This document shows, one piece after another, positions 1-64,000 of a stretch of 64,000 nt of DNA; position 1 is the stretch's first letter; the number at the start of each line of letters is the position of its first letter. The notes beneath the pieces were generated by a model. It did not search any database, had not been told where the DNA came from, and saw only the letters and a program-made list of their open reading frames with translations. Source of the stretch: Enterococcus moraviensis ATCC BAA-383. Lineage in GTDB: Bacteria > Bacillota > Bacilli > Lactobacillales > Enterococcaceae. Both the position numbers and the translations under genes were made by a program. The stretch is from contig NZ_ASWB01000001.1 in assembly GCF_000407445.1 (NCBI RefSeq), positions 62,001-126,000 on the forward strand. Reading direction: 5' to 3'.

Positions 1-6
1 GAAGGT

Positions 7-393
7 GTGGTCATTCAAAAATACGAGGCTTATTCAACAAATAGTGTCTATCTTAAATTTGATTGTGGGCTATCCAATTCTTTAAGAATTGGTGATCATG
101 CTGGTAAACAACATCTTAGCTATATGTTTATGGTAGATGTGACTCATTCAGGAAGACGGATTGTAAAACAAGAAAGATTTACTCAATACACGTATGCTGC
201 AACAAAAAAACAATTAAGAAAAGTTGTAAAGCATATTCTTGATCATCGAGATCGAAGGATTGATCAGTATGGAGGGTACGCAAATTACAGGGAACAAATG
301 AAACACCAGTATATAAAAAGCAAAGACCAGAAAGGATTTTGGTCACAAGCTGAATTTATAAATAAAAAGAGAGAAGGAATAAAAAATGATTAG
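7..393 (+). CDS. Hypothetical early prophage protein, possibly 5'-partial
   Basis: 128 residues if translation begins at the GTG at position 7. The GAAGG just upstream lies only 1-2 bases from that GTG, and the frame stays open to the window edge, so the true start may be outside. The protein is basic and Tyr/Lys/Gln-rich with no membrane segment and no motif I recognise. It overlaps the next gene by 8 bases, so it belongs to the phage early operon leading into the recombination genes. No function is assigned. Confidence 0.6.
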   Translation: MVIQKYEAYSTNSVYLKFDCGLSNSLRIGDHAGKQHLSYMFMVDVTHSGRRIVKQERFTQYTYAATKKQLRKVVKHILDHRDRRIDQYGGYANYREQMKHQYIKSKDQKGFWSQAEFINKKREGIKND

Positions 394-598
394 ACCATTA
401 AAAACAACTACAAAATATTATGCAACTACTGAAGCAGAGGCAAAAAGTAAAGTTGATGAAATCAAAGAGAAATCAACTGGTTTAGTTACAAGTACTAAAA
501 TCGATCAAAAATCTCATAAAGAAGCTGGTGATTATTTTGAATTGACAGTTGTTCAAACTTTTACTTCTAGTAAAGACATTATCGAAAGTGGGGTGTAA
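386..598 (+). CDS. Hypothetical phage protein, 70 aa
   Basis: Small soluble protein of 70 residues, Lys/Glu/Thr-rich, starting at an ATG inside the end of the preceding gene after a GAAGGAAT ribosome binding site. It sits four bases before the AAA ATPase start, so it is probably translationally coupled in the early operon. No domain is recognised. Its place ahead of an AAA/DUF669 pair suggests a recombination accessory role, but this rests on position only. Confidence 0.6.
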   Translation: MIRPLKTTTKYYATTEAEAKSKVDEIKEKSTGLVTSTKIDQKSHKEAGDYFELTVVQTFTSSKDIIESGV

Positions 599-602
599 TT
601 AA

Positions 603-1526
603 ATGTCGATTTTACCACCGAACAAACCACAGGTACCAAAAGATACACCAAGAAATTTCTTCATCTGGGGCCCAACTATGGGCGGGAAATCATTTCTAGC
701 AACACAGTTTCCAAACCCTCTTGTTTTTAATACTGATGGAAATGCAGAAGCCAATACTGTTCCTTCAGTTCAGCTTCGGAATATTAAAGACGAAAAAGGA
801 AAAATTAAGCGGTCAGTGATTGATCAACTTGATAAACTGATCACTGCGCTGCAGACAGAAAAGCATACCTATCAAACAGTCGTTCTTGATGTAATTGACG
901 ACATTATCGTAATGATCGAACAATACATCTGTGATAAGGAAGATGTTGAAACATTAGGAGATATTCCTTATGGGAAAGGCTATGCAGCTTTCACCAATAT
1001 TTTTCAGCAGCTGGTTATTGAATTGAAATCTCTACCAATGAATGTCATCTACATTTCTAGAAATGCTTCTAAGATGGAAGGATTGACAGAAATTGAAATT
1101 CCTTCTTTAAAAGAAAAGCATCAAAATATCGTAAACGGAAACTGTGATCTATCTATCCAATGTAAGAAGGTCGGGAAAAATTATATCCGTGTGGCCAAAG
1201 CTAGACGGAAAGATTATATGAGAGACCAGGTGGATGATCCAGCTATTCTAAAAATCTTAGATTCAATCACAGGCGTTTTCGGGAAATCTCCAAAAACTAC
1301 AAAAAAACAACAAGAAGCGATCGTCAAAGAAATCGAGAAAAAAGAAGACGTTCTTCTAGCTGCTGAATCTGGAGAAGATACTCCCAGTGATGAATCAGCT
1401 GAAAAAACTGAAACAAAAGAAGAAACTAAGCCAGCAAGAAAGCAGACAGCTCCAGTTAATCAACAGGCATCAAAAGTGGCAGCAAATACCGCTGCTACAG
1501 GCAAACGAGTTCGACCACAAATCTAA
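603..1526 (+). CDS. Phage AAA-family ATPase (Sak4-like recombination/nucleotide-binding protein)
   Basis: 307 residues. A Walker A motif GPTMGGKS lies at residues 23-30 and a Walker B-like hydrophobic strand ending in DVIDD at about 96-102, which is the layout of the compact RecA-core phage proteins annotated as AAA_24/Sak4 nucleotide-binding proteins. These act in phage recombination or replication with an ssDNA-binding partner. The last 80 residues are a charged Lys/Glu/Thr/Ala-rich tail, probably disordered. It is followed after 35 bases by a DUF669 gene, the usual partner in Firmicute phages. Family assignment is good; the annealing or recombinase activity is inferred from the family. Confidence 0.8.
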   Translation: MSILPPNKPQVPKDTPRNFFIWGPTMGGKSFLATQFPNPLVFNTDGNAEANTVPSVQLRNIKDEKGKIKRSVIDQLDKLITALQTEKHTYQTVVLDVIDDIIVMIEQYICDKEDVETLGDIPYGKGYAAFTNIFQQLVIELKSLPMNVIYISRNASKMEGLTEIEIPSLKEKHQNIVNGNCDLSIQCKKVGKNYIRVAKARRKDYMRDQVDDPAILKILDSITGVFGKSPKTTKKQQEAIVKEIEKKEDVLLAAESGEDTPSDESAEKTETKEETKPARKQTAPVNQQASKVAANTAATGKRVRPQI

Positions 1527-1561
1527 AACACTACTACAGAAAATGAAAGAGGTAATGAAAC

Positions 1562-2083
1562 ATGGGACTTAAAGATTTAGCAAATGAAGTATTATCAAAA
1601 TTTGATCCAAAGAATGACGATCCGAATGCTGGAGGCTTCGACAATTTACCGGATGGTGAATATGATGTGACCTTAGCAAAAGCAGAACATAAAATTTTTG
1701 AAAAAAGCGGCTGGGAATGCTTGTCGTTTGAAAATGAAGTAACTGTTGGTGAAATGTCTGGAAGAAAAGAATTTATCAACATGAGCTTCGATCAATCTAG
1801 TACACCAGAGTTTGTCTTAAATAAAAATATTAAGTTAGTGGCCAAACTCGCTGCGGTAATTGGTTTGACGCTTACGGACGAGGATTGGGAAGACGAAACG
1901 ACAATGGCACAAGCATTTCAGGATGGCATCGGTAGTCAATATGTACTGAAAGTAACATCCTCACCAAACAAAAAAGATCCAACGAAGCCATACAGAAATT
2001 TTGATTTTATTGCCTATGACGATGAAGCAGACAATCCTAATGAACAGTATCCAGATATTAGTGATGAAGATCTTCCATATTAG
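1562..2083 (+). CDS. DUF669 phage protein (probable ssDNA-binding partner)
   Basis: 173 residues. The N-terminal 'LPDGEYDV' stretch and the following beta-rich body match the DUF669 family, which sits beside AAA/Sak4-type ATPases in phages of low-GC Gram-positives. The C-terminus is strongly acidic (repeated Asp/Glu ending in EDLPY), as in many single-strand binding proteins, where the acidic tail recruits partners. The start is the ATG after an AGAGGTAATGAA ribosome binding region. DUF669 membership is moderately sure; ssDNA binding is an inference from tail chemistry and context. Confidence 0.75.
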   Translation: MGLKDLANEVLSKFDPKNDDPNAGGFDNLPDGEYDVTLAKAEHKIFEKSGWECLSFENEVTVGEMSGRKEFINMSFDQSSTPEFVLNKNIKLVAKLAAVIGLTLTDEDWEDETTMAQAFQDGIGSQYVLKVTSSPNKKDPTKPYRNFDFIAYDDEADNPNEQYPDISDEDLPY

Positions 2084-2096
2084 AGGTGAGTAAATA

Positions 2097-2285
2097 ATGT
2101 TCGTATTGTCAGGCATTGATACCGGAAAGAAGTACCTTGAAGAATCAACAAAAGAAGAGCTTCTTCGAAAAGCTTATGATAAGTATCCGACATCAAAACC
2201 AGCTTGAAAAGATGTCTTAAATTCACGAGAAAGTCTTAATGATCCGATTTATCCGGAACCCATGAGAATTATAGAAATTAGGTGA
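2097..2285 (+). pseudogene. Small phage gene interrupted by an in-frame TGA
   Basis: An ATG at 2097 after GAGGTGA opens a 36-codon frame ending at TGA 2205-2207. The same frame then stays open for 25 more codons, with phage-like protein composition, to TGA 2283-2285, which overlaps the polymerase ribosome binding site. Reading TGG (Trp) in place of TGA at 2205 would give one 62-residue protein filling the gap between DUF669 and the polymerase. This looks like a single G-to-A nonsense mutation or a sequencing error. No domain is recognised. Confidence 0.55.
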
Positions 2286-2290
2286 GATCC

Positions 2291-3853
2291 ATGTTTACTT
2301 TCTATTGGTTACTACAAAATGAAAGTTCATTCACTGCAGTTCTAAAAACTGAAAATGAAGTACAAGTTATTACTGACAGAGAGAGTCTGAAAAAGGCTCT
2401 CGACTCTGTCAGCTATCTAGTGAGCTTTGGTAATTATTCAACTATGGATAAGCAGTTTGCTTTACTTCTTTCAAATAATAAAAGCAAGTATTTACAGAAA
2501 AATATATCAATTGATTTATCCCAGGAGCTTGGGAACAAAACAATTGAAGAAATTGGTTTTCGTCTAGGCCATGATTTGAAGGCAAAAACGGCAAAAGATT
2601 TTTGCCAGAAGCGAATTGAAATTTGTGAGTACATTTTTTCAAAAAGGGAAGAGTATTTGGAAAGTAAGTTTCAGATTGTGAAGGAATTCGATCTAGATCC
2701 GAGATTTGTTATGAAGACTCGTGCTGGTTTAGCTGCAGAAGTTTTGAAAGCAAAAAAACAGCCAAAGACACCCAATGTTTTGATGTATGACTATGATAAA
2801 AGGATCTACCTCAATGAGCTCCCTGAAAAATTAATCAATTTCTACAACAACATAAAAAAGCAGTACATCATCGATAAAGATGAAAAAATTAAATCTGAAA
2901 AGATAAAAATGACTCTTTGTGGTTTGACTCATACGTTTGGCTTTGGCGGTGTTCATGCAGCAAAGGAAAAATATAAAGGATCAGGAGATTTCTTGCTTAT
3001 TGATGTACGTCAGTTTTTTCCTTCATTGATACTTAACAATAATTTTTTGAGCCATGCCGTGAAAGAGAAACAACTTTACAAAAAATTGTATGACAAAAAA
3101 GTTGATACTGGGCAAGAAACGTACAAGGTTTTGATTGCTGCAGTCAATGGAGCGATGAATAATTCATATTCAAACTTATATGATCCTCAGAAATTTTATG
3201 CAGTTACTGTTAATGGCCAGCTGATCATCACTCATCTTATTATGCTTTTGGAAAACTTCATTGAAGAATTAATTCAAACTAATACAGATGGCATACTAGT
3301 AAAAATAAATCCTGCTTTCGAATCACTGATAAACGATTTGCTTAGTAGATGGTCAGAGCACTATGAGCTGGATCTGAAAGTAACAAAGATAAAAAATGTT
3401 TGGCAGCGTGATGTAAATAACTACATTTTAGAGAAAACAGCTGGAGAGTTTATCAAGAAGGGTATTTATTCAGATGTTGATTACCTGAGCAGTGCTATTC
3501 CGGTTATACCTGCAGCTCTAAATGCTTATATGTTGAAAGGAATCAAACCTCAAACGTTTTTGATTGATGTGTTCAAAAGTGAAGCGATTGGACAGTTTTA
3601 CTATATCGGAAAAATTGCCAGAGGATATGATGCGATTGAGCAACAGGTAGGTAGAAGTTATAAAAAGTTGAACAATACTGTTTGTGGTATTGCGACAAGT
3701 AATAAAAAACTAGGCGGTATCTATCAGACGAAGAACGATCTACATTCTAAGCTTCCAGGTTCTCCAGTACATTTCCTGCCGTATGATCGAGCAACTAAAA
3801 AAGATATTGATATGAGCTGGTATGTAGAAGAAGTTGAAAAATTTATATTTTAG
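2291..3853 (+). CDS. Phage DNA polymerase, family B-like
   Basis: About 520 residues from ATG 2291, which has AGGTGA six bases upstream; an in-frame GTG at 2282 is less likely. Motif A is visible as DVRQFFPSL (residues 238-246), the equivalent of DxxSLYPS in family B polymerases, and motif C as NTDG (331-334), where family B usually has DTD. The N-terminal segment with 'LVSFGNYSTMD' may be a reduced exonuclease-like domain. The protein is shorter than classical family B enzymes. It probably replicates phage DNA together with the primase-helicase downstream. The Asn for Asp in motif C is noteworthy but occurs in phage variants; activity is not proven. Confidence 0.7.
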   Translation: MFTFYWLLQNESSFTAVLKTENEVQVITDRESLKKALDSVSYLVSFGNYSTMDKQFALLLSNNKSKYLQKNISIDLSQELGNKTIEEIGFRLGHDLKAKTAKDFCQKRIEICEYIFSKREEYLESKFQIVKEFDLDPRFVMKTRAGLAAEVLKAKKQPKTPNVLMYDYDKRIYLNELPEKLINFYNNIKKQYIIDKDEKIKSEKIKMTLCGLTHTFGFGGVHAAKEKYKGSGDFLLIDVRQFFPSLILNNNFLSHAVKEKQLYKKLYDKKVDTGQETYKVLIAAVNGAMNNSYSNLYDPQKFYAVTVNGQLIITHLIMLLENFIEELIQTNTDGILVKINPAFESLINDLLSRWSEHYELDLKVTKIKNVWQRDVNNYILEKTAGEFIKKGIYSDVDYLSSAIPVIPAALNAYMLKGIKPQTFLIDVFKSEAIGQFYYIGKIARGYDAIEQQVGRSYKKLNNTVCGIATSNKKLGGIYQTKNDLHSKLPGSPVHFLPYDRATKKDIDMSWYVEEVEKFIF

Positions 3854-3868
3854 ATAGGAGGCATGAGG

Positions 3869-4417
3869 ATGGAAAAATTTATTGATGAACTGATAAAAGA
3901 ATATGAACAAAAAAAAGAAAATTATAGTATTTCTAATTTACACTACACAGGTTTAGGTATGGCAACGCTGTGCAAAGGTTTTACTAGAGATTTGGAAAAA
4001 GTCAAATCATCACTACCCAAACCTGTTGAGGTTCCGGAGTTTGTGGCTGAGTATTTGGAAATGCGAAAAGACCAAGCTCCAGTTGGTGGATTAGGTGCTG
4101 CACTCTTATGTGTATTTGATGGTAGAGAAACTCCAAAATTGTTTAACTGGATGAATAATAATGTCGAAGTGTTTGCTCGTGCATGGCTTGAAGGTTGGAA
4201 ACTGACAGAAGCTCCATTGTATTATGTCGATTTTATAAACGATAGCGATGTGCATAAAAGACTAGTTTTAGATCACGAAAACGACAAATATAATATTGTG
4301 GACTGGTCAGACAATTTAATTGAATTAGTTCAAGATATGTTTACAGAATCGGAAATAAGAAAAGTAAACCCTGATTTTATGGCGTTTGCTTTACCAGTTA
4401 AGGAGGATGCAGAATGA
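3869..4417 (+). CDS. DUF1642 domain phage protein
   Basis: 182 residues from ATG 3869. The alternative ATG at 3863 sits too close to the AGGAGG at 3856-3861. The body 'EVPEFVAEYLE...' followed by 'FARAWLEGWKL' is the DUF1642 signature common in early regions of Enterococcus, Lactococcus and Streptococcus prophages. Function is unknown. It overlaps the next small gene by four bases (ATGA), indicating coupled translation. Confidence 0.75.
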   Translation: MEKFIDELIKEYEQKKENYSISNLHYTGLGMATLCKGFTRDLEKVKSSLPKPVEVPEFVAEYLEMRKDQAPVGGLGAALLCVFDGRETPKLFNWMNNNVEVFARAWLEGWKLTEAPLYYVDFINDSDVHKRLVLDHENDKYNIVDWSDNLIELVQDMFTESEIRKVNPDFMAFALPVKEDAE

Positions 4418-4578
4418 ATCCTAAAATCGAAATGAAAACACCTCAACTTGTCGAACAAGTCGAGGTGATACATGTTGAAGCTGTAAGAGGTAATGGCACA
4501 GAAGAGAATCCAGTCAGAATTGTTCATCAATATTGGAGTAAAGAAGGAATGTTATTAGCAGAAAATGACGATTATTGA
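4414..4578 (+). CDS. Small conserved phage protein, 54 aa
   Basis: A 54-residue frame that starts in the ATGA overlap with the DUF1642 gene, after AAGGAGG. The C-terminal stretch 'NGTEENPVRIVHQYWSKEG' is typical of short proteins found in many Firmicute phages, function unknown. Its last seven bases overlap the end of the convergent DUF4145 gene, so there is no room for a terminator between them. Confidence 0.65.
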   Translation: MNPKIEMKTPQLVEQVEVIHVEAVRGNGTEENPVRIVHQYWSKEGMLLAENDDY

Positions 4579-5258
4579 TTTCTTCTTTCTGCCTGTTTTT
4601 CTGAGTTAATGCTTTTGATTTTCTCTAACATCAGTTGGCGATCATGTCTTTTTATATACCAATCTTCTGTTAAGAATTCAATAAACATTATCAATTGTCG
4701 AGCTTCATCGGGTTCTATATCGACCATTAAGTTAATATCGTTTTCTGGATGAGCACCAATATTACCTAATTGTCGTAAAGCATGAAGGACTTCTTTTGTT
4801 TCCAAATTAACTTCCTTTTCAATAGCTTTTATCTCGTTAAGTAAAGAGGTATTTTTTGGTAAATCTGGCCAAAAATCACGAATCATTCCTTGTAAACAGC
4901 GTCGAGATAAGGTTGCAGAAGCTTTAGGGCTTAAATCAACGATTAAACAAGCTTCTTCGTAATCTTTTCTGATTGATTCAGGAATATAATCTGGTAATGG
5001 TTTTGCAGATGTTCTAGGGCGAATAGGAAAATTTTTATTGCCATGCATACTTCCTATACCTACCACAACAATTGAAATCTCTTGGCATTTTGGGCATTTT
5101 GAAAAACTGACCATAATTTTATCTTCTTTTTTATTTATACTAGTGGTAATAACCCCTTTTAAATCATTAAAAGACAATTCAGAAGTTTGATGTGTTTCAT
5201 TTGTTGCAACGAAATAATTATTACAAAAAGGACATAGTTCTGTAAAACCTGTACTCAT
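4572..5258 (-). CDS. DUF4145 protein with zinc ribbon (candidate prophage moron)
   Basis: 228 residues. A zinc-ribbon-like pair, CPFC near residue 9 and CPKC near residue 55, precedes a helical DUF4145 domain whose 'LSPKASATLSRRCLQGMI' helix is characteristic. DUF4145 occurs alone or fused to restriction and other defence proteins, and its activity is not established. The gene is antisense to the early operon and has its own extended -10 promoter, which is the layout of a moron expressed in the lysogen. A role in superinfection defence is an inference from family and context. Confidence 0.7.
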   Translation of the reverse strand: MSTGFTELCPFCNNYFVATNETHQTSELSFNDLKGVITTSINKKEDKIMVSFSKCPKCQEISIVVVGIGSMHGNKNFPIRPRTSAKPLPDYIPESIRKDYEEACLIVDLSPKASATLSRRCLQGMIRDFWPDLPKNTSLLNEIKAIEKEVNLETKEVLHALRQLGNIGAHPENDINLMVDIEPDEARQLIMFIEFLTEDWYIKRHDRQLMLEKIKSINSEKQAERRNQ

Positions 5259-5285
5259 AGTTCCACCTACCCATTTTTTTAAATT

Positions 5286-5314
5286 ATTATATCAGGAAAA
5301 ATAGAGATAAACCA
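5286..5314 (-). promoter_or_regulatory. Promoter of the DUF4145 gene
   Basis: On the minus strand a TATAAT (5286-5291) preceded by TG one base upstream forms an extended -10. It lies 17 bases from a weak TGGTTT -35 at 5309-5314. It would start transcription about 20 bases upstream of the DUF4145 ribosome binding site, independent of the phage early operon. Confidence 0.5.
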
Positions 5315-5362
5315 TAATGAACAGTAAATAAATTTATACATCAAGGCAGGTGATAAGACAGT

Positions 5363-7219
5363 GTGCTTAATTTTATAAAACTTGAACCAGGGAAAAAGAA
5401 ACCTGATCAACACAATTTAGACGATTTTTATACAGACATTACCAAGTTGAGCGATGCTGCAGTACGGTTGGATGACAGCACAGTCGTGATCGATTTCGAT
5501 GAATATCCTGAAATCGGTAAAGCTTTGGTAAAAAAATATCCAACGTTTTGGGTTGAAACAAAGCGTGGAATACATCTTTACTACAAACGGCCGATCCAAA
5601 TTAATGGCCACAAAATTCTTTTAAGAAACTGGACCAAGAAAAATACTGTCATCGGTGCGCTTGTTGATTTTAAGACAGGAAACAAATCCACTGTCACAAT
5701 TAAACAAAATGGAAAACTTAGAAAAATACACGGTTCTTTTGAAATGTGGAATGATCTTCCGCCGCTACCGATCGAACTATTCCCTGTTAAATTAAAGTCA
5801 GCTTTGACTGGCATGGGTGAAGGAAGTCGGAACAGTTCTCTTTATAGTCAACTTTTAACAACGAGAGAAATGTACGAGCTTGATTATGATACTTTGATCA
5901 AAATGGGTGAAACAATCAACGAATTAGTTTTCGCTGAACCGATCCCGACTGCAGATATTACTTCAGTAGTAAACTCAGTAAATGAGAAAGAGATTTTACA
6001 AAGTTTAGTTCTAAATCCTAGTGACATGATTGCAACTAGCGAAGCGCTGGCCAAAGAATTAGAAATAAAATTTTTTAACGGTTCTCTTTTCCATCGTGAA
6101 AAAAACTATTGGATCAATGATAAAAATAAACTATTAAGAAAAATTGATCAGCGAATAAAGCTTTTACCTAATAAGTGGAAGCAGCTGGTTGATCTATTCC
6201 CTGTTAAAGGAGAATTAATAGAAGTGTATGATTTCCCGATTCAATTTAAAAACGATTTTATGTTAGATGGTGCTGATGTTATTCCAATGGCCACAAAAGA
6301 ATTTACTCCATATTTTTTAGATGTTGAGTATAATCCTGATGCGTACGATGAGCATGTTGATAAGTTTCTAGATTTTTTAAGCAGTGAGAAAAAGGATCTT
6401 AGAAATGTGATTGAAGATATGCTGGGTCATATTCTGATGACTCAAGGCTTTCCTCATAAGGTTTTCTTTTTGGTAGGTTCATCTGGTGCAAATGGTAAGT
6501 CAACGTTTTTAGAAATGCTGAATGCCTTTATTGGTGATTTAGGTTTGAACCTTGCGTTAGAACAGTTTAACGATCAGACATCCGTCATGGAACTCGAAGG
6601 AAAGCTGGTTAATGTCGGTGACGATATTGATGCTGGTTATATGGAAAAATCTATGAACTTTAAAACCTTAGCTTCAGGTAATACGATCATGGTTCGACCA
6701 ATTTACTCAAAACCATACAAATTAAAAAATAAAGCAACGCTTGTTTTTACAGCAAATGAAATGCCGACATTCAAGGATAAGTCTGGAGGGATTGCAAGAC
6801 GGATCGTCATCATCCCTTGTGAAAATAAAGTAAAAAAAGCAGATCCTAAAATTGATGATAAGCTTTCTACTGATAACGCGAAGTCATATCTTTTAAATAT
6901 CGCTTTGTCAGCTATGCAGCGAATCATAAATAACGGCGGCCGCCTCTCCACTTCCGAAACAGTCGACAAGATCACAGATGAATACTTTGTTGAAAGTGAT
7001 TCTATTCTTGGATTTCTGCACCAAAATGGCATTGATGAAAACATGACGACTAAAGGTGTCTATGATGATTACTTAAAATATTGTGAAGAAGCTGGCACAA
7101 AACCTTATTCTCAAACTAAATTTACTCAGCGGCTTAAAACTGCTGGTTACGAAAAGGCACAACGTAGAATGATGGGGAAAAAATACTACTACTACAAGCA
7201 GCAGGTTGAAACAGAATAA
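5363..7219 (+). CDS. Phage primase-helicase (prim-pol plus D5/P4-type SF3 helicase)
   Basis: 618 residues from GTG 5363, preceded by AGGCAGGTGATAAG. The N-terminal 150 residues carry an archaeo-eukaryotic prim-pol-like strand VIDFDE (about 42-47). The C-terminal half is a superfamily 3 helicase with Walker A GSSGANGKST at residues 372-381, a Walker B/B' region including 'VNVGDDID', and the 'LVFTANEMP' sensor. Such fusions initiate and unwind phage or plasmid origins. The array of repeated boxes directly downstream is the natural candidate for its origin. Assignment is secure at family level. Confidence 0.88.
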   Translation: MLNFIKLEPGKKKPDQHNLDDFYTDITKLSDAAVRLDDSTVVIDFDEYPEIGKALVKKYPTFWVETKRGIHLYYKRPIQINGHKILLRNWTKKNTVIGALVDFKTGNKSTVTIKQNGKLRKIHGSFEMWNDLPPLPIELFPVKLKSALTGMGEGSRNSSLYSQLLTTREMYELDYDTLIKMGETINELVFAEPIPTADITSVVNSVNEKEILQSLVLNPSDMIATSEALAKELEIKFFNGSLFHREKNYWINDKNKLLRKIDQRIKLLPNKWKQLVDLFPVKGELIEVYDFPIQFKNDFMLDGADVIPMATKEFTPYFLDVEYNPDAYDEHVDKFLDFLSSEKKDLRNVIEDMLGHILMTQGFPHKVFFLVGSSGANGKSTFLEMLNAFIGDLGLNLALEQFNDQTSVMELEGKLVNVGDDIDAGYMEKSMNFKTLASGNTIMVRPIYSKPYKLKNKATLVFTANEMPTFKDKSGGIARRIVIIPCENKVKKADPKIDDKLSTDNAKSYLLNIALSAMQRIINNGGRLSTSETVDKITDEYFVESDSILGFLHQNGIDENMTTKGVYDDYLKYCEEAGTKPYSQTKFTQRLKTAGYEKAQRRMMGKKYYYYKQQVETE

Positions 7220-7227
7220 TAAAAAAG

Positions 7228-7518
7228 CCCCACTTTTAACAAAAAGCCCTACTTTGTCCCTACTTTTTTTAGCAAAGTGGGGACTGGTAAAACCCTTGTT
7301 ACAATTGAGTTTATACTATAGTGTCCCCACTATCCCTACTTTTTTTTATTACTTAAAGAAAAAAAGAGGGGAATATATATAGTATTAATAAATATATATA
7401 AGGGGCTGAAAAAGTGGGGCTTCTGTGGCTTATTCGCTAAAACCCTTGTGGCTGTAAGCATTAAGTAAGCCCTACTTTAATTTTAAAAGTGGGGACAAAG
7501 TAGGGACAGCCCTACTTT
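7228..7518 (+). repeat. Iteron-like CCCYACTTT box array, candidate phage replication origin
   Basis: Ten exact copies of CCC(C/T)ACTTT or its complement and one degenerate copy occur in 290 bases. Forward copies start at 7228, 7247, 7258, 7334, 7470 and 7510, with a variant at 7325. Reverse copies start at 7274, 7411, 7486 and 7497. Between the left and right groups lies an almost pure A/T stretch (about 7341-7400) suitable for unwinding. The 12-base string TAAAACCCTTGT also occurs twice, at 7288 and 7438, exactly 150 bases apart. The position immediately after the primase-helicase gene supports an origin. Confidence 0.6.
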
Positions 7519-7548
7519 TTATAAAAACTTAAAAGAAGGTGATTCATC

Positions 7549-7959
7549 ATTTACGAGTGGGTTAATTCAATAGTTCATATTGATAATGAGTTATATGAGT
7601 TAAAAATATCTTTAGAATTAAATAGAAGAGAGTTCTCACGATGGCAGAATTATTTAGATGGTGATGATGGAGACCTAGCAAAGCATCAAACATTTTTGAC
7701 AGCTTTGCATAAACAAAAACAACTAAAAGGAGTGATTAAAGAATTGGATCAACGGGTTGAAAAATTAGAAAAAGAACGTAAGGAGATTATTCAACTCATT
7801 GATAAGTTCAATGGATTGAATCAACGAATTTTAAAATTGAAATATGTTGAAGGGTTAACATTAGAATCAATTGCAGAAGAGACAGGGTATAGCTACTCAT
7901 ATATTAAAAGCAAACATGCGGAGCTTATGAGAATCATTAACTTCACTAAAAAAGTATAA
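7549..7959 (+). CDS. Phage sigma-like HTH regulator, non-standard or lost start codon
   Basis: 136 residues if started at ATT 7549, which is placed correctly behind AAGAAGGTGA (7533-7542). No ATG or GTG is available there, and the first in-frame conventional start is TTG at 7696, which would remove a third of the protein. A coiled-coil segment precedes a region 4-type helix-turn-helix ('LKLKYVEGLTLESIAEETGYSYSYIKSKH'-like, split here for length), as in the DUF1492/ArpU-type late regulators of Firmicute phages. It probably activates late transcription. The start codon is either a rare ATT or a mutated ATG. Confidence 0.6.
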   Translation: MYEWVNSIVHIDNELYELKISLELNRREFSRWQNYLDGDDGDLAKHQTFLTALHKQKQLKGVIKELDQRVEKLEKERKEIIQLIDKFNGLNQRILKLKYVEGLTLESIAEETGYSYSYIKSKHAELMRIINFTKKV

Positions 7960-7987
7960 AGAGAGATACTGAATAGTATCTCTCTTT
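7958..7987. terminator. Bidirectional terminator
   Basis: A perfect 13-base-pair stem (7958-7970 with 7975-7987) has a GAAT loop and A/T tracts on both flanks. It separates the sigma-like regulator from the convergent NDT-like gene. Confidence 0.75.
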
Positions 7988-8840
7988 ATTGAATAGAATT
8001 TCTCGAGGCATTCAAAAGTTCTTGAACTTCATAAATAGAAAAACCTCGACTTTTAATATCACTTGAGTATTTGGAAAACAATTCTTTAAAATCTTGCCGA
8101 TTTATTATTTCTTCTGGAGAAATATATATAGGTATTTTACCTTGAACCATTAGTTCAGCAACATCCTGAACCATTCCGGTATCTGCAAAATATTTAATCG
8201 GTGAAGGATTTTTTTCTTTATATGAATACATATTATTAATCTGTTTACTCATCATGTCTAATTTTCCGTCAATTCGGGACAAGGCTTGATCCTGATCTAT
8301 TGTTTCTTCACCAATGCTTTGAACTTTAATATGTTTGAAGTTTTTAAGAAAAGGTGAATAGTCCTTGTCTTGTAAAGATTTTTCATATGTTTTAACAATC
8401 TTCAATTGTAATTTTTCTTGAAACTCTAAGATTTGTGTGTGTCTCAAATCTGCTGGATATGAGACATGTTCAATCATAGAAATATCAAACATATAATCAG
8501 TTCTATCATCCTTAATGATTACTACCGGTTTATCAAAAGCCAATCTCAAACCTAATTCCAACATAACATTACCATTTCTTCCACTAATATCTACTACAAC
8601 AATTGGATCATCATAGATATTATTGACAATACTATTATGGATTATGTCTATTTCTCCTGGAGAATCGCTAACCATTCTAGGCTTAAAATCATATTGACTA
8701 ATATTACTGATGGTTTCACTTAAAATTGAACGCACATCAAAAAACTGTGTATCAGGATAACCTGGCATAGGAGCAAGAGGCATAATCAGACCACACTTAA
8801 TTTGATTATTAGTTTTTTGTATTTTCTTATCTTTTGTCAT
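7986..8840 (-). CDS. Nucleoside 2-deoxyribosyltransferase/TIR-like domain protein (candidate defence moron)
   Basis: 284 residues from the ATG at 8840, which has AAGGATG at good spacing. A longer upstream frame has no ribosome binding site. Residues about 15-150 show the nucleoside deoxyribosyltransferase-like Rossmann fold: an early 'GLIMPLAP' strand, then 'VVDISGRNGNVMLELGLRLA' containing the Glu that is catalytic in true NDTs, then 'PVVIIKDD'. The related TIR-like domains cleave NAD or nucleosides in bacterial immunity. The C-terminal half is helical and unassigned. The gene is antisense, terminator-flanked and alone, as expected of a moron. Domain call moderate; defence role inferred. Confidence 0.6.
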   Translation of the reverse strand: MTKDKKIQKTNNQIKCGLIMPLAPMPGYPDTQFFDVRSILSETISNISQYDFKPRMVSDSPGEIDIIHNSIVNNIYDDPIVVVDISGRNGNVMLELGLRLAFDKPVVIIKDDRTDYMFDISMIEHVSYPADLRHTQILEFQEKLQLKIVKTYEKSLQDKDYSPFLKNFKHIKVQSIGEETIDQDQALSRIDGKLDMMSKQINNMYSYKEKNPSPIKYFADTGMVQDVAELMVQGKIPIYISPEEIINRQDFKELFSKYSSDIKSRGFSIYEVQELLNASRNSIQ

Positions 8841-8873
8841 AAATACACATCCTTTTACACTAATGATAACATA

Positions 8874-8907
8874 ATAGTATAGTACGTACAGTACCAAGAT
8901 AGTACCG
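8874..8907 (-). promoter_or_regulatory. Promoter/operator region of the NDT-like gene
   Basis: Upstream of the gene the minus strand carries overlapping -10-like sequences (TATACT, TATGTT) and a TTGGTA. GTAC recurs four times in this short stretch, once within a GTACGTAC self-complementary string. This could be a promoter covered by a repressor operator. The -35 is not clear enough to define a start point. Confidence 0.3.
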
Positions 8908-8956
8908 ACATATTGATTTTTTAGTGATATTCTATTAGTGTAGAAAATTTTGATAA

Positions 8957-8990
8957 GGCACTTCACTTTTTGTGAGGTGTCTTTTTACTT
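8957..8990 (+). terminator. Rho-independent terminator
   Basis: A 10-base-pair stem (8957-8966 with 8972-8981, two G-U pairs) is followed by TTTTT. It would stop plus-strand phage read-through antisense to the NDT-like gene. Confidence 0.65.
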
Positions 8991-9126
8991 TTAATATAAC
9001 GTATAAAATTTCCTTGTATCGTTTAATGTATCATGTAACAGGTTGATAAAATAACGTGAAACGAGTTGTATTACATCTCCACCCAAGTTAATATACATAC
9101 AACAAATAGATAAGGGGATGTAAACA

Positions 9127-9324
9127 ATGGAAAAAATTACAGAAATGAATGGCTACATTTTATTTGAGGATAGAGAAGGCTTTGACATCATGGTTGAATC
9201 TCCAAATAAAGATTTCTTCCCGTTCATGCACATTCTTGATCCAAGTTTCCACACAAAAAATAATGGAAAATATGATATTCAAATAAATACTGTTTCAAAT
9301 GCCCGCAAAATATTGAAGGCTTAA
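9127..9324 (+). pseudogene. Small phage protein, probably truncated by a 1-base deletion
   Basis: The frame from ATG 9127 (behind AGGGGATG) encodes 65 residues and ends at TAA 9322. Adding one A to the A-run at 9307-9310 would join it to the next open frame, which continues to TAA 9414-9416. That gives a 96-residue protein whose end reads plausibly as an amphipathic helix (HTLEQYEKAIEAAEYF). The following gene has its ribosome binding site exactly at that downstream stop, which supports the longer original. Unknown function; no motif. Confidence 0.5.
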
Positions 9325-9430
9325 AACATACTTTAGAACAATACGAAAAAGCAATTGAAGCTGCTGAGTATTTCAAAACGGTTTTAATTGATAATAAAGA
9401 AATTGAGTTCTTATAAGGAGGTCAAATCAA

Positions 9431-9610
9431 ATGAATGCTTTACAAGTAGCTGAAAAAATAAAAAATAACTAAGCTTGGAAAAGAGCCTACAATAAAATTA
9501 TCAAAGCAAAAAATCATGACGATAGAATGCTTGCCTATCAAGAGTTTGAAAATAAATTCGGTATTAATCTAAACGATAGAATTGGAATTTATGTTAAAGG
9601 ATTTTTATAA
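9431..9610 (+). pseudogene. Small phage gene with in-frame TAA
   Basis: ATG 9431 has a strong GGAGG eight bases upstream but reaches TAA at 9470-9472 after 13 codons. The same frame then runs open for 45 codons (AWKRAYNKIIKAKNHDDR and onward) to TAA 9608-9610. This looks like one nonsense change in a 59-residue basic protein. It is the second frame in a row here to carry a lesion. No domain is recognised. Confidence 0.5.
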
Positions 9611-9615
9611 ATTAT

Positions 9616-9640
9616 AGCCCTTTAGGGGCTTTTTATTTTG
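9616..9640 (+). terminator. Short Rho-independent terminator
   Basis: AGCCC (9616-9620) pairs with GGGCT (9626-9630) and is followed by a T-rich run to about 9638. It lies between the broken small gene and the methyltransferase ribosome binding site, so it may attenuate rather than block. Confidence 0.5.
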
Positions 9641-9651
9641 GAGGTAAATGA

Positions 9652-10923
9652 ATGTTAATAGAAAAAATGAATCTATCTGATCTGAAGCCAGCTGATTACA
9701 ATCCGAGAGTTGATTTGTCCCCAGGTATGCCAGAATATGAAAAGTTGAAAAAATCAATTGAGGAATTTGGGTTTATTGATCCACCAATCTTCAATAAACA
9801 AACAGGCAATCTTGTTGGTGGTCACCAGCGTGTGTCAGTGGCTAAAGATTTAGGTATCACAGCTATCGAAGTATCTGTCATCGATATACCTTTGGAAAAA
9901 GAAAAACAGCTAAATATCGCTTTAAACAAAATTTCTGGACAATGGGATGAAAACAAACTAGCTTTGCTGCTAAAAGAATTTAATAGTTTTGAAGTAGAGT
10001 TATCCGGATTTGATTCACCTGAAGCATCCGATATCGTAAGTCGTTTTGACTATAATGTGGAAATTGAAAAAACTATTGAAGAAGATGGTTTTGATGTTGA
10101 TCAAGCGGTCAAAGAAGTTAAAGACAATGGACCTGTAGCTCAATATGGTGATGTCTGGCAACTTGGGACACATCGCTTAATGTGTGGGGACGCAACGCTT
10201 AAAAGCGACATCGACAAACTAATGAATGGCGAAGCAGCTGATTTAGTTGTCACTGACCCGCCGTATAATGTTGCGGTTGTTTCCGAAAGTGAAGAGTTGT
10301 CTGATTCTGGCCGAGAAAAGATTTTAAATGATGATATGAGTGATGAAGAATTTCAATCTTTCCTTCATTCTGTATTTGCTAGTTATAATCATTTGATGGC
10401 TGATCATTCTGCAATTTATGTTTTTCATGCTTCTAGTACCCAACGGGATTTTGAAGATGCTATGAATGCTAATGATATTCTTGTACGATCCCAATGTATT
10501 TGGGTAAAGAACTCATCCTCTAACGGATGGAGTCAATATCGTTGGCAACATGAGCCTGTATTTTACGCTCACAAGAAAAAGTGTGCGCCATTTTGGCAAG
10601 GGAACCGTAAACAATCCACAGTTTGGCGGGATGATTTGCTGGATGATCTTCCAAGTACCATTTGGGAGTGTAGCCGTGGGAATGTCAACGCGTATGTTCA
10701 TCCGACTCAAAAGCCGTTATCTTTGCTGGCCATTCCGATTCGAAACAGTTCAAAGAAAGATCACTTGATTGTGGATCTATTTGGCGGTTCTGGTTCAACG
10801 CTGATGTGCGCTCATGAATTGGATCGTCGCTGCTATACTCTTGAGCTGGATCCTGTTTTCTGTGATGTGATCATCAAGCGTTTTGAAGAATCAACTGGTA
10901 TTAAGGCAGTAAAAATTAAGTAG
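9652..10923 (+). CDS. ParB-like nuclease domain / DNA methyltransferase fusion
   Basis: 423 residues. The N-terminal 110 residues form a ParB/sulfiredoxin-like domain with 'GGHQRVSVAKDLG'. The C-terminal part is an N4/N6 DNA methyltransferase with catalytic DPPYN at residues 202-206 and the SAM-binding DLFGGSGST at 375-383, giving the beta-class order. No cognate restriction endonuclease is nearby, so it is an orphan phage enzyme that probably protects phage DNA from host restriction or modifies the packaging region just downstream. Common in temperate Firmicute phages. Target specificity cannot be read from sequence. Confidence 0.88.
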   Translation: MLIEKMNLSDLKPADYNPRVDLSPGMPEYEKLKKSIEEFGFIDPPIFNKQTGNLVGGHQRVSVAKDLGITAIEVSVIDIPLEKEKQLNIALNKISGQWDENKLALLLKEFNSFEVELSGFDSPEASDIVSRFDYNVEIEKTIEEDGFDVDQAVKEVKDNGPVAQYGDVWQLGTHRLMCGDATLKSDIDKLMNGEAADLVVTDPPYNVAVVSESEELSDSGREKILNDDMSDEEFQSFLHSVFASYNHLMADHSAIYVFHASSTQRDFEDAMNANDILVRSQCIWVKNSSSNGWSQYRWQHEPVFYAHKKKCAPFWQGNRKQSTVWRDDLLDDLPSTIWECSRGNVNAYVHPTQKPLSLLAIPIRNSSKKDHLIVDLFGGSGSTLMCAHELDRRCYTLELDPVFCDVIIKRFEESTGIKAVKIK

Positions 10924-10995
10924 TTTGTTACATCATCATCTTTCGGGAACTTGTAACGATTTATTTTGAAAGATGGTGATTAATAATAAAAAAAG

Positions 10996-11114
10996 CCGAG
11001 TGCGCAAACACTCGACTAATTCTACGAGGATATCTCCCCGAAGACACTGAGAAAAGACCGACGTCGGTTTTAGAGCACTCAGTGTCTTTCACTATTATAG
11101 ACATAGCGGGGGGA
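10996..11114 (+). other. Hairpin-rich intergenic region before the terminase genes (candidate packaging site or structured leader)
   Basis: Three nested or adjacent dyads are visible. CGAGTG (about 10997) pairs with CACTCG (about 11009). An 11-base perfect arm, AAGACACTGAG at 11041-11051, pairs with 11078-11088. Inside it the self-complementary CCGACGTCGG lies at 11058-11067. CCCCG just before the 11-base arm can pair with CGGGG at about 11107, closing a larger fold next to the next gene's ribosome binding site. Location between the methyltransferase and terminase genes fits a pac/cos site, but an RNA leader is equally possible. Confidence 0.45.
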
Positions 11115-11123
11115 TTTTCGCAA

Positions 11124-11333
11124 ATGGAAATTGATGAAAACATAAATTTAGAGTACGAACTAGAAAAAGCATTAGAACGTGCTGAATCCGTTGAGGAGTA
11201 TAAAAAAATCATTCGTGTGGCTTTAGGTCAATGGTTACAAAATTTGAAAGGTGGCCAGATCAAACTTAATTCTGTTAGTGATTTGAAAGTATTAATTGAA
11301 GCGGATTTGATGCTTAAAGATATAGAGAATTAG
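11124..11333 (+). CDS. Small phage protein upstream of terminase, 69 aa
   Basis: The start at ATG 11124 has GGGGGGA at 11108-11114. An in-frame GTG at 11082 lies inside a hairpin arm and is less likely. The protein is acidic and almost entirely helical by composition ('LEYELEKALERAESVEEYKKI'-like, shortened). No family is recognised. Its place directly before TerS makes it part of the late operon. Confidence 0.55.
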   Translation: MEIDENINLEYELEKALERAESVEEYKKIIRVALGQWLQNLKGGQIKLNSVSDLKVLIEADLMLKDIEN

Positions 11334-11380
11334 TAAAAACGAAACTCAACTTATAAAGTTAGTGAGGTGGTGTGGTATGG

Positions 11381-12256
11381 ATGGCAAGAAAGCGTGATCC
11401 AAATCGGGATAAAGCTCTGGAAATATTTTTAGAACACAACGGAGAAGTGGCCAATAGAAAAGTCGCTTCTCTTTTAAGTGTTCCTGAAAAAACTATTTCT
11501 GCATGGAAATCTCGTGATAAATGGAATGAGGTACTACAAAAAAATAATTGTAGTACTACAGAAGAAAAATGCAGTACTACGAATAAAGGTGGAGCACCTC
11601 CAAGGAATCAAAATGCAAAAGGAAACAAAGGGAACAAGCATGCAGCACCTCCGTCTGGTAATAAAAATGCCGTAAAAACTGGAGAGTTTGAAACGATTTT
11701 TGTCGATACCTTAACAGAAGAAGAAAGAGACATCTATTCTAATCTGAGTGAGGATCCATCATTCATACTACTGGAAGAAATCCGACTGCTTAAAATTCGG
11801 CAGCATCGAATGATGAAACGAATTAAAGAAGCTGAAGAAGGCCTGAACCAAAAAGAAATTGCTGAACTCTATGAATTACGTGGCAGGAAGCAATTTGTTG
11901 ATTCTGAAAAGAATGGGAAAAAAATTGCTGTAGAGGTTCCGGTCATTACTATGACTGAGAAAAAAGAAAAAACGTTTCGGAAAATAGAAGATATTCTTTC
12001 TATTGAAGATGCCCTCACTAGGGTCAGCAATCAATTGGCAAGAGCTGTGAAGCAGTTTGGCGAATTAGAACTGAATAAAAAGAGAAAGAAACTTATTGAA
12101 GCTCAAGCGAAAATTGCATCATTAAAAGCTGAGGAACTAGAGCTGGAAATCGTTCCGCCGTCCAATCCTAATAATGATAATGATGAAGTGCCAGATGATA
12201 TCGACAGTGAAATAATCAAATTAGAGCAAGAATTAGGGATTGATCGTAATGGATAA
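11381..12256 (+). CDS. Terminase small subunit (PBSX/Terminase_2-like)
   Basis: About 291 residues from ATG 11381 with GAGGTGG upstream. The N-terminus contains a helix-turn-helix with 'NRKVASLLSVPEKTISAWK', typical of PBSX-type TerS proteins that recognise the packaging site. The middle is low-complexity (GNKGNKHAAPPSGNKNA), and the C-terminal half is a charged coiled coil for oligomerisation. Its end overlaps the TerL start by eight bases. It binds phage DNA and delivers it to TerL. Confidence 0.85.
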   Translation: MARKRDPNRDKALEIFLEHNGEVANRKVASLLSVPEKTISAWKSRDKWNEVLQKNNCSTTEEKCSTTNKGGAPPRNQNAKGNKGNKHAAPPSGNKNAVKTGEFETIFVDTLTEEERDIYSNLSEDPSFILLEEIRLLKIRQHRMMKRIKEAEEGLNQKEIAELYELRGRKQFVDSEKNGKKIAVEVPVITMTEKKEKTFRKIEDILSIEDALTRVSNQLARAVKQFGELELNKKRKKLIEAQAKIASLKAEELELEIVPPSNPNNDNDEVPDDIDSEIIKLEQELGIDRNG

Positions 12257-13727
12257 AGTTCAATATTATTTGAAGTTGAAAAGGCTGCAGGAGTTAAAAA
12301 GACTAGCGGATAATGAACAGAAAATTGAACGGGCTAGAGAAGATTTCTTTTCATACTGCCAGTTGATGATTCCGGAAGTTTATAAAGAAGAACGTGAGTA
12401 TTTAGTTGAATTGTGTGATGAATTTCAAGAGTTTCTTGTAAGTGATGATGATCTTCTATTATTAAATCTACCACCAAGGCATTGTAAGTCGCTTACTGCT
12501 GGTCGATGTGTCGAATGGTCATTAGGTCGTGATCCTTCTCTGAGGATTGCAACTGGATCGTATAACGAAGATCTGGCCACTGACTTTTCAAAAGAAGTAA
12601 GAGACACGATTTCTGAAATAAAAGTAGATGATAATATCGTCTACTCTGACATCTTTCCTAATGCAAAAATCAAACGAGGATCATCAGCTGCTAAGCGTTG
12701 GGCGTTGAGAGGTTCTAAGTTATCATATCTCGCAACTTCTCCAGGAGGTTCAGCTACTGGTAAAGGATTTGATTTGTTATTCGTGGATGATGTTATCAAA
12801 GGGATTGCAGATGCAACGAATGAATTTGCACTGGAAAAGCATTGGGACTGGTTTACAAAGCAAATGATCTCTCGTGTTGAAAAAGGTGGGAAAATTATTG
12901 TAATTATGACTCGTTGGCACTCTAAAGATTTAGCCGGAAGGATTGAATCTGAAATGCCAGCAATGGGTTACAAGCTGCGCATCATTAAAAAGAAAGCACT
13001 CATTGATGAAAAAAAGGAAGAGATGTTATGTTCAGACATCTTATCTTTTGAAGATTATAAAAAGAAACGTGCTGCGATTGGTGTGGATATAGCATCTGCC
13101 AACTATCAACAAGAACCGATCGATATCAAAGGTAGACTCTATTTGGATGGTTTCAATGAGTATGAACAGTCAGAATTACCAGAAATAATTCATACTTATG
13201 CTTATACAGATACCGCAGATGAAGGTGACGATAAACATGCAATGTATATCTTCGGTCAAACTCTGGATAATCGAGCTTATATTTTGGACATTCTTTATAC
13301 AGTAGAAGATCAAGGAGTTACCAGGGATAAGACAGTTGAAAAACTTTATAAAAATGAAGTGAATACAGCTTGGTTTGAATCTAACAATGGTGGTACTGGA
13401 TATGCTAGAAGCGTTAGGGATAAGCTCAAAGAAAAATATCGATCAAATCAAACTGTAATTAAATGGTTCCACCAATCCAAAAATAAAAAAGCTAGAATAA
13501 TTACGAATGCACCTTGGATCATGGAAAATGTATTTTTCCCTAAAGGTTGGAAGCATCGCTGGCCAGAACTCTATGAAGATTTAATGTCTTATCAAAAACA
13601 AGGTAAAAACACACATGATGATGCTCCAGATGGACTAACTGGAATTGCAGAAATTTGTGCCAATAAATTGAGATCGTCTAATCAATCGAAAAAACAAAAA
13701 TACAAACAAATTAAACGGATGTTTTAA
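12249..13727 (+). CDS. Terminase large subunit
   Basis: 492 residues from ATG 12249. The ATPase domain shows a Walker A-like LPPRHCKS at about residues 74-81 and Walker B 'LLFVDD' with Asp at about 179-180. The C-terminal RNase H-like nuclease domain has 'YTDTADEGDD', and the late acidic site is in 'HDDAPDGLTG'. It is the ATP-driven motor that cuts and packages phage DNA, acting with TerS and the portal. Length and domain order are standard. Confidence 0.92.
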   Translation: MDKVQYYLKLKRLQELKRLADNEQKIERAREDFFSYCQLMIPEVYKEEREYLVELCDEFQEFLVSDDDLLLLNLPPRHCKSLTAGRCVEWSLGRDPSLRIATGSYNEDLATDFSKEVRDTISEIKVDDNIVYSDIFPNAKIKRGSSAAKRWALRGSKLSYLATSPGGSATGKGFDLLFVDDVIKGIADATNEFALEKHWDWFTKQMISRVEKGGKIIVIMTRWHSKDLAGRIESEMPAMGYKLRIIKKKALIDEKKEEMLCSDILSFEDYKKKRAAIGVDIASANYQQEPIDIKGRLYLDGFNEYEQSELPEIIHTYAYTDTADEGDDKHAMYIFGQTLDNRAYILDILYTVEDQGVTRDKTVEKLYKNEVNTAWFESNNGGTGYARSVRDKLKEKYRSNQTVIKWFHQSKNKKARIITNAPWIMENVFFPKGWKHRWPELYEDLMSYQKQGKNTHDDAPDGLTGIAEICANKLRSSNQSKKQKYKQIKRMF

Positions 13728-13741
13728 AGGAGTGTGAAAAA

Positions 13742-15310
13742 ATGGAGAATCAAGAAATATCAGATGAAACATATGAAGAATCAACTGATAAGATCTTAAA
13801 AGTAAACGAGTTTGAACATGCTTCAGACGTTCGATATTCTAGTGATGTGACTGTGAATTACGTTAGTTTTGGTGTAGAATCGAATATTCATTACAGATAC
13901 AGCTCAGCTAAAGAACTTCTGGAAAACCCTGATATTTTGGCAAAGATGATTTATCATCACTATGAGCATCAAGTTCCTCGTTTGCATGTATTGGATGAAT
14001 ACTACAAGGCAAAAAATACGAATATCATTAAAAATCGTAGACGAAAAGAACCAGAGAAAGCTGATCATCGTTCAGCTCACAACTTTGGCAAAGTTCTTGC
14101 CACATTTGATGTAGGTTATAACACTGGGAACCCAATCAAGGTACAAATTAAACCTAAAAAGAGACAGACAGTCATTGATGATTTTAATCTGGATAATGAC
14201 ATTGATGGTTTGAATGGTGAACTTTGGTTAGATATGGATAAATATGGGCGTGCTTATGAAGTGATCTATCGTGATGAAGATGACGTTGACTATGTTGATC
14301 TATGCAATGTCTTTGAGACGTTTGTTATTTATGATACATCGGTGAAGCGTAGACCGATCGCAGCTGTTCGATATCCTAAAACTAAGTTTACAGTAGATGC
14401 TGATAAACAATACATCCAGCCTGTAATTTATACTGAAGATAAGATCATAACTTATGAAGAAACTATTCTCTCTGCAATCCAACTTAAAAATCCTGATGAA
14501 GCAGCTCATGATTATAAAGAAGTTCAGATTACTGAATTTTCTCCGAATCGTTTCAGAATGGGCTTGTATGAAGATGTTCTTTCATTAATAGATTTATATG
14601 ATGCTGGTCAATCAGATACGGCAAACTACATGACGGATCTCAATGATGCTTTGCTGGTTATTAGCGGTGACATTGACGCAGCTGGTATGACATCCGAAGA
14701 TGCTGCCAAACAAAAAGAAGCCAATATGCTTTTGCTTGAATCAGGTACAGATATCAACGGCAATAAAACATCGATTAACGCAGGATATATTTATAAGCAA
14801 TATGATGTTAATGGGGTTGAAGCGTATAAAGAAAGAGTTAGAAAAGGGATCCATGAAATTTCTATGGTTCCGGATTTGACAGATACGAACTTTTCCGGCG
14901 TTCAGTCCGGTGAAGCTATGAAATATAAGATGTTTGGATTTAACCAAATGACGGCAGTGAAGCAGAGACTATTCAAAAAAAGTCTTGTGCGACGCTATCG
15001 TCTTTTATTTAACCTAAAATCTAGTGTTTCTGAGATTGATAACTCCGATTTAAAGGGGTTACGGATTGTATTTACTCCAAATCTACCAAAAGCAATTCTT
15101 GAAGAGTTAAAAACATTGGTTGATTCTGGTGCTGAACTTAGTCAAGAAACTATTTTAGGTCTAGCTTCATTTATTGATGATGTTCAAGCCGAAATGGATC
15201 GGGTAAAGAAAGAATCTGAAACAACTCCAAGGACTGATCAAGAAAAAGCACAGTTAAAAAAAGAACAGGCAGAATTTTTAGCCAAACAGGGTCAACCGAA
15301 GGAGGACTGA
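13742..15310 (+). CDS. Portal protein (SPP1 gp6-like)
   Basis: 522 residues. The order TerL-portal-MuF and features such as 'HYYEHQVPRLHVLDEYYKAKN' (shortened) and 'SGVQSGEAMKYKMFG' match SPP1-type portal proteins, which form the dodecameric ring at one capsid vertex. The C-terminus is a charged coiled coil, as expected. The start is ATG 13742 behind AAAGGAGTG. Confidence 0.88.
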   Translation: MENQEISDETYEESTDKILKVNEFEHASDVRYSSDVTVNYVSFGVESNIHYRYSSAKELLENPDILAKMIYHHYEHQVPRLHVLDEYYKAKNTNIIKNRRRKEPEKADHRSAHNFGKVLATFDVGYNTGNPIKVQIKPKKRQTVIDDFNLDNDIDGLNGELWLDMDKYGRAYEVIYRDEDDVDYVDLCNVFETFVIYDTSVKRRPIAAVRYPKTKFTVDADKQYIQPVIYTEDKIITYEETILSAIQLKNPDEAAHDYKEVQITEFSPNRFRMGLYEDVLSLIDLYDAGQSDTANYMTDLNDALLVISGDIDAAGMTSEDAAKQKEANMLLLESGTDINGNKTSINAGYIYKQYDVNGVEAYKERVRKGIHEISMVPDLTDTNFSGVQSGEAMKYKMFGFNQMTAVKQRLFKKSLVRRYRLLFNLKSSVSEIDNSDLKGLRIVFTPNLPKAILEELKTLVDSGAELSQETILGLASFIDDVQAEMDRVKKESETTPRTDQEKAQLKKEQAEFLAKQGQPKED

Positions 15311-15315
15311 TCTAA

Positions 15316-16257
15316 ATGTCCTATTTAAAAGATCGGGAAGATGCTTGGATTAAAGAACAAATCAAACTCGATAAAGTCCGTGAAAAGGAAATAATGAAAC
15401 AACTGCAGCATGCTATTGATTCTATTCAAACCGAAATAGATGCAAACTGGGATAGATTTTCTAATGGTCAACAGATCACGATCAGTGAAGCTCGAAAGCG
15501 TGCAGCTAAAATGGACGTGGAACGATTCCAGCGTAAAGCGAAAGAATATGTTGAGAACAAAGATTTTAGTCCACAAGCAAACAAAGAGCTTAAAATCTAC
15601 AATCTTGTTATGAGAGTTTCACGTTTAGAACTGGTCAAGGCTCAAATTGGACTGGAATTAGTTACTCTATTTGATGGCTTGGATAAATGGGGATATAGTC
15701 AACTGTCATCTGCTGCCAAAGCAGAATATCTTCGTCAAGCTGGTATCTTGGGTAGTACTTTGGATAAAGACTATGCAAAAAAGGTTTCTTCTATCGTAAA
15801 TGCTTCTTTTAAGTCCAGAGAATATGCTTCGTTTAGCGATAACATCTGGCAAAATTTCACTGAGATGAAAGCTGATTTAGAAAAATTGCTGACAAAAGCA
15901 ATTACTCAAGGTAAAAATCCTAAAACTGTCGCTAGTGAACTTGCAAAGTTCCTAAAGCCTAATCAAGAAAACATCCGTTACAAACTCAATCGATTAATGA
16001 TCACTGAAATGACGGCGATCCAAACTGACATTCAAAAGCAAAGCTATTTGGATGCTGAAATAGAAGATTATGATTATATCGCTGAGCCTTCTGCTTGTGA
16101 GATATGCAAGAATGTTGCGAAAGGTGGTCCTTATAAGGTAGCCAAAATGCAAAAAGGTGTAAATGCTCCATATATGCACGCTCACTGTCATTGCTCAACA
16201 GCACCACGCATCAATCGTGAGTCTCTTGAAAAAGCATTAAAGAAACGAGGATTATAA
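15316..16257 (+). CDS. Minor head protein, Mu gpF/SPP1 gp7-like
   Basis: 313 residues. The C-terminal MuF domain is visible in 'LMITEMTAIQTDIQKQSY' and the Cys/His cluster CEIC ... HAHCHC, which ends at 'STAPRI'. The N-terminal half is helical. SPP1 gp7 homologues enter the capsid with the portal and affect DNA ejection. It begins five bases after the portal stop. Confidence 0.88.
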   Translation: MSYLKDREDAWIKEQIKLDKVREKEIMKQLQHAIDSIQTEIDANWDRFSNGQQITISEARKRAAKMDVERFQRKAKEYVENKDFSPQANKELKIYNLVMRVSRLELVKAQIGLELVTLFDGLDKWGYSQLSSAAKAEYLRQAGILGSTLDKDYAKKVSSIVNASFKSREYASFSDNIWQNFTEMKADLEKLLTKAITQGKNPKTVASELAKFLKPNQENIRYKLNRLMITEMTAIQTDIQKQSYLDAEIEDYDYIAEPSACEICKNVAKGGPYKVAKMQKGVNAPYMHAHCHCSTAPRINRESLEKALKKRGL

Positions 16258-16258
16258 A

Positions 16259-16537
16259 ATGACTAAAGAAAAATATGTATGTAATAAATGCGGCAAGCAT
16301 ACTCCGTTTGTTCAAGAAGTAGAAAATTTGCCAGATGGTGTGGAACGTCATTACGCTGAATGCCAGTCATGTGGTTATCAGTCAACAATATTCTATATCG
16401 ATTCTGAGATTAAATCTCTAATGTACCAGCAAAAGAACACTGCTTTTGGAACGAAAAAGAAAGAAAGGTTAACGAAACAGATTAAAGGACTTATGGGACA
16501 TCTGAAACAAAAAATAGAATTAGAAGGAGAGAAATAA
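16259..16537 (+). CDS. Zinc-ribbon phage protein
   Basis: 92 residues. Two CxxC pairs (CNKC at about 8-11 and CQSC at about 36-39) form a zinc ribbon, followed by a helical basic tail. Short proteins of this kind are scattered between head genes of Firmicute phages. No specific function is known to me. It starts one base after the MuF stop, so it is co-translated with head genes. Confidence 0.65.
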   Translation: MTKEKYVCNKCGKHTPFVQEVENLPDGVERHYAECQSCGYQSTIFYIDSEIKSLMYQQKNTAFGTKKKERLTKQIKGLMGHLKQKIELEGEK

Positions 16538-16538
16538 A

Positions 16539-16751
16539 ATGAATTTTGGACGAGCTTTTGAAAAGGTAAAAGAAGGTAAAGGAATGAGATTACCTAAATG
16601 GAGTAGTGATGTTGTAATTAGAGCGCAGTTCCCAGATAAGCACAGTAAAATGACAGCACCGTATTTGTTTGTGGAAAGTCGATATGGTTGTGTTCCTTGG
16701 AAAGAAACTAACATTGAGCTATTTAGTAATGATTGGGAAGTTGTGGAATAA
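16539..16751 (+). CDS. DUF2829 protein, Tad2-like (candidate anti-Thoeris sponge)
   Basis: 70 residues. The pattern 'MNFGRAFEKVKEGKGMRLPKW' (shortened), the central 'TAPYLFVESRYG', and the closing 'VPWKETNIELFSNDWEVVE' fit the DUF2829 family. The characterised member, Tad2 of phage SPO1, binds the cyclic ADP-ribose-type signal made by Thoeris TIR proteins and so blocks that defence. The protein here is shorter than SPO1 Tad2 and uses Leu-Pro-Lys-Trp where many members have Arg-x-Gly-Trp. It lies between MuF and scaffold genes, a common slot for accessory genes. Family call good; anti-defence activity inferred. Confidence 0.7.
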   Translation: MNFGRAFEKVKEGKGMRLPKWSSDVVIRAQFPDKHSKMTAPYLFVESRYGCVPWKETNIELFSNDWEVVE

Positions 16752-16761
16752 ATTTTAAAGT

Positions 16762-16786
16762 CTAGTTAATCACTAGGCTTTTTATT
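16762..16786 (+). terminator. Weak Rho-independent terminator/attenuator
   Basis: CTAGT (16762-16766) pairs with ACTAG (16772-16776), followed by GCTTTTTATT. It separates the head-assembly block from the scaffold-capsid block. Confidence 0.5.
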
Positions 16787-16829
16787 ATGCCTTTTCTTGC
16801 TGAAGGCGTTAAAGAACAGCTTGTTTCGG

Positions 16830-16876
16830 CTGACTAGCGTAACTAGTCAAATTTATCGGGTAGCGGCGTAACCGTG
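16830..16876 (+). other. Hairpin leader before the scaffold gene
   Basis: GACTAG (16832-16837) and CTAGTC (16843-16848) enclose CGTAA. A second small dyad, CGG-CGTAA-CCG, follows at about 16864-16874, just before the GGAGGAG ribosome binding site. The shared CGTAA loop suggests a repeated structural element in the 5' leader of the scaffold-capsid transcript. Confidence 0.35.
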
Positions 16877-16884
16877 GAGGAGAA

Positions 16885-17505
16885 ATGATCATGAAAAAAC
16901 GTTTATTAATGCCATTACATTTACAATTCTTTGCTGATCCAGATGGAGGTAGCGGTGAACCAGGAGGAACAGGAACTCCGCCGGCAGGTGATCCCAATCC
17001 GAATGATCCAGCGAATCCTGATGATCCAAACGGAGCTGGTAATGGCGACAAAACATTTACTCGTGATGAAGTAGCAAAAATGATTGCTGCTGAGACCAGT
17101 AAGAAGCAAAAAGCTTGGGAAAAAGAGCAACAAGAGAAGCAGGCCGAAGCTGCAAAGCTGGCTAAGATGAACGCTCAGGAAAAGTCTGAACATGAAAAGA
17201 AACAATTAGAAGCGAAAATTGCAGAATTGGAACGTGGTCAGACTTTAGCAGCTATGACAACAGAAGCATCTAAAATGCTGTCAGAAGCTAGTTTGCCACA
17301 TGACGATGATTTACTCAGCTTGATTGTTTCAGATGATGCAGAAGCTACTAAGGGAGCTGTCGCGATCATTACAAACTTTGTATCTAAGATCAAAAAAGAA
17401 AATGCTCGGCAACAAACTCCAGCTGCTGGCGGTCAGTTCGATACAAACGGAAATAAAAAGATGTCGACCGCTGAGTTAGCAAAACAAACACGAATTATAA
17501 AATAG
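16885..17505 (+). CDS. Capsid scaffold protein (DUF4355)
   Basis: 206 residues; ATG 16885 or 16891 follow GGAGGAG. A short hydrophobic leader with 'LHLQFFA' is followed by a Gly/Pro/Asn/Asp-rich disordered stretch, a long charged coiled coil and a C-terminal region ending 'STAELAKQTRIIK'. This is the DUF4355 scaffold pattern found directly upstream of HK97-fold capsid genes. It shapes procapsid assembly. Confidence 0.85.
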   Translation: MIMKKRLLMPLHLQFFADPDGGSGEPGGTGTPPAGDPNPNDPANPDDPNGAGNGDKTFTRDEVAKMIAAETSKKQKAWEKEQQEKQAEAAKLAKMNAQEKSEHEKKQLEAKIAELERGQTLAAMTTEASKMLSEASLPHDDDLLSLIVSDDAEATKGAVAIITNFVSKIKKENARQQTPAAGGQFDTNGNKKMSTAELAKQTRIIK

Positions 17506-17517
17506 GAGGATTCACAC

Positions 17518-18453
17518 ATGAAAAAGAACTTAATGAAGATGGACTTACAAACTTTTGCAGTACCAAAATTTACACCTGATCACGCTAAATTGTATGAACA
17601 AATGGATGGAACAATTCCTGATAAGTACAATGAATTGATCTTAAAAGAAGTTATGGAAAACTCTAAAATGATGCAGCTTGCAAAATATGAAGAAATGGAC
17701 GGAAAAGAAAAAGAGTTCCAATATTTTGCTGAAGGACCAGGAGCTTACTGGGTAGGTGAGGCAGAAAAGATCAAGACATCTACTGCTAAATGGTTAACAG
17801 TAAAAATGGTAGCGAAAAAAGCGGGTGTCATTGTTTTAGCTTCTCGCGAATATTTACAATATGAACGTTCAACATTCTTTGATGAAATGCGACCAAAAAT
17901 TGCAGAAGCTATTTATAAGAAGATTGATGCTGCAACTATCCTGAATCAAGAAAATCCATTTCCACAATCGATCGATCAATCTGCGGTTGCGGCGGGACAT
18001 GTTCTTGAAGATGATTTGACTTATGACACTGTTATTGAATTGCAAGATCTTTTAGAAGAAGAAGACTTTGAACCAAATGCTTTCATTTCTACACGAAAAA
18101 ATCGTAAAACATTGCGTGAAGCTTCTAAGGTGATTGGAAATCAAACAGAATTAATTTATGATCGGAATAACAATACGCTTGATGGCTTACCAGTTGTCGA
18201 TCTAAAAGCACAGGAAAAAGGAACATTATATACTGGCGACTTTGATCATATGTTTTATGGTATTCCGTATAACTTGTCTTATAAAATCTCTGAAGAAGCG
18301 CAACTTTCAACAATTGTTGATGAAAATGGAGATCCAATCAACCTGTTCGAGCGTGAAATGATGGCTATGCGTGTAACAATGGATATTGGTTTCATGTTAG
18401 TAAAAGATGGTGCATTCGCAAAAATCAAAACTAAAGAAATTCCAGAAGGGTAG
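17518..18453 (+). CDS. Major capsid protein (HK97 fold)
   Basis: 311 residues behind AGGAGG. It begins with 'MKKNLMKMDLQTFA', which resembles the scaffold's N-terminus, then a helical arm and the body with 'FISTRKNRKTLREA' and 'LFEREMMAMRVTMDIGF', typical of phage coat proteins of the gp5/HK97 group. Size and position after the scaffold support this. It forms the icosahedral shell. Confidence 0.88.
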   Translation: MKKNLMKMDLQTFAVPKFTPDHAKLYEQMDGTIPDKYNELILKEVMENSKMMQLAKYEEMDGKEKEFQYFAEGPGAYWVGEAEKIKTSTAKWLTVKMVAKKAGVIVLASREYLQYERSTFFDEMRPKIAEAIYKKIDAATILNQENPFPQSIDQSAVAAGHVLEDDLTYDTVIELQDLLEEEDFEPNAFISTRKNRKTLREASKVIGNQTELIYDRNNNTLDGLPVVDLKAQEKGTLYTGDFDHMFYGIPYNLSYKISEEAQLSTIVDENGDPINLFEREMMAMRVTMDIGFMLVKDGAFAKIKTKEIPEG

Positions 18454-18463
18454 GTAAATAAAG

Positions 18464-18718
18464 ATGAAAGTAACTGTAAATCAAGTCTTTCGTGATATTC
18501 ATACTAAGGATGTCTATGAAGTTGGCCAAATTATTGAAATGACTGATGAGCGATATGATGAGATTATTGAAAATTTAGGTGAGGGCTTTATTCAAGTTGT
18601 TGAAGAAGGATTTCCTAAAATGATCAAACGTGGTCATTATGAATTATCTAACGGTGAACAAATTGAAGCGAATAAACAAGAAGCTGTTCAAGCAGAAGCA
18701 GCGCTTTCGGCTAAGTAG
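18464..18718 (+). CDS. Small head-region protein, 84 aa
   Basis: Acidic 84-residue protein between capsid and connector genes, beginning 'MKVTVNQVFRDIHTKDVYEVG' (shortened) and ending in an Ala/Glu-rich helix. Proteins of this size at this position may be capsid accessory or decoration proteins. I do not recognise a defined family. Confidence 0.6.
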   Translation: MKVTVNQVFRDIHTKDVYEVGQIIEMTDERYDEIIENLGEGFIQVVEEGFPKMIKRGHYELSNGEQIEANKQEAVQAEAALSAK

Positions 18719-18728
18719 GTGACTATTT

Positions 18729-19076
18729 ATGGCAGATGAAACTAATTCAATTGCTACAGATGTCAAGACGTTGTTAGAAGGTAAAGTTGACGATAAACTC
18801 GCAGTAATCGAACGCAGGACGAAAGAACGGCTGCGTTCTTTACTTGGGGATCCGGAAAGTATTCCCTCGCAATTTGAATATATTTCTTATGAGGTAACTC
18901 TTAAACGATTCAATAGAATCGGTAATGAAGGGATGCAGTCGTATTCTCAAGAAGGTTTGTCTATGGCGTTTCCTGACTCTGACTTTTCAGAATACCAAGA
19001 CACAATCGACGAATATCGCCGGAAAGATGAGGAAGCCTTTTACAAACCTAAAAAAGGAGTGTTCCGATTCAAATGA
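18729..19076 (+). CDS. Head-tail connector protein (gp6/gp15-like)
   Basis: 115 residues, mostly helical. The stretch 'VDDKLAVIERRTKERLRSLL' and its place as first connector after the capsid fit the gp6/SPP1 gp15-type adaptor that binds the portal after packaging. It overlaps the next gene by four bases (ATGA). Confidence 0.75.
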   Translation: MADETNSIATDVKTLLEGKVDDKLAVIERRTKERLRSLLGDPESIPSQFEYISYEVTLKRFNRIGNEGMQSYSQEGLSMAFPDSDFSEYQDTIDEYRRKDEEAFYKPKKGVFRFK

Positions 19077-19390
19077 GATACGATAAATCAATTGTGTTCG
19101 TAGCGGAATCATCTGAATCTCATTATGATGCAGATCTTGGTGAGTGGGTAGAATCTGAACCGAAGCGAACAGATACCACTGCAAATGTCACAGATTTGGG
19201 AACTGATCGATCGGTTGCCATCTTTGGAACAATTAATGAAGGGGCTAAGGTCATCCGGACACAGCCTCTTTTTTCTGTTCCAAAATGGGATTATATCGAA
19301 TATCGAGGTAAAACCTATCAATTGGTAACAGAACGAGTTCCCCAAGAGCGTCACAGTTTAATTGTTCAGGAAGTGATCAAAGATGGGTAA
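19073..19390 (+). CDS. Head closure protein (SPP1 gp16-like, putative)
   Basis: 105 residues, beta-rich, with 'RTQPLFSVPKWDYIEYRGKTY' (shortened) near the end, as in putative head-closure and minor capsid proteins that follow the first connector. It probably seals the portal after DNA packaging. Overlaps both neighbours (4 and 8 bases), indicating tight coupling. Assigned mainly by position. Confidence 0.65.
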   Translation: MRYDKSIVFVAESSESHYDADLGEWVESEPKRTDTTANVTDLGTDRSVAIFGTINEGAKVIRTQPLFSVPKWDYIEYRGKTYQLVTERVPQERHSLIVQEVIKDG

Positions 19391-19763
19391 GGGATCATTT
19401 AAAATTAACGGACTTGCTGGTCTTTCAAAGAAACTTAAAAAGAATGCTACTTTGGATGATGTGAAAACTATTGTGAAAACAAATACTGCTGAATTAACTG
19501 AGGGAATGCAGAACGAAGCTCAAGTGCTGTTAACTGGACACTGGGAAGGTAAGAAATTTGTAAAACCAACTGGAACAACTAAGCGTAGTATTACGATGCA
19601 AATATCAAACAATGGTTTTTCTGGTCATACTGGACCCAAAACAGAATACGCTCCATATTTGATCCGTGGTACCAGGTACATGGTTAAACGAGATTTCTTC
19701 TTTCCGCCACTTCGAAAACAAAAACAGAAATTTAAATCTGATTTAGAAAGGTTGATGCAATAG
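19383..19763 (+). CDS. HK97 gp10-like tail-joining protein
   Basis: 126 residues, basic. The N-terminus '[15 protein letters not shown]' and the '[13 protein letters not shown]' then '[12 protein letters not shown]' segments match HK97-gp10-like proteins, which join the tail to the head. It overlaps the following gene by one base (TAGTG). Confidence 0.8.
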
Positions 19764-20152
19764 TGATCAAAACACGTGACCAATCAATCTTTGATGCAAT
19801 ATTTAAAAAGTCAAACGAGTTGGGTTATCAGACTTATGACTATAAGCCTATGGATGATGTGCCATATCCGTTTGTGGAGTTCGAAGATACCCTAACAAAA
19901 CATCAACCTAATAAAACGGATATCAAAGGTTCGGTTGTTTTAGTCCTATCTATTTGGGGCTTACAGAAAAAAAGAAAGCAGGTGTCTGATATGGCATCTG
20001 CTATTTTTAATGAAGCTTTGCAAATGGATCGCACTGATGGATATGTGTGGGCTTTAAATATCGTTAACAGCGGAATAAATATCATTGACGACACATCGAC
20101 AAATACACCGCTCAAACGAGCAATTATTACACTTGAATTTAGAATTTTATAG
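19763..20152 (+). CDS. Tail terminator/completion protein
   Basis: 129 residues from GTG 19763. The alpha/beta arrangement with '[20 protein letters not shown]' and '[19 protein letters not shown]' resembles the tail terminator/DUF3168-like group that caps the tail tube. Position before the major tail protein is as expected. Confidence 0.75.
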
Positions 20153-20169
20153 AAAGAAGGAAATTAATT

Positions 20170-20688
20170 ATGAAACAAGCAGCAAAAGGCATTGACATTA
20201 TTTTGCTATTTAGATTGTTAAAAGAATCAACAAAAGAAGCAGCATGGAAACTGGCTTTTCAAACTGAACATGAAAATACAAAATCAAAAGATAGCGATTC
20301 TACACCAACAAAAGATGGCCCAATTCGTACTCCAGGAGCATTAGAAATTGATTTTTCAGCTACTTCTATTTTGTCTATCAATGATCCGTATGTAGATAAA
20401 TTAGAAACCGCCTTGGATGATGACGAAATTATTGAAATTTGGGAAATCAACAAAGCTGAAAAAGGAACTGGAGAAGATGCTGAAAAATACAAGGCAACTT
20501 ATTATCAGGGCTACGTTACTTCTTTTGGTAAAAATCCAAGTGCTGAAGATTCAGTTGAATTATCTCTTGAGTTTGGTATCAACGGAAAAGGTGCTAAAGG
20601 ATTCGCCACCTTAAACGAGGAACAAGAGGAAGTTGTTCAATATGTATTTAAAGACACAATCAAAGAAGAAACTGTTCCAGAAGGTTAA
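20170..20688 (+). CDS. Major tail tube protein
   Basis: 172 residues. Segments 'KDGPIRTPGALEIDFSATS' and 'YYQGYVTSFGKNPSAEDSVEL' are typical of Gram-positive siphovirus tail tube proteins (TP901-1 type). It is followed by a terminator-like hairpin, as is usual after this highly expressed gene. It polymerises around the tape measure protein. Confidence 0.82.
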   Translation: MKQAAKGIDIILLFRLLKESTKEAAWKLAFQTEHENTKSKDSDSTPTKDGPIRTPGALEIDFSATSILSINDPYVDKLETALDDDEIIEIWEINKAEKGTGEDAEKYKATYYQGYVTSFGKNPSAEDSVELSLEFGINGKGAKGFATLNEEQEEVVQYVFKDTIKEETVPEG

Positions 20689-20701
20689 ATAAATAATTTG
20701 C

Positions 20702-20735
20702 GAGGAGGCTAGTATTTGCTAGTCTTCTTTTATTT
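20702..20735 (+). terminator. Partial terminator after the tail tube gene
   Basis: GAGGAGGCTAG (20702-20712) pairs, with G-U pairs, to CTAGTCTTCTTT (20719-20730), and T-rich sequence follows. It would reduce transcription into the chaperone and tape measure genes. Confidence 0.55.
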
Positions 20736-20749
20736 TAGGAGGAAAAATT

Positions 20750-21109
20750 ATGCAAATTGAAATTAATAAAAAGAAATATACATGTAAGTTTGGCGTGAAG
20801 TTCGTCAGAGAGTTAGACAAAAAATTTGCTGTAGTCCAAGATGGCGTGATTTTTGGTTTATCACTAAGTACCAAATTACCTGAACTAGCTAGTGGAAATG
20901 CTGCAACACTATCTGAGTTTTTATATGCTGCAACAATTACTGAATCACCACGCCCAAGCCAAGATGAAATTGATGATTTTGTAGATAGTGCAGAAGATAT
21001 TGAATCCGTTTTTGATGATGTTTTGAAAGAACTAGAAGAAAGCAATGCGGGGAAGTTAGCGGTCAGAGAACTCAAGAAGAATCTAGCGAATCAGATGGAA
21101 AACAATTAA
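20750..21109 (+). CDS. Tail assembly chaperone, short form (gpG-like)
   Basis: 119 residues. A small acidic protein between tail tube and tape measure genes, beginning 'MQIEINKKKYTCKFGVKFV' with a C-terminal acidic helix, as in TP901-type tail assembly chaperones. A longer fusion with the next open frame in the -1 register is expected. Confidence 0.8.
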   Translation: MQIEINKKKYTCKFGVKFVRELDKKFAVVQDGVIFGLSLSTKLPELASGNAATLSEFLYAATITESPRPSQDEIDDFVDSAEDIESVFDDVLKELEESNAGKLAVRELKKNLANQMENN

Positions 21110-21447
21110 GTTCCGCAGAAACATATGAGCGCATTTTAATTAACGCATTTCGCTTTCTTGGAATGGTCAATATAAATGAAGTTGAAAGTATGACCCCATA
21201 TGAATATGAATTGCGAATGTTTGCTTGCCAATTAAGGCGTTTAGATCAGGAATTTAATGCTCATATGCAAGCTTGGACCACTCGACAAATCAAAGCAACT
21301 AAAGGTAAGAGACAGGAACCTTATTACAAAGATTTTAAACAATTTTTTGACTACGAAAAGAGAGAAAAAGAACTTCTAGGATTGTCTCTAATTGATGAAC
21401 GAATTGACGATACCACCATAGACCTTTTGAGAAACGTAAATAAATGA
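21103..21447 (+). CDS. Tail assembly chaperone extension (gpGT-like, -1 frame)
   Basis: This frame is open across the stop of the short form and lies one base back. Read from 21103 it starts 'QLSSAETYERILINAF' and continues through 'MTPYEYELRM', a familiar T-domain sequence, to TGA at 21445. The only internal ATG (21163) has no ribosome binding site and would cut off conserved-looking sequence, so a -1 ribosomal frameshift near the end of the short form is more likely. Candidate slip sites are GGAAAAC at 21097-21103 and GGGGAAG at 21049-21055. Confidence 0.7.
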   Translation, partial: QLSSAETYERILINAFRFLGMVNINEVESMTPYEYELRMFACQLRRLDQEFNAHMQAWTTRQIKATKGKRQEPYYKDFKQFFDYEKREKELLGLSLIDERIDDTTIDLLRNVNK

Positions 21448-21464
21448 GGAAAGGAGGAACATAA

Positions 21465-24400
21465 ATGGAAACTTATTCAGTCGAAGCGATATTGGCTGCT
21501 ACCGATAAAAGCTTTTCAAGAACCATGAATGATGCTGAAAAATCAATGGTTGGTATCGGAAAACAATCTGGTGAATTAGGTGATCAGCTTTCATCTAGTA
21601 CAAAAAAAGGCGGAGAACTTACTAAATCAATTATAGGAACAGCCGCTGGAGTTGGGGCAGTTAAATTAGTTTCAACTGCAATGGGAATGGTTAAAGATTC
21701 AGTATCGGGTGCAATCAGTCGTTTTGACACACTAAATAAATATCCTGTAGTTATGAAATCACTTGGTTATTCTACAGAAGATGTTGATAAATCAATGACT
21801 AAATTGGGTGATGGAATTGATGGTTTACCTACATCACTCGATGAAATTGTTTCTAGTACTCAACAATTGTCGATTGCAACGGGTAGTTTAAGAACGGGGA
21901 CTGATACAGCAGTAGCTCTAAATAATGCATTTCTAGCTTCAGGAGCATCTACAGCAGATGCTTCACGAGGAATGGAGCAATATATCCAAATGTTAGGTAA
22001 AGGCGAAGTAGACATGCAATCATGGCGCTCATTACAAGAAACAATGCCAGTTGCTATGGATAAGGTTGCTAAATCGTTTAAAGATCAAGGTGTTACTTCT
22101 GTAAATGAGTTGTATGATGCCCTAAAAGATGGTGACATTACTTTTAAAGAATTTAATGGTCGTTTGGTGGAATTGAATGAAGGTGTTGGAGGTTTTGCTG
22201 ACTTGGCTAGAAAAAACTCTGAAGGGGTAGCCACGTCTTGGCAAAACATCAAGACAGCTACAGTTAAAGGTGTTACTACAGTCATCCAAGCCTTTAATGA
22301 CATGATCAAGGCTGTGACTGGAAAATCCATAGCGGAAAATCTTAATAGTTTAAAAAGCATAGTCAATAGTACGTTTAATGCGATTAAGGTAGTAATTCAA
22401 GGATCTACGCCGATTGTCAAAATATTTGCCACCGCTCTTAGTGGAGTTATTTCTGTTGCAAAACCTTTGGAACCAGTACTTATGGGATTGGCGGCTTCAT
22501 TTGCTGCTCTTAAAGTAATCCAAGGAATTAATACACTGATTGCTACTACAGATAAACTTTTTATTGCTGCTGGGCTTTCTGGCAAAACTTTAACCATTGT
22601 AACTAAAGGTCAAGCTTTGGCTCAAGCTGCTGGAACGGCAGCAACTAAAGCTGATATTTTAGCTAGAGCAGCACAAAATGGACAAATAACAATTGGAACT
22701 GCCTTGATCGGTATAATGACAGGAGGCATCCAGCTTTCTACAGTTGCTACTACATTGATGACCGCAGCGACAACAGCTTTTGGTGTTGCTATGAAAGTGT
22801 TAATGGGACCAATAGGTTGGGTTATAGGCGCAGTCGGGGTTCTGACGACAGCTGGAGTTGCGCTCTGGAAGTGGCTAAACAAAGAATCTGAGGCCTCGAA
22901 AAAACTAAATGCTGAACAAGAAAAGCTTGCAGGATCGACCAAAACGCTGACTGATGCTGTTGATCAAAATTCCAATTCTAGGAAAGATAGCTTGCAAGAC
23001 ATTTCTAGTAATGCTAGTGCATATAAAAAATTAGGTGATACAGTTACTGATTTAGCCAGCAAAGAGAAGTTATCGAAGGTTGAAAAGAAACTGATGAAAT
23101 CTAATGTTGAAGAATTAAATAAATCAGTTACAGGTTTAAATTTGGCATACGATGAGGAATCAAATAAGCTATCAATGTCTACTGAACAAATGCAAGCTAG
23201 AATTGCCGCCCTTCAACAACAAGAAACAGCTAATACTTCTCAACAAGCATTGACTGACATTCTGAAAGAACAAGCAGATGTTGAATCGAAATTGAAAGAA
23301 TCTTCCACTTTGAGGCAAGAATGGAATGATAAATTAGAATCTGGTTCAGTAAGAGCCAAGGAACATAGAGAAGCAATCAAAGGATTAGACGAGCAAGAAA
23401 AGACACTTAAATCAACTCAAACTGAACTTCAGGAAGAATATAAAAATACCCAAAGTGTGTTAGAAAATTCTTTGAATTCTGTAGCTCAAGCGACGGAAGC
23501 TGGAGTATTTAAGCAAGTTATTTCATATCAATCTCTAAGTGATTCTCAAAAAACTGCAGTGGATAATATGAAGACTAAGTGGCAAGAGTATTCAGATGCA
23601 GCTACTAATATGTTTGATACTCTGACAGATAAACAAACTATGTCTGTTCAACAAATGCAGACGAATATGGAAGAGAATCAACGTGTTATTGGTACCTGGG
23701 CTGATAATATCGCTTCTTTAGCTGATCGAGGTCTTGATGAAGGTTTGCTAAACAAATTGAGAGAGGCTGGTCCAGAATCAGCAGGCTATGTTGCGGCATT
23801 GGTAACAGCTTCTGATGAAGAATTATCCAAGATGAGTGAGACTTTCCGAAATGGTGGAGAAGTTGCAACGAATTCATTTAAAACAGCATTTAAAACAGGA
23901 GATATTCCAGCAGAAGTTACTGCTATGGTAACTTCGACGAAAGACACTTTAGCCACTCAGATTCAAATGGCGAACTTCGGAGAACTTGGCAAAAATGTTG
24001 CACAAGGAGCTGCTAAAGGTATTACTGATGGGGCACCTCAAGCTGAACAGGCTAGTAAAGATATGGCGAATGACGTGTCAGAAAAGTTTGCAGGTGAGTT
24101 GGGTATTCATTCTCCATCACGAGTCTTTAAAGAATATGGTGGTTTTATTGCAGATGGAGTAGTTGCTGGTGTGAAAGATGGTAGTGGTAAGGTCAAGGCA
24201 GCCATCGATTCTTTGGCAAATATATTTTCTGCTAACGGAACGAAGATGGAACAAGAAGCAACTAATATCGCTAATGCGATTCCGAGAGCATTTGATAACT
24301 TGGACAACGAAATGCAATCAGTCGGAATCAATATAATGGCAGGACTGGCAAATGGAATCAATCAAGGAGCTGGGGCAGCGCTGTTAGCAGCTCAAAATAT

Positions 24401-24788
24401 TGCTAATCAAATTGTAAGTACGGTAAAAGGTGCGTTAGATATTCATTCACCATCACGTGTTATGAGAGATGAAGTTGGAAAGATGATACCAGCTGGTATA
24501 GCAGTTGGTATTCAAAAAAATCTTAGTATAGTAAAAAAGCCCATGGAAAAATTAAACAAAGAACTTGTTTCAACATCATCAATCGTTGATAAGAATCAAC
24601 CTAAATTAGGAATCAATGATTCTTCTTCCTCTTGGGCTTTCTCTGGAAACATTGCAACGGGAATCACTATTGAGGTACCAGTTAACTTAGATGGTAAACA
24701 AATTGCTAAAGTAACAGCAAAACCAATGAGTAAAGAATTAAAACAAATGACTAACAAACAGAATACAGCATTAGGGAGGAGAGGTTAG
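21465..24788 (+). CDS. Tail tape measure protein
   Basis: 1107 residues, the longest gene in the window. It has an N-terminal domain with 'SRTMNDAEKSMVGIGKQSGE', a central hydrophobic region (about residues 290-460) with several Ala/Gly/Ile-rich helices, long coiled coil, and two copies of the 'LGIHSPSRVFKEYGG'/'LDIHSPSRVMRDEVG' motif in the last third, typical of these proteins. It sets tail length and passes DNA into the cell. Stop and next start overlap the same region (TAG ATG). Confidence 0.92.
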   Translation: METYSVEAILAATDKSFSRTMNDAEKSMVGIGKQSGELGDQLSSSTKKGGELTKSIIGTAAGVGAVKLVSTAMGMVKDSVSGAISRFDTLNKYPVVMKSLGYSTEDVDKSMTKLGDGIDGLPTSLDEIVSSTQQLSIATGSLRTGTDTAVALNNAFLASGASTADASRGMEQYIQMLGKGEVDMQSWRSLQETMPVAMDKVAKSFKDQGVTSVNELYDALKDGDITFKEFNGRLVELNEGVGGFADLARKNSEGVATSWQNIKTATVKGVTTVIQAFNDMIKAVTGKSIAENLNSLKSIVNSTFNAIKVVIQGSTPIVKIFATALSGVISVAKPLEPVLMGLAASFAALKVIQGINTLIATTDKLFIAAGLSGKTLTIVTKGQALAQAAGTAATKADILARAAQNGQITIGTALIGIMTGGIQLSTVATTLMTAATTAFGVAMKVLMGPIGWVIGAVGVLTTAGVALWKWLNKESEASKKLNAEQEKLAGSTKTLTDAVDQNSNSRKDSLQDISSNASAYKKLGDTVTDLASKEKLSKVEKKLMKSNVEELNKSVTGLNLAYDEESNKLSMSTEQMQARIAALQQQETANTSQQALTDILKEQADVESKLKESSTLRQEWNDKLESGSVRAKEHREAIKGLDEQEKTLKSTQTELQEEYKNTQSVLENSLNSVAQATEAGVFKQVISYQSLSDSQKTAVDNMKTKWQEYSDAATNMFDTLTDKQTMSVQQMQTNMEENQRVIGTWADNIASLADRGLDEGLLNKLREAGPESAGYVAALVTASDEELSKMSETFRNGGEVATNSFKTAFKTGDIPAEVTAMVTSTKDTLATQIQMANFGELGKNVAQGAAKGITDGAPQAEQASKDMANDVSEKFAGELGIHSPSRVFKEYGGFIADGVVAGVKDGSGKVKAAIDSLANIFSANGTKMEQEATNIANAIPRAFDNLDNEMQSVGINIMAGLANGINQGAGAALLAAQNIANQIVSTVKGALDIHSPSRVMRDEVGKMIPAGIAVGIQKNLSIVKKPMEKLNKELVSTSSIVDKNQPKLGINDSSSSWAFSGNIATGITIEVPVNLDGKQIAKVTAKPMSKELKQMTNKQNTALGRRG

Positions 24789-25718
24789 ATGTACGATTTT
24801 ACTGATACAAATAACAATGGTTCATCTAAAACTATTCTTCCTTCCGAAGCTATGAGCTTTAACGGCGTTTTCTTAGAAAATATCATTCCAGGATATCGAA
24901 CCTTAAATGTAGTCGGTCGAGAATTAGCTGCTACTGAAATTCAAAGTTATCAACTGGGGATTCGTGACGGTATGAGGCAAGTTTATTCTCGTATTCCTGA
25001 ACGAGAGTTAATCGTCAAATATAAAATAGACGCTCCGACAAATGAAGATTTTCGTGATCGATTTAATCGTTTGAACGTTGCACTATTCAGTGAAAAAGAT
25101 GTAGAGATCTGGTTTAATGATGAACCTGAAATGTTATGGAGTGGTAGTAAATCGGATGTTGATAATGTTCCAGAAGGTGTCAACCATGCTGTGGGAACTT
25201 TTACAGTATCTCTAAGTGATCCTTATAAATATACTCGATCTGATGCAACCAGTGTTACTTGGGGCTCTAAAGTAATCACCTTTCAATCCAATTATTTGAT
25301 GGGAAATACAGGTTCCGGTGCTGCCAACATGCCAATATTAATTGAGGGCGGTGCTTATTGGGGATCAACAATGATTACTTTCCAGAACCGATCATACTTA
25401 ATGGGGGATGATGGGAAAGAATCAAAACCTATTGAGATTTATCCGACCGTTGAAGGTTTGAAAGTTAAACCAGAGATATTTCTGAAAGGAACTGGTCGAG
25501 GTGTATGGATTAAAACAAGGAATGACACAATCGATTTAGGAGATTTTGACAATGCTGAAATTCTCATCGATACTCAAAAGTTCTATATTACTAAAAATGG
25601 TCAACCAATGATCCGACCAATGAACGACTTTTATATTTACCCAAATGAGCCACTTTACATTCAAGCTAAGGATAGTGATTTTGCATTAACAATTCGTTAT
25701 CCAAATAGATTCTTATAG
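24789..25718 (+). CDS. Distal tail protein (Dit)
   Basis: 309 residues. N-terminal half with 'GYRTLNVVGRE' and 'SDPYKYTRSDATSVTWGS' (shortened) and a C-terminal galectin-like beta domain are the hallmarks of the siphovirus Dit/phage tail component family. It forms the hub at the tail tip that connects tube and receptor-binding parts. Follows the tape measure gene directly. Confidence 0.85.
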   Translation: MYDFTDTNNNGSSKTILPSEAMSFNGVFLENIIPGYRTLNVVGRELAATEIQSYQLGIRDGMRQVYSRIPERELIVKYKIDAPTNEDFRDRFNRLNVALFSEKDVEIWFNDEPEMLWSGSKSDVDNVPEGVNHAVGTFTVSLSDPYKYTRSDATSVTWGSKVITFQSNYLMGNTGSGAANMPILIEGGAYWGSTMITFQNRSYLMGDDGKESKPIEIYPTVEGLKVKPEIFLKGTGRGVWIKTRNDTIDLGDFDNAEILIDTQKFYITKNGQPMIRPMNDFYIYPNEPLYIQAKDSDFALTIRYPNRFL

Positions 25719-25729
25719 GGGGTGATAGC

Positions 25730-27706
25730 TTGTTAATGGCAATGAACCTCAAACGTGATTATACTGCGATTTTGGAAAATGCTCATAATGTCAGTTATGA
25801 AAAAATTGAGAACCAGATCGGAAACATAGAATTTACGATGCCCTTAGATGATCCGAAAAATTCATTTTTACAGGAAATGCTTTGGGTTGAGCTTACAGAT
25901 AATGAAAATGAATATATCGGATTGTATCGGGTAATGCTCTCTACAATACGTAAAGATGCTGGAAACAACACAATTACTTATACTGCAGCTCATGCTTTAA
26001 GCACACTTTTAGATAGTGTGCTTTTTGGTTATCATGAGTTAGTCAATCGTAAAACGGTTGATGTGATCAATTATATCCTTAATAAGCAAACCACTAAAAA
26101 TTGGGTGTTAAAAAAATGCGATTTCACTCGATATTTCAGTTATGCTTGGGAGAATGAAAACGGGCTTGCGGATGCACTATTTTCTATTCCAGCAGCCTTT
26201 GATGAAGACTATGTTTGGGAATGGAATACTCAAGTCTATCCTTTTGAATTATCTTTAGTGAGACCTCAAACAGAAGTTGTTGCTCGGATACAAGAAGGGT
26301 ATAACATGCAGGGGTTTGAGATCGAACGAGATCCTAATAATCTAGTCAATCGTATTTATCCGTTAGGAGCTGGTGAAGGAATTAATCAAGTAAACATCAA
26401 GTCTGTAAATAATAATTTGACTTATGTTGAAGATAAAAAAGCTATAGAAAAATATGGACTAGTTGAGTATGTATGGGTAGATCAACGTTTTACTATCCCT
26501 CAGGCATTGAAAGACAATGCGGTCAGTATGCTTAAAAAATGGTCAATTCCTAAAATAAGTTGGTCCATTACTGCAGCAGATTTAACCAAGCTTACGGATG
26601 ATCCTCTGATCATTGATAAACTTCGTAAGGGCGGAGTTGCTATGATTAATACGAATGATTATGGCAGCATAAATTTAAGAATAAAACGAGAAGCGAAACG
26701 AGATGTATTTGGAGCACCACAGGATCTTGATCTTGATTTGGGTAACCTGAAAGATGATATTTCAACGACCATGTCTGATCTTGGCAGGAAACAAGAAATC
26801 AACGAAACATATTCTCAAGGCGCGACAAATATTCTAAATTATAGCTACCAAGATAATTGTGAAGCAGCTTATCCAGCTAATATTGAATTTTATCTTGATG
26901 ATGATGTATTTCATGTGAATACAGTTGAATTGACGTTCAAAACTAAACGTTATCGAGGATACACTAAAGCTGTCAAAGGTGGAGGTGCAAGAGTACAGTC
27001 AACATCTTCTGGAGGTGCTTCTACGCAAACAAGTTCTTCTGGTGGTGGTTATTCATCAGGATCCACAACAGCTGGCGGTGGTGGAAGTAGCCAAACTAGT
27101 AGTGTAAATGGTCAAAGTACACAGACTAGCAGTGCTGGTGGTAATCATAACCACAAAACTTTTAGATACGGATTTGATGTAAATGATCCAGATCAATTGG
27201 GTTTAAAAAGAAGATTATATTGGGGAGAAAATGAAACTAATGGTGTAATGCTATGGACTATCCAGCCTAGAGATATAACTACGGCATCTACTAGTGGGAA
27301 TCATTCCCATTCTGTTTCAACTCCAGCGCATTCTCATAGTGTAAATATTCCAAACCACTCTCACAGTTTTAGTGTAAACATTCCAAATCATACACACAAT
27401 GTCAATATTCCAAGTCACACTCATCAAGTTAATTTGCCTGATCATACACATCCTCTTGAGTGGGGTATTTACGAGGCTTCAGATAGTGCAAGTAAGGTAG
27501 ATATTATAGTAGATGGTACAACTATTCCTTTACACGAGACAAGTCAGAACAGACTTGATCTTGTTAAATATTTACGAAAAACTAGCACTGGAAAAATTGC
27601 TAGAGGTAACCATACAATCCAAATAAAACCTAACAAACTTGCACGTATTGAAGCGCAAGTTATTTGTCGTGTTTTCATTCAATCTCAATTAGGAGGACAA
27701 TTCTAA
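25730..27706 (+). CDS. Tail-associated lysin/Tal-like protein with His-rich tip repeats
   Basis: 658 residues from TTG 25730, or ATG 25736, behind AGGGGGTGAT. The N-terminal 370 residues are the prophage endopeptidase tail (gp27-like) domain. Residues about 420-475 are a Gly/Ser/Thr/Gln low-complexity linker. Residues about 525-580 contain at least six H-S/T-H repeats spaced by 'NIPN' units, as in metal-binding trimeric needle tips. The end is a compact beta domain. It probably forms the tail spike that meets the cell wall. No peptidase motif is evident. Confidence 0.8.
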   Translation: MLMAMNLKRDYTAILENAHNVSYEKIENQIGNIEFTMPLDDPKNSFLQEMLWVELTDNENEYIGLYRVMLSTIRKDAGNNTITYTAAHALSTLLDSVLFGYHELVNRKTVDVINYILNKQTTKNWVLKKCDFTRYFSYAWENENGLADALFSIPAAFDEDYVWEWNTQVYPFELSLVRPQTEVVARIQEGYNMQGFEIERDPNNLVNRIYPLGAGEGINQVNIKSVNNNLTYVEDKKAIEKYGLVEYVWVDQRFTIPQALKDNAVSMLKKWSIPKISWSITAADLTKLTDDPLIIDKLRKGGVAMINTNDYGSINLRIKREAKRDVFGAPQDLDLDLGNLKDDISTTMSDLGRKQEINETYSQGATNILNYSYQDNCEAAYPANIEFYLDDDVFHVNTVELTFKTKRYRGYTKAVKGGGARVQSTSSGGASTQTSSSGGGYSSGSTTAGGGGSSQTSSVNGQSTQTSSAGGNHNHKTFRYGFDVNDPDQLGLKRRLYWGENETNGVMLWTIQPRDITTASTSGNHSHSVSTPAHSHSVNIPNHSHSFSVNIPNHTHNVNIPSHTHQVNLPDHTHPLEWGIYEASDSASKVDIIVDGTTIPLHETSQNRLDLVKYLRKTSTGKIARGNHTIQIKPNKLARIEAQVICRVFIQSQLGGQF

Positions 27707-27873
27707 TGAATATTAAAGTAAAAAAAATAAATGGTGAAGAATTTTCAGCAAAAGTAACTAAAAATCTACAAGAAATTTTCGAAGAGCTAGCTGATATATC
27801 AGGTAGTAACTTCATTTTACTTGGTGATCATATCGAACAAAAAATAACGATTGAATCGATCGTAGAAGAATAG
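27706..27873 (+). CDS. Small tail-region protein, 55 aa
   Basis: ATG 27706 overlaps the preceding stop (TAATG) and has AGGAGGA upstream. 55 residues, beginning 'MNIKVKKINGEEFSAKV'. No family recognised. Its place between Tal and the receptor-binding protein suggests a baseplate accessory. Confidence 0.55.
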   Translation: MNIKVKKINGEEFSAKVTKNLQEIFEELADISGSNFILLGDHIEQKITIESIVEE

Positions 27874-27885
27874 AGGTGATAATAA

Positions 27886-30285
27886 ATGGCAGTTGAAAAA
27901 ATTTTAGAAACTGACACGCTCAATCAGGGTCGTGTAAAAATTAATGCCATTATGGATCAGTCAAATTCATCTGTTGAGACTGTAAATGGTTATAAATCGG
28001 AACTCACTGAAGGAATTAAGCAAGCAAAGGAAATCGCTAGAACTGCAGGTGATGAAGCTAAAGAAATTGCTGAAGAAGCAGGGGAATTAGCCAATCAGAA
28101 AGCAGATCAGGCTATTGCTGATTCTAAGACTGCTGTTGATACAGCGAATCGAGCTGTTAGTACAGCTAACCAAAATAAACAAGAATTTGATGCGTTAAGA
28201 AATGAGTTCGGGGATTTAGTTGCAGAATCAGGTGATAGTAACCCAGAAATCGTTCAAGCAAGAACTGATACGGAAGGGATTAAGCAATCCACGTTACAAG
28301 CACGTTTAACAAGTGACTTTAACAGTCGATTAACTACTACTGATGCAATGAAAATGTTCTCTGGCTCTGTTAATACTCCCAAAATGATGGATTTTAAAGG
28401 TAAAACAGCTGGAAATAAAAAAGGCAATCCACACCAAGCTTTTTCTGATTATACGGCAAATACGCTCAAGAAACCATCAGCAAACTGGAATGAATTTACA
28501 CAAGATAATTATAATAAAGTGGTGTCACGTGACGATACAGGAGTTTCAACGGGTTCGTCACAGAGTGGTGTAATTCCACAACAATTCTTTCTATTTGATG
28601 TGAAAGCAGCCATTGAATCTATTGCTGAGGATATTTTTGAAGGAATGACAATGGTTCAGGTTGTTAAATATATCAAAGATAATTTTGTATCGATCAAGAT
28701 CCCAATTCGTGGAAAAGCTTCTTCTCCAGGAAATAAAAATTTGAAAGTAGCGACTTTCTTAGAGTCAGCTGATAGCTATTCGGTTCAGATGCAGAATTCA
28801 GCACCAGACTATACTGATTTTGCTACTGAGATCAATGATAGTAACTTTATTGACTCGGAAGGCAAAATCAACGTATTGGTATTTTCTGATAGTTCCAATG
28901 GTGTCACACCAGCATCCATTGATGTTGACTATATTGGAGTACAAATCACAATTTCACTAAGTGCATTAGATGTTCTGAATAAAAGTGGTTTTTTGAAGGA
29001 TGAACAATTGAAAGCTCACGTGGATGACACAAACAACCCACATCAAGTAACTAAAGCGCAAGTCGGTTTAGGAAGTGTCCCGAACTATTCTATTGCATCA
29101 AAAGCGGAAGCGGAAAATGCAACTAGTGATAGTAAATTTATGAGCCCATTACAGACAAAAAACTTCCATCAAAAAGCTACTGAAACGGTTAGGCAAAAGT
29201 GGAGAGAGGGATTAAATTGGATCGCTCACAGAGGTAACAATACGGAATACCCAGAAAATTCTATACCAGCTTATAAAAATGCTAATCGTCACTGGGGAAT
29301 TGAAACAGATATTCAAGTTACTTCTGACGGACAATGGGTAGTTATGCACGATGATACAGTTGATCGCACTACAAACGGTACTGGGACAGTTAAATCTATG
29401 ACTTTAGCACAATTTAGAGCACTGAGAATTGATACAGGTGCAAATTTGAATACTTTATCTGATGCAGAAAAAGTACCACCTACTTTTGAAGAATTTCTTG
29501 GTATCTGTCGAAATAAGTGTAAGGTTCCAGTTATAGAAATAAAAACAGATTCTTACACAATTGCCAATTACGACTTATTAAAAGAAATACTAACGAAGTA
29601 TGGGTATAATGAAACAAATTGCGTAATCATCTCTTTCGATTATGGTGTTTTGACAAATATTAGACAGATGTATCCTAATATGGAGCTTCATATGGTCTCT
29701 AGTACCATCACTCAAAGCGTAATTGATCAGGCAGTAGCTTTAGGATATCCAGCAACACTTGGTGTAAACTATAGCAATGCAGGTGTTACAGCTGATTTAG
29801 TCGATCAATTACATGCATTGGGCTTAAAAATTAATGTTTGGACAGTTCCTGATTCAAAATTTGAGGATATGAAAAAGCTTAAAGTAGATTACATATCTAC
29901 AAATAGTTTATCAGGAAATTTAAAATATCAAAATCTCACATTAAAAAATGGATTTACAGTTTATTCTGATAATGGAATGATAAAAAATGCATATGTAGAA
30001 GAATTAGAAGGTGGGGTTGCACACGTATGTTTTACTGTTGAAAATGGGGAAAATGGGGGTAATGCAATTATTGCAGATCTTCCAGATTGGGCTGTTCCGA
30101 TGGAACGCCAATACGGTCAATGTACTGTAAGAACCTCAGCAGCTAATGGGAATTTAAATTTAGGCACATTTGGTGTAAATGGAAAAAATTCAACAGGTGC
30201 TGCACCTAAAGGTACAATATCAGTCGGCCTTAACTGGAATAATAGAACGTCATGGGCTGCTGGTTCAGCAACATATAAAATTTAA
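27886..30285 (+). CDS. Receptor-binding/tail tip protein with glycerophosphodiester phosphodiesterase domain
   Basis: 799 residues. The N-terminal 130 residues are an Ala-rich coiled coil. A middle region includes a fibre-like 'HVDDTNNPHQVTKAQVGLG' motif. Residues about 440-690 form a GDPD TIM barrel with catalytic HR (448-449), ExD (473-475) and H488. A C-terminal beta domain may bind the surface. GDPD domains on phage tails cleave glycerophosphate polymers such as teichoic acids, so this is probably both the adsorption and wall-polymer-degrading protein. Catalytic residues are intact. Confidence 0.85.
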   Translation: MAVEKILETDTLNQGRVKINAIMDQSNSSVETVNGYKSELTEGIKQAKEIARTAGDEAKEIAEEAGELANQKADQAIADSKTAVDTANRAVSTANQNKQEFDALRNEFGDLVAESGDSNPEIVQARTDTEGIKQSTLQARLTSDFNSRLTTTDAMKMFSGSVNTPKMMDFKGKTAGNKKGNPHQAFSDYTANTLKKPSANWNEFTQDNYNKVVSRDDTGVSTGSSQSGVIPQQFFLFDVKAAIESIAEDIFEGMTMVQVVKYIKDNFVSIKIPIRGKASSPGNKNLKVATFLESADSYSVQMQNSAPDYTDFATEINDSNFIDSEGKINVLVFSDSSNGVTPASIDVDYIGVQITISLSALDVLNKSGFLKDEQLKAHVDDTNNPHQVTKAQVGLGSVPNYSIASKAEAENATSDSKFMSPLQTKNFHQKATETVRQKWREGLNWIAHRGNNTEYPENSIPAYKNANRHWGIETDIQVTSDGQWVVMHDDTVDRTTNGTGTVKSMTLAQFRALRIDTGANLNTLSDAEKVPPTFEEFLGICRNKCKVPVIEIKTDSYTIANYDLLKEILTKYGYNETNCVIISFDYGVLTNIRQMYPNMELHMVSSTITQSVIDQAVALGYPATLGVNYSNAGVTADLVDQLHALGLKINVWTVPDSKFEDMKKLKVDYISTNSLSGNLKYQNLTLKNGFTVYSDNGMIKNAYVEELEGGVAHVCFTVENGENGGNAIIADLPDWAVPMERQYGQCTVRTSAANGNLNLGTFGVNGKNSTGAAPKGTISVGLNWNNRTSWAAGSATYKI

Positions 30286-30313
30286 AGAAGTCCTTTCGTG
30301 GGCTTCTTTTTTT
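30286..30313 (+). terminator. Rho-independent terminator
   Basis: AAGAAG..CC pairs with GG..CTTCTT around a TTTCGT loop, followed by eight T. It separates tail and lysis genes. Confidence 0.65.
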
Positions 30314-30331
30314 TCGAAAGAAGGTGAACGA

Positions 30332-30619
30332 ATGACAATTGAAGAGTTGGGGCTATTGGCCGGTGCTATTATGTCCATTGCAGGTTTAATAGCCTTTTTC
30401 GCAAAGCCAGTACTTAATAGTTCAAAAGAATTGAACAAGACTATCACTGAATTAAATTTAACTTTAAATCTATTATCTAAAGATTTAGAAGCAAGTAAGG
30501 AAGATCGAAAAGAGATTCATGAGCAACTAAAACGGCAAGATGAGCGCCTTGATTCTCATGAATTGAAATTAGCGGAGCATGGTCAACAAATTAAAACATT
30601 ATTTGTAAAGGAGAAATGA
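30332..30619 (+). CDS. Membrane/coiled-coil lysis-region protein (XhlA-like)
   Basis: 95 residues from ATG 30332 behind GAAGGTGAACGA. One N-terminal membrane helix (residues about 6-26) is followed by a charged coiled coil ending 'HGQQIKTLFVKEK'. This single-span plus coiled-coil layout directly before the holin matches the XhlA/haemolysin-type phage lysis accessory group. It may modulate holin function. Assignment rests on topology and context. Confidence 0.65.
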   Translation: MTIEELGLLAGAIMSIAGLIAFFAKPVLNSSKELNKTITELNLTLNLLSKDLEASKEDRKEIHEQLKRQDERLDSHELKLAEHGQQIKTLFVKEK

Positions 30620-30623
30620 ATTA

Positions 30624-30848
30624 ATGAAATTCTCAAATGAAACATACAACGTTATTAAATGGTTTGTATCCGTAGTTTTGCCAGCTTGTGGTGTATTAGT
30701 CGGTTCTCTAGGCAAAGCCTATAATTGGGATGGTACTGATTTAGCAGTAACAACGATAGCGGCAGTCACAACTTTCTTAGGTTCTGTGATGCTTTATAGC
30801 ACAGCGCAGTACAATAAAAATGGAGATGATGATGATGGCCAACATTAA
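30624..30848 (+). CDS. Holin
   Basis: 74 residues with two membrane helices (about 10-30 and 40-60), an N-terminal 'MKFSNETYNVIKWF' and a hydrophilic acidic tail, as in small phage holins of Gram-positives. It overlaps the endolysin start. It would permeabilise the membrane to release or activate the endolysin. Confidence 0.82.
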   Translation: MKFSNETYNVIKWFVSVVLPACGVLVGSLGKAYNWDGTDLAVTTIAAVTTFLGSVMLYSTAQYNKNGDDDDGQH

Positions 30849-31596
30849 TGGGATGCTTGATTGGATGAGACAGCGTTTAGGCGTAGTTCGATATAGCATG
30901 ACTAATCGTTTAGGACCTAGTAGCTATGATTGTTCTAGTGCTGTTTATAACGCTTTGATTGCTGGTGGATTTTTAAAAGCCGGAAGTATGGGGAATACAG
31001 AAACCTTGTTTAACGACCTAGAAAATAGTGGATGGGAGCAAGTAAAACCAATTAATGGCAATTATCCAGCTAAGAAAGGTGATATCTTTATTTGGGGTAA
31101 ACGAGGTTTTACATTAGGAGCAGCTGGTCATACAGGTATTTTTATTGATGACAACGACAACATCATCCATTGTAATTTTGGCTTTGATGGGATATCTATC
31201 AACGATCATGACTATATTTGGATGTATAATGGACAACCTGAAATCACTATCTACCGCTATACTGGAAAAAGTAATGGTGGTACTGATCCTAAACCGAGTA
31301 CTCCAAAACCTATTGATCCAGTACCGCAAGATCCTACCAAGCGTGTACAGATGTTGGGAACATTTTATCCTGATAGAAAGCTTGCGGTCAGTGCTGATAC
31401 GAACCCAGATGATGTGAAAAGTTCAGCATTGGATTACTACACTAAAGGAATGGCGATTAGATATGATAGTTATGTTATGTCTAATGGTTACGCATGGATC
31501 AGCTATATTGGCGCTTCAGGAAATCGCCGATATGTTGCAGTTGGCCCTGATGATGGACGTATTGACACAACATGGGGTAGAGGGTTCTTTAATTAA
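30835..31596 (+). CDS. Endolysin: NlpC/P60-like amidase (Amidase_5) with SH3b domain
   Basis: 253 residues from ATG 30835. Five in-frame ATGs lie in a GATGATGATGATG run, and the GGAG at 30822 places 30832/30835 best. Catalytic Cys is in 'YDCSSAV' (C33) and His is in 'AAGHTGIF' (H99). A Pro/Lys/Thr-rich linker (about 148-170) joins a C-terminal bacterial SH3 domain that binds the wall. It cleaves peptidoglycan at the end of the lytic cycle. No signal peptide, so it depends on the holin. Confidence 0.88.
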   Translation: MANINGMLDWMRQRLGVVRYSMTNRLGPSSYDCSSAVYNALIAGGFLKAGSMGNTETLFNDLENSGWEQVKPINGNYPAKKGDIFIWGKRGFTLGAAGHTGIFIDDNDNIIHCNFGFDGISINDHDYIWMYNGQPEITIYRYTGKSNGGTDPKPSTPKPIDPVPQDPTKRVQMLGTFYPDRKLAVSADTNPDDVKSSALDYYTKGMAIRYDSYVMSNGYAWISYIGASGNRRYVAVGPDDGRIDTTWGRGFFN

Positions 31597-31625
31597 AAAA
31601 AATAGCCTTCCACAATTGGAAGGCT
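31597..31625. terminator. Terminator between endolysin and the convergent membrane protein
   Basis: AGCCTTCC (31604-31611) pairs with GGAAGGCT (31618-31625). The A-run at 31594-31602 gives a U-tract on the minus strand, so it works best for the minus-strand membrane-protein gene. In the plus direction the tract is weak. Confidence 0.65.
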
Positions 31626-31679
31626 TAATCATCTAATAGCAATTGTAATAAAACGAATCGAAATAATTAAATGAATTTT

Positions 31680-32732
31680 CTATTTTAAATAGAATTTTTT
31701 TTCAAAAAGTATATTCTGTGTTGGTTCTTCAAGCCCATTTTCATTATCAACTACCCAACCTGAAAATGAATTTTTTTTCTTTCTTTTTAAAAATTCTTGA
31801 ATTACAGTTGTCGTAAACAATAGGATAAAAAATATAATAGCAGAAGCTAAAATTCTATCTTCAGTTTTTTTTGGTTCAATTATATAAATGGAAATCGACC
31901 ATGAAAAAATAAATTCATAATAAATGAATTTTATTCTATCAAACTTTATAAGGATATCTTCTGAAATTTGTTTAGACTCTATATCTTTCACACTAGAAAA
32001 CAGCCGAAGAATTGTTTTAGGTGTGAGAAGGAAAGAAAGTAGCGTGGTAAGTATAGATATAGAGCCAAAATTATTTTTGTCAATTATAGAAAATACATAT
32101 GAGAAAAAAAATATCAAAGATAAAACAAATAATTTTCTTAACAGACGCATTAATTTTTCTTTTACCGAAACATCTTTCTTTTGTAGGGATTCAGGTAAAA
32201 AAGAATTAAGCAATAATGAAGTGGCAATAGGTAATAAAAATATCATCATAAGTGATACTATTACTGCTAAAGAATTTGTTACAGGTGCTACTGCTTCGTA
32301 AGGAAAAATACCGGGAAGATTCAAATTAAAAGTATAAACTAGAAGATTATGAATATCTGCAATTATGGCATTAAGCCAAAATAAAGTGGTTAGAAAAAGT
32401 AATATTACTGTTGGAAAAATTAAAAAAGCTAATAACAAGTATCTGCGTTTAAATGCTGAACACATATTTTTGATATAGACAACAAATAGGAAGATATTTA
32501 GTAATAAAAAAATACTACTAAAAAATAATTCCAAAATAACAGATAACGAGGACGTAACAAAACTCAGAATTAATTTTATTATAGATAGCTCTAATATGCC
32601 GAATAGTAAAAGTAAGAATACAGGTGACAAACAATAAAAAATTTTTTGATAATGATGGCTGTCCATGCTGCCATCTGAAAGTTTAGTAGTCAATTTGGTA
32701 TATAATAATTTTATTTTATGCAATATCATCAT
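31680..32732 (-). CDS. Polytopic membrane protein, candidate lysogenic-conversion moron
   Basis: Up to 350 residues with about eight to nine membrane helices spread through the sequence and a soluble C-terminal tail of about 35 residues. AAGGAG abuts the ATG at 32732, so the ATG at 32729 or the TTG at 32723 may be the real start. Codon use is very AT-rich compared with the phage genes. It lies between the lysis genes and the attachment site, reads against the phage transcript and has its own terminator: the classic position for genes expressed by the lysogen. No family recognised; superinfection exclusion is a guess from position. Confidence 0.6.
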   Translation of the reverse strand: MMILHKIKLLYTKLTTKLSDGSMDSHHYQKIFYCLSPVFLLLLFGILELSIIKLILSFVTSSLSVILELFFSSIFLLLNIFLFVVYIKNMCSAFKRRYLLLAFLIFPTVILLFLTTLFWLNAIIADIHNLLVYTFNLNLPGIFPYEAVAPVTNSLAVIVSLMMIFLLPIATSLLLNSFLPESLQKKDVSVKEKLMRLLRKLFVLSLIFFFSYVFSIIDKNNFGSISILTTLLSFLLTPKTILRLFSSVKDIESKQISEDILIKFDRIKFIYYEFIFSWSISIYIIEPKKTEDRILASAIIFFILLFTTTVIQEFLKRKKKNSFSGWVVDNENGLEEPTQNILFEKKFYLK

Positions 32733-32876
32733 CTCCTTGAATATAATAATAAACTAACTACCAGTGCTTATGCAATATTTTATTTATATCCATGTTTACC
32801 ATAAGTCATTAATTTTAAACAACGTTTTATTAAAAAAAACTCTCCTGAACATTACAGAAGAGCAGACTTATTTGTA

Positions 32877-33008
32877 TCAATTACTTACCCAAGATTTGAT
32901 GTAGTTTTTGATGTAGTTCTGAATCCGTTGAGGGATTTCATAGAACCATTTTTGTAAAAATAAGATTGCTATTAAAATTATCAAGTAGCTATTTTGTCCA
33001 GTTAGCAC
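32877..33008 (-). CDS. Possible 43-aa membrane peptide next to attR
   Basis: A GTG-started frame encodes a hydrophobic helix (YLIILIAILFLQ) followed by an aromatic, basic amphipathic segment containing the repeat NYIKNYIK. There is no clear ribosome binding site, and part of the frame includes a 12-base tandem repeat (TTTGATGTAGTT on the plus strand). It may be a small toxin-like or lysogeny peptide or simply chance. Confidence 0.25.
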   Translation of the reverse strand: MLTGQNSYLIILIAILFLQKWFYEIPQRIQNYIKNYIKSWVSN

Positions 33009-33030
33009 GCAATGGCACTAGTTATTTTGT

Positions 33031-33047
33031 ACTCCCGCCGTCTCCAT
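33031..33047 (+). other. attR: copy of the ssrA (tmRNA) 3' end
   Basis: ACTCCCGCCGTCTCCAT matches the 3' acceptor-stem end of Firmicute tmRNA genes (the end of the T-arm plus GTCTCCA). The bases before it do not continue the tmRNA T-arm, so this is only the duplicated core. It marks the right prophage end. The complete ssrA and the integrase should lie at the left end, outside the window. The core is followed by ATGGAGAC, forming a dyad with GTCTCCAT. Confidence 0.65.
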
Positions 33048-33063
33048 TTATTTTATGGAGACA

Positions 33064-33120
33064 GACAGTAGAAACGTTGATGTACAGAGGTTTGTACAGC
33101 GTTTCTACTGTCTATTTTTT
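33064..33120 (+). terminator. Strong terminator, probably that of ssrA, displaced by the prophage
   Basis: A perfect 13-base-pair stem (33064-33076 with 33100-33112), with an inner GTACA/TGTAC pairing, is followed by TATTTTTTTG. It lies 17 bases after the ssrA 3'-end copy with no gene before it, which fits the native terminator of ssrA left on the chromosomal side of attR. Confidence 0.7.
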
Positions 33121-33217
33121 TGCATTGAAGTAGCTAGTGAAGTTGTTTTAACTTATTGACCAACATTGTTCACAAAAGTACTCTATTGATAGTGTGTTAA
33201 GGAGCTCAATCACACGC

Positions 33218-33294
33218 TCACAGCCTTAAACATAGCTCAATCCAACAACCTTTTTTCAACCAAAAATGAACTTCCAAAAGAATGAAGGCTGTGA
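33218..33294. repeat. 10-base inverted repeat
   Basis: TCACAGCCTT (33218-33227) and AAGGCTGTGA (33285-33294) form a perfect dyad with a 57-base gap, just after the 3' end of the LysR gene. There is no U-tract, so it is more likely a remnant or protein-binding dyad than a terminator. Otherwise 33121-33326 holds no gene that I can see. Confidence 0.35.
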
Positions 33295-33326
33295 ATCATG
33301 TTGTTTTTCTGTTAGCGCGGTAAATT

Positions 33327-34205
33327 CTACCTTGTATTGTTTTGATTTTTTAGTCTACGTAAAAATTCTTTTGCAGCGCTGGAAAACACTTGATTTTTTT
33401 TCCAAACAATATTGATATTCGCGGTTAATGCTGGTGAAAAGGGGATAAATGTTAGAGTTGTATTTGTTGTATTTACGATATTATCAATACAAAGAACACT
33501 TGCGACACCTTTTTTTGCCAACAAAGAGGCATTATAGAGTAGATTGTACGTGCCGATGATGTTAAAGTAATCTAAATTTTTTCCCAACCATTCAGATAAT
33601 TGAGTATCAACCAATGACTGATTTGAAATGAGCAAAGGGGTATCTTCAAGATCTTTTGCCGTAACTGTTTTCTTATTAGAGAGTGGATGAGTTTTATTCA
33701 CTAAAATTCCCCAATGATCAATTTGTGGTAAGCGAATATAATCATATTTTTGTTTTTCTACAGGATCGATAACTAATCCAAAATCTAAAAGCCCTTTATC
33801 CACTTTGTCTAAGATGTCATCAGCGTTTCCACTAAAAATGTGTATATCAATTTCTGGATAGGTCTCTCTTAACTCGTGTAAAATCTGCCCAATGAACTCG
33901 AAAGCTTGCGTTTCACCTCCACCAATCGCAATCTGGCCATTGATTCGTTCATTTTTAGTGAGGTTCGTTGTAGTCAATTCGACTAATGAAAGGATTTCTT
34001 TGCCTCTATTCATCAAATAGACACCATCTTCGGTTAATGTGATGGATCGGTTTCCTCTAATAAACAGGGTCACACCTAACTCGTCTTCTAATTCTTTTAA
34101 TTGTTTTGATAACGTTGGTTGAGAAAGGTTTAACACTTCAGCGGCTTTGCTAATCGTCTTTTCTCTTGCAACGGTTAAAAAATAGGTTAAGACACGAAAT
34201 TCCAT
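33327..34205 (-). CDS. LysR-family transcriptional regulator
   Basis: 292 residues. Residues 1-60 carry the LysR winged helix-turn-helix ('TISKAAEVLNLSQPTLSKQL'). The rest is the two-lobed substrate-binding domain. The start is ATG 34205 behind GGAAGGAG. It is divergent from the acetyltransferase gene 122 bases away, with a dyad in between, so it probably controls that gene and itself. The ligand cannot be inferred. Confidence 0.9.
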   Translation of the reverse strand: MEFRVLTYFLTVAREKTISKAAEVLNLSQPTLSKQLKELEDELGVTLFIRGNRSITLTEDGVYLMNRGKEILSLVELTTTNLTKNERINGQIAIGGGETQAFEFIGQILHELRETYPEIDIHIFSGNADDILDKVDKGLLDFGLVIDPVEKQKYDYIRLPQIDHWGILVNKTHPLSNKKTVTAKDLEDTPLLISNQSLVDTQLSEWLGKNLDYFNIIGTYNLLYNASLLAKKGVASVLCIDNIVNTTNTTLTFIPFSPALTANINIVWKKNQVFSSAAKEFLRRLKNQNNTR

Positions 34206-34264
34206 TGTATTACTCCTTCCTATAGATAAAAAGAATGGTTGGATATGCTTTATTGGTATTAGTT

Positions 34265-34289
34265 AAGTATAAATGATTCATGTATACTT
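34265..34289. promoter_or_regulatory. Candidate LysR operator
   Basis: AAGTATA (34265-34271) and TATACTT (34283-34289) form a 7-base dyad in the divergent promoter region, with the T-N11-A type spacing seen at LysR sites. The right arm may also act as a -10 for the acetyltransferase. Confidence 0.45.
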
Positions 34290-34327
34290 TGGATAGTGAA
34301 AAGTAAGAGCTATGAGGAGGAAAATAA

Positions 34328-34906
34328 ATGGAAGATATGAATTTGCAAAAAAAGTTGATTGGAAAAGAGATTTTGAAAGATGCTAGCTTATTTGAGGAAA
34401 TTCATTCTATTAAGAGGAAGAATGAAGAATGGCTCATGAAATTGAATGCGCAATATTATCCAAATCAAGAGAGACTTGAGCTACTGGAGAAAATTACGCA
34501 ACACTCAATTGACTCATCAGTTGAAATTTCACAGCCATTTTATAGCGATTTTGGCCAACATATCAGATTTGGCAAGAATATTTTTATTAATCAAAATGTG
34601 ACATTTGTAGATTTAGGCGGCATTACGATTGAGGATCACGTTTTGATTGGTCCTGGAACGAGTTTAATAACGGTAAACCATTTAATTTCACCTGAAAATA
34701 GACGTGGTATCAAGGCGGAACCCATCCATATCAAAAAAAATGCATGGCTTGGGGCAAATGTAACGGTTTTACCTGGGGTTACAATTGGAGAAAATTCAAT
34801 CGTTGGTGCAGATTCAACTGTGACAAAAGATATTCCAGAGAACGTTATTGTACTTGGGAGCCCAGCTAAAGAAGTTCGAAAGATTAACGAACGTAATAAT
34901 TTTTAG
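34328..34906 (+). CDS. Hexapeptide-repeat sugar O-acetyltransferase (maltose/galactoside acetyltransferase type)
   Basis: 192 residues behind AGGAGG. An N-terminal helical Mac-type segment with 'LNAQYYPNQERLELLEKI' is followed by a left-handed beta helix ('FIRFGKNIFINQNVTFVD'-like, 'GITIEDHVLIGPGTSLIT') including the catalytic His in 'TVNHLI'. The end shows 'VTKDIPENVIVLGSPAKEV'. It transfers acetyl from acetyl-CoA to a sugar hydroxyl. Probably regulated by the divergent LysR protein. Confidence 0.88.
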   Translation: MEDMNLQKKLIGKEILKDASLFEEIHSIKRKNEEWLMKLNAQYYPNQERLELLEKITQHSIDSSVEISQPFYSDFGQHIRFGKNIFINQNVTFVDLGGITIEDHVLIGPGTSLITVNHLISPENRRGIKAEPIHIKKNAWLGANVTVLPGVTIGENSIVGADSTVTKDIPENVIVLGSPAKEVRKINERNNF

Positions 34907-34956
34907 AACGTAATTTCCACTGAATACATGGCATTATAACATGTGGTAGACGATAG

Positions 34957-35002
34957 AAAAAACGTTAAAGCGAGTTAAAATAGGCTCGCTTTAACGTTTT
35001 TT
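34957..35002. terminator. Bidirectional terminator
   Basis: A perfect 18-base-pair stem (34957-34974 with 34985-35002) with A6/T6 ends lies between the convergent acetyltransferase and membrane-protein genes. Confidence 0.85.
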
Positions 35003-35025
35003 CTCAAAGGAAGAACTAGTGCAAA

Positions 35026-36672
35026 TTACCTAAAGAAAGATTTTTTTCGAATGATAGTGAAAAAAAGTAAGGCAATGGTGAACAGGACAGAAAAAATGAC
35101 AGACACTTTCTGAATGGGTGTTTTTTTGTAGGTTATACGAATATCATTAATACCTTGACTAAGTTTGACTGTGACCAAACCGTTTTTGTTGTAATTTTCA
35201 ACGACCTTCTGATTTACTTTTACTTCGTAACCTTTGTAATAAAATTTGGGTAGTTGAACTTCTTGGTTACCATTGATTCGTACCGAATATTCACTGTGAT
35301 TGTACTTGTTTATCGTCTTTTGAGATGGATTGACATAAGGAATCCCATCAATAATTAAATTAGGAGAAGAAAAATACGTTTTAAAGTCAGTATCTTTTAC
35401 GAGATATTCTTTACCATGACCAATTTCTGAAGCATAAAAATCAGTGAAATTATCATTCGTTACGGTAATATTATTTTGTACTTTACTTTGAATCAAATTA
35501 TTGACATTAAAACCAAGTGTTAAAAAGCTTGTTAAAACAATGAATAAAAGAACATCTTTTTTTGAAAGTAGCCGAAATTGCTCGATTAAAGAAACAGCCA
35601 ATAAACTAGCGAAAAAGGAAACGAACAATAATAATCGCCAAGGAAACTGAATCGTTGCTAAAATTGAATCGTTGAAAAGTCCCCAAGGAAAAAGGTTTGT
35701 AGCAAAAACGATCATTGCAAGCGTAATAAAAAATAGCTTTTTGTTTGTGGAGGATAATTTTCGATAGTTCACTGCAGCAACAATCAGACTAACGAGAAGA
35801 AATAGTCCGATATTAGGTTTTAATTCTGTAAAAGGTGCACTTAAATTGGCCAAACTATTTACAAATAGATTGCCCAGGCTAAAATTTAAGCCACTAGCCC
35901 ATAATGTAATAGTACTAAAATTAAACGTCAAATGGTTTATTTGCTCTAAATAGGGAAATAAAAACCAAGCAGATAGTCCAACGGCTAAAAGAGTCGCTTG
36001 AAGAATACTCTTGATTTGAGCAACTCTGCATTTTTTCCAGTGGATCAAAAAAAAGATGAGCAGTAAGATGACTGAATAGAAAGCAGTGATCAAGTGACTA
36101 GCAATCAATAAACTCATACCGACTCCGAGTAACTGCCAACGATGTTTATCACTATAAAAAATCGAGTAGACCCCTAATGCAACTAGAGGAATAAAAGCAA
36201 AGGCTAGCGTTTCGCCCAATGCCGCTCGAACAGATTGATCGATCAACCGATAGGTCGAAAGTGTGTAAAAGGAAGCGAATAACAAAGCTTGTTTGCGAGA
36301 ATTCTTAATCGTGAATAAAAAATAATAAGAAGAAACTGCGGTAATAAAACTGATCAATAACTGATATAAATAATAAGAGGGGACATATGAAAGCCCCAAT
36401 ATTCTAAATACTGCAAATGGCAATAACAAAATAGAGGGATAAAATAGATCAGCCCCGTAACCAAAATTTAAGCCCATATTAGAGAATATACGAGGAAAAA
36501 AATCCCAATGCCGTATGGCCAGAGTATAACTTTCCAATCTTGTTCGATGAAATATAAGATCATCTTGACTGAAAATATAGTTATTAAAAAAATAAGGGAA
36601 AATAGAAATGACACTAATCAAAAATAAAGCGGATAGAATGATGATTTTCGTCTTTTTTTCTTTTATATCCAA
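35026..36672 (-). CDS. Large membrane protein, YfhO/PTPS-related GT-C-like
   Basis: 548 residues from TTG 36672. About twelve membrane helices in the first 400 residues include an extracytoplasmic loop after the first helix with the acidic 'SQDDLIFHRTRLE', as in GT-C glycosyltransferases. An extracellular beta-rich domain (about 405-515) and a final anchor helix (about 522-540) follow. This resembles proteins annotated as 6-pyruvoyl-tetrahydropterin synthase-related or YfhO-like, which probably add sugars to surface polymers. Activity is inferred. Confidence 0.7.
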   Translation of the reverse strand: MDIKEKKTKIIILSALFLISVISIFPYFFNNYIFSQDDLIFHRTRLESYTLAIRHWDFFPRIFSNMGLNFGYGADLFYPSILLLPFAVFRILGLSYVPSYYLYQLLISFITAVSSYYFLFTIKNSRKQALLFASFYTLSTYRLIDQSVRAALGETLAFAFIPLVALGVYSIFYSDKHRWQLLGVGMSLLIASHLITAFYSVILLLIFFLIHWKKCRVAQIKSILQATLLAVGLSAWFLFPYLEQINHLTFNFSTITLWASGLNFSLGNLFVNSLANLSAPFTELKPNIGLFLLVSLIVAAVNYRKLSSTNKKLFFITLAMIVFATNLFPWGLFNDSILATIQFPWRLLLFVSFFASLLAVSLIEQFRLLSKKDVLLFIVLTSFLTLGFNVNNLIQSKVQNNITVTNDNFTDFYASEIGHGKEYLVKDTDFKTYFSSPNLIIDGIPYVNPSQKTINKYNHSEYSVRINGNQEVQLPKFYYKGYEVKVNQKVVENYNKNGLVTVKLSQGINDIRITYKKTPIQKVSVIFSVLFTIALLFFTIIRKKSFFR

Positions 36673-37016
36673 TTAAATACGCCTACTTTATAATATTATT
36701 TACTCTATTTTAACAGAAAATATGCAATTGTTTAAAATATTTATTATAAGTCAGGAAGGTTGATTGAAATATTTATGAAATTGTAAAAAGCCCACTAAAT
36801 AAATGATTAGTGAGCGAAATTTAGGTGAAAAAGCTGGCTATCTAAAGTAGTTTACAGCCAAATATACAAAAAAACGACAAATATTAACTAAGAGGTTGAA
36901 ATTAATAACTTTATGTAGTATTATGAATATACCCTAACAGTATTTTCATTTTACTCAATCCGAGTAATACTCCTTATCCCACCTTGAAAAAGGTGGGATA
37001 TTCTGTTCTCGTATAG
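36673..37016. other. Intergenic region with hairpins
   Basis: AT-rich, no gene seen. A hairpin ATCCCACCTT/AAGGTGGGAT (about 36976-36999) lies just after the end of the Rgg-type gene, preceded by the small dyad GAGTAATACTC (about 36962-36972). Neither has a clean U-tract. The promoter of the YfhO-like gene is probably the TATTATAA close to 36690 on the minus strand. Confidence 0.4.
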
Positions 37017-37931
37017 TCAACTATCTTTTAAAATACCAACAGAATAACTACTTAGCATTTTTTTGCTATCTCTCTCATGAGTGAGCATTTTTACTTCTTT
37101 TTTTACTTCTTGAGCTTGCATAATATCTCCTGCATTTTCTAATAGATGAATAAAGTCATAAACACGCTCCATGTAATGTGGTTCACCTTCAAGAAGATAA
37201 TTTAGGAGATTGTTTAAATACTGTAAATTTAGTTTGAAACTATAATTTTCATTTTGTTTGTCTTGCTTTTTTGCTAATTTAATATATTTTTCTGCACTTG
37301 CATAATCTTTTGCATAAAGTCTCAGTGAAATAAGGTTAATCAAAATATTATGAGCAAACTTTTTGGTAGTAAAGTCACGTTGTTCTTCATAATTAATTGG
37401 GAATAGTTTTGATATAAGCAAATCTTGCTGTTTTGTATTTATAAATCTAATAAGGTTATTGGTAATTACATAATCATACTGAAGATAAAATGATTTGTCC
37501 AAAAGATGTTTAAAAGTTTTGCTGATTTCTTCAGACGTTAGAGATTCAACTTCCTCCCAATTACCATGAAAAAAATTTTTAATTGCAATATAGTTGGATA
37601 GTTCTCGTAAAGTTTTTTTTTCTTTATCCTTTAAAGAGAAATAGTAAGTAAGTAATTTTTGTTTAGTTGTTTTATTTTCTAAATGAGTTGCACAGTAATA
37701 ATAGTATTTTCTAAAATGCTGTTGCTCTTTATCAAAAGTAGCAAAAGTAAAGAATTCTTCAGAGTTAATTGAGATATGACCAAGTATTTCTTCGAGCTCA
37801 CTGACTTTTAACGAACGCGTGTTACTCTCGATTTTTGAGTATGTAGAAGGATCGGTATAGTCAGGCATCATTTCACGTTGCGTAAGCTTTAATTTTAATC
37901 TGAAAAAACGCAGAGTTTCATTGATATTCAT
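37017..37931 (-). CDS. Rgg/GadR/MutR-family (RRNPP-type) transcriptional regulator
   Basis: 304 residues behind AAAGGAGA. The N-terminal 65 residues are an XRE helix-turn-helix ('LTQREMMPDYTDPSTYSKIE'). The remaining 240 residues are all-helical, with Tyr/Phe/Asn-rich TPR-like repeats typical of peptide-sensing Rgg, PlcR and PrgX proteins. It is divergent from a 22-codon hydrophobic peptide gene 211 bases away, the layout of Rgg-SHP quorum-sensing pairs. It is predicted to bind a processed peptide imported by an oligopeptide permease. Family call good; partner is inferred. Confidence 0.8.
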   Translation of the reverse strand: MNINETLRFFRLKLKLTQREMMPDYTDPSTYSKIESNTRSLKVSELEEILGHISINSEEFFTFATFDKEQQHFRKYYYYCATHLENKTTKQKLLTYYFSLKDKEKKTLRELSNYIAIKNFFHGNWEEVESLTSEEISKTFKHLLDKSFYLQYDYVITNNLIRFINTKQQDLLISKLFPINYEEQRDFTTKKFAHNILINLISLRLYAKDYASAEKYIKLAKKQDKQNENYSFKLNLQYLNNLLNYLLEGEPHYMERVYDFIHLLENAGDIMQAQEVKKEVKMLTHERDSKKMLSSYSVGILKDS

Positions 37932-38099
37932 AGGTATTTCTCCTTTCTTATGCGATTATAGCACATAAAAAGCAGTAAAACTTTATTTTTTTTTAAAAAA
38001 TCCAAATAATTAAAGATTTTCTTGCTAATTTCGCATTTTGTTGCTTTTTTACTTTTCAATCTCGGTGTTGTTTGTTATTCTTTACTTAAGGAAAATTAT

Positions 38100-38128
38100 T
38101 TGTTTGCAAACACTGATTTTTTTATTAT
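38100..38128 (+). promoter_or_regulatory. Promoter and palindromic operator for the peptide gene
   Basis: TTGTTT (38100-38105), 17 bases, TATTAT (38123-38128). The perfect 10-base palindrome GTTTGCAAAC at 38102-38111 covers the -35, a plausible Rgg binding site. The predicted transcript start falls close to the ribosome binding site, so the real start point is uncertain. Confidence 0.4.
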
Positions 38129-38142
38129 AAGTTGGAGGTGTT

Positions 38143-38211
38143 ATGATGGTTTCTTTTTTTATAGTAATAAGTAGTGCTATTGCTGTGTTTACTGTTTCCG
38201 CAGGAGGCTAA
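38143..38211 (+). CDS. Short hydrophobic peptide (candidate Rgg pheromone precursor)
   Basis: 22 codons from ATG 38143, or 21 from ATG 38146, which has the better spacing to GGAGGTG at 38134-38140. The peptide is almost wholly hydrophobic and small, lacks any charged residue, and ends in AVFTVSAGG. Size, divergent placement next to an rgg gene and the Gly-Gly end resemble streptococcal SHP precursors. It also resembles enterococcal pheromone precursors processed by Eep. It has its own terminator and no other gene in the transcript. Confidence 0.6.
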   Translation: MMVSFFIVISSAIAVFTVSAGG

Positions 38212-38458
38212 AACAATCTTTTTATAATCAAAAAAATTTTGTAAACAAAAAATTTAACTAAAAAATACTAAAATGTATAAGTAAAAAGTGCGCAACACAA
38301 AAGTTTAAAATAATAGCTTCTGATTTACTTTTCCTGTTGAATGAAGTAAATCAGAGGCTGTTATTTGTTTTGGTTTTAATTAGTTAAAAGGATAGGGTGA
38401 ACCCTAGTAAATTATGACTATATACAAAAATAAGTGAAAAAGAATTTCTTGTTTAAGA
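38212..38458 (+). other. Untranslated 3' region of the peptide gene and spacer
   Basis: No further gene is visible. About 100 A/T-rich bases separate the peptide stop from its terminator, longer than needed, so the transcript could have a second role as a small RNA. After the terminator there are about 90 featureless bases. Confidence 0.3.
38315..38370 (+). terminator. Terminator of the peptide transcript
   Basis: A 16-base arm (38315-38330) pairs with 38344-38359 with a single G-U mismatch position, followed by GTTATTTGTTTTGG. Confidence 0.7.
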
Positions 38459-38487
38459 TTGTTTAACTTTTAATCTTTTGCTATGAT
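38459..38487 (+). promoter_or_regulatory. Promoter of the 105-aa hypothetical gene
   Basis: TTGTTT (38459-38464), 17-base spacer, TATGAT (38482-38487). It gives a leader of about 105 bases before the ATG at 38600. Confidence 0.6.
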
Positions 38488-38599
38488 AATGGACGTTGAA
38501 GAAAACGAAATTGCGTAAAAAACCAAAACTTGGGAGAAACCTAAGTTAAACAGCTTTCCTAAATCTATTTTTTTGTTTGACGTAGAGGAGAAAATATAT

Positions 38600-38917
38600 A
38601 TGAAGAAAATCACTGCTAAAATGGTTAATATGTTAGTAGAAAATAAAAAAGAACGATTTGTAATCATTGTTAATCACTGTTTTTATTACATAGAAAAAGG
38701 ACATATTTATCGATTCCAACAACACAATAATACAAAAATGCTTACGGTACTGGGTTCATTTTATGACGGAGAAATAGAGAATGAACAGATGATCACTGCG
38801 TTGCAAAAAAGTATTATCGATCAAATGCAATATGATTGGTTTACAGATGTGTGGAAAGAAACGTTCTTTGAGCGAATCAATCGTTCTTCATCCGATTTTG
38901 ACGCATTCTTTTTTTAG
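38600..38917 (+). CDS. Hypothetical protein, 105 aa
   Basis: ATG 38600 has GAGGAG nine bases upstream; the longer in-frame start at 38573 does not. The protein starts 'MKKITAKMVNMLVENKKERF', then a beta-rich middle, and ends with an aromatic/acidic tail (SSDFDAFFF). There is no membrane segment and no recognised family. It stands alone with its own promoter between the peptide circuit and the V-ATPase leader. Confidence 0.6.
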   Translation: MKKITAKMVNMLVENKKERFVIIVNHCFYYIEKGHIYRFQQHNNTKMLTVLGSFYDGEIENEQMITALQKSIIDQMQYDWFTDVWKETFFERINRSSSDFDAFFF

Positions 38918-38943
38918 TTAGGAAAAGTGGATACACAAAGCAG

Positions 38944-38972
38944 TTGTAATTTAGATTTTTTTTTGCTAAGAT
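38944..38972 (+). promoter_or_regulatory. Distal promoter of the V-ATPase leader
   Basis: TTGTAA (38944-38949), 17 bases, TAAGAT (38967-38972). Transcription would begin near 38979, just before the structured leader. Confidence 0.5.
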
Positions 38973-38996
38973 TAGTTTATATGAATAAAAATGGTT

Positions 38997-39070
38997 GGGC
39001 GCAAGCTTCAAGGATCATGTTCTTCAAGGGGTGAGAAGAACGGTTTTTTGAACTTATGCCCTTTTTTTAT
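38997..39070 (+). promoter_or_regulatory. Structured leader RNA ending in a U-run: candidate riboswitch/attenuator of the ntp operon
   Basis: Nested pairing closes GGGC (38997-39000) with GCCC (39058-39061), then AAG (39003-39005) with CTT (39053-39055), TTCAA (39007-39011) with TTGAA (39048-39052), and an inner hairpin GTTCTTC (39019-39025)/GAAGAAC (39035-39041). Seven T follow at once (39062-39068). This is more elaborate than a plain terminator, with purine-rich loops (AAGGGGTGA). The E. hirae ntp operon is known to be induced by Na+, so a Na+-responsive leader is an attractive reading. I could not check it against known riboswitch models. Confidence 0.5.
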
Positions 39071-39076
39071 TTTTTC

Positions 39077-39143
39077 AATCAAAAATGAAGGGAATAGGCT
39101 GTGTTTCTAGTATATAGAGGCACATGTTATTCCCTTTTTGATT
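39077..39143 (+). terminator. Second leader hairpin before ntpF
   Basis: AATCAAAAA..GGGAATA (39077-39096) pairs with TATTCCCTTTTTGATT (39128-39143), leaving a 31-base loop. It may be a terminator or antiterminator of the leader. The proximal promoter TTGATT (39138) - 18 bases - TACAAT (39162-39167) overlaps its 3' arm. Confidence 0.5.
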
Positions 39144-39211
39144 GTATAAAAAAGAGATTCATACAATAATAAAAGTAAATACTTAGTAATCAATTGATTG
39201 GGGTGAATAAA

Positions 39212-39538
39212 ATGGTTTTAGAAGCATTAGATAAGATTCGTGAAGCAGAAGAAGCAGTCGAAAAGAAAAGGCAAGCGATCAAAAAAGAAATCGATAGCTA
39301 TGAACAAGAAAAGAACGCAGTATTTCAAAAAAGACAACAAGAAAGCCAAGTAAAAATAGCTCATTTACTTCATGAAATCGAGGAACAAAAAACAGAACAG
39401 CTTCAAAAAGAAAAAAGTCTCCTAATAAGTGATGCACAAAAGCAAAATCAAGATTTTAGAGAAAAGTATGAAAAGAACAAAGAGGTAGTTATTGATCACG
39501 TAATAGAAAGGGTGAAAAATATCTATGGCAGTCAATAA
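39212..39538 (+). CDS. ntpF: V-type Na+-ATPase subunit F (peripheral stalk)
   Basis: 108 residues from ATG 39212 behind GGGGTG; an upstream in-frame TTG lacks a proper site. It is almost one continuous charged coiled coil ('EAEEAVEKKRQAIKKEIDSY'), as expected for the stalk subunit that pairs with NtpE and holds the catalytic head against rotation. First gene of the operon; overlaps ntpI by 14 bases. Confidence 0.85.
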   Translation: MVLEALDKIREAEEAVEKKRQAIKKEIDSYEQEKNAVFQKRQQESQVKIAHLLHEIEEQKTEQLQKEKSLLISDAQKQNQDFREKYEKNKEVVIDHVIERVKNIYGSQ

Positions 39539-41528
39539 AATGGAAAAAATAACGATCATCGCTGAGTCCGAAAAAGAAGAGATGATTCTTCAAGCAATTC
39601 AAGGAATGCAGGCAATAGAGATCAAAGATTTTTTTCATTCAAATGTAGATAGTTCTTATATAAAAAAACATTTTGCCTCAACATTGTTAGAACTAGATGG
39701 AAGCCAAAAGAAACGATTTCAAGAGATGCAAACTGAAATTCAGGAAGCATTGACGTTCATCGAACGCTATTCAGAAAAGACAGCAAAAAAGAAACGAGTA
39801 AAAAGACAGACCTGCACGCTAAGTTCATTGGAAAAAGGATTTGATGCGGTAAAAATCACTGGCTATCTAAAAGAAATTGCTACATTAAAAAAGAAATTGG
39901 CATTGATTGAGACAACAAGAAAAGACTTGCTTGCAAAAGAAAAGTGGTTAGCTCATTGGCAGTATTTAGATATTGTTCCAAATAAGAATTCACTTGAGAG
40001 CACTGAACTGTTATTAGGATCAATCAGTTCAGCCAATCAGTCAGAGTTTTTATTAGAGATAGAAAAAATTTCTTCTGTTTATATAGAAGAAATTTATCAT
40101 AGCCAAAATCATGTTTATTATAGCTTGATCTATCTGAAAAATATGGAATCTGATTTGGATGGCGTGCTTAATCAATATAGTTTTCATCCATTTGAGTATC
40201 CATATGATATATTGCCTAAAGAGGCCTATCTTGAAAACAAAGAGGCACTTACGGCCCTTGTTAAAGAAGAAAAACAAGTGAAAATCAACTTATCAGCGTA
40301 TCGTGAGCATTTAGAAGAATTATATTTAGCTGAAGAGATGACCTATGCACTGATCCATCGTGAAGAGGCTAAAAAGCATTTGCTGAATACTTCTTATTTT
40401 TTTATTATGCAAGGTTGGATTCCAGTAGATGAGAAACAGGAATTATCGTCAGTCTTAAAAGAGGTTTTACCTTCTGATGAGGTGTATATGGCGTTTGATC
40501 AGCCAACTAAAGATGAGATCCAGTCAGATATTCCAGTTAAACTAAAAAATAACGGTTTAGTAGCTCCCTTTGAGATGCTGACGGAGATGTATAGTTTACC
40601 TAAATATGATGAAATCGATCCAACCCCAATCATGACACCTTTTTATATGGTCTTTTTCGGTATGATGGTAGCGGATATCGGGTATGGGTTAATCATGTTA
40701 CTGGGTGCCTTGATTGCCTTGAAAACACTTGTGTTACCTAGAGGAATGAAACGCTTTGCTGATTTTTTCCTAATATTGTCATTTCCAACAATTGTTTGGG
40801 GGTTTATTTACGGCTCATTTTTCGGAGGTGCATTGCCAAAAATACTATTTGGTATAAACCTGCCGTTTCCTATTTTGTCCACGACCGAAGATGTGAATAC
40901 AATTTTGATTTTATCGGTGATTTTTGGATTTATCCAACTGTTGACCGGATTGATGGTTAATGGGATCGAATTAACGAAACGAAAACGATATCTGGATAGT
41001 ATTAGTGAAAGTTTTGCGTGGCAAGGGTTGCTTATAGGGATTTTGATTGTTGTATTAGGGATGATGTTATTTGATAACGATGGTTTGATGACTGCCGGAA
41101 TAATCGTAGCGGTTATTTCAGCATTATCAATTGTAATCGTACCGATCATCCAAACAAAATCTAAAATCAAAGGTGTGGCAAAAGGTCTCTATAATTTATA
41201 TGGGGTAACGGGTTATATTGGAGATTTAGTAAGTTACACTCGATTGATGGCTTTAGGCATTTCGGGCGGAAGCATCGCCGCGGCGTTTAATATGTTAGTG
41301 GCATTTATGCCACCTGTTGCCCGATTTACAGTAGGGATCTTACTAATCATTGCGCTACATGCGTTAAATCTCTTTTTAAGTTTATTGAGTGCCTATGTTC
41401 ATGGTGCGCGCTTACAGTATGTAGAGTTTTTTGGAAAATTTTATATGGGTGGCGGTCGTGCATTTAATCCCTTGAAAACAGAAGAGAAGTATATGAACAT
41501 TGAAAAAAAATCTAAAGTAAAAGAATAG
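39525..41528 (+). CDS. ntpI: V-type Na+-ATPase subunit I (a subunit)
   Basis: 667 residues. The N-terminal 330 residues are cytoplasmic and coiled-coil. The C-terminal half has about eight membrane helices, starting near 'PTPIMTPFYMVFFGMMVADIGYG' (shortened). The Arg of 'AYVHGARLQ' (R629) in the last helices faces the rotor Glu and is essential in this family. It forms the ion half-channels and anchors the stalks. Confidence 0.92.
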   Translation: MAVNKMEKITIIAESEKEEMILQAIQGMQAIEIKDFFHSNVDSSYIKKHFASTLLELDGSQKKRFQEMQTEIQEALTFIERYSEKTAKKKRVKRQTCTLSSLEKGFDAVKITGYLKEIATLKKKLALIETTRKDLLAKEKWLAHWQYLDIVPNKNSLESTELLLGSISSANQSEFLLEIEKISSVYIEEIYHSQNHVYYSLIYLKNMESDLDGVLNQYSFHPFEYPYDILPKEAYLENKEALTALVKEEKQVKINLSAYREHLEELYLAEEMTYALIHREEAKKHLLNTSYFFIMQGWIPVDEKQELSSVLKEVLPSDEVYMAFDQPTKDEIQSDIPVKLKNNGLVAPFEMLTEMYSLPKYDEIDPTPIMTPFYMVFFGMMVADIGYGLIMLLGALIALKTLVLPRGMKRFADFFLILSFPTIVWGFIYGSFFGGALPKILFGINLPFPILSTTEDVNTILILSVIFGFIQLLTGLMVNGIELTKRKRYLDSISESFAWQGLLIGILIVVLGMMLFDNDGLMTAGIIVAVISALSIVIVPIIQTKSKIKGVAKGLYNLYGVTGYIGDLVSYTRLMALGISGGSIAAAFNMLVAFMPPVARFTVGILLIIALHALNLFLSLLSAYVHGARLQYVEFFGKFYMGGGRAFNPLKTEEKYMNIEKKSKVKE

Positions 41529-41539
41529 TGGAGGAATAG

Positions 41540-42016
<477 letters not shown>

Positions 42017-42029
42017 TAGGAGGAAAAAA

Positions 42030-42611
42030 ATGGATGCAATCGAAAAAATTGTAGAGCAAATTCTGGAAAAAGGTCAAAAAGAAGTGTCTGACTTAAAGAA
42101 AATTGAACTTGAGCGAATCGATCAAGAGTATCAGGAACAAGTAGAAGCGTTACTCTTACAAGAAAGTAAACTGATCGAAAAAAATAAAGAGCAAACAATG
42201 AAAGCTTTTAAACAAAGGTCGAACCGCCAACAATTAGAAATCAAACAGGCAACATTAAATCAAAAACAAGCATATTTAGAACAACTTTTTTCAGAAGCTA
42301 TTGAGCGAATGAATCATTGGACAGAGTCTGAGTTTCAAACGTTCGCCAAACAAATTATTGCACAGTTGACCATTGAAGGGGAAGCGCAATTGACATTAGG
42401 TGCGTTTTCTAAAGGGAAATTATCGGATAAATGGGTGTTAGATCACTCTAGTGAAAAATTGAAATTGACTTTGGATGAAGAGGTTATTCCAAATGAAGGT
42501 GGATTTATCATTGCAAAAGAAGGAATTGAGTATAATTTCTTATTTGCAAGCTTAGCACAAGAAATCCAAAAAATGGAAAGTTTTAAACTGGCGAAAATGC
42601 TGTTTCAATAA
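42030..42611 (+). CDS. ntpE: V-type Na+-ATPase subunit E (peripheral stalk)
   Basis: 193 residues behind AGGAGG. An N-terminal coiled coil (about residues 1-100) is followed by a globular C-terminal domain with 'VIPNEGGFIIAKEGIEYNF', typical of V-ATPase E subunits. It pairs with NtpF to make the outer stalks that bind the A/B head. Confidence 0.9.
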   Translation: MDAIEKIVEQILEKGQKEVSDLKKIELERIDQEYQEQVEALLLQESKLIEKNKEQTMKAFKQRSNRQQLEIKQATLNQKQAYLEQLFSEAIERMNHWTESEFQTFAKQIIAQLTIEGEAQLTLGAFSKGKLSDKWVLDHSSEKLKLTLDEEVIPNEGGFIIAKEGIEYNFLFASLAQEIQKMESFKLAKMLFQ

Positions 42612-42670
42612 GATAGTAGAGAGAATGGAACAAACATCGCTTAGTTATACTTTTTTATGTCTATTCAGAA

Positions 42671-42692
42671 GGGAACGAGAGCGTTCCGTTTT
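42671..42692 (+). other. Intercistronic hairpin between ntpE and ntpC
   Basis: GGAACG (42672-42677) - AGAG - CGTTCC (42682-42687), followed by GTTTTG. It is a compact stem without a full U-run in the longest gap of the operon, so it could protect the upstream mRNA or partly attenuate. Confidence 0.45.
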
Positions 42693-42711
42693 GAAATTTA
42701 GGAGGATCATG

Positions 42712-43713
42712 ATGAAAGAAACTGCGTATAATCAAATCAATCCTTTGATTCGTCTTAAAGAAACAGAGTTGTTGAGCTCTACTCAATACGAACAATTATT
42801 ACATGCAAAAGATATGAATGAATTGAAAGATATCTTAAAAAATACAGTTTATGGAAGTTACATGACAGATGATTTTGCTGAAAGATTCGAATATATCTAT
42901 TCAAAAGAAAAAGGCAAACTCTATGAATGGTTATATGAAATGGCACCAGAACCAGAAGTGATTACGATTTATACATCCAGAGCTACATTTCATAATTTAA
43001 AGGTTCTAACGAAAGCGGAACTAACCAAACAAGAGCTAGATTATTTGTTTATAGAGGATGGGTGTTATTCGATTGAAACGATAAAAAGTGCAATTCGTAC
43101 ACGCGTTTCCACTGAGCTGCCGCAAGCATTGATGAGTGCGATTTTAGAAGTATTAGATTATTTTCAAGAATCAAATACACTTCAAGCAATCGATATCATA
43201 TATGATCGTAATTTCTTGACCTTTCAGCGACAATTGGCAGAAACGATAGGAGACAAGGACATTTTAGCAGAGGTTCTAGCGTTTATCGATTTAACCAATA
43301 TTTCGATTATGGCTAGAGGAATTGTACAAGGACAGAGTGAAAATTTCTTATCAACTGTCCTATCTAGTTCAGGCAGCATTTCTAAGAAAACATATTTAGA
43401 CTATACAGAACAAACCTTAGCAGACTATACGGAATTTGTTCTTAATACGAAGTATGGCGACCTTTTTACCCCAATTGTTTCTACTGAAACAAAAACAATC
43501 GATTTGGTGGCTTTTGAAAAAGTAAAAGATGATTATCTAACGAGTTTATATGAGAAAGCGAAAATCATGGCTTTTGGTCCATTACCGCTACTTGCGTTTT
43601 TAAATGCCAAGGAGATCGAATGGAAAAATTTACGGTTGATTTTGGTTAGTAAAAGGAGTCATTTTCCTATTGATGTCGTAAGAGAAAGGATGCGTGTGAC
43701 AGATGGCTTATAA
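42712..43713 (+). CDS. ntpC: V-type Na+-ATPase subunit C (d-type, central stalk socket)
   Basis: 333 residues from ATG 42712, with AGGAGG at 42700; an ATG at 42709 is closer. A longer open frame back to 42625 crosses the hairpin and lacks homologous character. All-helical protein with '[20 protein letters not shown]', the funnel-shaped subunit that couples the rotor ring to the central axle. Overlaps ntpG by 11 bases. Confidence 0.9.
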
Positions 43714-44014
43714 AATTGGCGTGGTCGGTGACAGAGATTCTGTTATGCCCTTTAAATTATTTGGCTTTGACGTTCGTTATGCAAATACATCAAAACAAGT
43801 AAGAGAGACAATCGAATCAATGGCAAAACAGCATTTTGGCGTTATTTTCATCACAGAAGATGCTTCTGAATTAGCAGTTGAAACGATTGAACGTTATAAA
43901 AGTGAAGTCACACCAGCGATTATCTTGATTCCAAGTCATAATGGAACGAAAGGCATTGGCTTAAAAGCGATTCAAGACAATGTGGAAAGAGCGGTTGGAC
44001 AGAATATATTGTAA
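43703..44014 (+). CDS. ntpG: V-type Na+-ATPase subunit G (central axle, archaeal F-type)
   Basis: 103 residues. '[19 protein letters not shown]' followed by '[13 protein letters not shown]' and '[19 protein letters not shown]' is the CheY-like fold of the V-ATPase F/NtpG subunit, which binds the NtpD axle. The start overlaps the end of ntpC. Confidence 0.9.
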
Positions 44015-44028
44015 AAAGTTGAAAGCAT

Positions 44029-44051
44029 ATTCAGCTTTAGCTTTTCTGAAT
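44029..44051 (+). other. Hairpin upstream of ntpA ribosome binding site
   Basis: ATTCAG (44029-44034) and CTGAAT (44046-44051) enclose an 11-base loop. The stem ends one base before TAGGAGG and could influence ntpA translation. Confidence 0.35.
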
Positions 44052-44064
44052 AGGAGGAATGATT

Positions 44065-47215
<3,151 letters not shown>

Positions 47216-47221
47216 TCGCTT

Positions 47222-47857
47222 ATGGCCCGTTTAAATGTAAATCCTACTCGAATGGAGCTCTCTCGATTAAAGAAACAACTTGGAACAGCAAGTCGTGGAC
47301 ATAAATTATTAAAAGACAAACAAGATGAATTGATGCGTCGCTTTATTTTACTTGTAAAAAAGAACAATCAGTTACGAATCGATGTAGAGCAAGAATTGAC
47401 TGGTGCATTATCAAGTTTTGTATTAGCCAATGCAACGTTGAATGAAGCCTTTATCGAAGAATTAGTGGCTATTCCAGCAGAGGACATTACGCTTGATGTC
47501 ATCGAAAAAAATATTATGAGTGTCACAGTACCTATCATGAATTTTCATTATGATGAGAAAGTGGCAGAGACACCATTGCATTATGGTTATTTAAATTCTA
47601 ATGCTGAACTGGACGATGCTTTTGGTAAACTTTCCAGTATCTTACCAAAATTATTGGAGTTAGCAGAAGTTGAAAAAACATGTCAATTAATGTCAGAAGA
47701 GATTGAAAAGACTCGACGACGTGTGAATGCGTTGGAATATATGACGATTCCTCAATTAGAGGAGACAATTTATTATATTCAAATGAAATTAGAAGAAAAC
47801 GAGCGAAGTGAAATCACACGCTTGATCAAAATTAAAAATATGGGTAGCAATACTTAA
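47222..47857 (+). CDS. ntpD: V-type Na+-ATPase subunit D (central axle)
   Basis: 211 residues. Long N- and C-terminal helices ('[20 protein letters not shown]' at the start and '[18 protein letters not shown]' near the end) form the antiparallel coiled coil of the rotating axle. It is the last gene of the operon here. The ntpH and ntpJ genes that follow in E. hirae are absent, and a terminator comes at once. Confidence 0.92.
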
Positions 47858-47908
47858 AAAAATAGATAGAAAGTACCGTTTTTTCGGTATTTTCTATCTA
47901 TTTTTTTG
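47858..47908. terminator. Bidirectional terminator after ntpD
   Basis: AATAGATAGAAA-TACCG pairs with CGGTA-TTTCTATCTATT (about 47861-47904), with A-run before and T-run after. It overlaps the stop of the convergent hydrolase gene. Confidence 0.85.
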
Positions 47909-48854
47909 GATACTCGTTCGTTTGTGCAGTCCATAATTGATCAGTCACTGCGGAAATAAAAGAAATACCTGCATCTGTCGGTCCATTGGTAAAGACTGTC
48001 AAAATAAAAGGATGTTCCGTTTCTAAAATACCAATATCATGCAAGAATCCAGCGTAAGAACCAATTTTGTGTGCAACTTTTCCAGAAGTCGTAGGTGTGT
48101 CCATTCGTTCGTGAAAAACTGTATGTTTCATATAATCATAAATCGTCTGATATTCTTGATTTTTCGCCTTTTCTTCATACAAAATCTTCAGGATTTTTGC
48201 AGCATCTTCAGAAGTCAGTTTTGCATCATCCCATTCTGTTTCCTTTTGCAAGAAATGGGCATAGAGAGCTTTCTTAGCTTCAACGTCGCCACCAAATGTG
48301 TCATATAGCATGTTTTTAGCAATGTTATCAGAGTAGGTAATGTTGTATTCCTGTAGGGTTCTTACTGAATACGTTGGCTGAATATTATTGATGATAATTC
48401 CGGTGCCATCCTCATAATCTTCTTTTTCGTTATAAGTAAGTTGATCCTCCCATTTTAAAGTGCCAGACGCAACTTTATCAGCAACCATCATAGCTAAAGG
48501 AACCTTGATGGTACTGGCACTATAAAATTCCTTTGTTCCATCAATAGAAATCTGTTTGCCTGTTGCTAAATCAACATAGGTCATACCGACGTCGCCATTA
48601 AAAGATTTGGCATTATCGGATAAGATTTGTTCAATTTTAGTGTAAAACGCAGTAAGTTCAGGACGTTCCTCGTCCTGTTTTAGTTTATTTTCAACATCTT
48701 TAGCGACTGTTTTTTTTAGTGGAACGTCAATTTTTTCACTCGTTTCCGTTTCGTTTGCGTAGTCTACTGTATGAGTAGAAAAAAAGAACGATACGATTAA
48801 AAAGAAACAAATAGAGAAAACCATCCCATATAGAGTCATTTTCTTTTTTTCCAA
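47898..48854 (-). CDS. Membrane-anchored serine hydrolase, class A beta-lactamase/PBP-like fold
   Basis: 318 residues. One N-terminal membrane helix (about 8-26), then a linker, then a beta-lactamase-fold domain with SxxK as STIK ('YSASTIKVPLAMM'), SDN ('TYSDNIAKN') and HKIG where class A enzymes have KTG. Such chromosomal proteins in lactic acid bacteria and enterococci are probably peptidoglycan-related hydrolases or beta-lactam-binding proteins. True beta-lactamase activity is not shown by sequence. Confidence 0.78.
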   Translation of the reverse strand: MEKKKMTLYGMVFSICFFLIVSFFFSTHTVDYANETETSEKIDVPLKKTVAKDVENKLKQDEERPELTAFYTKIEQILSDNAKSFNGDVGMTYVDLATGKQISIDGTKEFYSASTIKVPLAMMVADKVASGTLKWEDQLTYNEKEDYEDGTGIIINNIQPTYSVRTLQEYNITYSDNIAKNMLYDTFGGDVEAKKALYAHFLQKETEWDDAKLTSEDAAKILKILYEEKAKNQEYQTIYDYMKHTVFHERMDTPTTSGKVAHKIGSYAGFLHDIGILETEHPFILTVFTNGPTDAGISFISAVTDQLWTAQTNEYPKK

Positions 48855-49035
48855 ATCTATTTCGTTCCTTTCGAAAATTTAGAATTACGTCAATCATAAC
48901 ACTGTTCGATTAAAGGCGAGTTAAAGTCGTTAATCGATTCCGTTAAAAATATGACCATTCCCATTTAATCATTTTTCTTGTTGTTTTGCAAGGTTCTCTA
49001 AAAGGAACAATGAAGTGAAACGCAATAATAGTTGA

Positions 49036-49052
49036 TTTAAGGTTTGTTTAAG
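49036..49052 (+). promoter_or_regulatory. Direct repeat TTTAAG-N5-TTTAAG, candidate response-regulator site
   Basis: Two TTTAAG hexamers 11 bases apart (49036 and 49047) lie about 75 bases upstream of the ABC permease start. That spacing is typical of OmpR-family binding sites. No two-component system is in the window. Confidence 0.4.
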
Positions 49053-49126
49053 TTAAGTGGATTAAAGTAATAGATGTTCACAAGGAATAGTAGTTAAGAG
49101 ATGAGTTAATCTCGAGGAGGAATCAT

Positions 49127-50662
49127 ATGAATTTTATCAAACGAGCATTATTAAGTATGAAATCAAAGAAAGGCCGAACATTATTATTATGTGCTGTTTT
49201 TTCAGCTATTCTAATTTTTGTTTTGGCAGGACTCACGATCCAAAGCGCTGCACTTAGTGCAACGGAAAATGCTAAAAAAAATGTAGGGGCTACGGTTACG
49301 TTATCAGCAAATCGAGAAGCTGCGATGAAAAAAAGTCAAAATGATGATTCTGGGGAAAGACCAGATCCAGGGAGCTTTAGTTTAACACCTGTTTCATTAT
49401 CCGATGCACAGAAGATTGCAGAGCTAGATAATGTGAAATCATATTCATTTTTATCCTCATCATCAGCTGGAGCGGGTGATGGAATCACGCCAATTTCGAA
49501 TGAATCAGAAAGCGATACTACAACATCATCTGATGTAAAAGAGACTCAAGCAAATGGCGGAGAAGATGCTCAGACACAAGGGAATGGTCGAATGGGTGGT
49601 GGCCCAATGGCTTCTATGAAGCAAAGCGATTTTCAAGTAAGCGGTGTGATGAACTTATCAATGTCAAGCGATTTTTCAGAAGGCATTGCTGAAATCACAA
49701 GCGGTGAAGCTATCAGTGAATCAGATAAAGACACGAATAATGTCGTCATCGAGCAAACTTTAGCAGATGCAAATAATCTTAAAGTTGGCGACACATTCAA
49801 GGTAACGAACCCAGAAGATGATACCAAAACCTACGAACTCAAAGTAAAAGGAATTTATACAACCTCTGAAAATGGAGACAGTATGGGTATGATGTTTAAT
49901 TTCTTGAACCCAGCTAATACACTGTATACATCATACACATTTGCAAATACATTAAAAGGGGAGGACGCGAAAGGAACAATCGATTCTGCGTCTTACACGC
50001 TAGATGATCCAAAAGAAATGGACTCTTTTGTTAAAGCTGCTGAGAAATTGATCGATACAGAAAGTTTCAGTTTACAAACAAATGATCAAGCATACCAACA
50101 AATGTTACAACCACTGAACAACGTTGCAAGTTTCGCCAAAAATATTGTTATTTTAGTAGCTGTTGCTGGCGTGATCATATTGACACTGATTGTAATGATG
50201 ACAATTAGAGAAAGACGTTATGAGATTGGGGTGTTATTATCCCTTGGAGAATCACGTTTTAAAGTAGTATTACAATTTTTTAGTGAAATCATTATTTGTA
50301 TGTTTATAGCATTGGTCATTGCGACCTTTAGCGGAAATATAGTCGGAAATGTAGTGGGAGAACAACTAATCAATCAGCAGACTGAGGCAACTCAACAAAC
50401 AGGAAATAATCAAGGTCAGCCAGGTGGAATGGGTGATAGAGGTGGAGAACAACGACAAGGTGGACCTGGCGGAGGCAGCATGAGCAGACTAGGTGCAAGT
50501 TCCCAAGAAGCAGCTGAAGCAATCAAAGAATTGAATATCTCTGTTCAACCAAAGGAAATCGCATTATTAGCAGGGCTTGGTTTATTGATCAGTTTCTTTT
50601 CTATCCTATTATCTTCCGTTGGTATTTTAAGACTGCAGCCAAAAAAAATCTTGACAACATAG
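49127..50662 (+). CDS. ABC transporter permease, MacB/FtsX family
   Basis: 511 residues behind GAGGAGG. One N-terminal membrane helix (about 18-40), a large extracytoplasmic MacB-type domain (about 45-330) and three C-terminal helices form the FtsX layout. Two Gly/Gln/Met-rich low-complexity inserts are unusual: 'NGRMGGGPMASMK' in the external domain and a longer one ('GQPGGMGDRGGEQRQGGPGG') between helices three and four. It probably works in peptide or antimicrobial export or resistance with the ATPase gene 16 bases downstream. Confidence 0.82.
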   Translation: MNFIKRALLSMKSKKGRTLLLCAVFSAILIFVLAGLTIQSAALSATENAKKNVGATVTLSANREAAMKKSQNDDSGERPDPGSFSLTPVSLSDAQKIAELDNVKSYSFLSSSSAGAGDGITPISNESESDTTTSSDVKETQANGGEDAQTQGNGRMGGGPMASMKQSDFQVSGVMNLSMSSDFSEGIAEITSGEAISESDKDTNNVVIEQTLADANNLKVGDTFKVTNPEDDTKTYELKVKGIYTTSENGDSMGMMFNFLNPANTLYTSYTFANTLKGEDAKGTIDSASYTLDDPKEMDSFVKAAEKLIDTESFSLQTNDQAYQQMLQPLNNVASFAKNIVILVAVAGVIILTLIVMMTIRERRYEIGVLLSLGESRFKVVLQFFSEIIICMFIALVIATFSGNIVGNVVGEQLINQQTEATQQTGNNQGQPGGMGDRGGEQRQGGPGGGSMSRLGASSQEAAEAIKELNISVQPKEIALLAGLGLLISFFSILLSSVGILRLQPKKILTT

Positions 50663-50677
50663 AAAAGAGGAAATCCA

Positions 50678-51337
50678 ATGTTACAAACACAAGAAGTAGG
50701 GTACTGGTATAAAAATGAACAAGAATTTCTGTATAAGAATGTGAATCTAGAATTTCAGAGAGGGAAGATGTATGCTATTTTAGGTGCAAGTGGATCTGGT
50801 AAGACAACATTTCTTTCACTGATTGCAGGATTAGATGTGCCCAAAGCTGGAACGATTCTTTATAAAGGGGATTCGCTATCAAAAATTGGCCTTAGGAATT
50901 ATCGGAAAAATGATGTTTCAATTATTTTTCAGGCATACAACCTTTTACCGTACATGTCAGCTTTGGATAATGTGTTGACTGCAATGGCAATATCAAATTC
51001 AAAACAAGCGGATAAAAAAGCCTATGCATTAGAAAACTTAGCGAATGTGGGAATAGATGAAACACTAGCTAAGAAAAACGTTGGACAACTTTCAGGCGGA
51101 CAACAACAGAGAGTTGCAATTGTTCGAGCACTTTGTTGTGACCACGAACTGATTGTAGCAGACGAACCTACAGGAAATTTAGATGAAAAGACTTCAAAAG
51201 ATATTGTTCAATTATTCCAAAAAGTTGCACACGACCAACAAAAATGCATTATTATCGTAACACACGAGCAAGAAGTAGCAAAAGCGTGTGATAAGGTTTA
51301 TGAATTGAAAAATCAAGAGTTTGAAGTAATCGAATAA
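50678..51337 (+). CDS. ABC transporter ATP-binding protein (MacB/LolD type)
   Basis: 219 residues. Walker A GASGSGKTT, signature LSGGQQQR, Walker B 'LIVADEP' and the switch His in 'IIVTHEQEVAKACD' are all intact. It partners the FtsX-type permease just upstream. Confidence 0.9.
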   Translation: MLQTQEVGYWYKNEQEFLYKNVNLEFQRGKMYAILGASGSGKTTFLSLIAGLDVPKAGTILYKGDSLSKIGLRNYRKNDVSIIFQAYNLLPYMSALDNVLTAMAISNSKQADKKAYALENLANVGIDETLAKKNVGQLSGGQQQRVAIVRALCCDHELIVADEPTGNLDEKTSKDIVQLFQKVAHDQQKCIIIVTHEQEVAKACDKVYELKNQEFEVIE

Positions 51338-51396
51338 AAGTAAAATGAAGCGGGTATTGTCCAGTTAACGTTAGAAAGAAATGAGTTTCATTGCAT

Positions 51397-51486
51397 AAAA
51401 AATAGAGTGGTTTTGTACCGCCCCCCAAAAGTTAGACCTAAAAATCTAACTTTTGGGGGTCACTACATTTTTCCACTCTATTTTTT
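51397..51486. terminator. Nested palindrome: terminator stem enclosing paired IS-like ends
   Basis: The outer 14-base arms (51397-51410 and 51473-51486) with A6/T6 ends make a bidirectional terminator between convergent genes. Inside, 51414-51467 is a second dyad. It begins TGTACCG and ends CACTACA, with 15 perfectly paired bases around CCCCCAAAAGTTAGA and an 8-base centre, flanked by TTT on each side. The TG...CA ends and the possible 3-base duplication resemble IS3-family termini, so it may be a minimal element inserted in the terminator loop. Confidence 0.6.
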
Positions 51487-51515
51487 TGCGCCCTACAGAA
51501 AACAGATTTTCCATC

Positions 51516-53429
51516 TTAGTTCTTTTTAGTTTGTTTTGTGGATGAAAAGTGAGTAGGATTTTCTAATTGGCATTTTAATAGTTCGGTGTCTTTGATCAAA
51601 GAAGCTCCAATGGTTGTATCTTTTACCTTTAAACGCTTAATCTGTCGGTCAACGATTTGACGGGTAGAAATAATATCATCATTATTTTCTATGGTAGTTT
51701 CTTTGTTAGAGAAAGGTTTATGTGCAGCAAGCTGCATGCCAAATGAATTATAGAGTAAGGTGTAACCACCTATTCCAGTCACTTTTTGATAAGTACGTGA
51801 AAATCCACCATCGATGACAATCATTTTACCACAAGCTTTGATTGGTGATTCTCCTTTGATTTGTTTTACAGGAGTATGGCCATTGATAATATGAGCATCC
51901 TCTCCTTGGAGATTAAAAGCATTCAATATGTGCTGGCAAATATCAACGTTATTTCTTAATTTGTAATAAGCATTTTTTTCCTCTATATGGGTTTCACTTT
52001 CTTGAATAAAGTAGCGTTCAAATGTTTTCATTGCTTTTTTGCCAAAAAGTGAAGAACATTCACCACACCATAGGTACCAAATGAGATCTGTGGCAAAGTC
52101 GTCTGTTTGCCACGGTCTCTGAAACGCTTCTTTGATTTTGATTTCAAATAAATCTAATAACTTTTTACCTGCATAGTTTCTCCCATTAAAGGCAATTGAT
52201 TGGAAAGATCCGTCTTCATTAAGAGGGATACAGCCATGGATCAACAGATTATGATTATAAGCAAGATAAAGCGAACCTTTTTCTACTAGAAATGCCATGT
52301 GTTGATTCAACTTTTGAGAATGTTGAATCTGCTCTAGCAAATCATTTATGATGTGCTCTTCTTCCGTTGACAATTGGTAAGGATTACACCAATTAATTGT
52401 TTGAAAACAAGTGTTGACTAAGTTATAAGAGTGGTTCTCAATTGTTAGTTGGTCGTTTTTGATTTTATCTAATAGTAAACGATGATCCATTTCAAACTCA
52501 GGACGTCGTTGAATCAGTTGTCCTTCTAATTTTTCTTGAATGATCGAAAGAGCTTGTTGGATTTTCATTGAATCCGTTATTTCAGTTGTCGTAAGTTTTC
52601 TATAAGGATTCTTTTTAGGTTTAAAATGTAGATTGTCCTGATAGGTTTCACGACTATACGTTTTTAAATGAGTAAGATCAATACCATATGCATCTTCCAA
52701 AAGGTCAAGATTCCCGTAACGAGCACAAATCCTCAAAACATTCGCTAAACAAGCTTTTGAGCCACTCACAGCTCCTAACCAGATAATATCGTGATTTCCC
52801 CATTGAATGTCAAGCGAATGATACGTCATCAAAGAATCCATGATTTTATCAGGATGGGGCCCTCGGTCGTAAATATCACCAATCACATGAAGATGATCAA
52901 TCACAAAGCGTTGTACCAAATGAGCCAAGTCACTTATAAAGCGTTCTGCTTCTCCAAGTTCGATGATTTTTTCAATGATTTGACGATAATATGCCTTTTT
53001 GTCAGTTGTTTCATCATATTGATAAATCAACTCTTCTAAAATGTAAGCATATGTTTTGGGTAATGCTTTACGAACTTTGGAACGAGTATACTTACTTGAT
53101 GAAAAACGGACAATGATCAACAAATGTTCTATTGCTTCATACCACCAATTTTGCGTTAACTCTTGCCGCAGTTTTAAAGAATGGATTTTTTCTTCTGGAT
53201 AATAAATCAAAAAACAGAGGTCGTCCATTTGTTCAACAGAAAGTTTTTGACTAAAAAGTGTATAAACTTTATCCCGAATACTGCCAGAACCATTTCTTAA
53301 GATATGATTAAACGAATCAAATTCTCCGTGAAGATCACTGATAAAATGTTCAGTTCCTTTAGGCAAATTTAATATGGCTTCTAAATTTATGATTTCAGCA
53401 ATTAGTTCATTGGATTGTGCATTTTTCAT
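51516..53429 (-). CDS. fbp: Fructose-1,6-bisphosphatase, class III
   Basis: 637 residues, the typical length of the Firmicute class III enzyme. Metallophosphatase motifs 'GDIYDRGPHPDKI', 'WGNHDIIWLGA' and 'INGHTPVKQIKGESP' (shortened) are present. It converts fructose-1,6-bisphosphate to fructose-6-phosphate in gluconeogenesis. It lies downstream of ppsR and ccpN on the same strand, so it is probably under the same carbon control. Confidence 0.93.
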   Translation of the reverse strand: MKNAQSNELIAEIINLEAILNLPKGTEHFISDLHGEFDSFNHILRNGSGSIRDKVYTLFSQKLSVEQMDDLCFLIYYPEEKIHSLKLRQELTQNWWYEAIEHLLIIVRFSSSKYTRSKVRKALPKTYAYILEELIYQYDETTDKKAYYRQIIEKIIELGEAERFISDLAHLVQRFVIDHLHVIGDIYDRGPHPDKIMDSLMTYHSLDIQWGNHDIIWLGAVSGSKACLANVLRICARYGNLDLLEDAYGIDLTHLKTYSRETYQDNLHFKPKKNPYRKLTTTEITDSMKIQQALSIIQEKLEGQLIQRRPEFEMDHRLLLDKIKNDQLTIENHSYNLVNTCFQTINWCNPYQLSTEEEHIINDLLEQIQHSQKLNQHMAFLVEKGSLYLAYNHNLLIHGCIPLNEDGSFQSIAFNGRNYAGKKLLDLFEIKIKEAFQRPWQTDDFATDLIWYLWCGECSSLFGKKAMKTFERYFIQESETHIEEKNAYYKLRNNVDICQHILNAFNLQGEDAHIINGHTPVKQIKGESPIKACGKMIVIDGGFSRTYQKVTGIGGYTLLYNSFGMQLAAHKPFSNKETTIENNDDIISTRQIVDRQIKRLKVKDTTIGASLIKDTELLKCQLENPTHFSSTKQTKKN

Positions 53430-53444
53430 CTAGAGAACTCCTAA

Positions 53445-54257
53445 CTATTGTCTTTGGGCTAGATCCTCAATAATCGTTGTGGTTTCTTCAATCGACTTTT
53501 TATCAACATTGATGACGAGTGCATTGTATTTTTCAAAAACAGTGTTGGCATAATCTAATTCTTCTTGAATCCGATCAGCATTCGTATAAGCAGAGTCTTC
53601 TTTTAAACCTAGGGAATGCAAACGAGACTTGCGAATGTCCATTAAGCTTTCAATGCTAGTCGTTAGACCAATAATTTTTTTAGGATCGATTTGATCTAAT
53701 TCAGCTGGTAAGGGAACCTCAGGAATTAAAGGCAAGTTTGCCACTTTATGATTTCGATTGGCCATATACATACTTAGGGGCGTTTTTGATGTACGTGAAA
53801 CGCCCAATAGAACATAATCTGCTTCTAGGAAACCTTTTGAATCTTTACCATCATCATATCTAACCGCAAATTCAATTGCTGAAACACGGCTGAAATACTG
53901 TTCATTCAACTTATGGATTGCTCCTGGTTCTTGCAACGGCTGAATTCCAAAAGTACCTTCAACAATTTCACTTAGAGGACTCATGTAATCAACATATTGT
54001 AAACCAGTTCGATTAGCAAAATCTTTGACTAAATTGACTAGTTCCTTATTAACTAACGTGATGACAACGATTGCCTTGTCGTGTAAAGCATCTTTTAAAA
54101 TTGGTTGTAATAGTTCTTCGTCTGTAATAAATGGAAAACGTTGAATATCGGTCATATCAACACTTGGGTATTGTGCTGAAACGGCTGAGATGATTTTTTG
54201 AGCGGTTTCTCCAACTGAGTCTGAAACTAAATAAATTTTGATTTTGTCCTTTTGCAT
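53445..54257 (-). CDS. ppsR: Pyruvate, phosphate dikinase regulatory protein (PpsR/DUF299)
   Basis: 270 residues. The ADP-binding P-loop 'LGVSRTSKTPLSMYMA' is characteristic of the bifunctional kinase/phosphorylase that inactivates and reactivates PPDK by ADP-dependent Thr phosphorylation. The N-terminus 'YLVSDSVGETAQKI' is also typical. Lies between ccpN and fbp and controls the product of the divergent ppdK gene. Confidence 0.92.
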   Translation of the reverse strand: MQKDKIKIYLVSDSVGETAQKIISAVSAQYPSVDMTDIQRFPFITDEELLQPILKDALHDKAIVVITLVNKELVNLVKDFANRTGLQYVDYMSPLSEIVEGTFGIQPLQEPGAIHKLNEQYFSRVSAIEFAVRYDDGKDSKGFLEADYVLLGVSRTSKTPLSMYMANRNHKVANLPLIPEVPLPAELDQIDPKKIIGLTTSIESLMDIRKSRLHSLGLKEDSAYTNADRIQEELDYANTVFEKYNALVINVDKKSIEETTTIIEDLAQRQ

Positions 54258-54331
54258 GAGTACACTCTCCTATTTTTGAATGATTTACTTACACAATTTA
54301 AATGGAAGTAAATGAAATGGATCATTGTTTC

Positions 54332-54967
54332 CTAATAATTTTCTTTTTCAACATCATTACCTGCGTTGATAAAATAAGACATTATTCGAGTTTTTGTGAC
54401 TTTCCCGATAACTTTTTTTGGCTGATCCAACTCGACAACAGGTATGGTATCGATACTATGTTGCATCAACAAGCCACCAGCTTCTAAAATCGTACGGTCT
54501 TGTGTTATTGTGATGATATTTGGCATCCGACTCATGATCATAGCGACCGGTGTCTTTTCAGTATTTGGATTACTGATAGCTGCACGGAGTAAATCCTTCC
54601 GCGATAAAACGCCATTTAATTCATCATTATCATCTTTTACGTATAACGAGCCAACATCATACATAAATAGATTTGTTACAGCATCATAAACTGTTGTGCT
54701 TTGATGAATTAGGATAGGGGGCAGCATGATGTCTTCGACGGTCTTTTTATACAGTTTTTCATATAATAATGGCTCAATTGTTTGGCCTGTATAAAAATAG
54801 CCAACTTTTGGTCTTGCATCAAGCAAACCAGTCATCGTCAAAATAGCTAAATCGCTTCGCAAAGTTGCTCGACTTAAACCAAGCGTCTTAGCAATGCTAT
54901 CACCACTGATAGGCTCATTTTCTTTAACGATCTTGATGATCTCTAATTGCCTTGAGGTAAGTTTCAT
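54332..54967 (-). CDS. ccpN: CcpN-type repressor: HTH plus two CBS domains
   Basis: 211 residues. N-terminal DeoR-like winged helix ('GDSIAKTLGLSRATLRSDLA') is followed by two CBS domains (about 80-140 and 145-205). This is the CcpN/YqzB architecture, which represses gluconeogenic genes on glycolytic substrates independently of CcpA. The divergent region with ppdK carries four matching operators, two of them at its own promoter. Neighbouring ppsR, fbp and ppdK are fitting targets. Confidence 0.88.
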   Translation of the reverse strand: MKLTSRQLEIIKIVKENEPISGDSIAKTLGLSRATLRSDLAILTMTGLLDARPKVGYFYTGQTIEPLLYEKLYKKTVEDIMLPPILIHQSTTVYDAVTNLFMYDVGSLYVKDDNDELNGVLSRKDLLRAAISNPNTEKTPVAMIMSRMPNIITITQDRTILEAGGLLMQHSIDTIPVVELDQPKKVIGKVTKTRIMSYFINAGNDVEKENY

Positions 54968-55003
54968 TCTATCGACCTACTTTCTAAATGTGACACACTA
55001 ATT

Positions 55004-55032
55004 ATTATATATTTCTTATAATAATAAATCAA
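55004..55032 (-). promoter_or_regulatory. ccpN promoter
   Basis: On the minus strand TTGATT (55027-55032), 17-base spacer, TATAAT (55004-55009). Box 1 of the operator set lies immediately downstream, which suggests autoregulation. Confidence 0.7.
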
Positions 55033-55060
55033 CAATAAAAAAAAGACACACTAATTATTA

Positions 55061-55089
55061 TTGACATCCAATGTGATACACAATATAAT
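55061..55089 (+). promoter_or_regulatory. ppdK promoter
   Basis: Consensus TTGACA (55061-55066), 17 bases, TATAAT (55084-55089). The spacer is filled by the TGTGATACAC operator, so a bound repressor would block the -10. Confidence 0.8.
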
Positions 55090-55142
55090 CGTATTTATAT
55101 AAATGTGATACACTATATGAAAATGAGAAGGAGAGTTTGCTT

Positions 55143-57752
55143 GTGCAATATGTGATTGATTTTTTCGATGGAAGTAAAGAACAAAATGATTTGTTAGGAG
55201 GTAAAGGAGCAAATTTAGCTGAAATGACGAAAATGAAGTTGCCAGTTCCAACGGGCTTTACGATCACTACAGCTGCTTGTTTAGATTACTTAAAAAAACA
55301 AGAAAAAGTTTCAAATGAGCTCAATGAAGAGATTCGTCAACATGTTCGTAGCATGGAACAAAGAACGAGAAAACGTTTAGGAGATGGGGTTGATCCATTA
55401 CTGGTCTCAGTGAGAAGCGGGTCAAAATTTTCAATGCCTGGAATGATGGATACAATTTTAAATCTAGGACTTAATGATGAAACCGTTCTTGCGTTAACAC
55501 AAAAAACTGGAGACGCTCGTTTTGCTTATGATTGTTATAGAAGACTTTTGCAAATGTTTGGTGATGTAGTTTGCGATATCGATAAGAATCGATTTGAAGA
55601 GCAATTAGATTTTTATAAATCAAAAAACGGTTATACTGTGGACACTGATATGCAAGCGGATGATTGGAAAGAATTGGTAGCGGTTTATAAAGATATTTTT
55701 CTTGAAGTGACCCATCGAGCATTTCCACAAGATCCATATGAACAATTAAATTTAGCTGTAGAAGCCGTTTTTCGATCATGGAACAATCGAAGAGCGATCA
55801 CGTATCGTCGTTTACATGATATTTCAGACTCATTAGGAACGGCGGTCAACATCCAAGAAATGGTTTTCGGAAATTTTGGCACTGAAAGTGGTACTGGGGT
55901 TGCATTTACAAGAAACCCTGCAACAGGAGAAAAAGGGATTTTCGGTGAGTTTTTATTGAATGCACAAGGTGAAGATGTAGTTGCGGGGATACGTACCCCA
56001 CAACCAATAAGCGAGTTGGAAGCACTGATGCCAGAAGTTTATCAAGAATTTTTGAAATTAGGCCATCTATTAGAACGTCATTATAAAGATATGCAGGACA
56101 TTGAATTTACGATCGAAAATAGAAAGTTATATCTGTTACAAACAAGAAAAGGCAAAAGAACGGCTAAATCGTCTTTTAAGATTTGTATTCAGCTAGTTGA
56201 GGAAGGGATCATTTCTAAGAAAGAAGCGATTCAACGAATCAATCCAACAATGGTGACGCAACTACTGCATCCCGTTTTTGAACCAGAGTACTTAAAAAAT
56301 GCAGAAGTATTTGCTAGAGGGTTGCCAGCAAGTCCAGGAGCAGCAAGTGGAGCCATTTATTTTACTGCAGAAAACGCCAAAAAAGCGAGTGAACAAGGAG
56401 AAAAGGTCATTTTGATCAGACAAGAAACGTCTCCAGAAGATATTGAAGGGATGGTTGTAAGTGAGGCCATCGTTACTTCTAGAGGAGGGATGACTTCTCA
56501 TGCCGCTGTAGTAGCGCGTGGTATGGGTGTCTGCTGTGTTGCAGGGTGCGAGGAAATTTATGTAGACGAGTTTCTTGAACAAGCAACAGTAGGTTCAGTT
56601 ATCTTACATCAAGGAGATACGATTTCAGTAGATGGAACAACAGGAACCATCTATCATGGCAGTATTCCTTATGTGGACGGAGATGAATGGCAATTACTAG
56701 AAACAATCACTAATTGGGCTAAAGAAGAAGCAAGCATTGGTGTTAAAGCAAATGCTGAAACACCAATAGATATTCAAACGGCTCTAAAATTAGGAGCGGA
56801 AGGGATTGGTTTAGCGAGAACAGAGCATATGTTTTTTGGAGAAGAGAGAATTGGGGAAATGCGGAAAATGATCCTTGCCCAAAATGAAGAATCACTCATG
56901 GCTCCATTAAATAAGCTAAAAGAATTTCAAAAAGAAGATTTTCGGGCAATGTTTACATTACTCAAAGGAAAAGCGTGTACGATTCGTTTATTAGATCCAC
57001 CCTTACATGAATTTTTACCTCAAACAGTTGAAGAAATTAACCATCTAGCGGATGAAACGAAACGGACGGTTGCACAAATCAATTATCGAATCGAAGAATT
57101 ACATGAACAAAACCCGATGCTAGGGCATAGAGGTTGCCGTCTAGCCGTTACTACACCTCAGATTTATGAAATGCAAGTTGCTGCTATAATCGAAAGCGCA
57201 ATCGAAGTGACACAATTAGAAGAGGATCTAGTGATCGTACCAGAGATTATGATTCCGCTGATTGGTAGTCAAGAAGAAATGAAGTGGTTGAGAGAGCGAT
57301 TAGAACAAACCATCCAGGAAATTTTTGATCAGACAAATTGCGTCATTTCTTATAAAATCGGAACCATGCTAGAAATCCCTAGAGCTTGTTTGACTGCTGA
57401 AAAAATAGCCGAAGAAGCTGACTTTTTCAGCTTCGGAACAAATGATCTAACGCAACTGACTTATGGTTTTTCTCGCGATGATTCAGGAAAGTTTATTGCA
57501 GCGTATCAAGATAATAAATTGTTGAAAGAAGATCCATTTCAGCATATCGATGAAGAAGGTGTAGGAGCTTTAATGAAAATTGCAGTAGATAAAATTAGAA
57601 ATTTTGATCCTTCAATCAAAATTGGTGTATGTGGTGAAGTTGGCGGTGACCCACAATCGATTCGATTCTTAAAGAAAATCGGTGTAGATTATATATCATG
57701 TTCGCCATATCGAATTCCATCGGCTATTTTGACCATTGCACAAGAACAGTAG
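55143..57752 (+). CDS. ppdK: Pyruvate, phosphate dikinase
   Basis: 869 residues from GTG 55143, nine bases after AAGGAG; TTG 55137 is too close. N-terminal ATP-grasp domain starts 'LLGGKGANLAEMTKM'. The phosphohistidine is in 'GGMTSHAAVVARGMG' (H453), next to the Thr that PpsR phosphorylates. The C-terminal PEP/pyruvate barrel ends with catalytic Cys in 'GVCGEVGGDP' (C830). It interconverts pyruvate, ATP and Pi with PEP, AMP and PPi. Confidence 0.95.
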   Translation: MQYVIDFFDGSKEQNDLLGGKGANLAEMTKMKLPVPTGFTITTAACLDYLKKQEKVSNELNEEIRQHVRSMEQRTRKRLGDGVDPLLVSVRSGSKFSMPGMMDTILNLGLNDETVLALTQKTGDARFAYDCYRRLLQMFGDVVCDIDKNRFEEQLDFYKSKNGYTVDTDMQADDWKELVAVYKDIFLEVTHRAFPQDPYEQLNLAVEAVFRSWNNRRAITYRRLHDISDSLGTAVNIQEMVFGNFGTESGTGVAFTRNPATGEKGIFGEFLLNAQGEDVVAGIRTPQPISELEALMPEVYQEFLKLGHLLERHYKDMQDIEFTIENRKLYLLQTRKGKRTAKSSFKICIQLVEEGIISKKEAIQRINPTMVTQLLHPVFEPEYLKNAEVFARGLPASPGAASGAIYFTAENAKKASEQGEKVILIRQETSPEDIEGMVVSEAIVTSRGGMTSHAAVVARGMGVCCVAGCEEIYVDEFLEQATVGSVILHQGDTISVDGTTGTIYHGSIPYVDGDEWQLLETITNWAKEEASIGVKANAETPIDIQTALKLGAEGIGLARTEHMFFGEERIGEMRKMILAQNEESLMAPLNKLKEFQKEDFRAMFTLLKGKACTIRLLDPPLHEFLPQTVEEINHLADETKRTVAQINYRIEELHEQNPMLGHRGCRLAVTTPQIYEMQVAAIIESAIEVTQLEEDLVIVPEIMIPLIGSQEEMKWLRERLEQTIQEIFDQTNCVISYKIGTMLEIPRACLTAEKIAEEADFFSFGTNDLTQLTYGFSRDDSGKFIAAYQDNKLLKEDPFQHIDEEGVGALMKIAVDKIRNFDPSIKIGVCGEVGGDPQSIRFLKKIGVDYISCSPYRIPSAILTIAQEQ

Positions 57753-57828
57753 AAAAAATATAGGAAAAAGTGTTTCACTTAAAAGATCAAAAACCGTTGC
57801 TTTATAGTGCTATCTAATCAACTAAAAA

Positions 57829-57875
57829 GGTTCTGAAAGATGACTTTTGCGTTATCTCTCAGAACCATTTTTTTA
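57829..57875 (+). terminator. ppdK terminator
   Basis: GGTTCTGA (57829-57836) pairs with TCAGAACC (57859-57866), extended inward by AGAT/ATCT, and seven T follow. Confidence 0.8.
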
Positions 57876-57925
57876 TAGTAAATGGTATACTTTAATAGAA
57901 TTGGTTTGAAAAGGAAGTGAATGAA

Positions 57926-59014
57926 GTGAAAAAACAATGGAAAATTGGTATCCTGATTGGAGCAACGCTTTTATTCGTGACAGTATTAGGTGGTTGTTTT
58001 TTTACGAAAGAGAACAGCGTGTTTAAAAAAGACATACCAGAAAAAAATCAAAATAGCACCGTAGATCAAAAAGATGCTAAAAAAAATAGTGACGATTTAC
58101 TAGAAAAATCCCATTTTCAAGGAACAGCATTACTCGTCAGTGGGGATCAAATTTTGTATCAAAAAAGCTACGGGTATGCCAATGTAAAAGAAAAGCTGCC
58201 TAACAAGGTAAAAGGAACATTTCCAATAGCATCATTACAGAAAATAATCACTGGATCAATTATTTTAGAATTAGTAGAAGAAGACAAACTGACATTAAAT
58301 ACAACGTTAGATACCTTTTATCCCGAGGTAGATTTTGGAAAGTCCATCACAATACAAGATTTGCTTGACCATAAATCAGGTATTTTGATGGATGAAAAAG
58401 AACCTAGTGAACTCTTGAGTGATCAAAAAAGTCAAATCAATTATGTCTTGGATACGTTATCTGTTGTTGGGAATAAAGAATTTAATTACACAAATAGCAA
58501 CTACAGTCTTTTAGCTGGGATTATATCTAAAATTATGGGGAGTCCATACCAAGAAGTTGTAAAAGAACGCGTAATTGATAAATTATCATTGCATGATACT
58601 TATTTTTGGGATGATATACCCAAAAATGAAATACTCCCTAAGCCATATTATTATATGGAAAAGGATTATGTTGAGGATCCCTCGCCTACAACTGAAAAAT
58701 TATTATCAAGTCTTTTGGGGGCTGGTAACATGTATATGTCAACAGAGGATTTTTTGGTTTTCATAAGGAGTCTGGCAAATGGGCAACTGTTTAAACAAGA
58801 TGAGTATGAGCGACTTACTGGTGCAAAACAAGAAGGATATCGAGCTGGGATAATCTATTTTGATGACTTAAAATATTCAGAAGGAAGTCTAGGAGGCTAC
58901 GATACAGTTATTTATGGCGATCAAGACAATAAAAATCTAGTGATTCTTTTCGCAAACCAGCCTGCAAAAAATGGAATGAGAACATTAAGTGAAGCACTCT
59001 ATGATCAGTTGTAA
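57926..59014 (+). CDS. Lipoprotein serine hydrolase, beta-lactamase family (DD-peptidase-like)
   Basis: 362 residues from GTG 57926, nine bases after AAGGAA; GTG 57917 abuts it. The N-terminus has Lys-rich start, hydrophobic helix and lipobox LGGC, so it is a lipid-anchored surface protein. SxxK is SLQK (103-106), YxN is YTN (188-190). The class C/FmtA-like fold suggests peptidoglycan or teichoic acid D-Ala processing rather than resistance. Confidence 0.82.
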   Translation: MKKQWKIGILIGATLLFVTVLGGCFFTKENSVFKKDIPEKNQNSTVDQKDAKKNSDDLLEKSHFQGTALLVSGDQILYQKSYGYANVKEKLPNKVKGTFPIASLQKIITGSIILELVEEDKLTLNTTLDTFYPEVDFGKSITIQDLLDHKSGILMDEKEPSELLSDQKSQINYVLDTLSVVGNKEFNYTNSNYSLLAGIISKIMGSPYQEVVKERVIDKLSLHDTYFWDDIPKNEILPKPYYYMEKDYVEDPSPTTEKLLSSLLGAGNMYMSTEDFLVFIRSLANGQLFKQDEYERLTGAKQEGYRAGIIYFDDLKYSEGSLGGYDTVIYGDQDNKNLVILFANQPAKNGMRTLSEALYDQL

Positions 59015-59114
59015 CCATTGTTTCTATTCATTGGTGAAAATAATGAAAAAGAGATAGGAAGTTTTTCATTTTTATGCTATTATTTTTAATAAATCGATTA
59101 AAGAAGGTGAAGAG

Positions 59115-60416
59115 ATGCCACTATTATTTGGAACGGCGAAATTTAATGAACAGGAACATCTAACAATTGGCGGGTGTGATACAGTTGATTTAGCTGAGAA
59201 ATATGGGACGCCATTATTCGTTTATGATGTTGCGCATATTCGAGAACGCGCTAGAGGATTTAAACAAACATTCAACTCTTTAGGAGTAAAAAATAAAGTT
59301 ATATATGCAAGTAAAGCATTCTGTTGTTTGGCAATGTACAAACTTTTAGAAGAAGAAGAACTAGGGTGTGATGTGGTTTCTGCTGGTGAAATCTATACGG
59401 CAATCAAAGCAGGCATGTCACCTGAAAATATTGAATTCCATGGAAATAACAAAACAAAAGAAGAATTAGTTTATGCAGTTGAGCAAGGTGTTGGAACAAT
59501 CATTATTGATAATTTTTATGAAATTGAGTTATTAAGTGCTGTATTAAAAGAAAAAAATCAAAAACAGAACGTGATGTTTCGTATCACGCCAGGAGTAGAT
59601 GCCGAAACACACGAATATATCTTAACGGGACAAGTAGATTCAAAATTCGGTTTTGATGTTAATAGTGGGCAAGCAACAGAAGCTCTGGAAAAAATAATAG
59701 CAGATGATCGTCTGGTTCTTAAAGGTGTACATTGTCATATTGGCTCACAAATTTTTTCTGCAGAAGGGTTTTTAGCTGCTGTAGAGAAGATGCTTCTTAT
59801 TTTAAATGAGTGGAAAACAAAATTTGACTATACCGTTGATAGTTTGAATATGGGCGGTGGCTTTGGTGTTCAATATACAGAAGCTGATGACCCCTTAGAA
59901 CCAGAAGCCTTTGTAAAAGCCATTGTTAATGCGGTGAAAGGCCAATGTGAATTATTGGATTACCCATTACCAGAAATATGGATTGAACCAGGTCGTAGTA
60001 TCATTGCAGAAGCTGGAACAACTATTTATACAGTTGGCTCCCAAAAGGTCATCCCAAATGTTCGTCACTATGTTTCAGTTGATGGCGGTATGGGGGATAA
60101 TATTCGGCCTGCTTTATACGATGCACTATATGACGGTTTTTTGGCAAATAGAATCAGTACAGAATCACCTGAAACTGTGAGGGTTGTCGGTAAATATTGT
60201 GAATCAGGCGATATTTTGATTAAAGAAATCGATCTGCCTCCGCTTAAACCCGAAGATTTATTTGCAATGACAAGTACAGGAGCATACGGTTATTCAATGG
60301 CAAATAATTATAATCGTAATTTAAAACCTGCTGTGGTTTTTGTTGAAAATGGACAGGATAAATTAGTTATTCGTCGTGAAACGTATGCTGATTTGATTTC
60401 ATTAGATTGTGAGTAA
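59115..60416 (+). CDS. lysA: Diaminopimelate decarboxylase
   Basis: 433 residues. The PLP Lys is K67 in 'YASKAFCCLAMYK' (shortened). 'CHIGSQI', 'MGGGFG' and 'EPGRSIIAEAG' bind PLP phosphate and substrate, and 'YCESGDI' carries the partner Cys. It makes lysine from meso-diaminopimelate. No other lysine genes are adjacent; it is a single gene between two terminators. Confidence 0.93.
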   Translation: MPLLFGTAKFNEQEHLTIGGCDTVDLAEKYGTPLFVYDVAHIRERARGFKQTFNSLGVKNKVIYASKAFCCLAMYKLLEEEELGCDVVSAGEIYTAIKAGMSPENIEFHGNNKTKEELVYAVEQGVGTIIIDNFYEIELLSAVLKEKNQKQNVMFRITPGVDAETHEYILTGQVDSKFGFDVNSGQATEALEKIIADDRLVLKGVHCHIGSQIFSAEGFLAAVEKMLLILNEWKTKFDYTVDSLNMGGGFGVQYTEADDPLEPEAFVKAIVNAVKGQCELLDYPLPEIWIEPGRSIIAEAGTTIYTVGSQKVIPNVRHYVSVDGGMGDNIRPALYDALYDGFLANRISTESPETVRVVGKYCESGDILIKEIDLPPLKPEDLFAMTSTGAYGYSMANNYNRNLKPAVVFVENGQDKLVIRRETYADLISLDCE

Positions 60417-60427
60417 AAAGGATTCAG

Positions 60428-60457
60428 AACTTCTCCAAATTGGAGAAGTTTTTTTGT
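60428..60457 (+). terminator. lysA terminator
   Basis: AACTTCTCCAA pairs with TTGGAGAAGTT, then seven T. Confidence 0.85.
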
Positions 60458-60539
60458 TTTCGAGTGCATTCATATATTTTTTCATAAATAAGCGTATAAT
60501 TAAAATAGAAATAGAATTTTTAGAATTGAGGTGTCATGT

Positions 60540-61508
60540 TTGAAGTGGATTGTGTTGATTTTGGTGATTGTGTTACTTTTGCTTATTGCTATTTCGGTTT
60601 ATGCGGCAAATTTTTTCTTGAACGTTGCACTTTTTAGAGAGAATGATTGGTATGATAAGGCAGGTCACAAGATGATGAATCCTGATAATTTTAATAAAGG
60701 AAAGTCTAAGTATGACCTTATTGAAGAGCAACAAATTCAGGACGGCGATATTTTTTGGAACCGAGATTTTGCGAAAGATTACTGGTTGGAAATAAACGGA
60801 GAAAAGTTATATAGTCGTTTGATTACGCCACATCCCACTAGTAAAAAATGGGTAATTTGCGTTCATGGTTATCGTTCATTTGGGAAACGCGATATGGCGT
60901 TTGTTGCTTCGAAGTTCGCTGATCAAGGCTATAATATTTTGGTTCCAGATTTAAGAGCCCATGGTAAAAGTACAGGGAACGTGATTGGTATGGGCTGGTT
61001 AGATCGTTTGGATTTGATGAATTGGATCCAAGAAGTAATGAGGATTGAACCGCTAGCTGAAATTGTCCTATTTGGAGGATCGATGGGTGCTGCAACAGTG
61101 ATGATGACTAGTGGAGAAGCGCTACCCAATACAGTTAAAGGATTAGTTGTGGATTGCGGATATTCATCTGTTTATAACGAATTTTCGGCTATGCTACGTT
61201 CAGCTTTTAAGTTGCCTGCATTTCCGATTTTAACGATCGCAAATGTCATGGCTAAAAAAAGAGTAGGATACTCGCTTAAAGAGGCGTCATCAATCAGACA
61301 GTTAACAAAAAATAAATTGCCAACACTTTTTATACATGGGACAGGGGACAAATTCGTTCCACATCAAATGCTTTATGACAACATGGAAGCAACCAATGGT
61401 GTAAAGGAAAGTTTGATTATTGAAAAAGCGCCTCACTTATCTTCGTTTATTTATGAACCAGAGCACTATTTTGATACGGTATTTGAGTTTATTCATCGTT
61501 ATTGTTAG
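60540..61508 (+). CDS. Alpha/beta hydrolase, membrane-anchored
   Basis: 322 residues from TTG 60540, eight bases after GAGGTG; GTG 60531 overlaps the site and an out-of-frame ATG at 60537 leads nowhere. The N-terminal membrane helix (about 3-25) is followed by an alpha/beta hydrolase domain with nucleophile S181 in 'GGSMGA', the acid in 'GTGDKFVP' and His in 'KAPHLSS'. Substrate unknown; DUF-type BAAT/serine aminopeptidase-like. A TATAAT at 60495 may be its -10. Confidence 0.85.
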   Translation: MKWIVLILVIVLLLLIAISVYAANFFLNVALFRENDWYDKAGHKMMNPDNFNKGKSKYDLIEEQQIQDGDIFWNRDFAKDYWLEINGEKLYSRLITPHPTSKKWVICVHGYRSFGKRDMAFVASKFADQGYNILVPDLRAHGKSTGNVIGMGWLDRLDLMNWIQEVMRIEPLAEIVLFGGSMGAATVMMTSGEALPNTVKGLVVDCGYSSVYNEFSAMLRSAFKLPAFPILTIANVMAKKRVGYSLKEASSIRQLTKNKLPTLFIHGTGDKFVPHQMLYDNMEATNGVKESLIIEKAPHLSSFIYEPEHYFDTVFEFIHRYC

Positions 61509-61523
61509 GAGAGGGGAAATCAT

Positions 61524-61889
61524 ATGGAAACTAAAAATCAACAAAAGCTAAGTTTAGGCGTCTTACTCATATTGATTGCGGCAGCTTTGAGTAGTTTAGG
61601 TCAATTAGCGTGGAAATTTGGTGCGGATGGAACAAGGGCAAACGCTATTATCTTGTATGGACTTGGTTTTTTAGCTGCTGGAGCAGGTATGTTTTTTATG
61701 ATGGCAAGTTTTCGTTATGGTCAGGTGTCGATTTTACAGCCGATGATGAGTTTGGGTTTTGCACTGTCGATTGTTTTAGGTGCCTTGTTTTTAGATGAGA
61801 GTATCACGTGGTATAAATTGTTAGGAACAGCATTTATTATTGCGGGATCGATTCTTTTGGGGATAGAAGGAAATGAGGAATCGCTATGA
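61524..61889 (+). CDS. SMR/EamA-like small transporter subunit 1
   Basis: 121 residues with four membrane helices, as in small multidrug resistance and ArnE-type proteins. A Trp-Lys in 'GQLAWKFGADG' follows helix one. It overlaps the next, similar gene by four bases (ATGA). Paired half-size members form heterodimers, as ArnE/ArnF flippases do. Substrate unknown; a lipid-linked sugar is possible. Confidence 0.75.
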   Translation: METKNQQKLSLGVLLILIAAALSSLGQLAWKFGADGTRANAIILYGLGFLAAGAGMFFMMASFRYGQVSILQPMMSLGFALSIVLGALFLDESITWYKLLGTAFIIAGSILLGIEGNEESL

Positions 61890-62233
61890 TTGATTATGCA
61901 GCGATTTTGACTATTTTAGTTGTGACAACTTTTTCTGGCAGTGCAGGTGCTTTGGCACTGAAGAAGGGGATGAATGACTTACCAAAACTCAGTCTTAACT
62001 CCGTGTTAAAAAATGGTTGGATTTATTTAGGTTCATTTTTATATATTTTGAGTGCTATTACAAATATTATTTTGTTGAAATTTTTAGATTATTCAATCGC
62101 TTTTCCAATGACATCTTTAACCTATGTTTGGACTGTGATTATCAGTTATTTTATTTTTAAAGAAAGCCTAAGTTTCCGAAAAGTTCTAGCAGTGATTTTG
62201 ATTATTATTGGTGTTTTTATTATTAGCCAATAA
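61886..62233 (+). CDS. SMR/EamA-like small transporter subunit 2
   Basis: 115 residues with four membrane helices. 'FSGSAGALALKKGMNDLP' at the start and 'SIAFPMTSLTYVWTVIISY' in helix three are typical of the EmrE/EamA fold. Partner of the upstream gene; together they probably form one heterodimeric transporter with the alpha/beta hydrolase gene in the same operon. Confidence 0.75.
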   Translation: MIDYAAILTILVVTTFSGSAGALALKKGMNDLPKLSLNSVLKNGWIYLGSFLYILSAITNIILLKFLDYSIAFPMTSLTYVWTVIISYFIFKESLSFRKVLAVILIIIGVFIISQ

Positions 62234-62299
62234 GACGTGGTGTTGGCAATGAATTAGTTCTGGTTGTAGTATAGAGAGTAGACAACAGGAGGGATTACG

Positions 62300-62410
62300 A
62301 TGACAGTCAACTCAAGAAAAATCGATAAAATCAAGTTAGTCCAGGCAGTAACAACGATCGTGACAGGCATCATCATGTTGAGAGCAGTACTGAAAGCCAC
62401 TAAAAAGTAG
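62300..62410 (+). CDS. Small membrane peptide, 36 aa
   Basis: ATG 62300 has GGAGGGA at good spacing. Basic N-terminus (NSRKIDKIK), one hydrophobic helix (about 12-31) and a basic end (LKATKK). The frame is followed by a strong terminator. No family recognised, but the signals look like a real small gene. Confidence 0.55.
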   Translation: MTVNSRKIDKIKLVQAVTTIVTGIIMLRAVLKATKK

Positions 62411-62452
62411 ACTTGGCATTATGAGTGTTACTATTGTAATTAAATAAGAAAT

Positions 62453-62500
62453 GGAACAACTCTGCTTATAACGTTATGCAGAGTTGTTCCATTTTTATCG
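62453..62500 (+). terminator. Terminator after the small peptide gene
   Basis: A perfect 13-base-pair stem (62453-62465 with 62478-62490) is followed by ATTTTTAT. Confidence 0.85.
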
Positions 62501-62663
62501 ACTTAAATGTTTAAAAAAAGAGGTTGATGAACTATCCCTGGAAATCTAGGCTCTTAATCAAAGAGCGAGCTAAAATTATGCGTAAAAGATGCTTCTTCTT
62601 TCATTTTACGGATTAAAAGCCGTAACTTTTCTGTTACTATTACTGTAAAGGAGTGTGAAATTA

Positions 62664-63089
62664 TTGAGTAAAAATTATCCAGGTACAATAAAAGAATTTT
62701 TTCAATGGTTAGAAGATGGTGGTTATAATCAGTTTGGGATTCATTTGAGTGCAAACACAAATCCAGAAGGGTATGGCGTAAGAAGAATCGGACCAACATT
62801 AGAATTATTTTATTCTGAAAGAGGCCAAGCTTATCCAGAAAAAGAATTTAATACGGAAAAAGAATTAGTCGGTTACTTAGCAGCAAAATTAGAGAAAAGT
62901 GATTGGGCGAGAACACATTGCATTTCTGCTACAGAAAATAAAGACGAATCAGAGGCTTTAGCGAAGAAGCTGAGCAAACTAGGAATCAAATTTGACCAAC
63001 AAGAACTATTATATTCAGATGATGGAAGAATGTTGTACAGAACGATGGTTTATGGAACAGATATAAAAAAAGTAGCTCACTTGAAGTAG
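62664..63089 (+). CDS. Hypothetical protein, 141 aa
   Basis: TTG 62664 lies ten bases after AAGGAG; GTG 62655 is too close. Soluble protein with 'TIKEFFQWLEDGGYNQFGIH' and a C-terminal alpha/beta segment ending 'YRTMVYGTDIKKVAHLK'. Reads like a two-layer alpha/beta protein but I recognise no family. Single gene, ended by a strong bidirectional terminator. Confidence 0.65.
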   Translation: MSKNYPGTIKEFFQWLEDGGYNQFGIHLSANTNPEGYGVRRIGPTLELFYSERGQAYPEKEFNTEKELVGYLAAKLEKSDWARTHCISATENKDESEALAKKLSKLGIKFDQQELLYSDDGRMLYRTMVYGTDIKKVAHLK

Positions 63090-63102
63090 GAATAGTGGCG
63101 GT

Positions 63103-63155
63103 AAACAAATAAGAGTTTGAGTAATCACTTTGATTACTCAAACTCTTATTTGTTT
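63103..63155. terminator. Bidirectional terminator
   Basis: A perfect 25-base-pair stem (63103-63127 with 63131-63155) with a CTT loop lies between convergent genes. Confidence 0.9.
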
Positions 63156-63171
63156 AAAGGTGTGTTACTTA

Positions 63172-63513
63172 TTAGCGAATACCTAAAGCGATTCGCGCAT
63201 AACGAGACATTTTATCAGTTGTCCAAGCGGGATACCAGACAAGTTTTACTTCTGGGTTTTTCACTTCGGGGATTTCTTTTAAGGCTTCATGGATTTGTTC
63301 TGTAAGAACATCGGCTAAGGGACAACCCATAGTGGTTAACGTCATTTTGATGACAGTATCACCATTTTGAGCAAAATCGACTTCATAGATCAACCCTAAA
63401 TTTACAATATCAATTCCTAATTCAGGGTCAATCACCGTTTCCAGTGCTGTTAAAATCTGTTCTTTGATATCTTCTATTTCTTCAGCAGACCATTCTTGAT
63501 TTGTTTCAGTCAT
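63172..63513 (-). CDS. DUF59/MIP18-type Fe-S cluster assembly factor (SufT/PaaD-like)
   Basis: 113 residues. 'VIDPELGIDIVNLGLIYEVD' and the conserved Cys in 'TTMGCPLAD' define the MIP18/DUF59 family, which helps mature iron-sulfur proteins. The start is ATG 63513 behind AAAGGAG. Stands alone here; no suf genes nearby. Confidence 0.85.
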   Translation of the reverse strand: MTETNQEWSAEEIEDIKEQILTALETVIDPELGIDIVNLGLIYEVDFAQNGDTVIKMTLTTMGCPLADVLTEQIHEALKEIPEVKNPEVKLVWYPAWTTDKMSRYARIALGIR

Positions 63514-63737
63514 TGTATCTACTCCTTTTTCTTATTCGTCCGTTGAACCGATTCGGATAAATCCGTAACAGAAACGGGACTCCTTTACAGTTTGTTCTTT
63601 CCATATGATACCTTTTTTTAAAAGCTTTGTAAATGAGAATCTTTTTCAATAGTGGAAAGCGTATATGGATCTTCAAGTGAAATTTCAGCTCTGATCAATG
63701 TTTATTTTCAAGAGAAGTTCGTTCGTTGTTTACACTA

Positions 63738-63998
63738 TTAAAATTGCAGAGTGAAGAGCATCAATTCATTATCTGTTGCATTGATAATATTATGTTGGGT
63801 AAACGCTTCTAAAAAGATTGCATCACCTTCTTTTAAGGTGAGTACCTCTTCGTTTAGTTCAACTGTTGCTTCCCCTTTAAGAACGTAATTAATTTCACAA
63901 AGATTATGAGCAATCTTTCTTCCACTAGATGATGATTGCGCATCAATATAAATCTTTGAGATAACCATATTGTTTGTATGTACTGGTAAATTAAACAA
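63738..63998 (-). CDS. Cupin-domain protein, possibly 5'-partial
   Basis: 86 residues in view from a TTG at 63998, two bases from the window edge; the true start may lie beyond, or be the ATG at 63968. The body is one cupin barrel ('LCEINYVLKGEATVELNEE', 'LKEGDAIFLEAFTQHNI') as in AraC-type ligand-binding domains or stand-alone cupins. No helix-turn-helix follows before the stop. Confidence 0.6.
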   Translation of the reverse strand: MFNLPVHTNNMVISKIYIDAQSSSSGRKIAHNLCEINYVLKGEATVELNEEVLTLKEGDAIFLEAFTQHNIINATDNELMLFTLQF

Positions 63999-64000
63999 AG

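Follow-up and report, generated by a model that had tools for sequence, protein, structure and literature searches.

A regulator of the RRNPP type and the tiny gene facing it in Enterococcus moraviensis raise the question of whether the two form a peptide-receptor signalling pair and, if so, of which kind. The original prediction read them as an Rgg-SHP pair. We addressed this in a 64,000-nucleotide stretch (the window; G000:C1:62001-126000 of the 3.59-Mb genome) and by comparison with related loci in 22 Enterococcus genomes, their prophages and viral contigs. The features of the locus are collected in Table 1.

Table 1. Features of the regulator-peptide locus (positions in the window; a dot marks features without assigned strand)
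Feature	Position	Strand	Basis
PrgX/Rgg-type regulator, HTH and TPR-like helices, 304 aa	37017..37931	-	ORF list and sequence
Putative regulator promoter, extended −10 TGCTATAAT	37955..37963	-	Invariant in 17 orthologs
Candidate regulator operator TGCTAATTTCGCATTTT	38023..38039	.	Centre near −57 of the presumed start (predicted near 38088); putative function
Putative peptide promoter, extended −10 TGTTATTCT, no recognisable −35	38073..38081	+	Conserved block
Palindrome GTTTGCAAAC in the putative 5′ leader	38102..38111	.	Perfect in 15/17 orthologs
Shine-Dalgarno GGAGG	38134..38138	+	Sequence; 7 nt before ATG 38146
Peptide gene of 21 codons, counted from the conserved ATG, MVSFFIVISSAIAVFTVSAGG	38146..38211	+	17/17 orthologs, codon entropies, pN/pS
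TTTTGTAAACAAAAAATTTAAC, leader box repeated almost exactly in inverted orientation, downstream of the peptide gene	38237..38258	.	Alignment of 17 orthologs
Long hairpin, taken to end the peptide transcript and to terminate in both directions	38309..38365	+	Ortholog genomes and alignment

The peptide gene and its divergent partner

Both open reading frames are present as first described, an RRNPP-type regulator on the minus strand and a tiny ORF opposite it. The latter can be read from 38143 to 38211 (+) as the 22 codons originally proposed (MMVSFFIVISSAIAVFTVSAGG), but its conserved start is the second ATG, which leaves 21 codons. Orthologs of the regulator, 74–88% identical, occur in 16 further genomes (among them Enterococcus sp. 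DIV0212c, E. caccae, E. ureasiticus, E. plantarum, E. crotali and E. quebecensis), that is, in 17 of the 22 members of the genus searched, and a small peptide gene with its frame kept adjoins the receptor in every one, so that the proposed check for conservation across Enterococcus genomes came out in favour of the pair. The distance from regulator start to peptide start is 214–218 nt in all 17 (215 in the window, from the second ATG), the start codon is ATG in 16 and GTG in one, and the peptide has 21 codons throughout with no length change (for example, MISLIAVVASVISVYVVTGGV in L018). The ribosome-binding site, described as strong, is indeed there, with 6–8 bases matching AAGGAGGTG in 16/17 orthologs and four in L016. 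None of the 17 peptides, translated without any composition filter, contains K, R, D or E, as expected of the uncharged hydrophobic product that had been predicted.

We considered whether the ORF might be untranslated, with conserved DNA boxes or RNA alone being what matters, since in the alignment of the 17 orthologs the flanking non-coding blocks look more conserved than the ORF itself. Against this, entropies at the three codon positions were 0.63/0.42/1.11, the third being higher (p=1.3e-4); the coding frame is open in 17/17 orthologs, with stops in the +1 frame in 17/17 and in the +2 frame in 6/17; and the Shine-Dalgarno sequence and peptide length are kept. We therefore find an untranslated ORF barely credible, and the sequences argue that the peptide gene is very probably genuine and paired with the receptor. 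Pairwise pN/pS among orthologs was 0.52, indicating moderate purifying selection. With values of 0.49 and 0.54 for the C-terminal and N-terminal halves, respectively, the former is scarcely more constrained, so no mature segment is evident; this counts against an obvious mature C-terminus, and we abandoned deducing one from selection, as there is no clear gradient along the peptide. The window peptide ends in AVFTVSAGG; the ends are TGG plus one residue in 12/17 orthologs and AGG or VGG in the other five, the window included.

The AF2 model of the regulator has 17 helices, which over its whole length make up an N-terminal HTH and a C-terminal TPR-like helical repeat, the RRNPP architecture. 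A profile of the regulator family ranked PrgX first (E 4e-29), ahead of Rgg3 (3e-17) and Rgg2 (1e-16). By fold, PrgX and Rgg2 structures both match the model over its full length in a near tie, and the best Foldseek match was NrpR of S. salivarius (9lth, E 1.3e-8); absence of a family from the VIA-align or Foldseek lists was not counted as evidence. The window regulator passed no family cut-off of the Rgg/PrgX models, and neither Rgg_C nor TIGR01716 matched it at E≤1; among 66 aligned relatives, Rgg_C matched 55 and TIGR01716 37 at E≤0.01.

Of the proposed Rgg-SHP pair, what stands is an RRNPP-type receptor opposite a translated-looking hydrophobic peptide in 17/17 orthologs; what does not is its canonical form, given that PrgX is best by profile, no Rgg cut-off is passed and the peptide has no charged residue. 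The likeness to Rgg2/Rgg3-SHP2/SHP3 of streptococci lies in the divergent receptor-peptide layout, the TPR receptor and the AGG/VGG ends noted above, SHP2/3 being reported to end in VGG (DI[I/L]IIVGG; PMC3150281). However, SHP-like propeptides are described in PMC10075063 with N-terminal basic residues, of which the window family has none, and its profile is nearer PrgX. The source genome encodes an RseP/Eep-family protease, but since the same family was matched in 14/14 control genomes, its presence says little.

The lack of charge and of any recognisable leader brings the leaderless communication peptides (LCPs) of RopB and NrpR to mind, with NrpR the closest match by fold. According to PMC10518010, LCPs are released and re-imported without canonical machinery, and one of 9 aa was tested in E. 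malodoratus. By this analogy, the whole 21-mer might work inside the cell or exit by an unknown route. The peptides here are of 16–22 aa, with 21 codons in 17/17 orthologs, whereas LCP genes are under 30 bp, and we consider a leaderless signal rather improbable.

Control region, transcript end and chromosomal setting

Alignment of the 17 intergenic regions revealed conserved islands: TATGCGATTATAGCA, on the minus strand presumably the regulator's extended −10; TGCYAATTTCGCAYTTT; and then TGTTTGYTATTCTTTACYTAAGG and, after it, ATTTGTTTGC. The motif TGNTANNNT, picked after the data had been seen, lies 50–95 nt upstream of the peptide start in 17/17 orthologs and 23/32 paralogs, against 14% of paralog shuffles. 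A sigma-70 consensus scan of the window listed neither the peptide nor the regulator promoter. The absence of a −35 element from the former suggests activation. Each of the 17 genomes with the ortholog has the core promoter block once, and the five without the ortholog do not have it; the operator-like box at zero mismatches shows the same distribution. With one mismatch allowed, the box has eight further matches in the 22 genomes compared to two for a reversed-pattern control, so no second target is credible at that stringency; we rejected an operator regulon beyond the pair on these counts, and searches of the 22 genomes with the core block and the box found no target gene besides receptor and peptide.

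A perfect palindrome had been placed at the peptide promoter. It is present, in a single copy in the window, but not at a −35 or −10. A position at −35 was rejected because conservation is lost after GCAAAC, which places the conserved −10 upstream of the palindrome; the palindrome follows the best conserved −10 by about 21 nt and so is probably in the transcribed leader of the peptide gene. Its half GTTTGC is kept in 17/17 orthologs, and the whole recurs in paralogs L040, L049 and L094. The window has 66 perfect 10-nt palindromes per 64 kb; we therefore rejected this one as evidence by itself, and it owes its weight to conservation among orthologs, not to rarity. Beyond the peptide gene, the inverted near-copy of the leader box is found in most of the 17 orthologs and is missing in L014.

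The predicted terminator of the peptide transcript was borne out: the hairpin is present in 17/17 ortholog genomes, although a terminator scan of the window with a loop limit of 8 did not list it, its loop being 11. It matched at E<1e-15 once in each of these genomes, weaker matches being its own complement or noise, so we discarded readings of it as a miRNA-like element or a repeat scattered through the genome. A convergent gene (109–158 aa from the longest start) ends past the hairpin in 5/6 orthologs with long flanks, hence its reading as a bidirectional terminator; no convergent ORF of at least 90 aa was found in E. plantarum (L007) or in the window's ORF list. With hairpin and convergent gene coming next, we rejected the peptide as a leader for a downstream gene.

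A gene of 105–115 aa lies between the peptide gene and a downstream operon, which we take to be for a V-ATPase, in 6/6 long-flank orthologs; in the window, with the same operon, it is at 38600-38917 (+) and its 105-aa product has no Pfam or NCBIfam match. A Na+ riboswitch aptamer (RF03071, 44.1 bits against a cut-off of 40.5) is at 38993-39040 (+), directly before the V-ATPase-like operon. On the opposite side, a YfhO-like gene is present in 5/6, Pfam YfhO having been tested for the window copy only. Over a hairpin 3′ of the regulator, at 36930-37005 (+), there is a sub-threshold match to sRNA Ref84 (36.5 against 52 bits); Ref84 also matches L018 3821-3903 (47.0 bits), at a position relative to the regulator that differs from that in the window. 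With the 105–115-aa gene and the V-ATPase-like operon as chromosomal neighbours in 6/6 long-flank orthologs, we read the locus in the window as a vertically inherited member of the family on the chromosome.

Relatives in enterococci and their prophages

To find partner peptides across the family, we took the 17 orthologs together with 65 paralogs or more distant relatives and scanned the divergent-upstream region of each of these 82 loci for sORFs of 14–30 codons that lack K, R, D and E, average a hydropathy of 1 or more and have a Shine-Dalgarno match of four or more bases. The 82 are the stronger family matches, excluding fragments and the weakest ones; L032, whose start is misplaced, and L083, with no more than 226 nt of upstream sequence, were retained and scored as misses. 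The detector was positive at 60 (17/17 orthologs and 43/65 of the others), compared to 1.1% of dinucleotide shuffles, 1/82 reverse strands and 1/296 window tiles, so that the peptide association exceeds chance. Without the composition filter, the sORF with the best Shine-Dalgarno match was found in 53/81 loci and was uncharged in 50 of these 53. Peptides at the expected position are 16–22 aa long, with ends such as TGGV, AGG, VGG, IVAP and WVNI. At the 22 loci where the detector gave no peptide, a looser search yielded charged or shorter candidates in L030, L069, L073 and L089, and in L031 an uncharged one slightly below the hydropathy limit. The source genome itself has one paralog with the peptide MLTVATAVAMSVFIWVNI and one distant paralog (23%), for which the detector gave none.

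Some further loci deserve mention. The candidate peptide of L032 is MFGFDISLFLITLFR. L026/L132 has two family receptors about 0.9 kb apart, transcribed outward, with a candidate peptide for each in between. At L139, upstream of 5001 in record OR846600.1, a family receptor with 30% identity to L040 faces a divergent 15-codon ORF, MFDFDISLFLITLFR, with an 8-base Shine-Dalgarno match; this ORF may encode the partner of an E. faecalis chromosomal receptor. The record is labelled Enterococcus phage, and its neighbouring genes are presumably those of the E. faecalis chromosome. Chromosomal RRNPP homologs of E. faecalis, reportedly the subject of Parthasarathy et al. 2020, resemble the family in being chromosomal enterococcal receptors. 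Among the best-ranking literature matches we found no description of the family, though some pairs may have been listed earlier, as RRNPP_detector predictions or E. faecalis homologs.

We read 19 paralog neighbourhoods, 12 plus seven that were picked, not at random, for antisense RNAs or look-alikes at or near them. In eight (L127, L137, L138, L142, L143, L145, L146 and L147), PHROGs identified a CI-like repressor as well as an integrase. All eight share the gene order cI, peptide region, receptor and integrase; the cI, receptor and integrase genes are co-oriented and the peptide is encoded on the other strand, so that the receptor-peptide pair sits inside a lysogeny module. An uncharged peptide is present at all eight module loci (L040, L039, L041, L078, L094, L086, L072 and L070), antirepressors were identified by PHROGs in two of the modules, and the receptor of L143 is interrupted. 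Between the cI and receptor genes, an antisense RNA is backed by covariation in L127, L137 and L138 and by a model match in L142 and L143, and was seen by eye in the others. In L128, L129 and L141 a CI-like gene was found (weak in L129, E 9e-4) but no integrase within the stretch; by eye, without a PHROGs scan, neither gene was seen in L130–L136 and L144, and L135 has a serine-recombinase-like ORF. A 56.4-kb IMG/VR viral contig encodes a receptor at 100% (query L040) and was also found at 55% with L047, and no contig was matched by L039. We do not count 'Enterococcus phage Efs 1-1-1' among phage-borne copies: its record is unverified and its neighbours, presumably Gls24-like, look chromosomal.

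This arrangement is reminiscent of AimR-AimP-AimX, the arbitrium system of Bacillus phages, in that eight pairs lie between a CI-like repressor and an integrase. It differs in its PrgX/Rgg-type receptor, in a peptide divergent from and opposed to cI-receptor-int and in its antisense structured RNA, and the window locus is outside a prophage. In the receptor tree (built without three orthologs and ten near-duplicate paralogs), the window orthologs form a separate clade (support 100/99) inside an unresolved fan that includes prophage relatives. The window copy may be a domesticated prophage-type locus: in L005, the one ortholog tested, the convergent gene belongs to phage family phrog_6563 (E 3.6e-9), a neighbour that suggests a phage origin. 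The receptor tree does not show such an origin and the phrog_6563-type gene is missing from the window, both of which we counted against domestication.

Among paralogs, 27/35 have a strict extended −10 (TGNTATAHT) on the strand opposite the peptide, 75–265 nt beyond its stop, compared to 4% of shuffles and 0/35 for the other strand; this motif was fixed after seeing the data, an earlier loose-motif scan having covered 35 paralogs. Folded from hand-picked −10 elements at 29 paralogs (all but L026, L028, L051, L074, L081 and L096), the predicted antisense RNAs form hairpins, many closing directly 3′ of the peptide stop codon. The clearest class, A3 (six sequences), has a 5′ hairpin, a three-way junction and a terminal U-run, with 12 of its 40 pairs showing double compensatory changes. 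Its covariance model matched 13 places at E<1e-3 in the 22 genomes, six of them the training set. Of the other seven, two of which (L122 and L123) had already been spotted by eye, six are no further than about 0.6 kb from a family receptor, five on its strand and one (L124) opposite; L115 and L120, with identical scores, may be copies. The seventh, an Anti-Q-like match at L112 (G007:C6:196844-196944; 31.7 bits, E 5e-5), has no family receptor within the 3.1 kb examined. RNA model R1 found only its own kind, giving in 39 further loci two matches with E 0.47 and 1.1. Rfam Anti-Q was above cut-off (47.1 versus 45 bits) at just one of 20 loci scanned, the distant relative L091. At L041, L047, L050, L078, L086 and L094, charged sORFs of 32–36 aa with a Shine-Dalgarno sequence are encoded on the same strand as the peptide and downstream of it, past the region of the antisense RNA, and are possible read-through targets.

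Small size, hydrophobicity and a convergent structured RNA in paralogs would also fit type I toxin-like membrane peptides under control of the regulator and, in paralogs, of the antisense RNA. Yet the peptide always lies opposite a receptor with a peptide-binding fold (the set was selected that way), peptides of 16–18 aa are short for a membrane span, and the antisense RNA was not found in the window lineage; we regard toxins as very improbable.

A candidate peptide-receptor switch

The same RNAs bear on how PrgX, PrgQ and Anti-Q of pCF10 compare with the locus. pCF10 is described as having a convergent promoter and Anti-Q RNA (PMC7117660), and in a PrgX-PrgQ-type corepression the peptide would be an inhibitor, as iCF10, that holds the receptor in its repressing state, with a separate unlinked peptide as inducer. 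In favour are PrgX as nearest solved relative by profile (by fold nearly tied with Rgg2), the convergent promoter-like sites and Anti-Q-like RNAs of paralogs, and the Rfam match of L091. On the other hand, Anti-Q was not found in the window at 36600-39300, in L001 or in L018, nor R1 in the orthologs tested (L001, L010 and L018), so we rejected an Anti-Q-like RNA at the window locus. Moreover, no conjugation operon lies downstream, the promoter lacking a −35 suggests activation, and family peptides are 16–22 aa without charge. Family sites are chromosomal, prophage or ICE-like, unlike PrgX, which the survey PMC9765709 reports only on plasmids, with Rgg occasionally on prophages. A plasmid copy of the window locus was rejected, as distant blastn with the locus DNA matched no plasmid; a search with the regulator protein gave matches on 15 plasmid records at 22.5–34.7% identity. 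On balance, we consider corepression unlikely, and activation with SHP-type positive feedback likelier.

Judged from the sequences, the peptide is likely to be the ligand of the receptor, and the locus would, with somewhat less assurance, be a self-contained switch in which the peptide is processed, re-imported and acts on the receptor at its own promoter. The 21-aa peptide would be released or exported and trimmed to roughly its last 7–10 residues (AVFTVSAGG in the window); this product would re-enter the cell, bind in the TPR groove of the receptor and switch its action at TGCTAATTTCGCATTTT, directly upstream of the peptide promoter. Whether the peptide acts between cells with positive feedback we judge evenly balanced. 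Export lacks an explanation for a peptide without a basic leader, which counts against the switch, as do the 22/82 loci with no detected peptide and the lack of a target beyond the pair.

Tentatively, enterococci and their temperate phages might share an undescribed family of PrgX/Rgg-type receptors with charge-free precursors of 16–22 aa, which the phages would use as an arbitrium-like density switch and of which the window copy would be a domesticated member. The phage wiring, with a similarly tentative footing, would be cI, Anti-Q-like antisense RNA, receptor and integrase, opposed by the peptide transcript, with a receptor lineage unlike that of arbitrium. In genome G016, the chromosomal peptide ends in ISVYVVTGGV and that of the prophage in ISVYVITSGV, codes so close that host and prophage could overhear each other.

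Enterococcus makes up under 1% of the Bacilli genomes reported to encode RRNPPA proteins in a 2022 survey (PMC9765709); in contrast, each of the 22 Enterococcus genomes searched yielded two or more family matches, including fragments, and the peptide genes at 60/82 loci are so short and so devoid of charge that leader-based detection would miss them. If these peptides signal, they would amount to dozens of candidate pheromone codes, would provide partners for enterococcal receptors currently without a ligand, and would open a phage lysogeny switch to direct testing with synthetic peptides.
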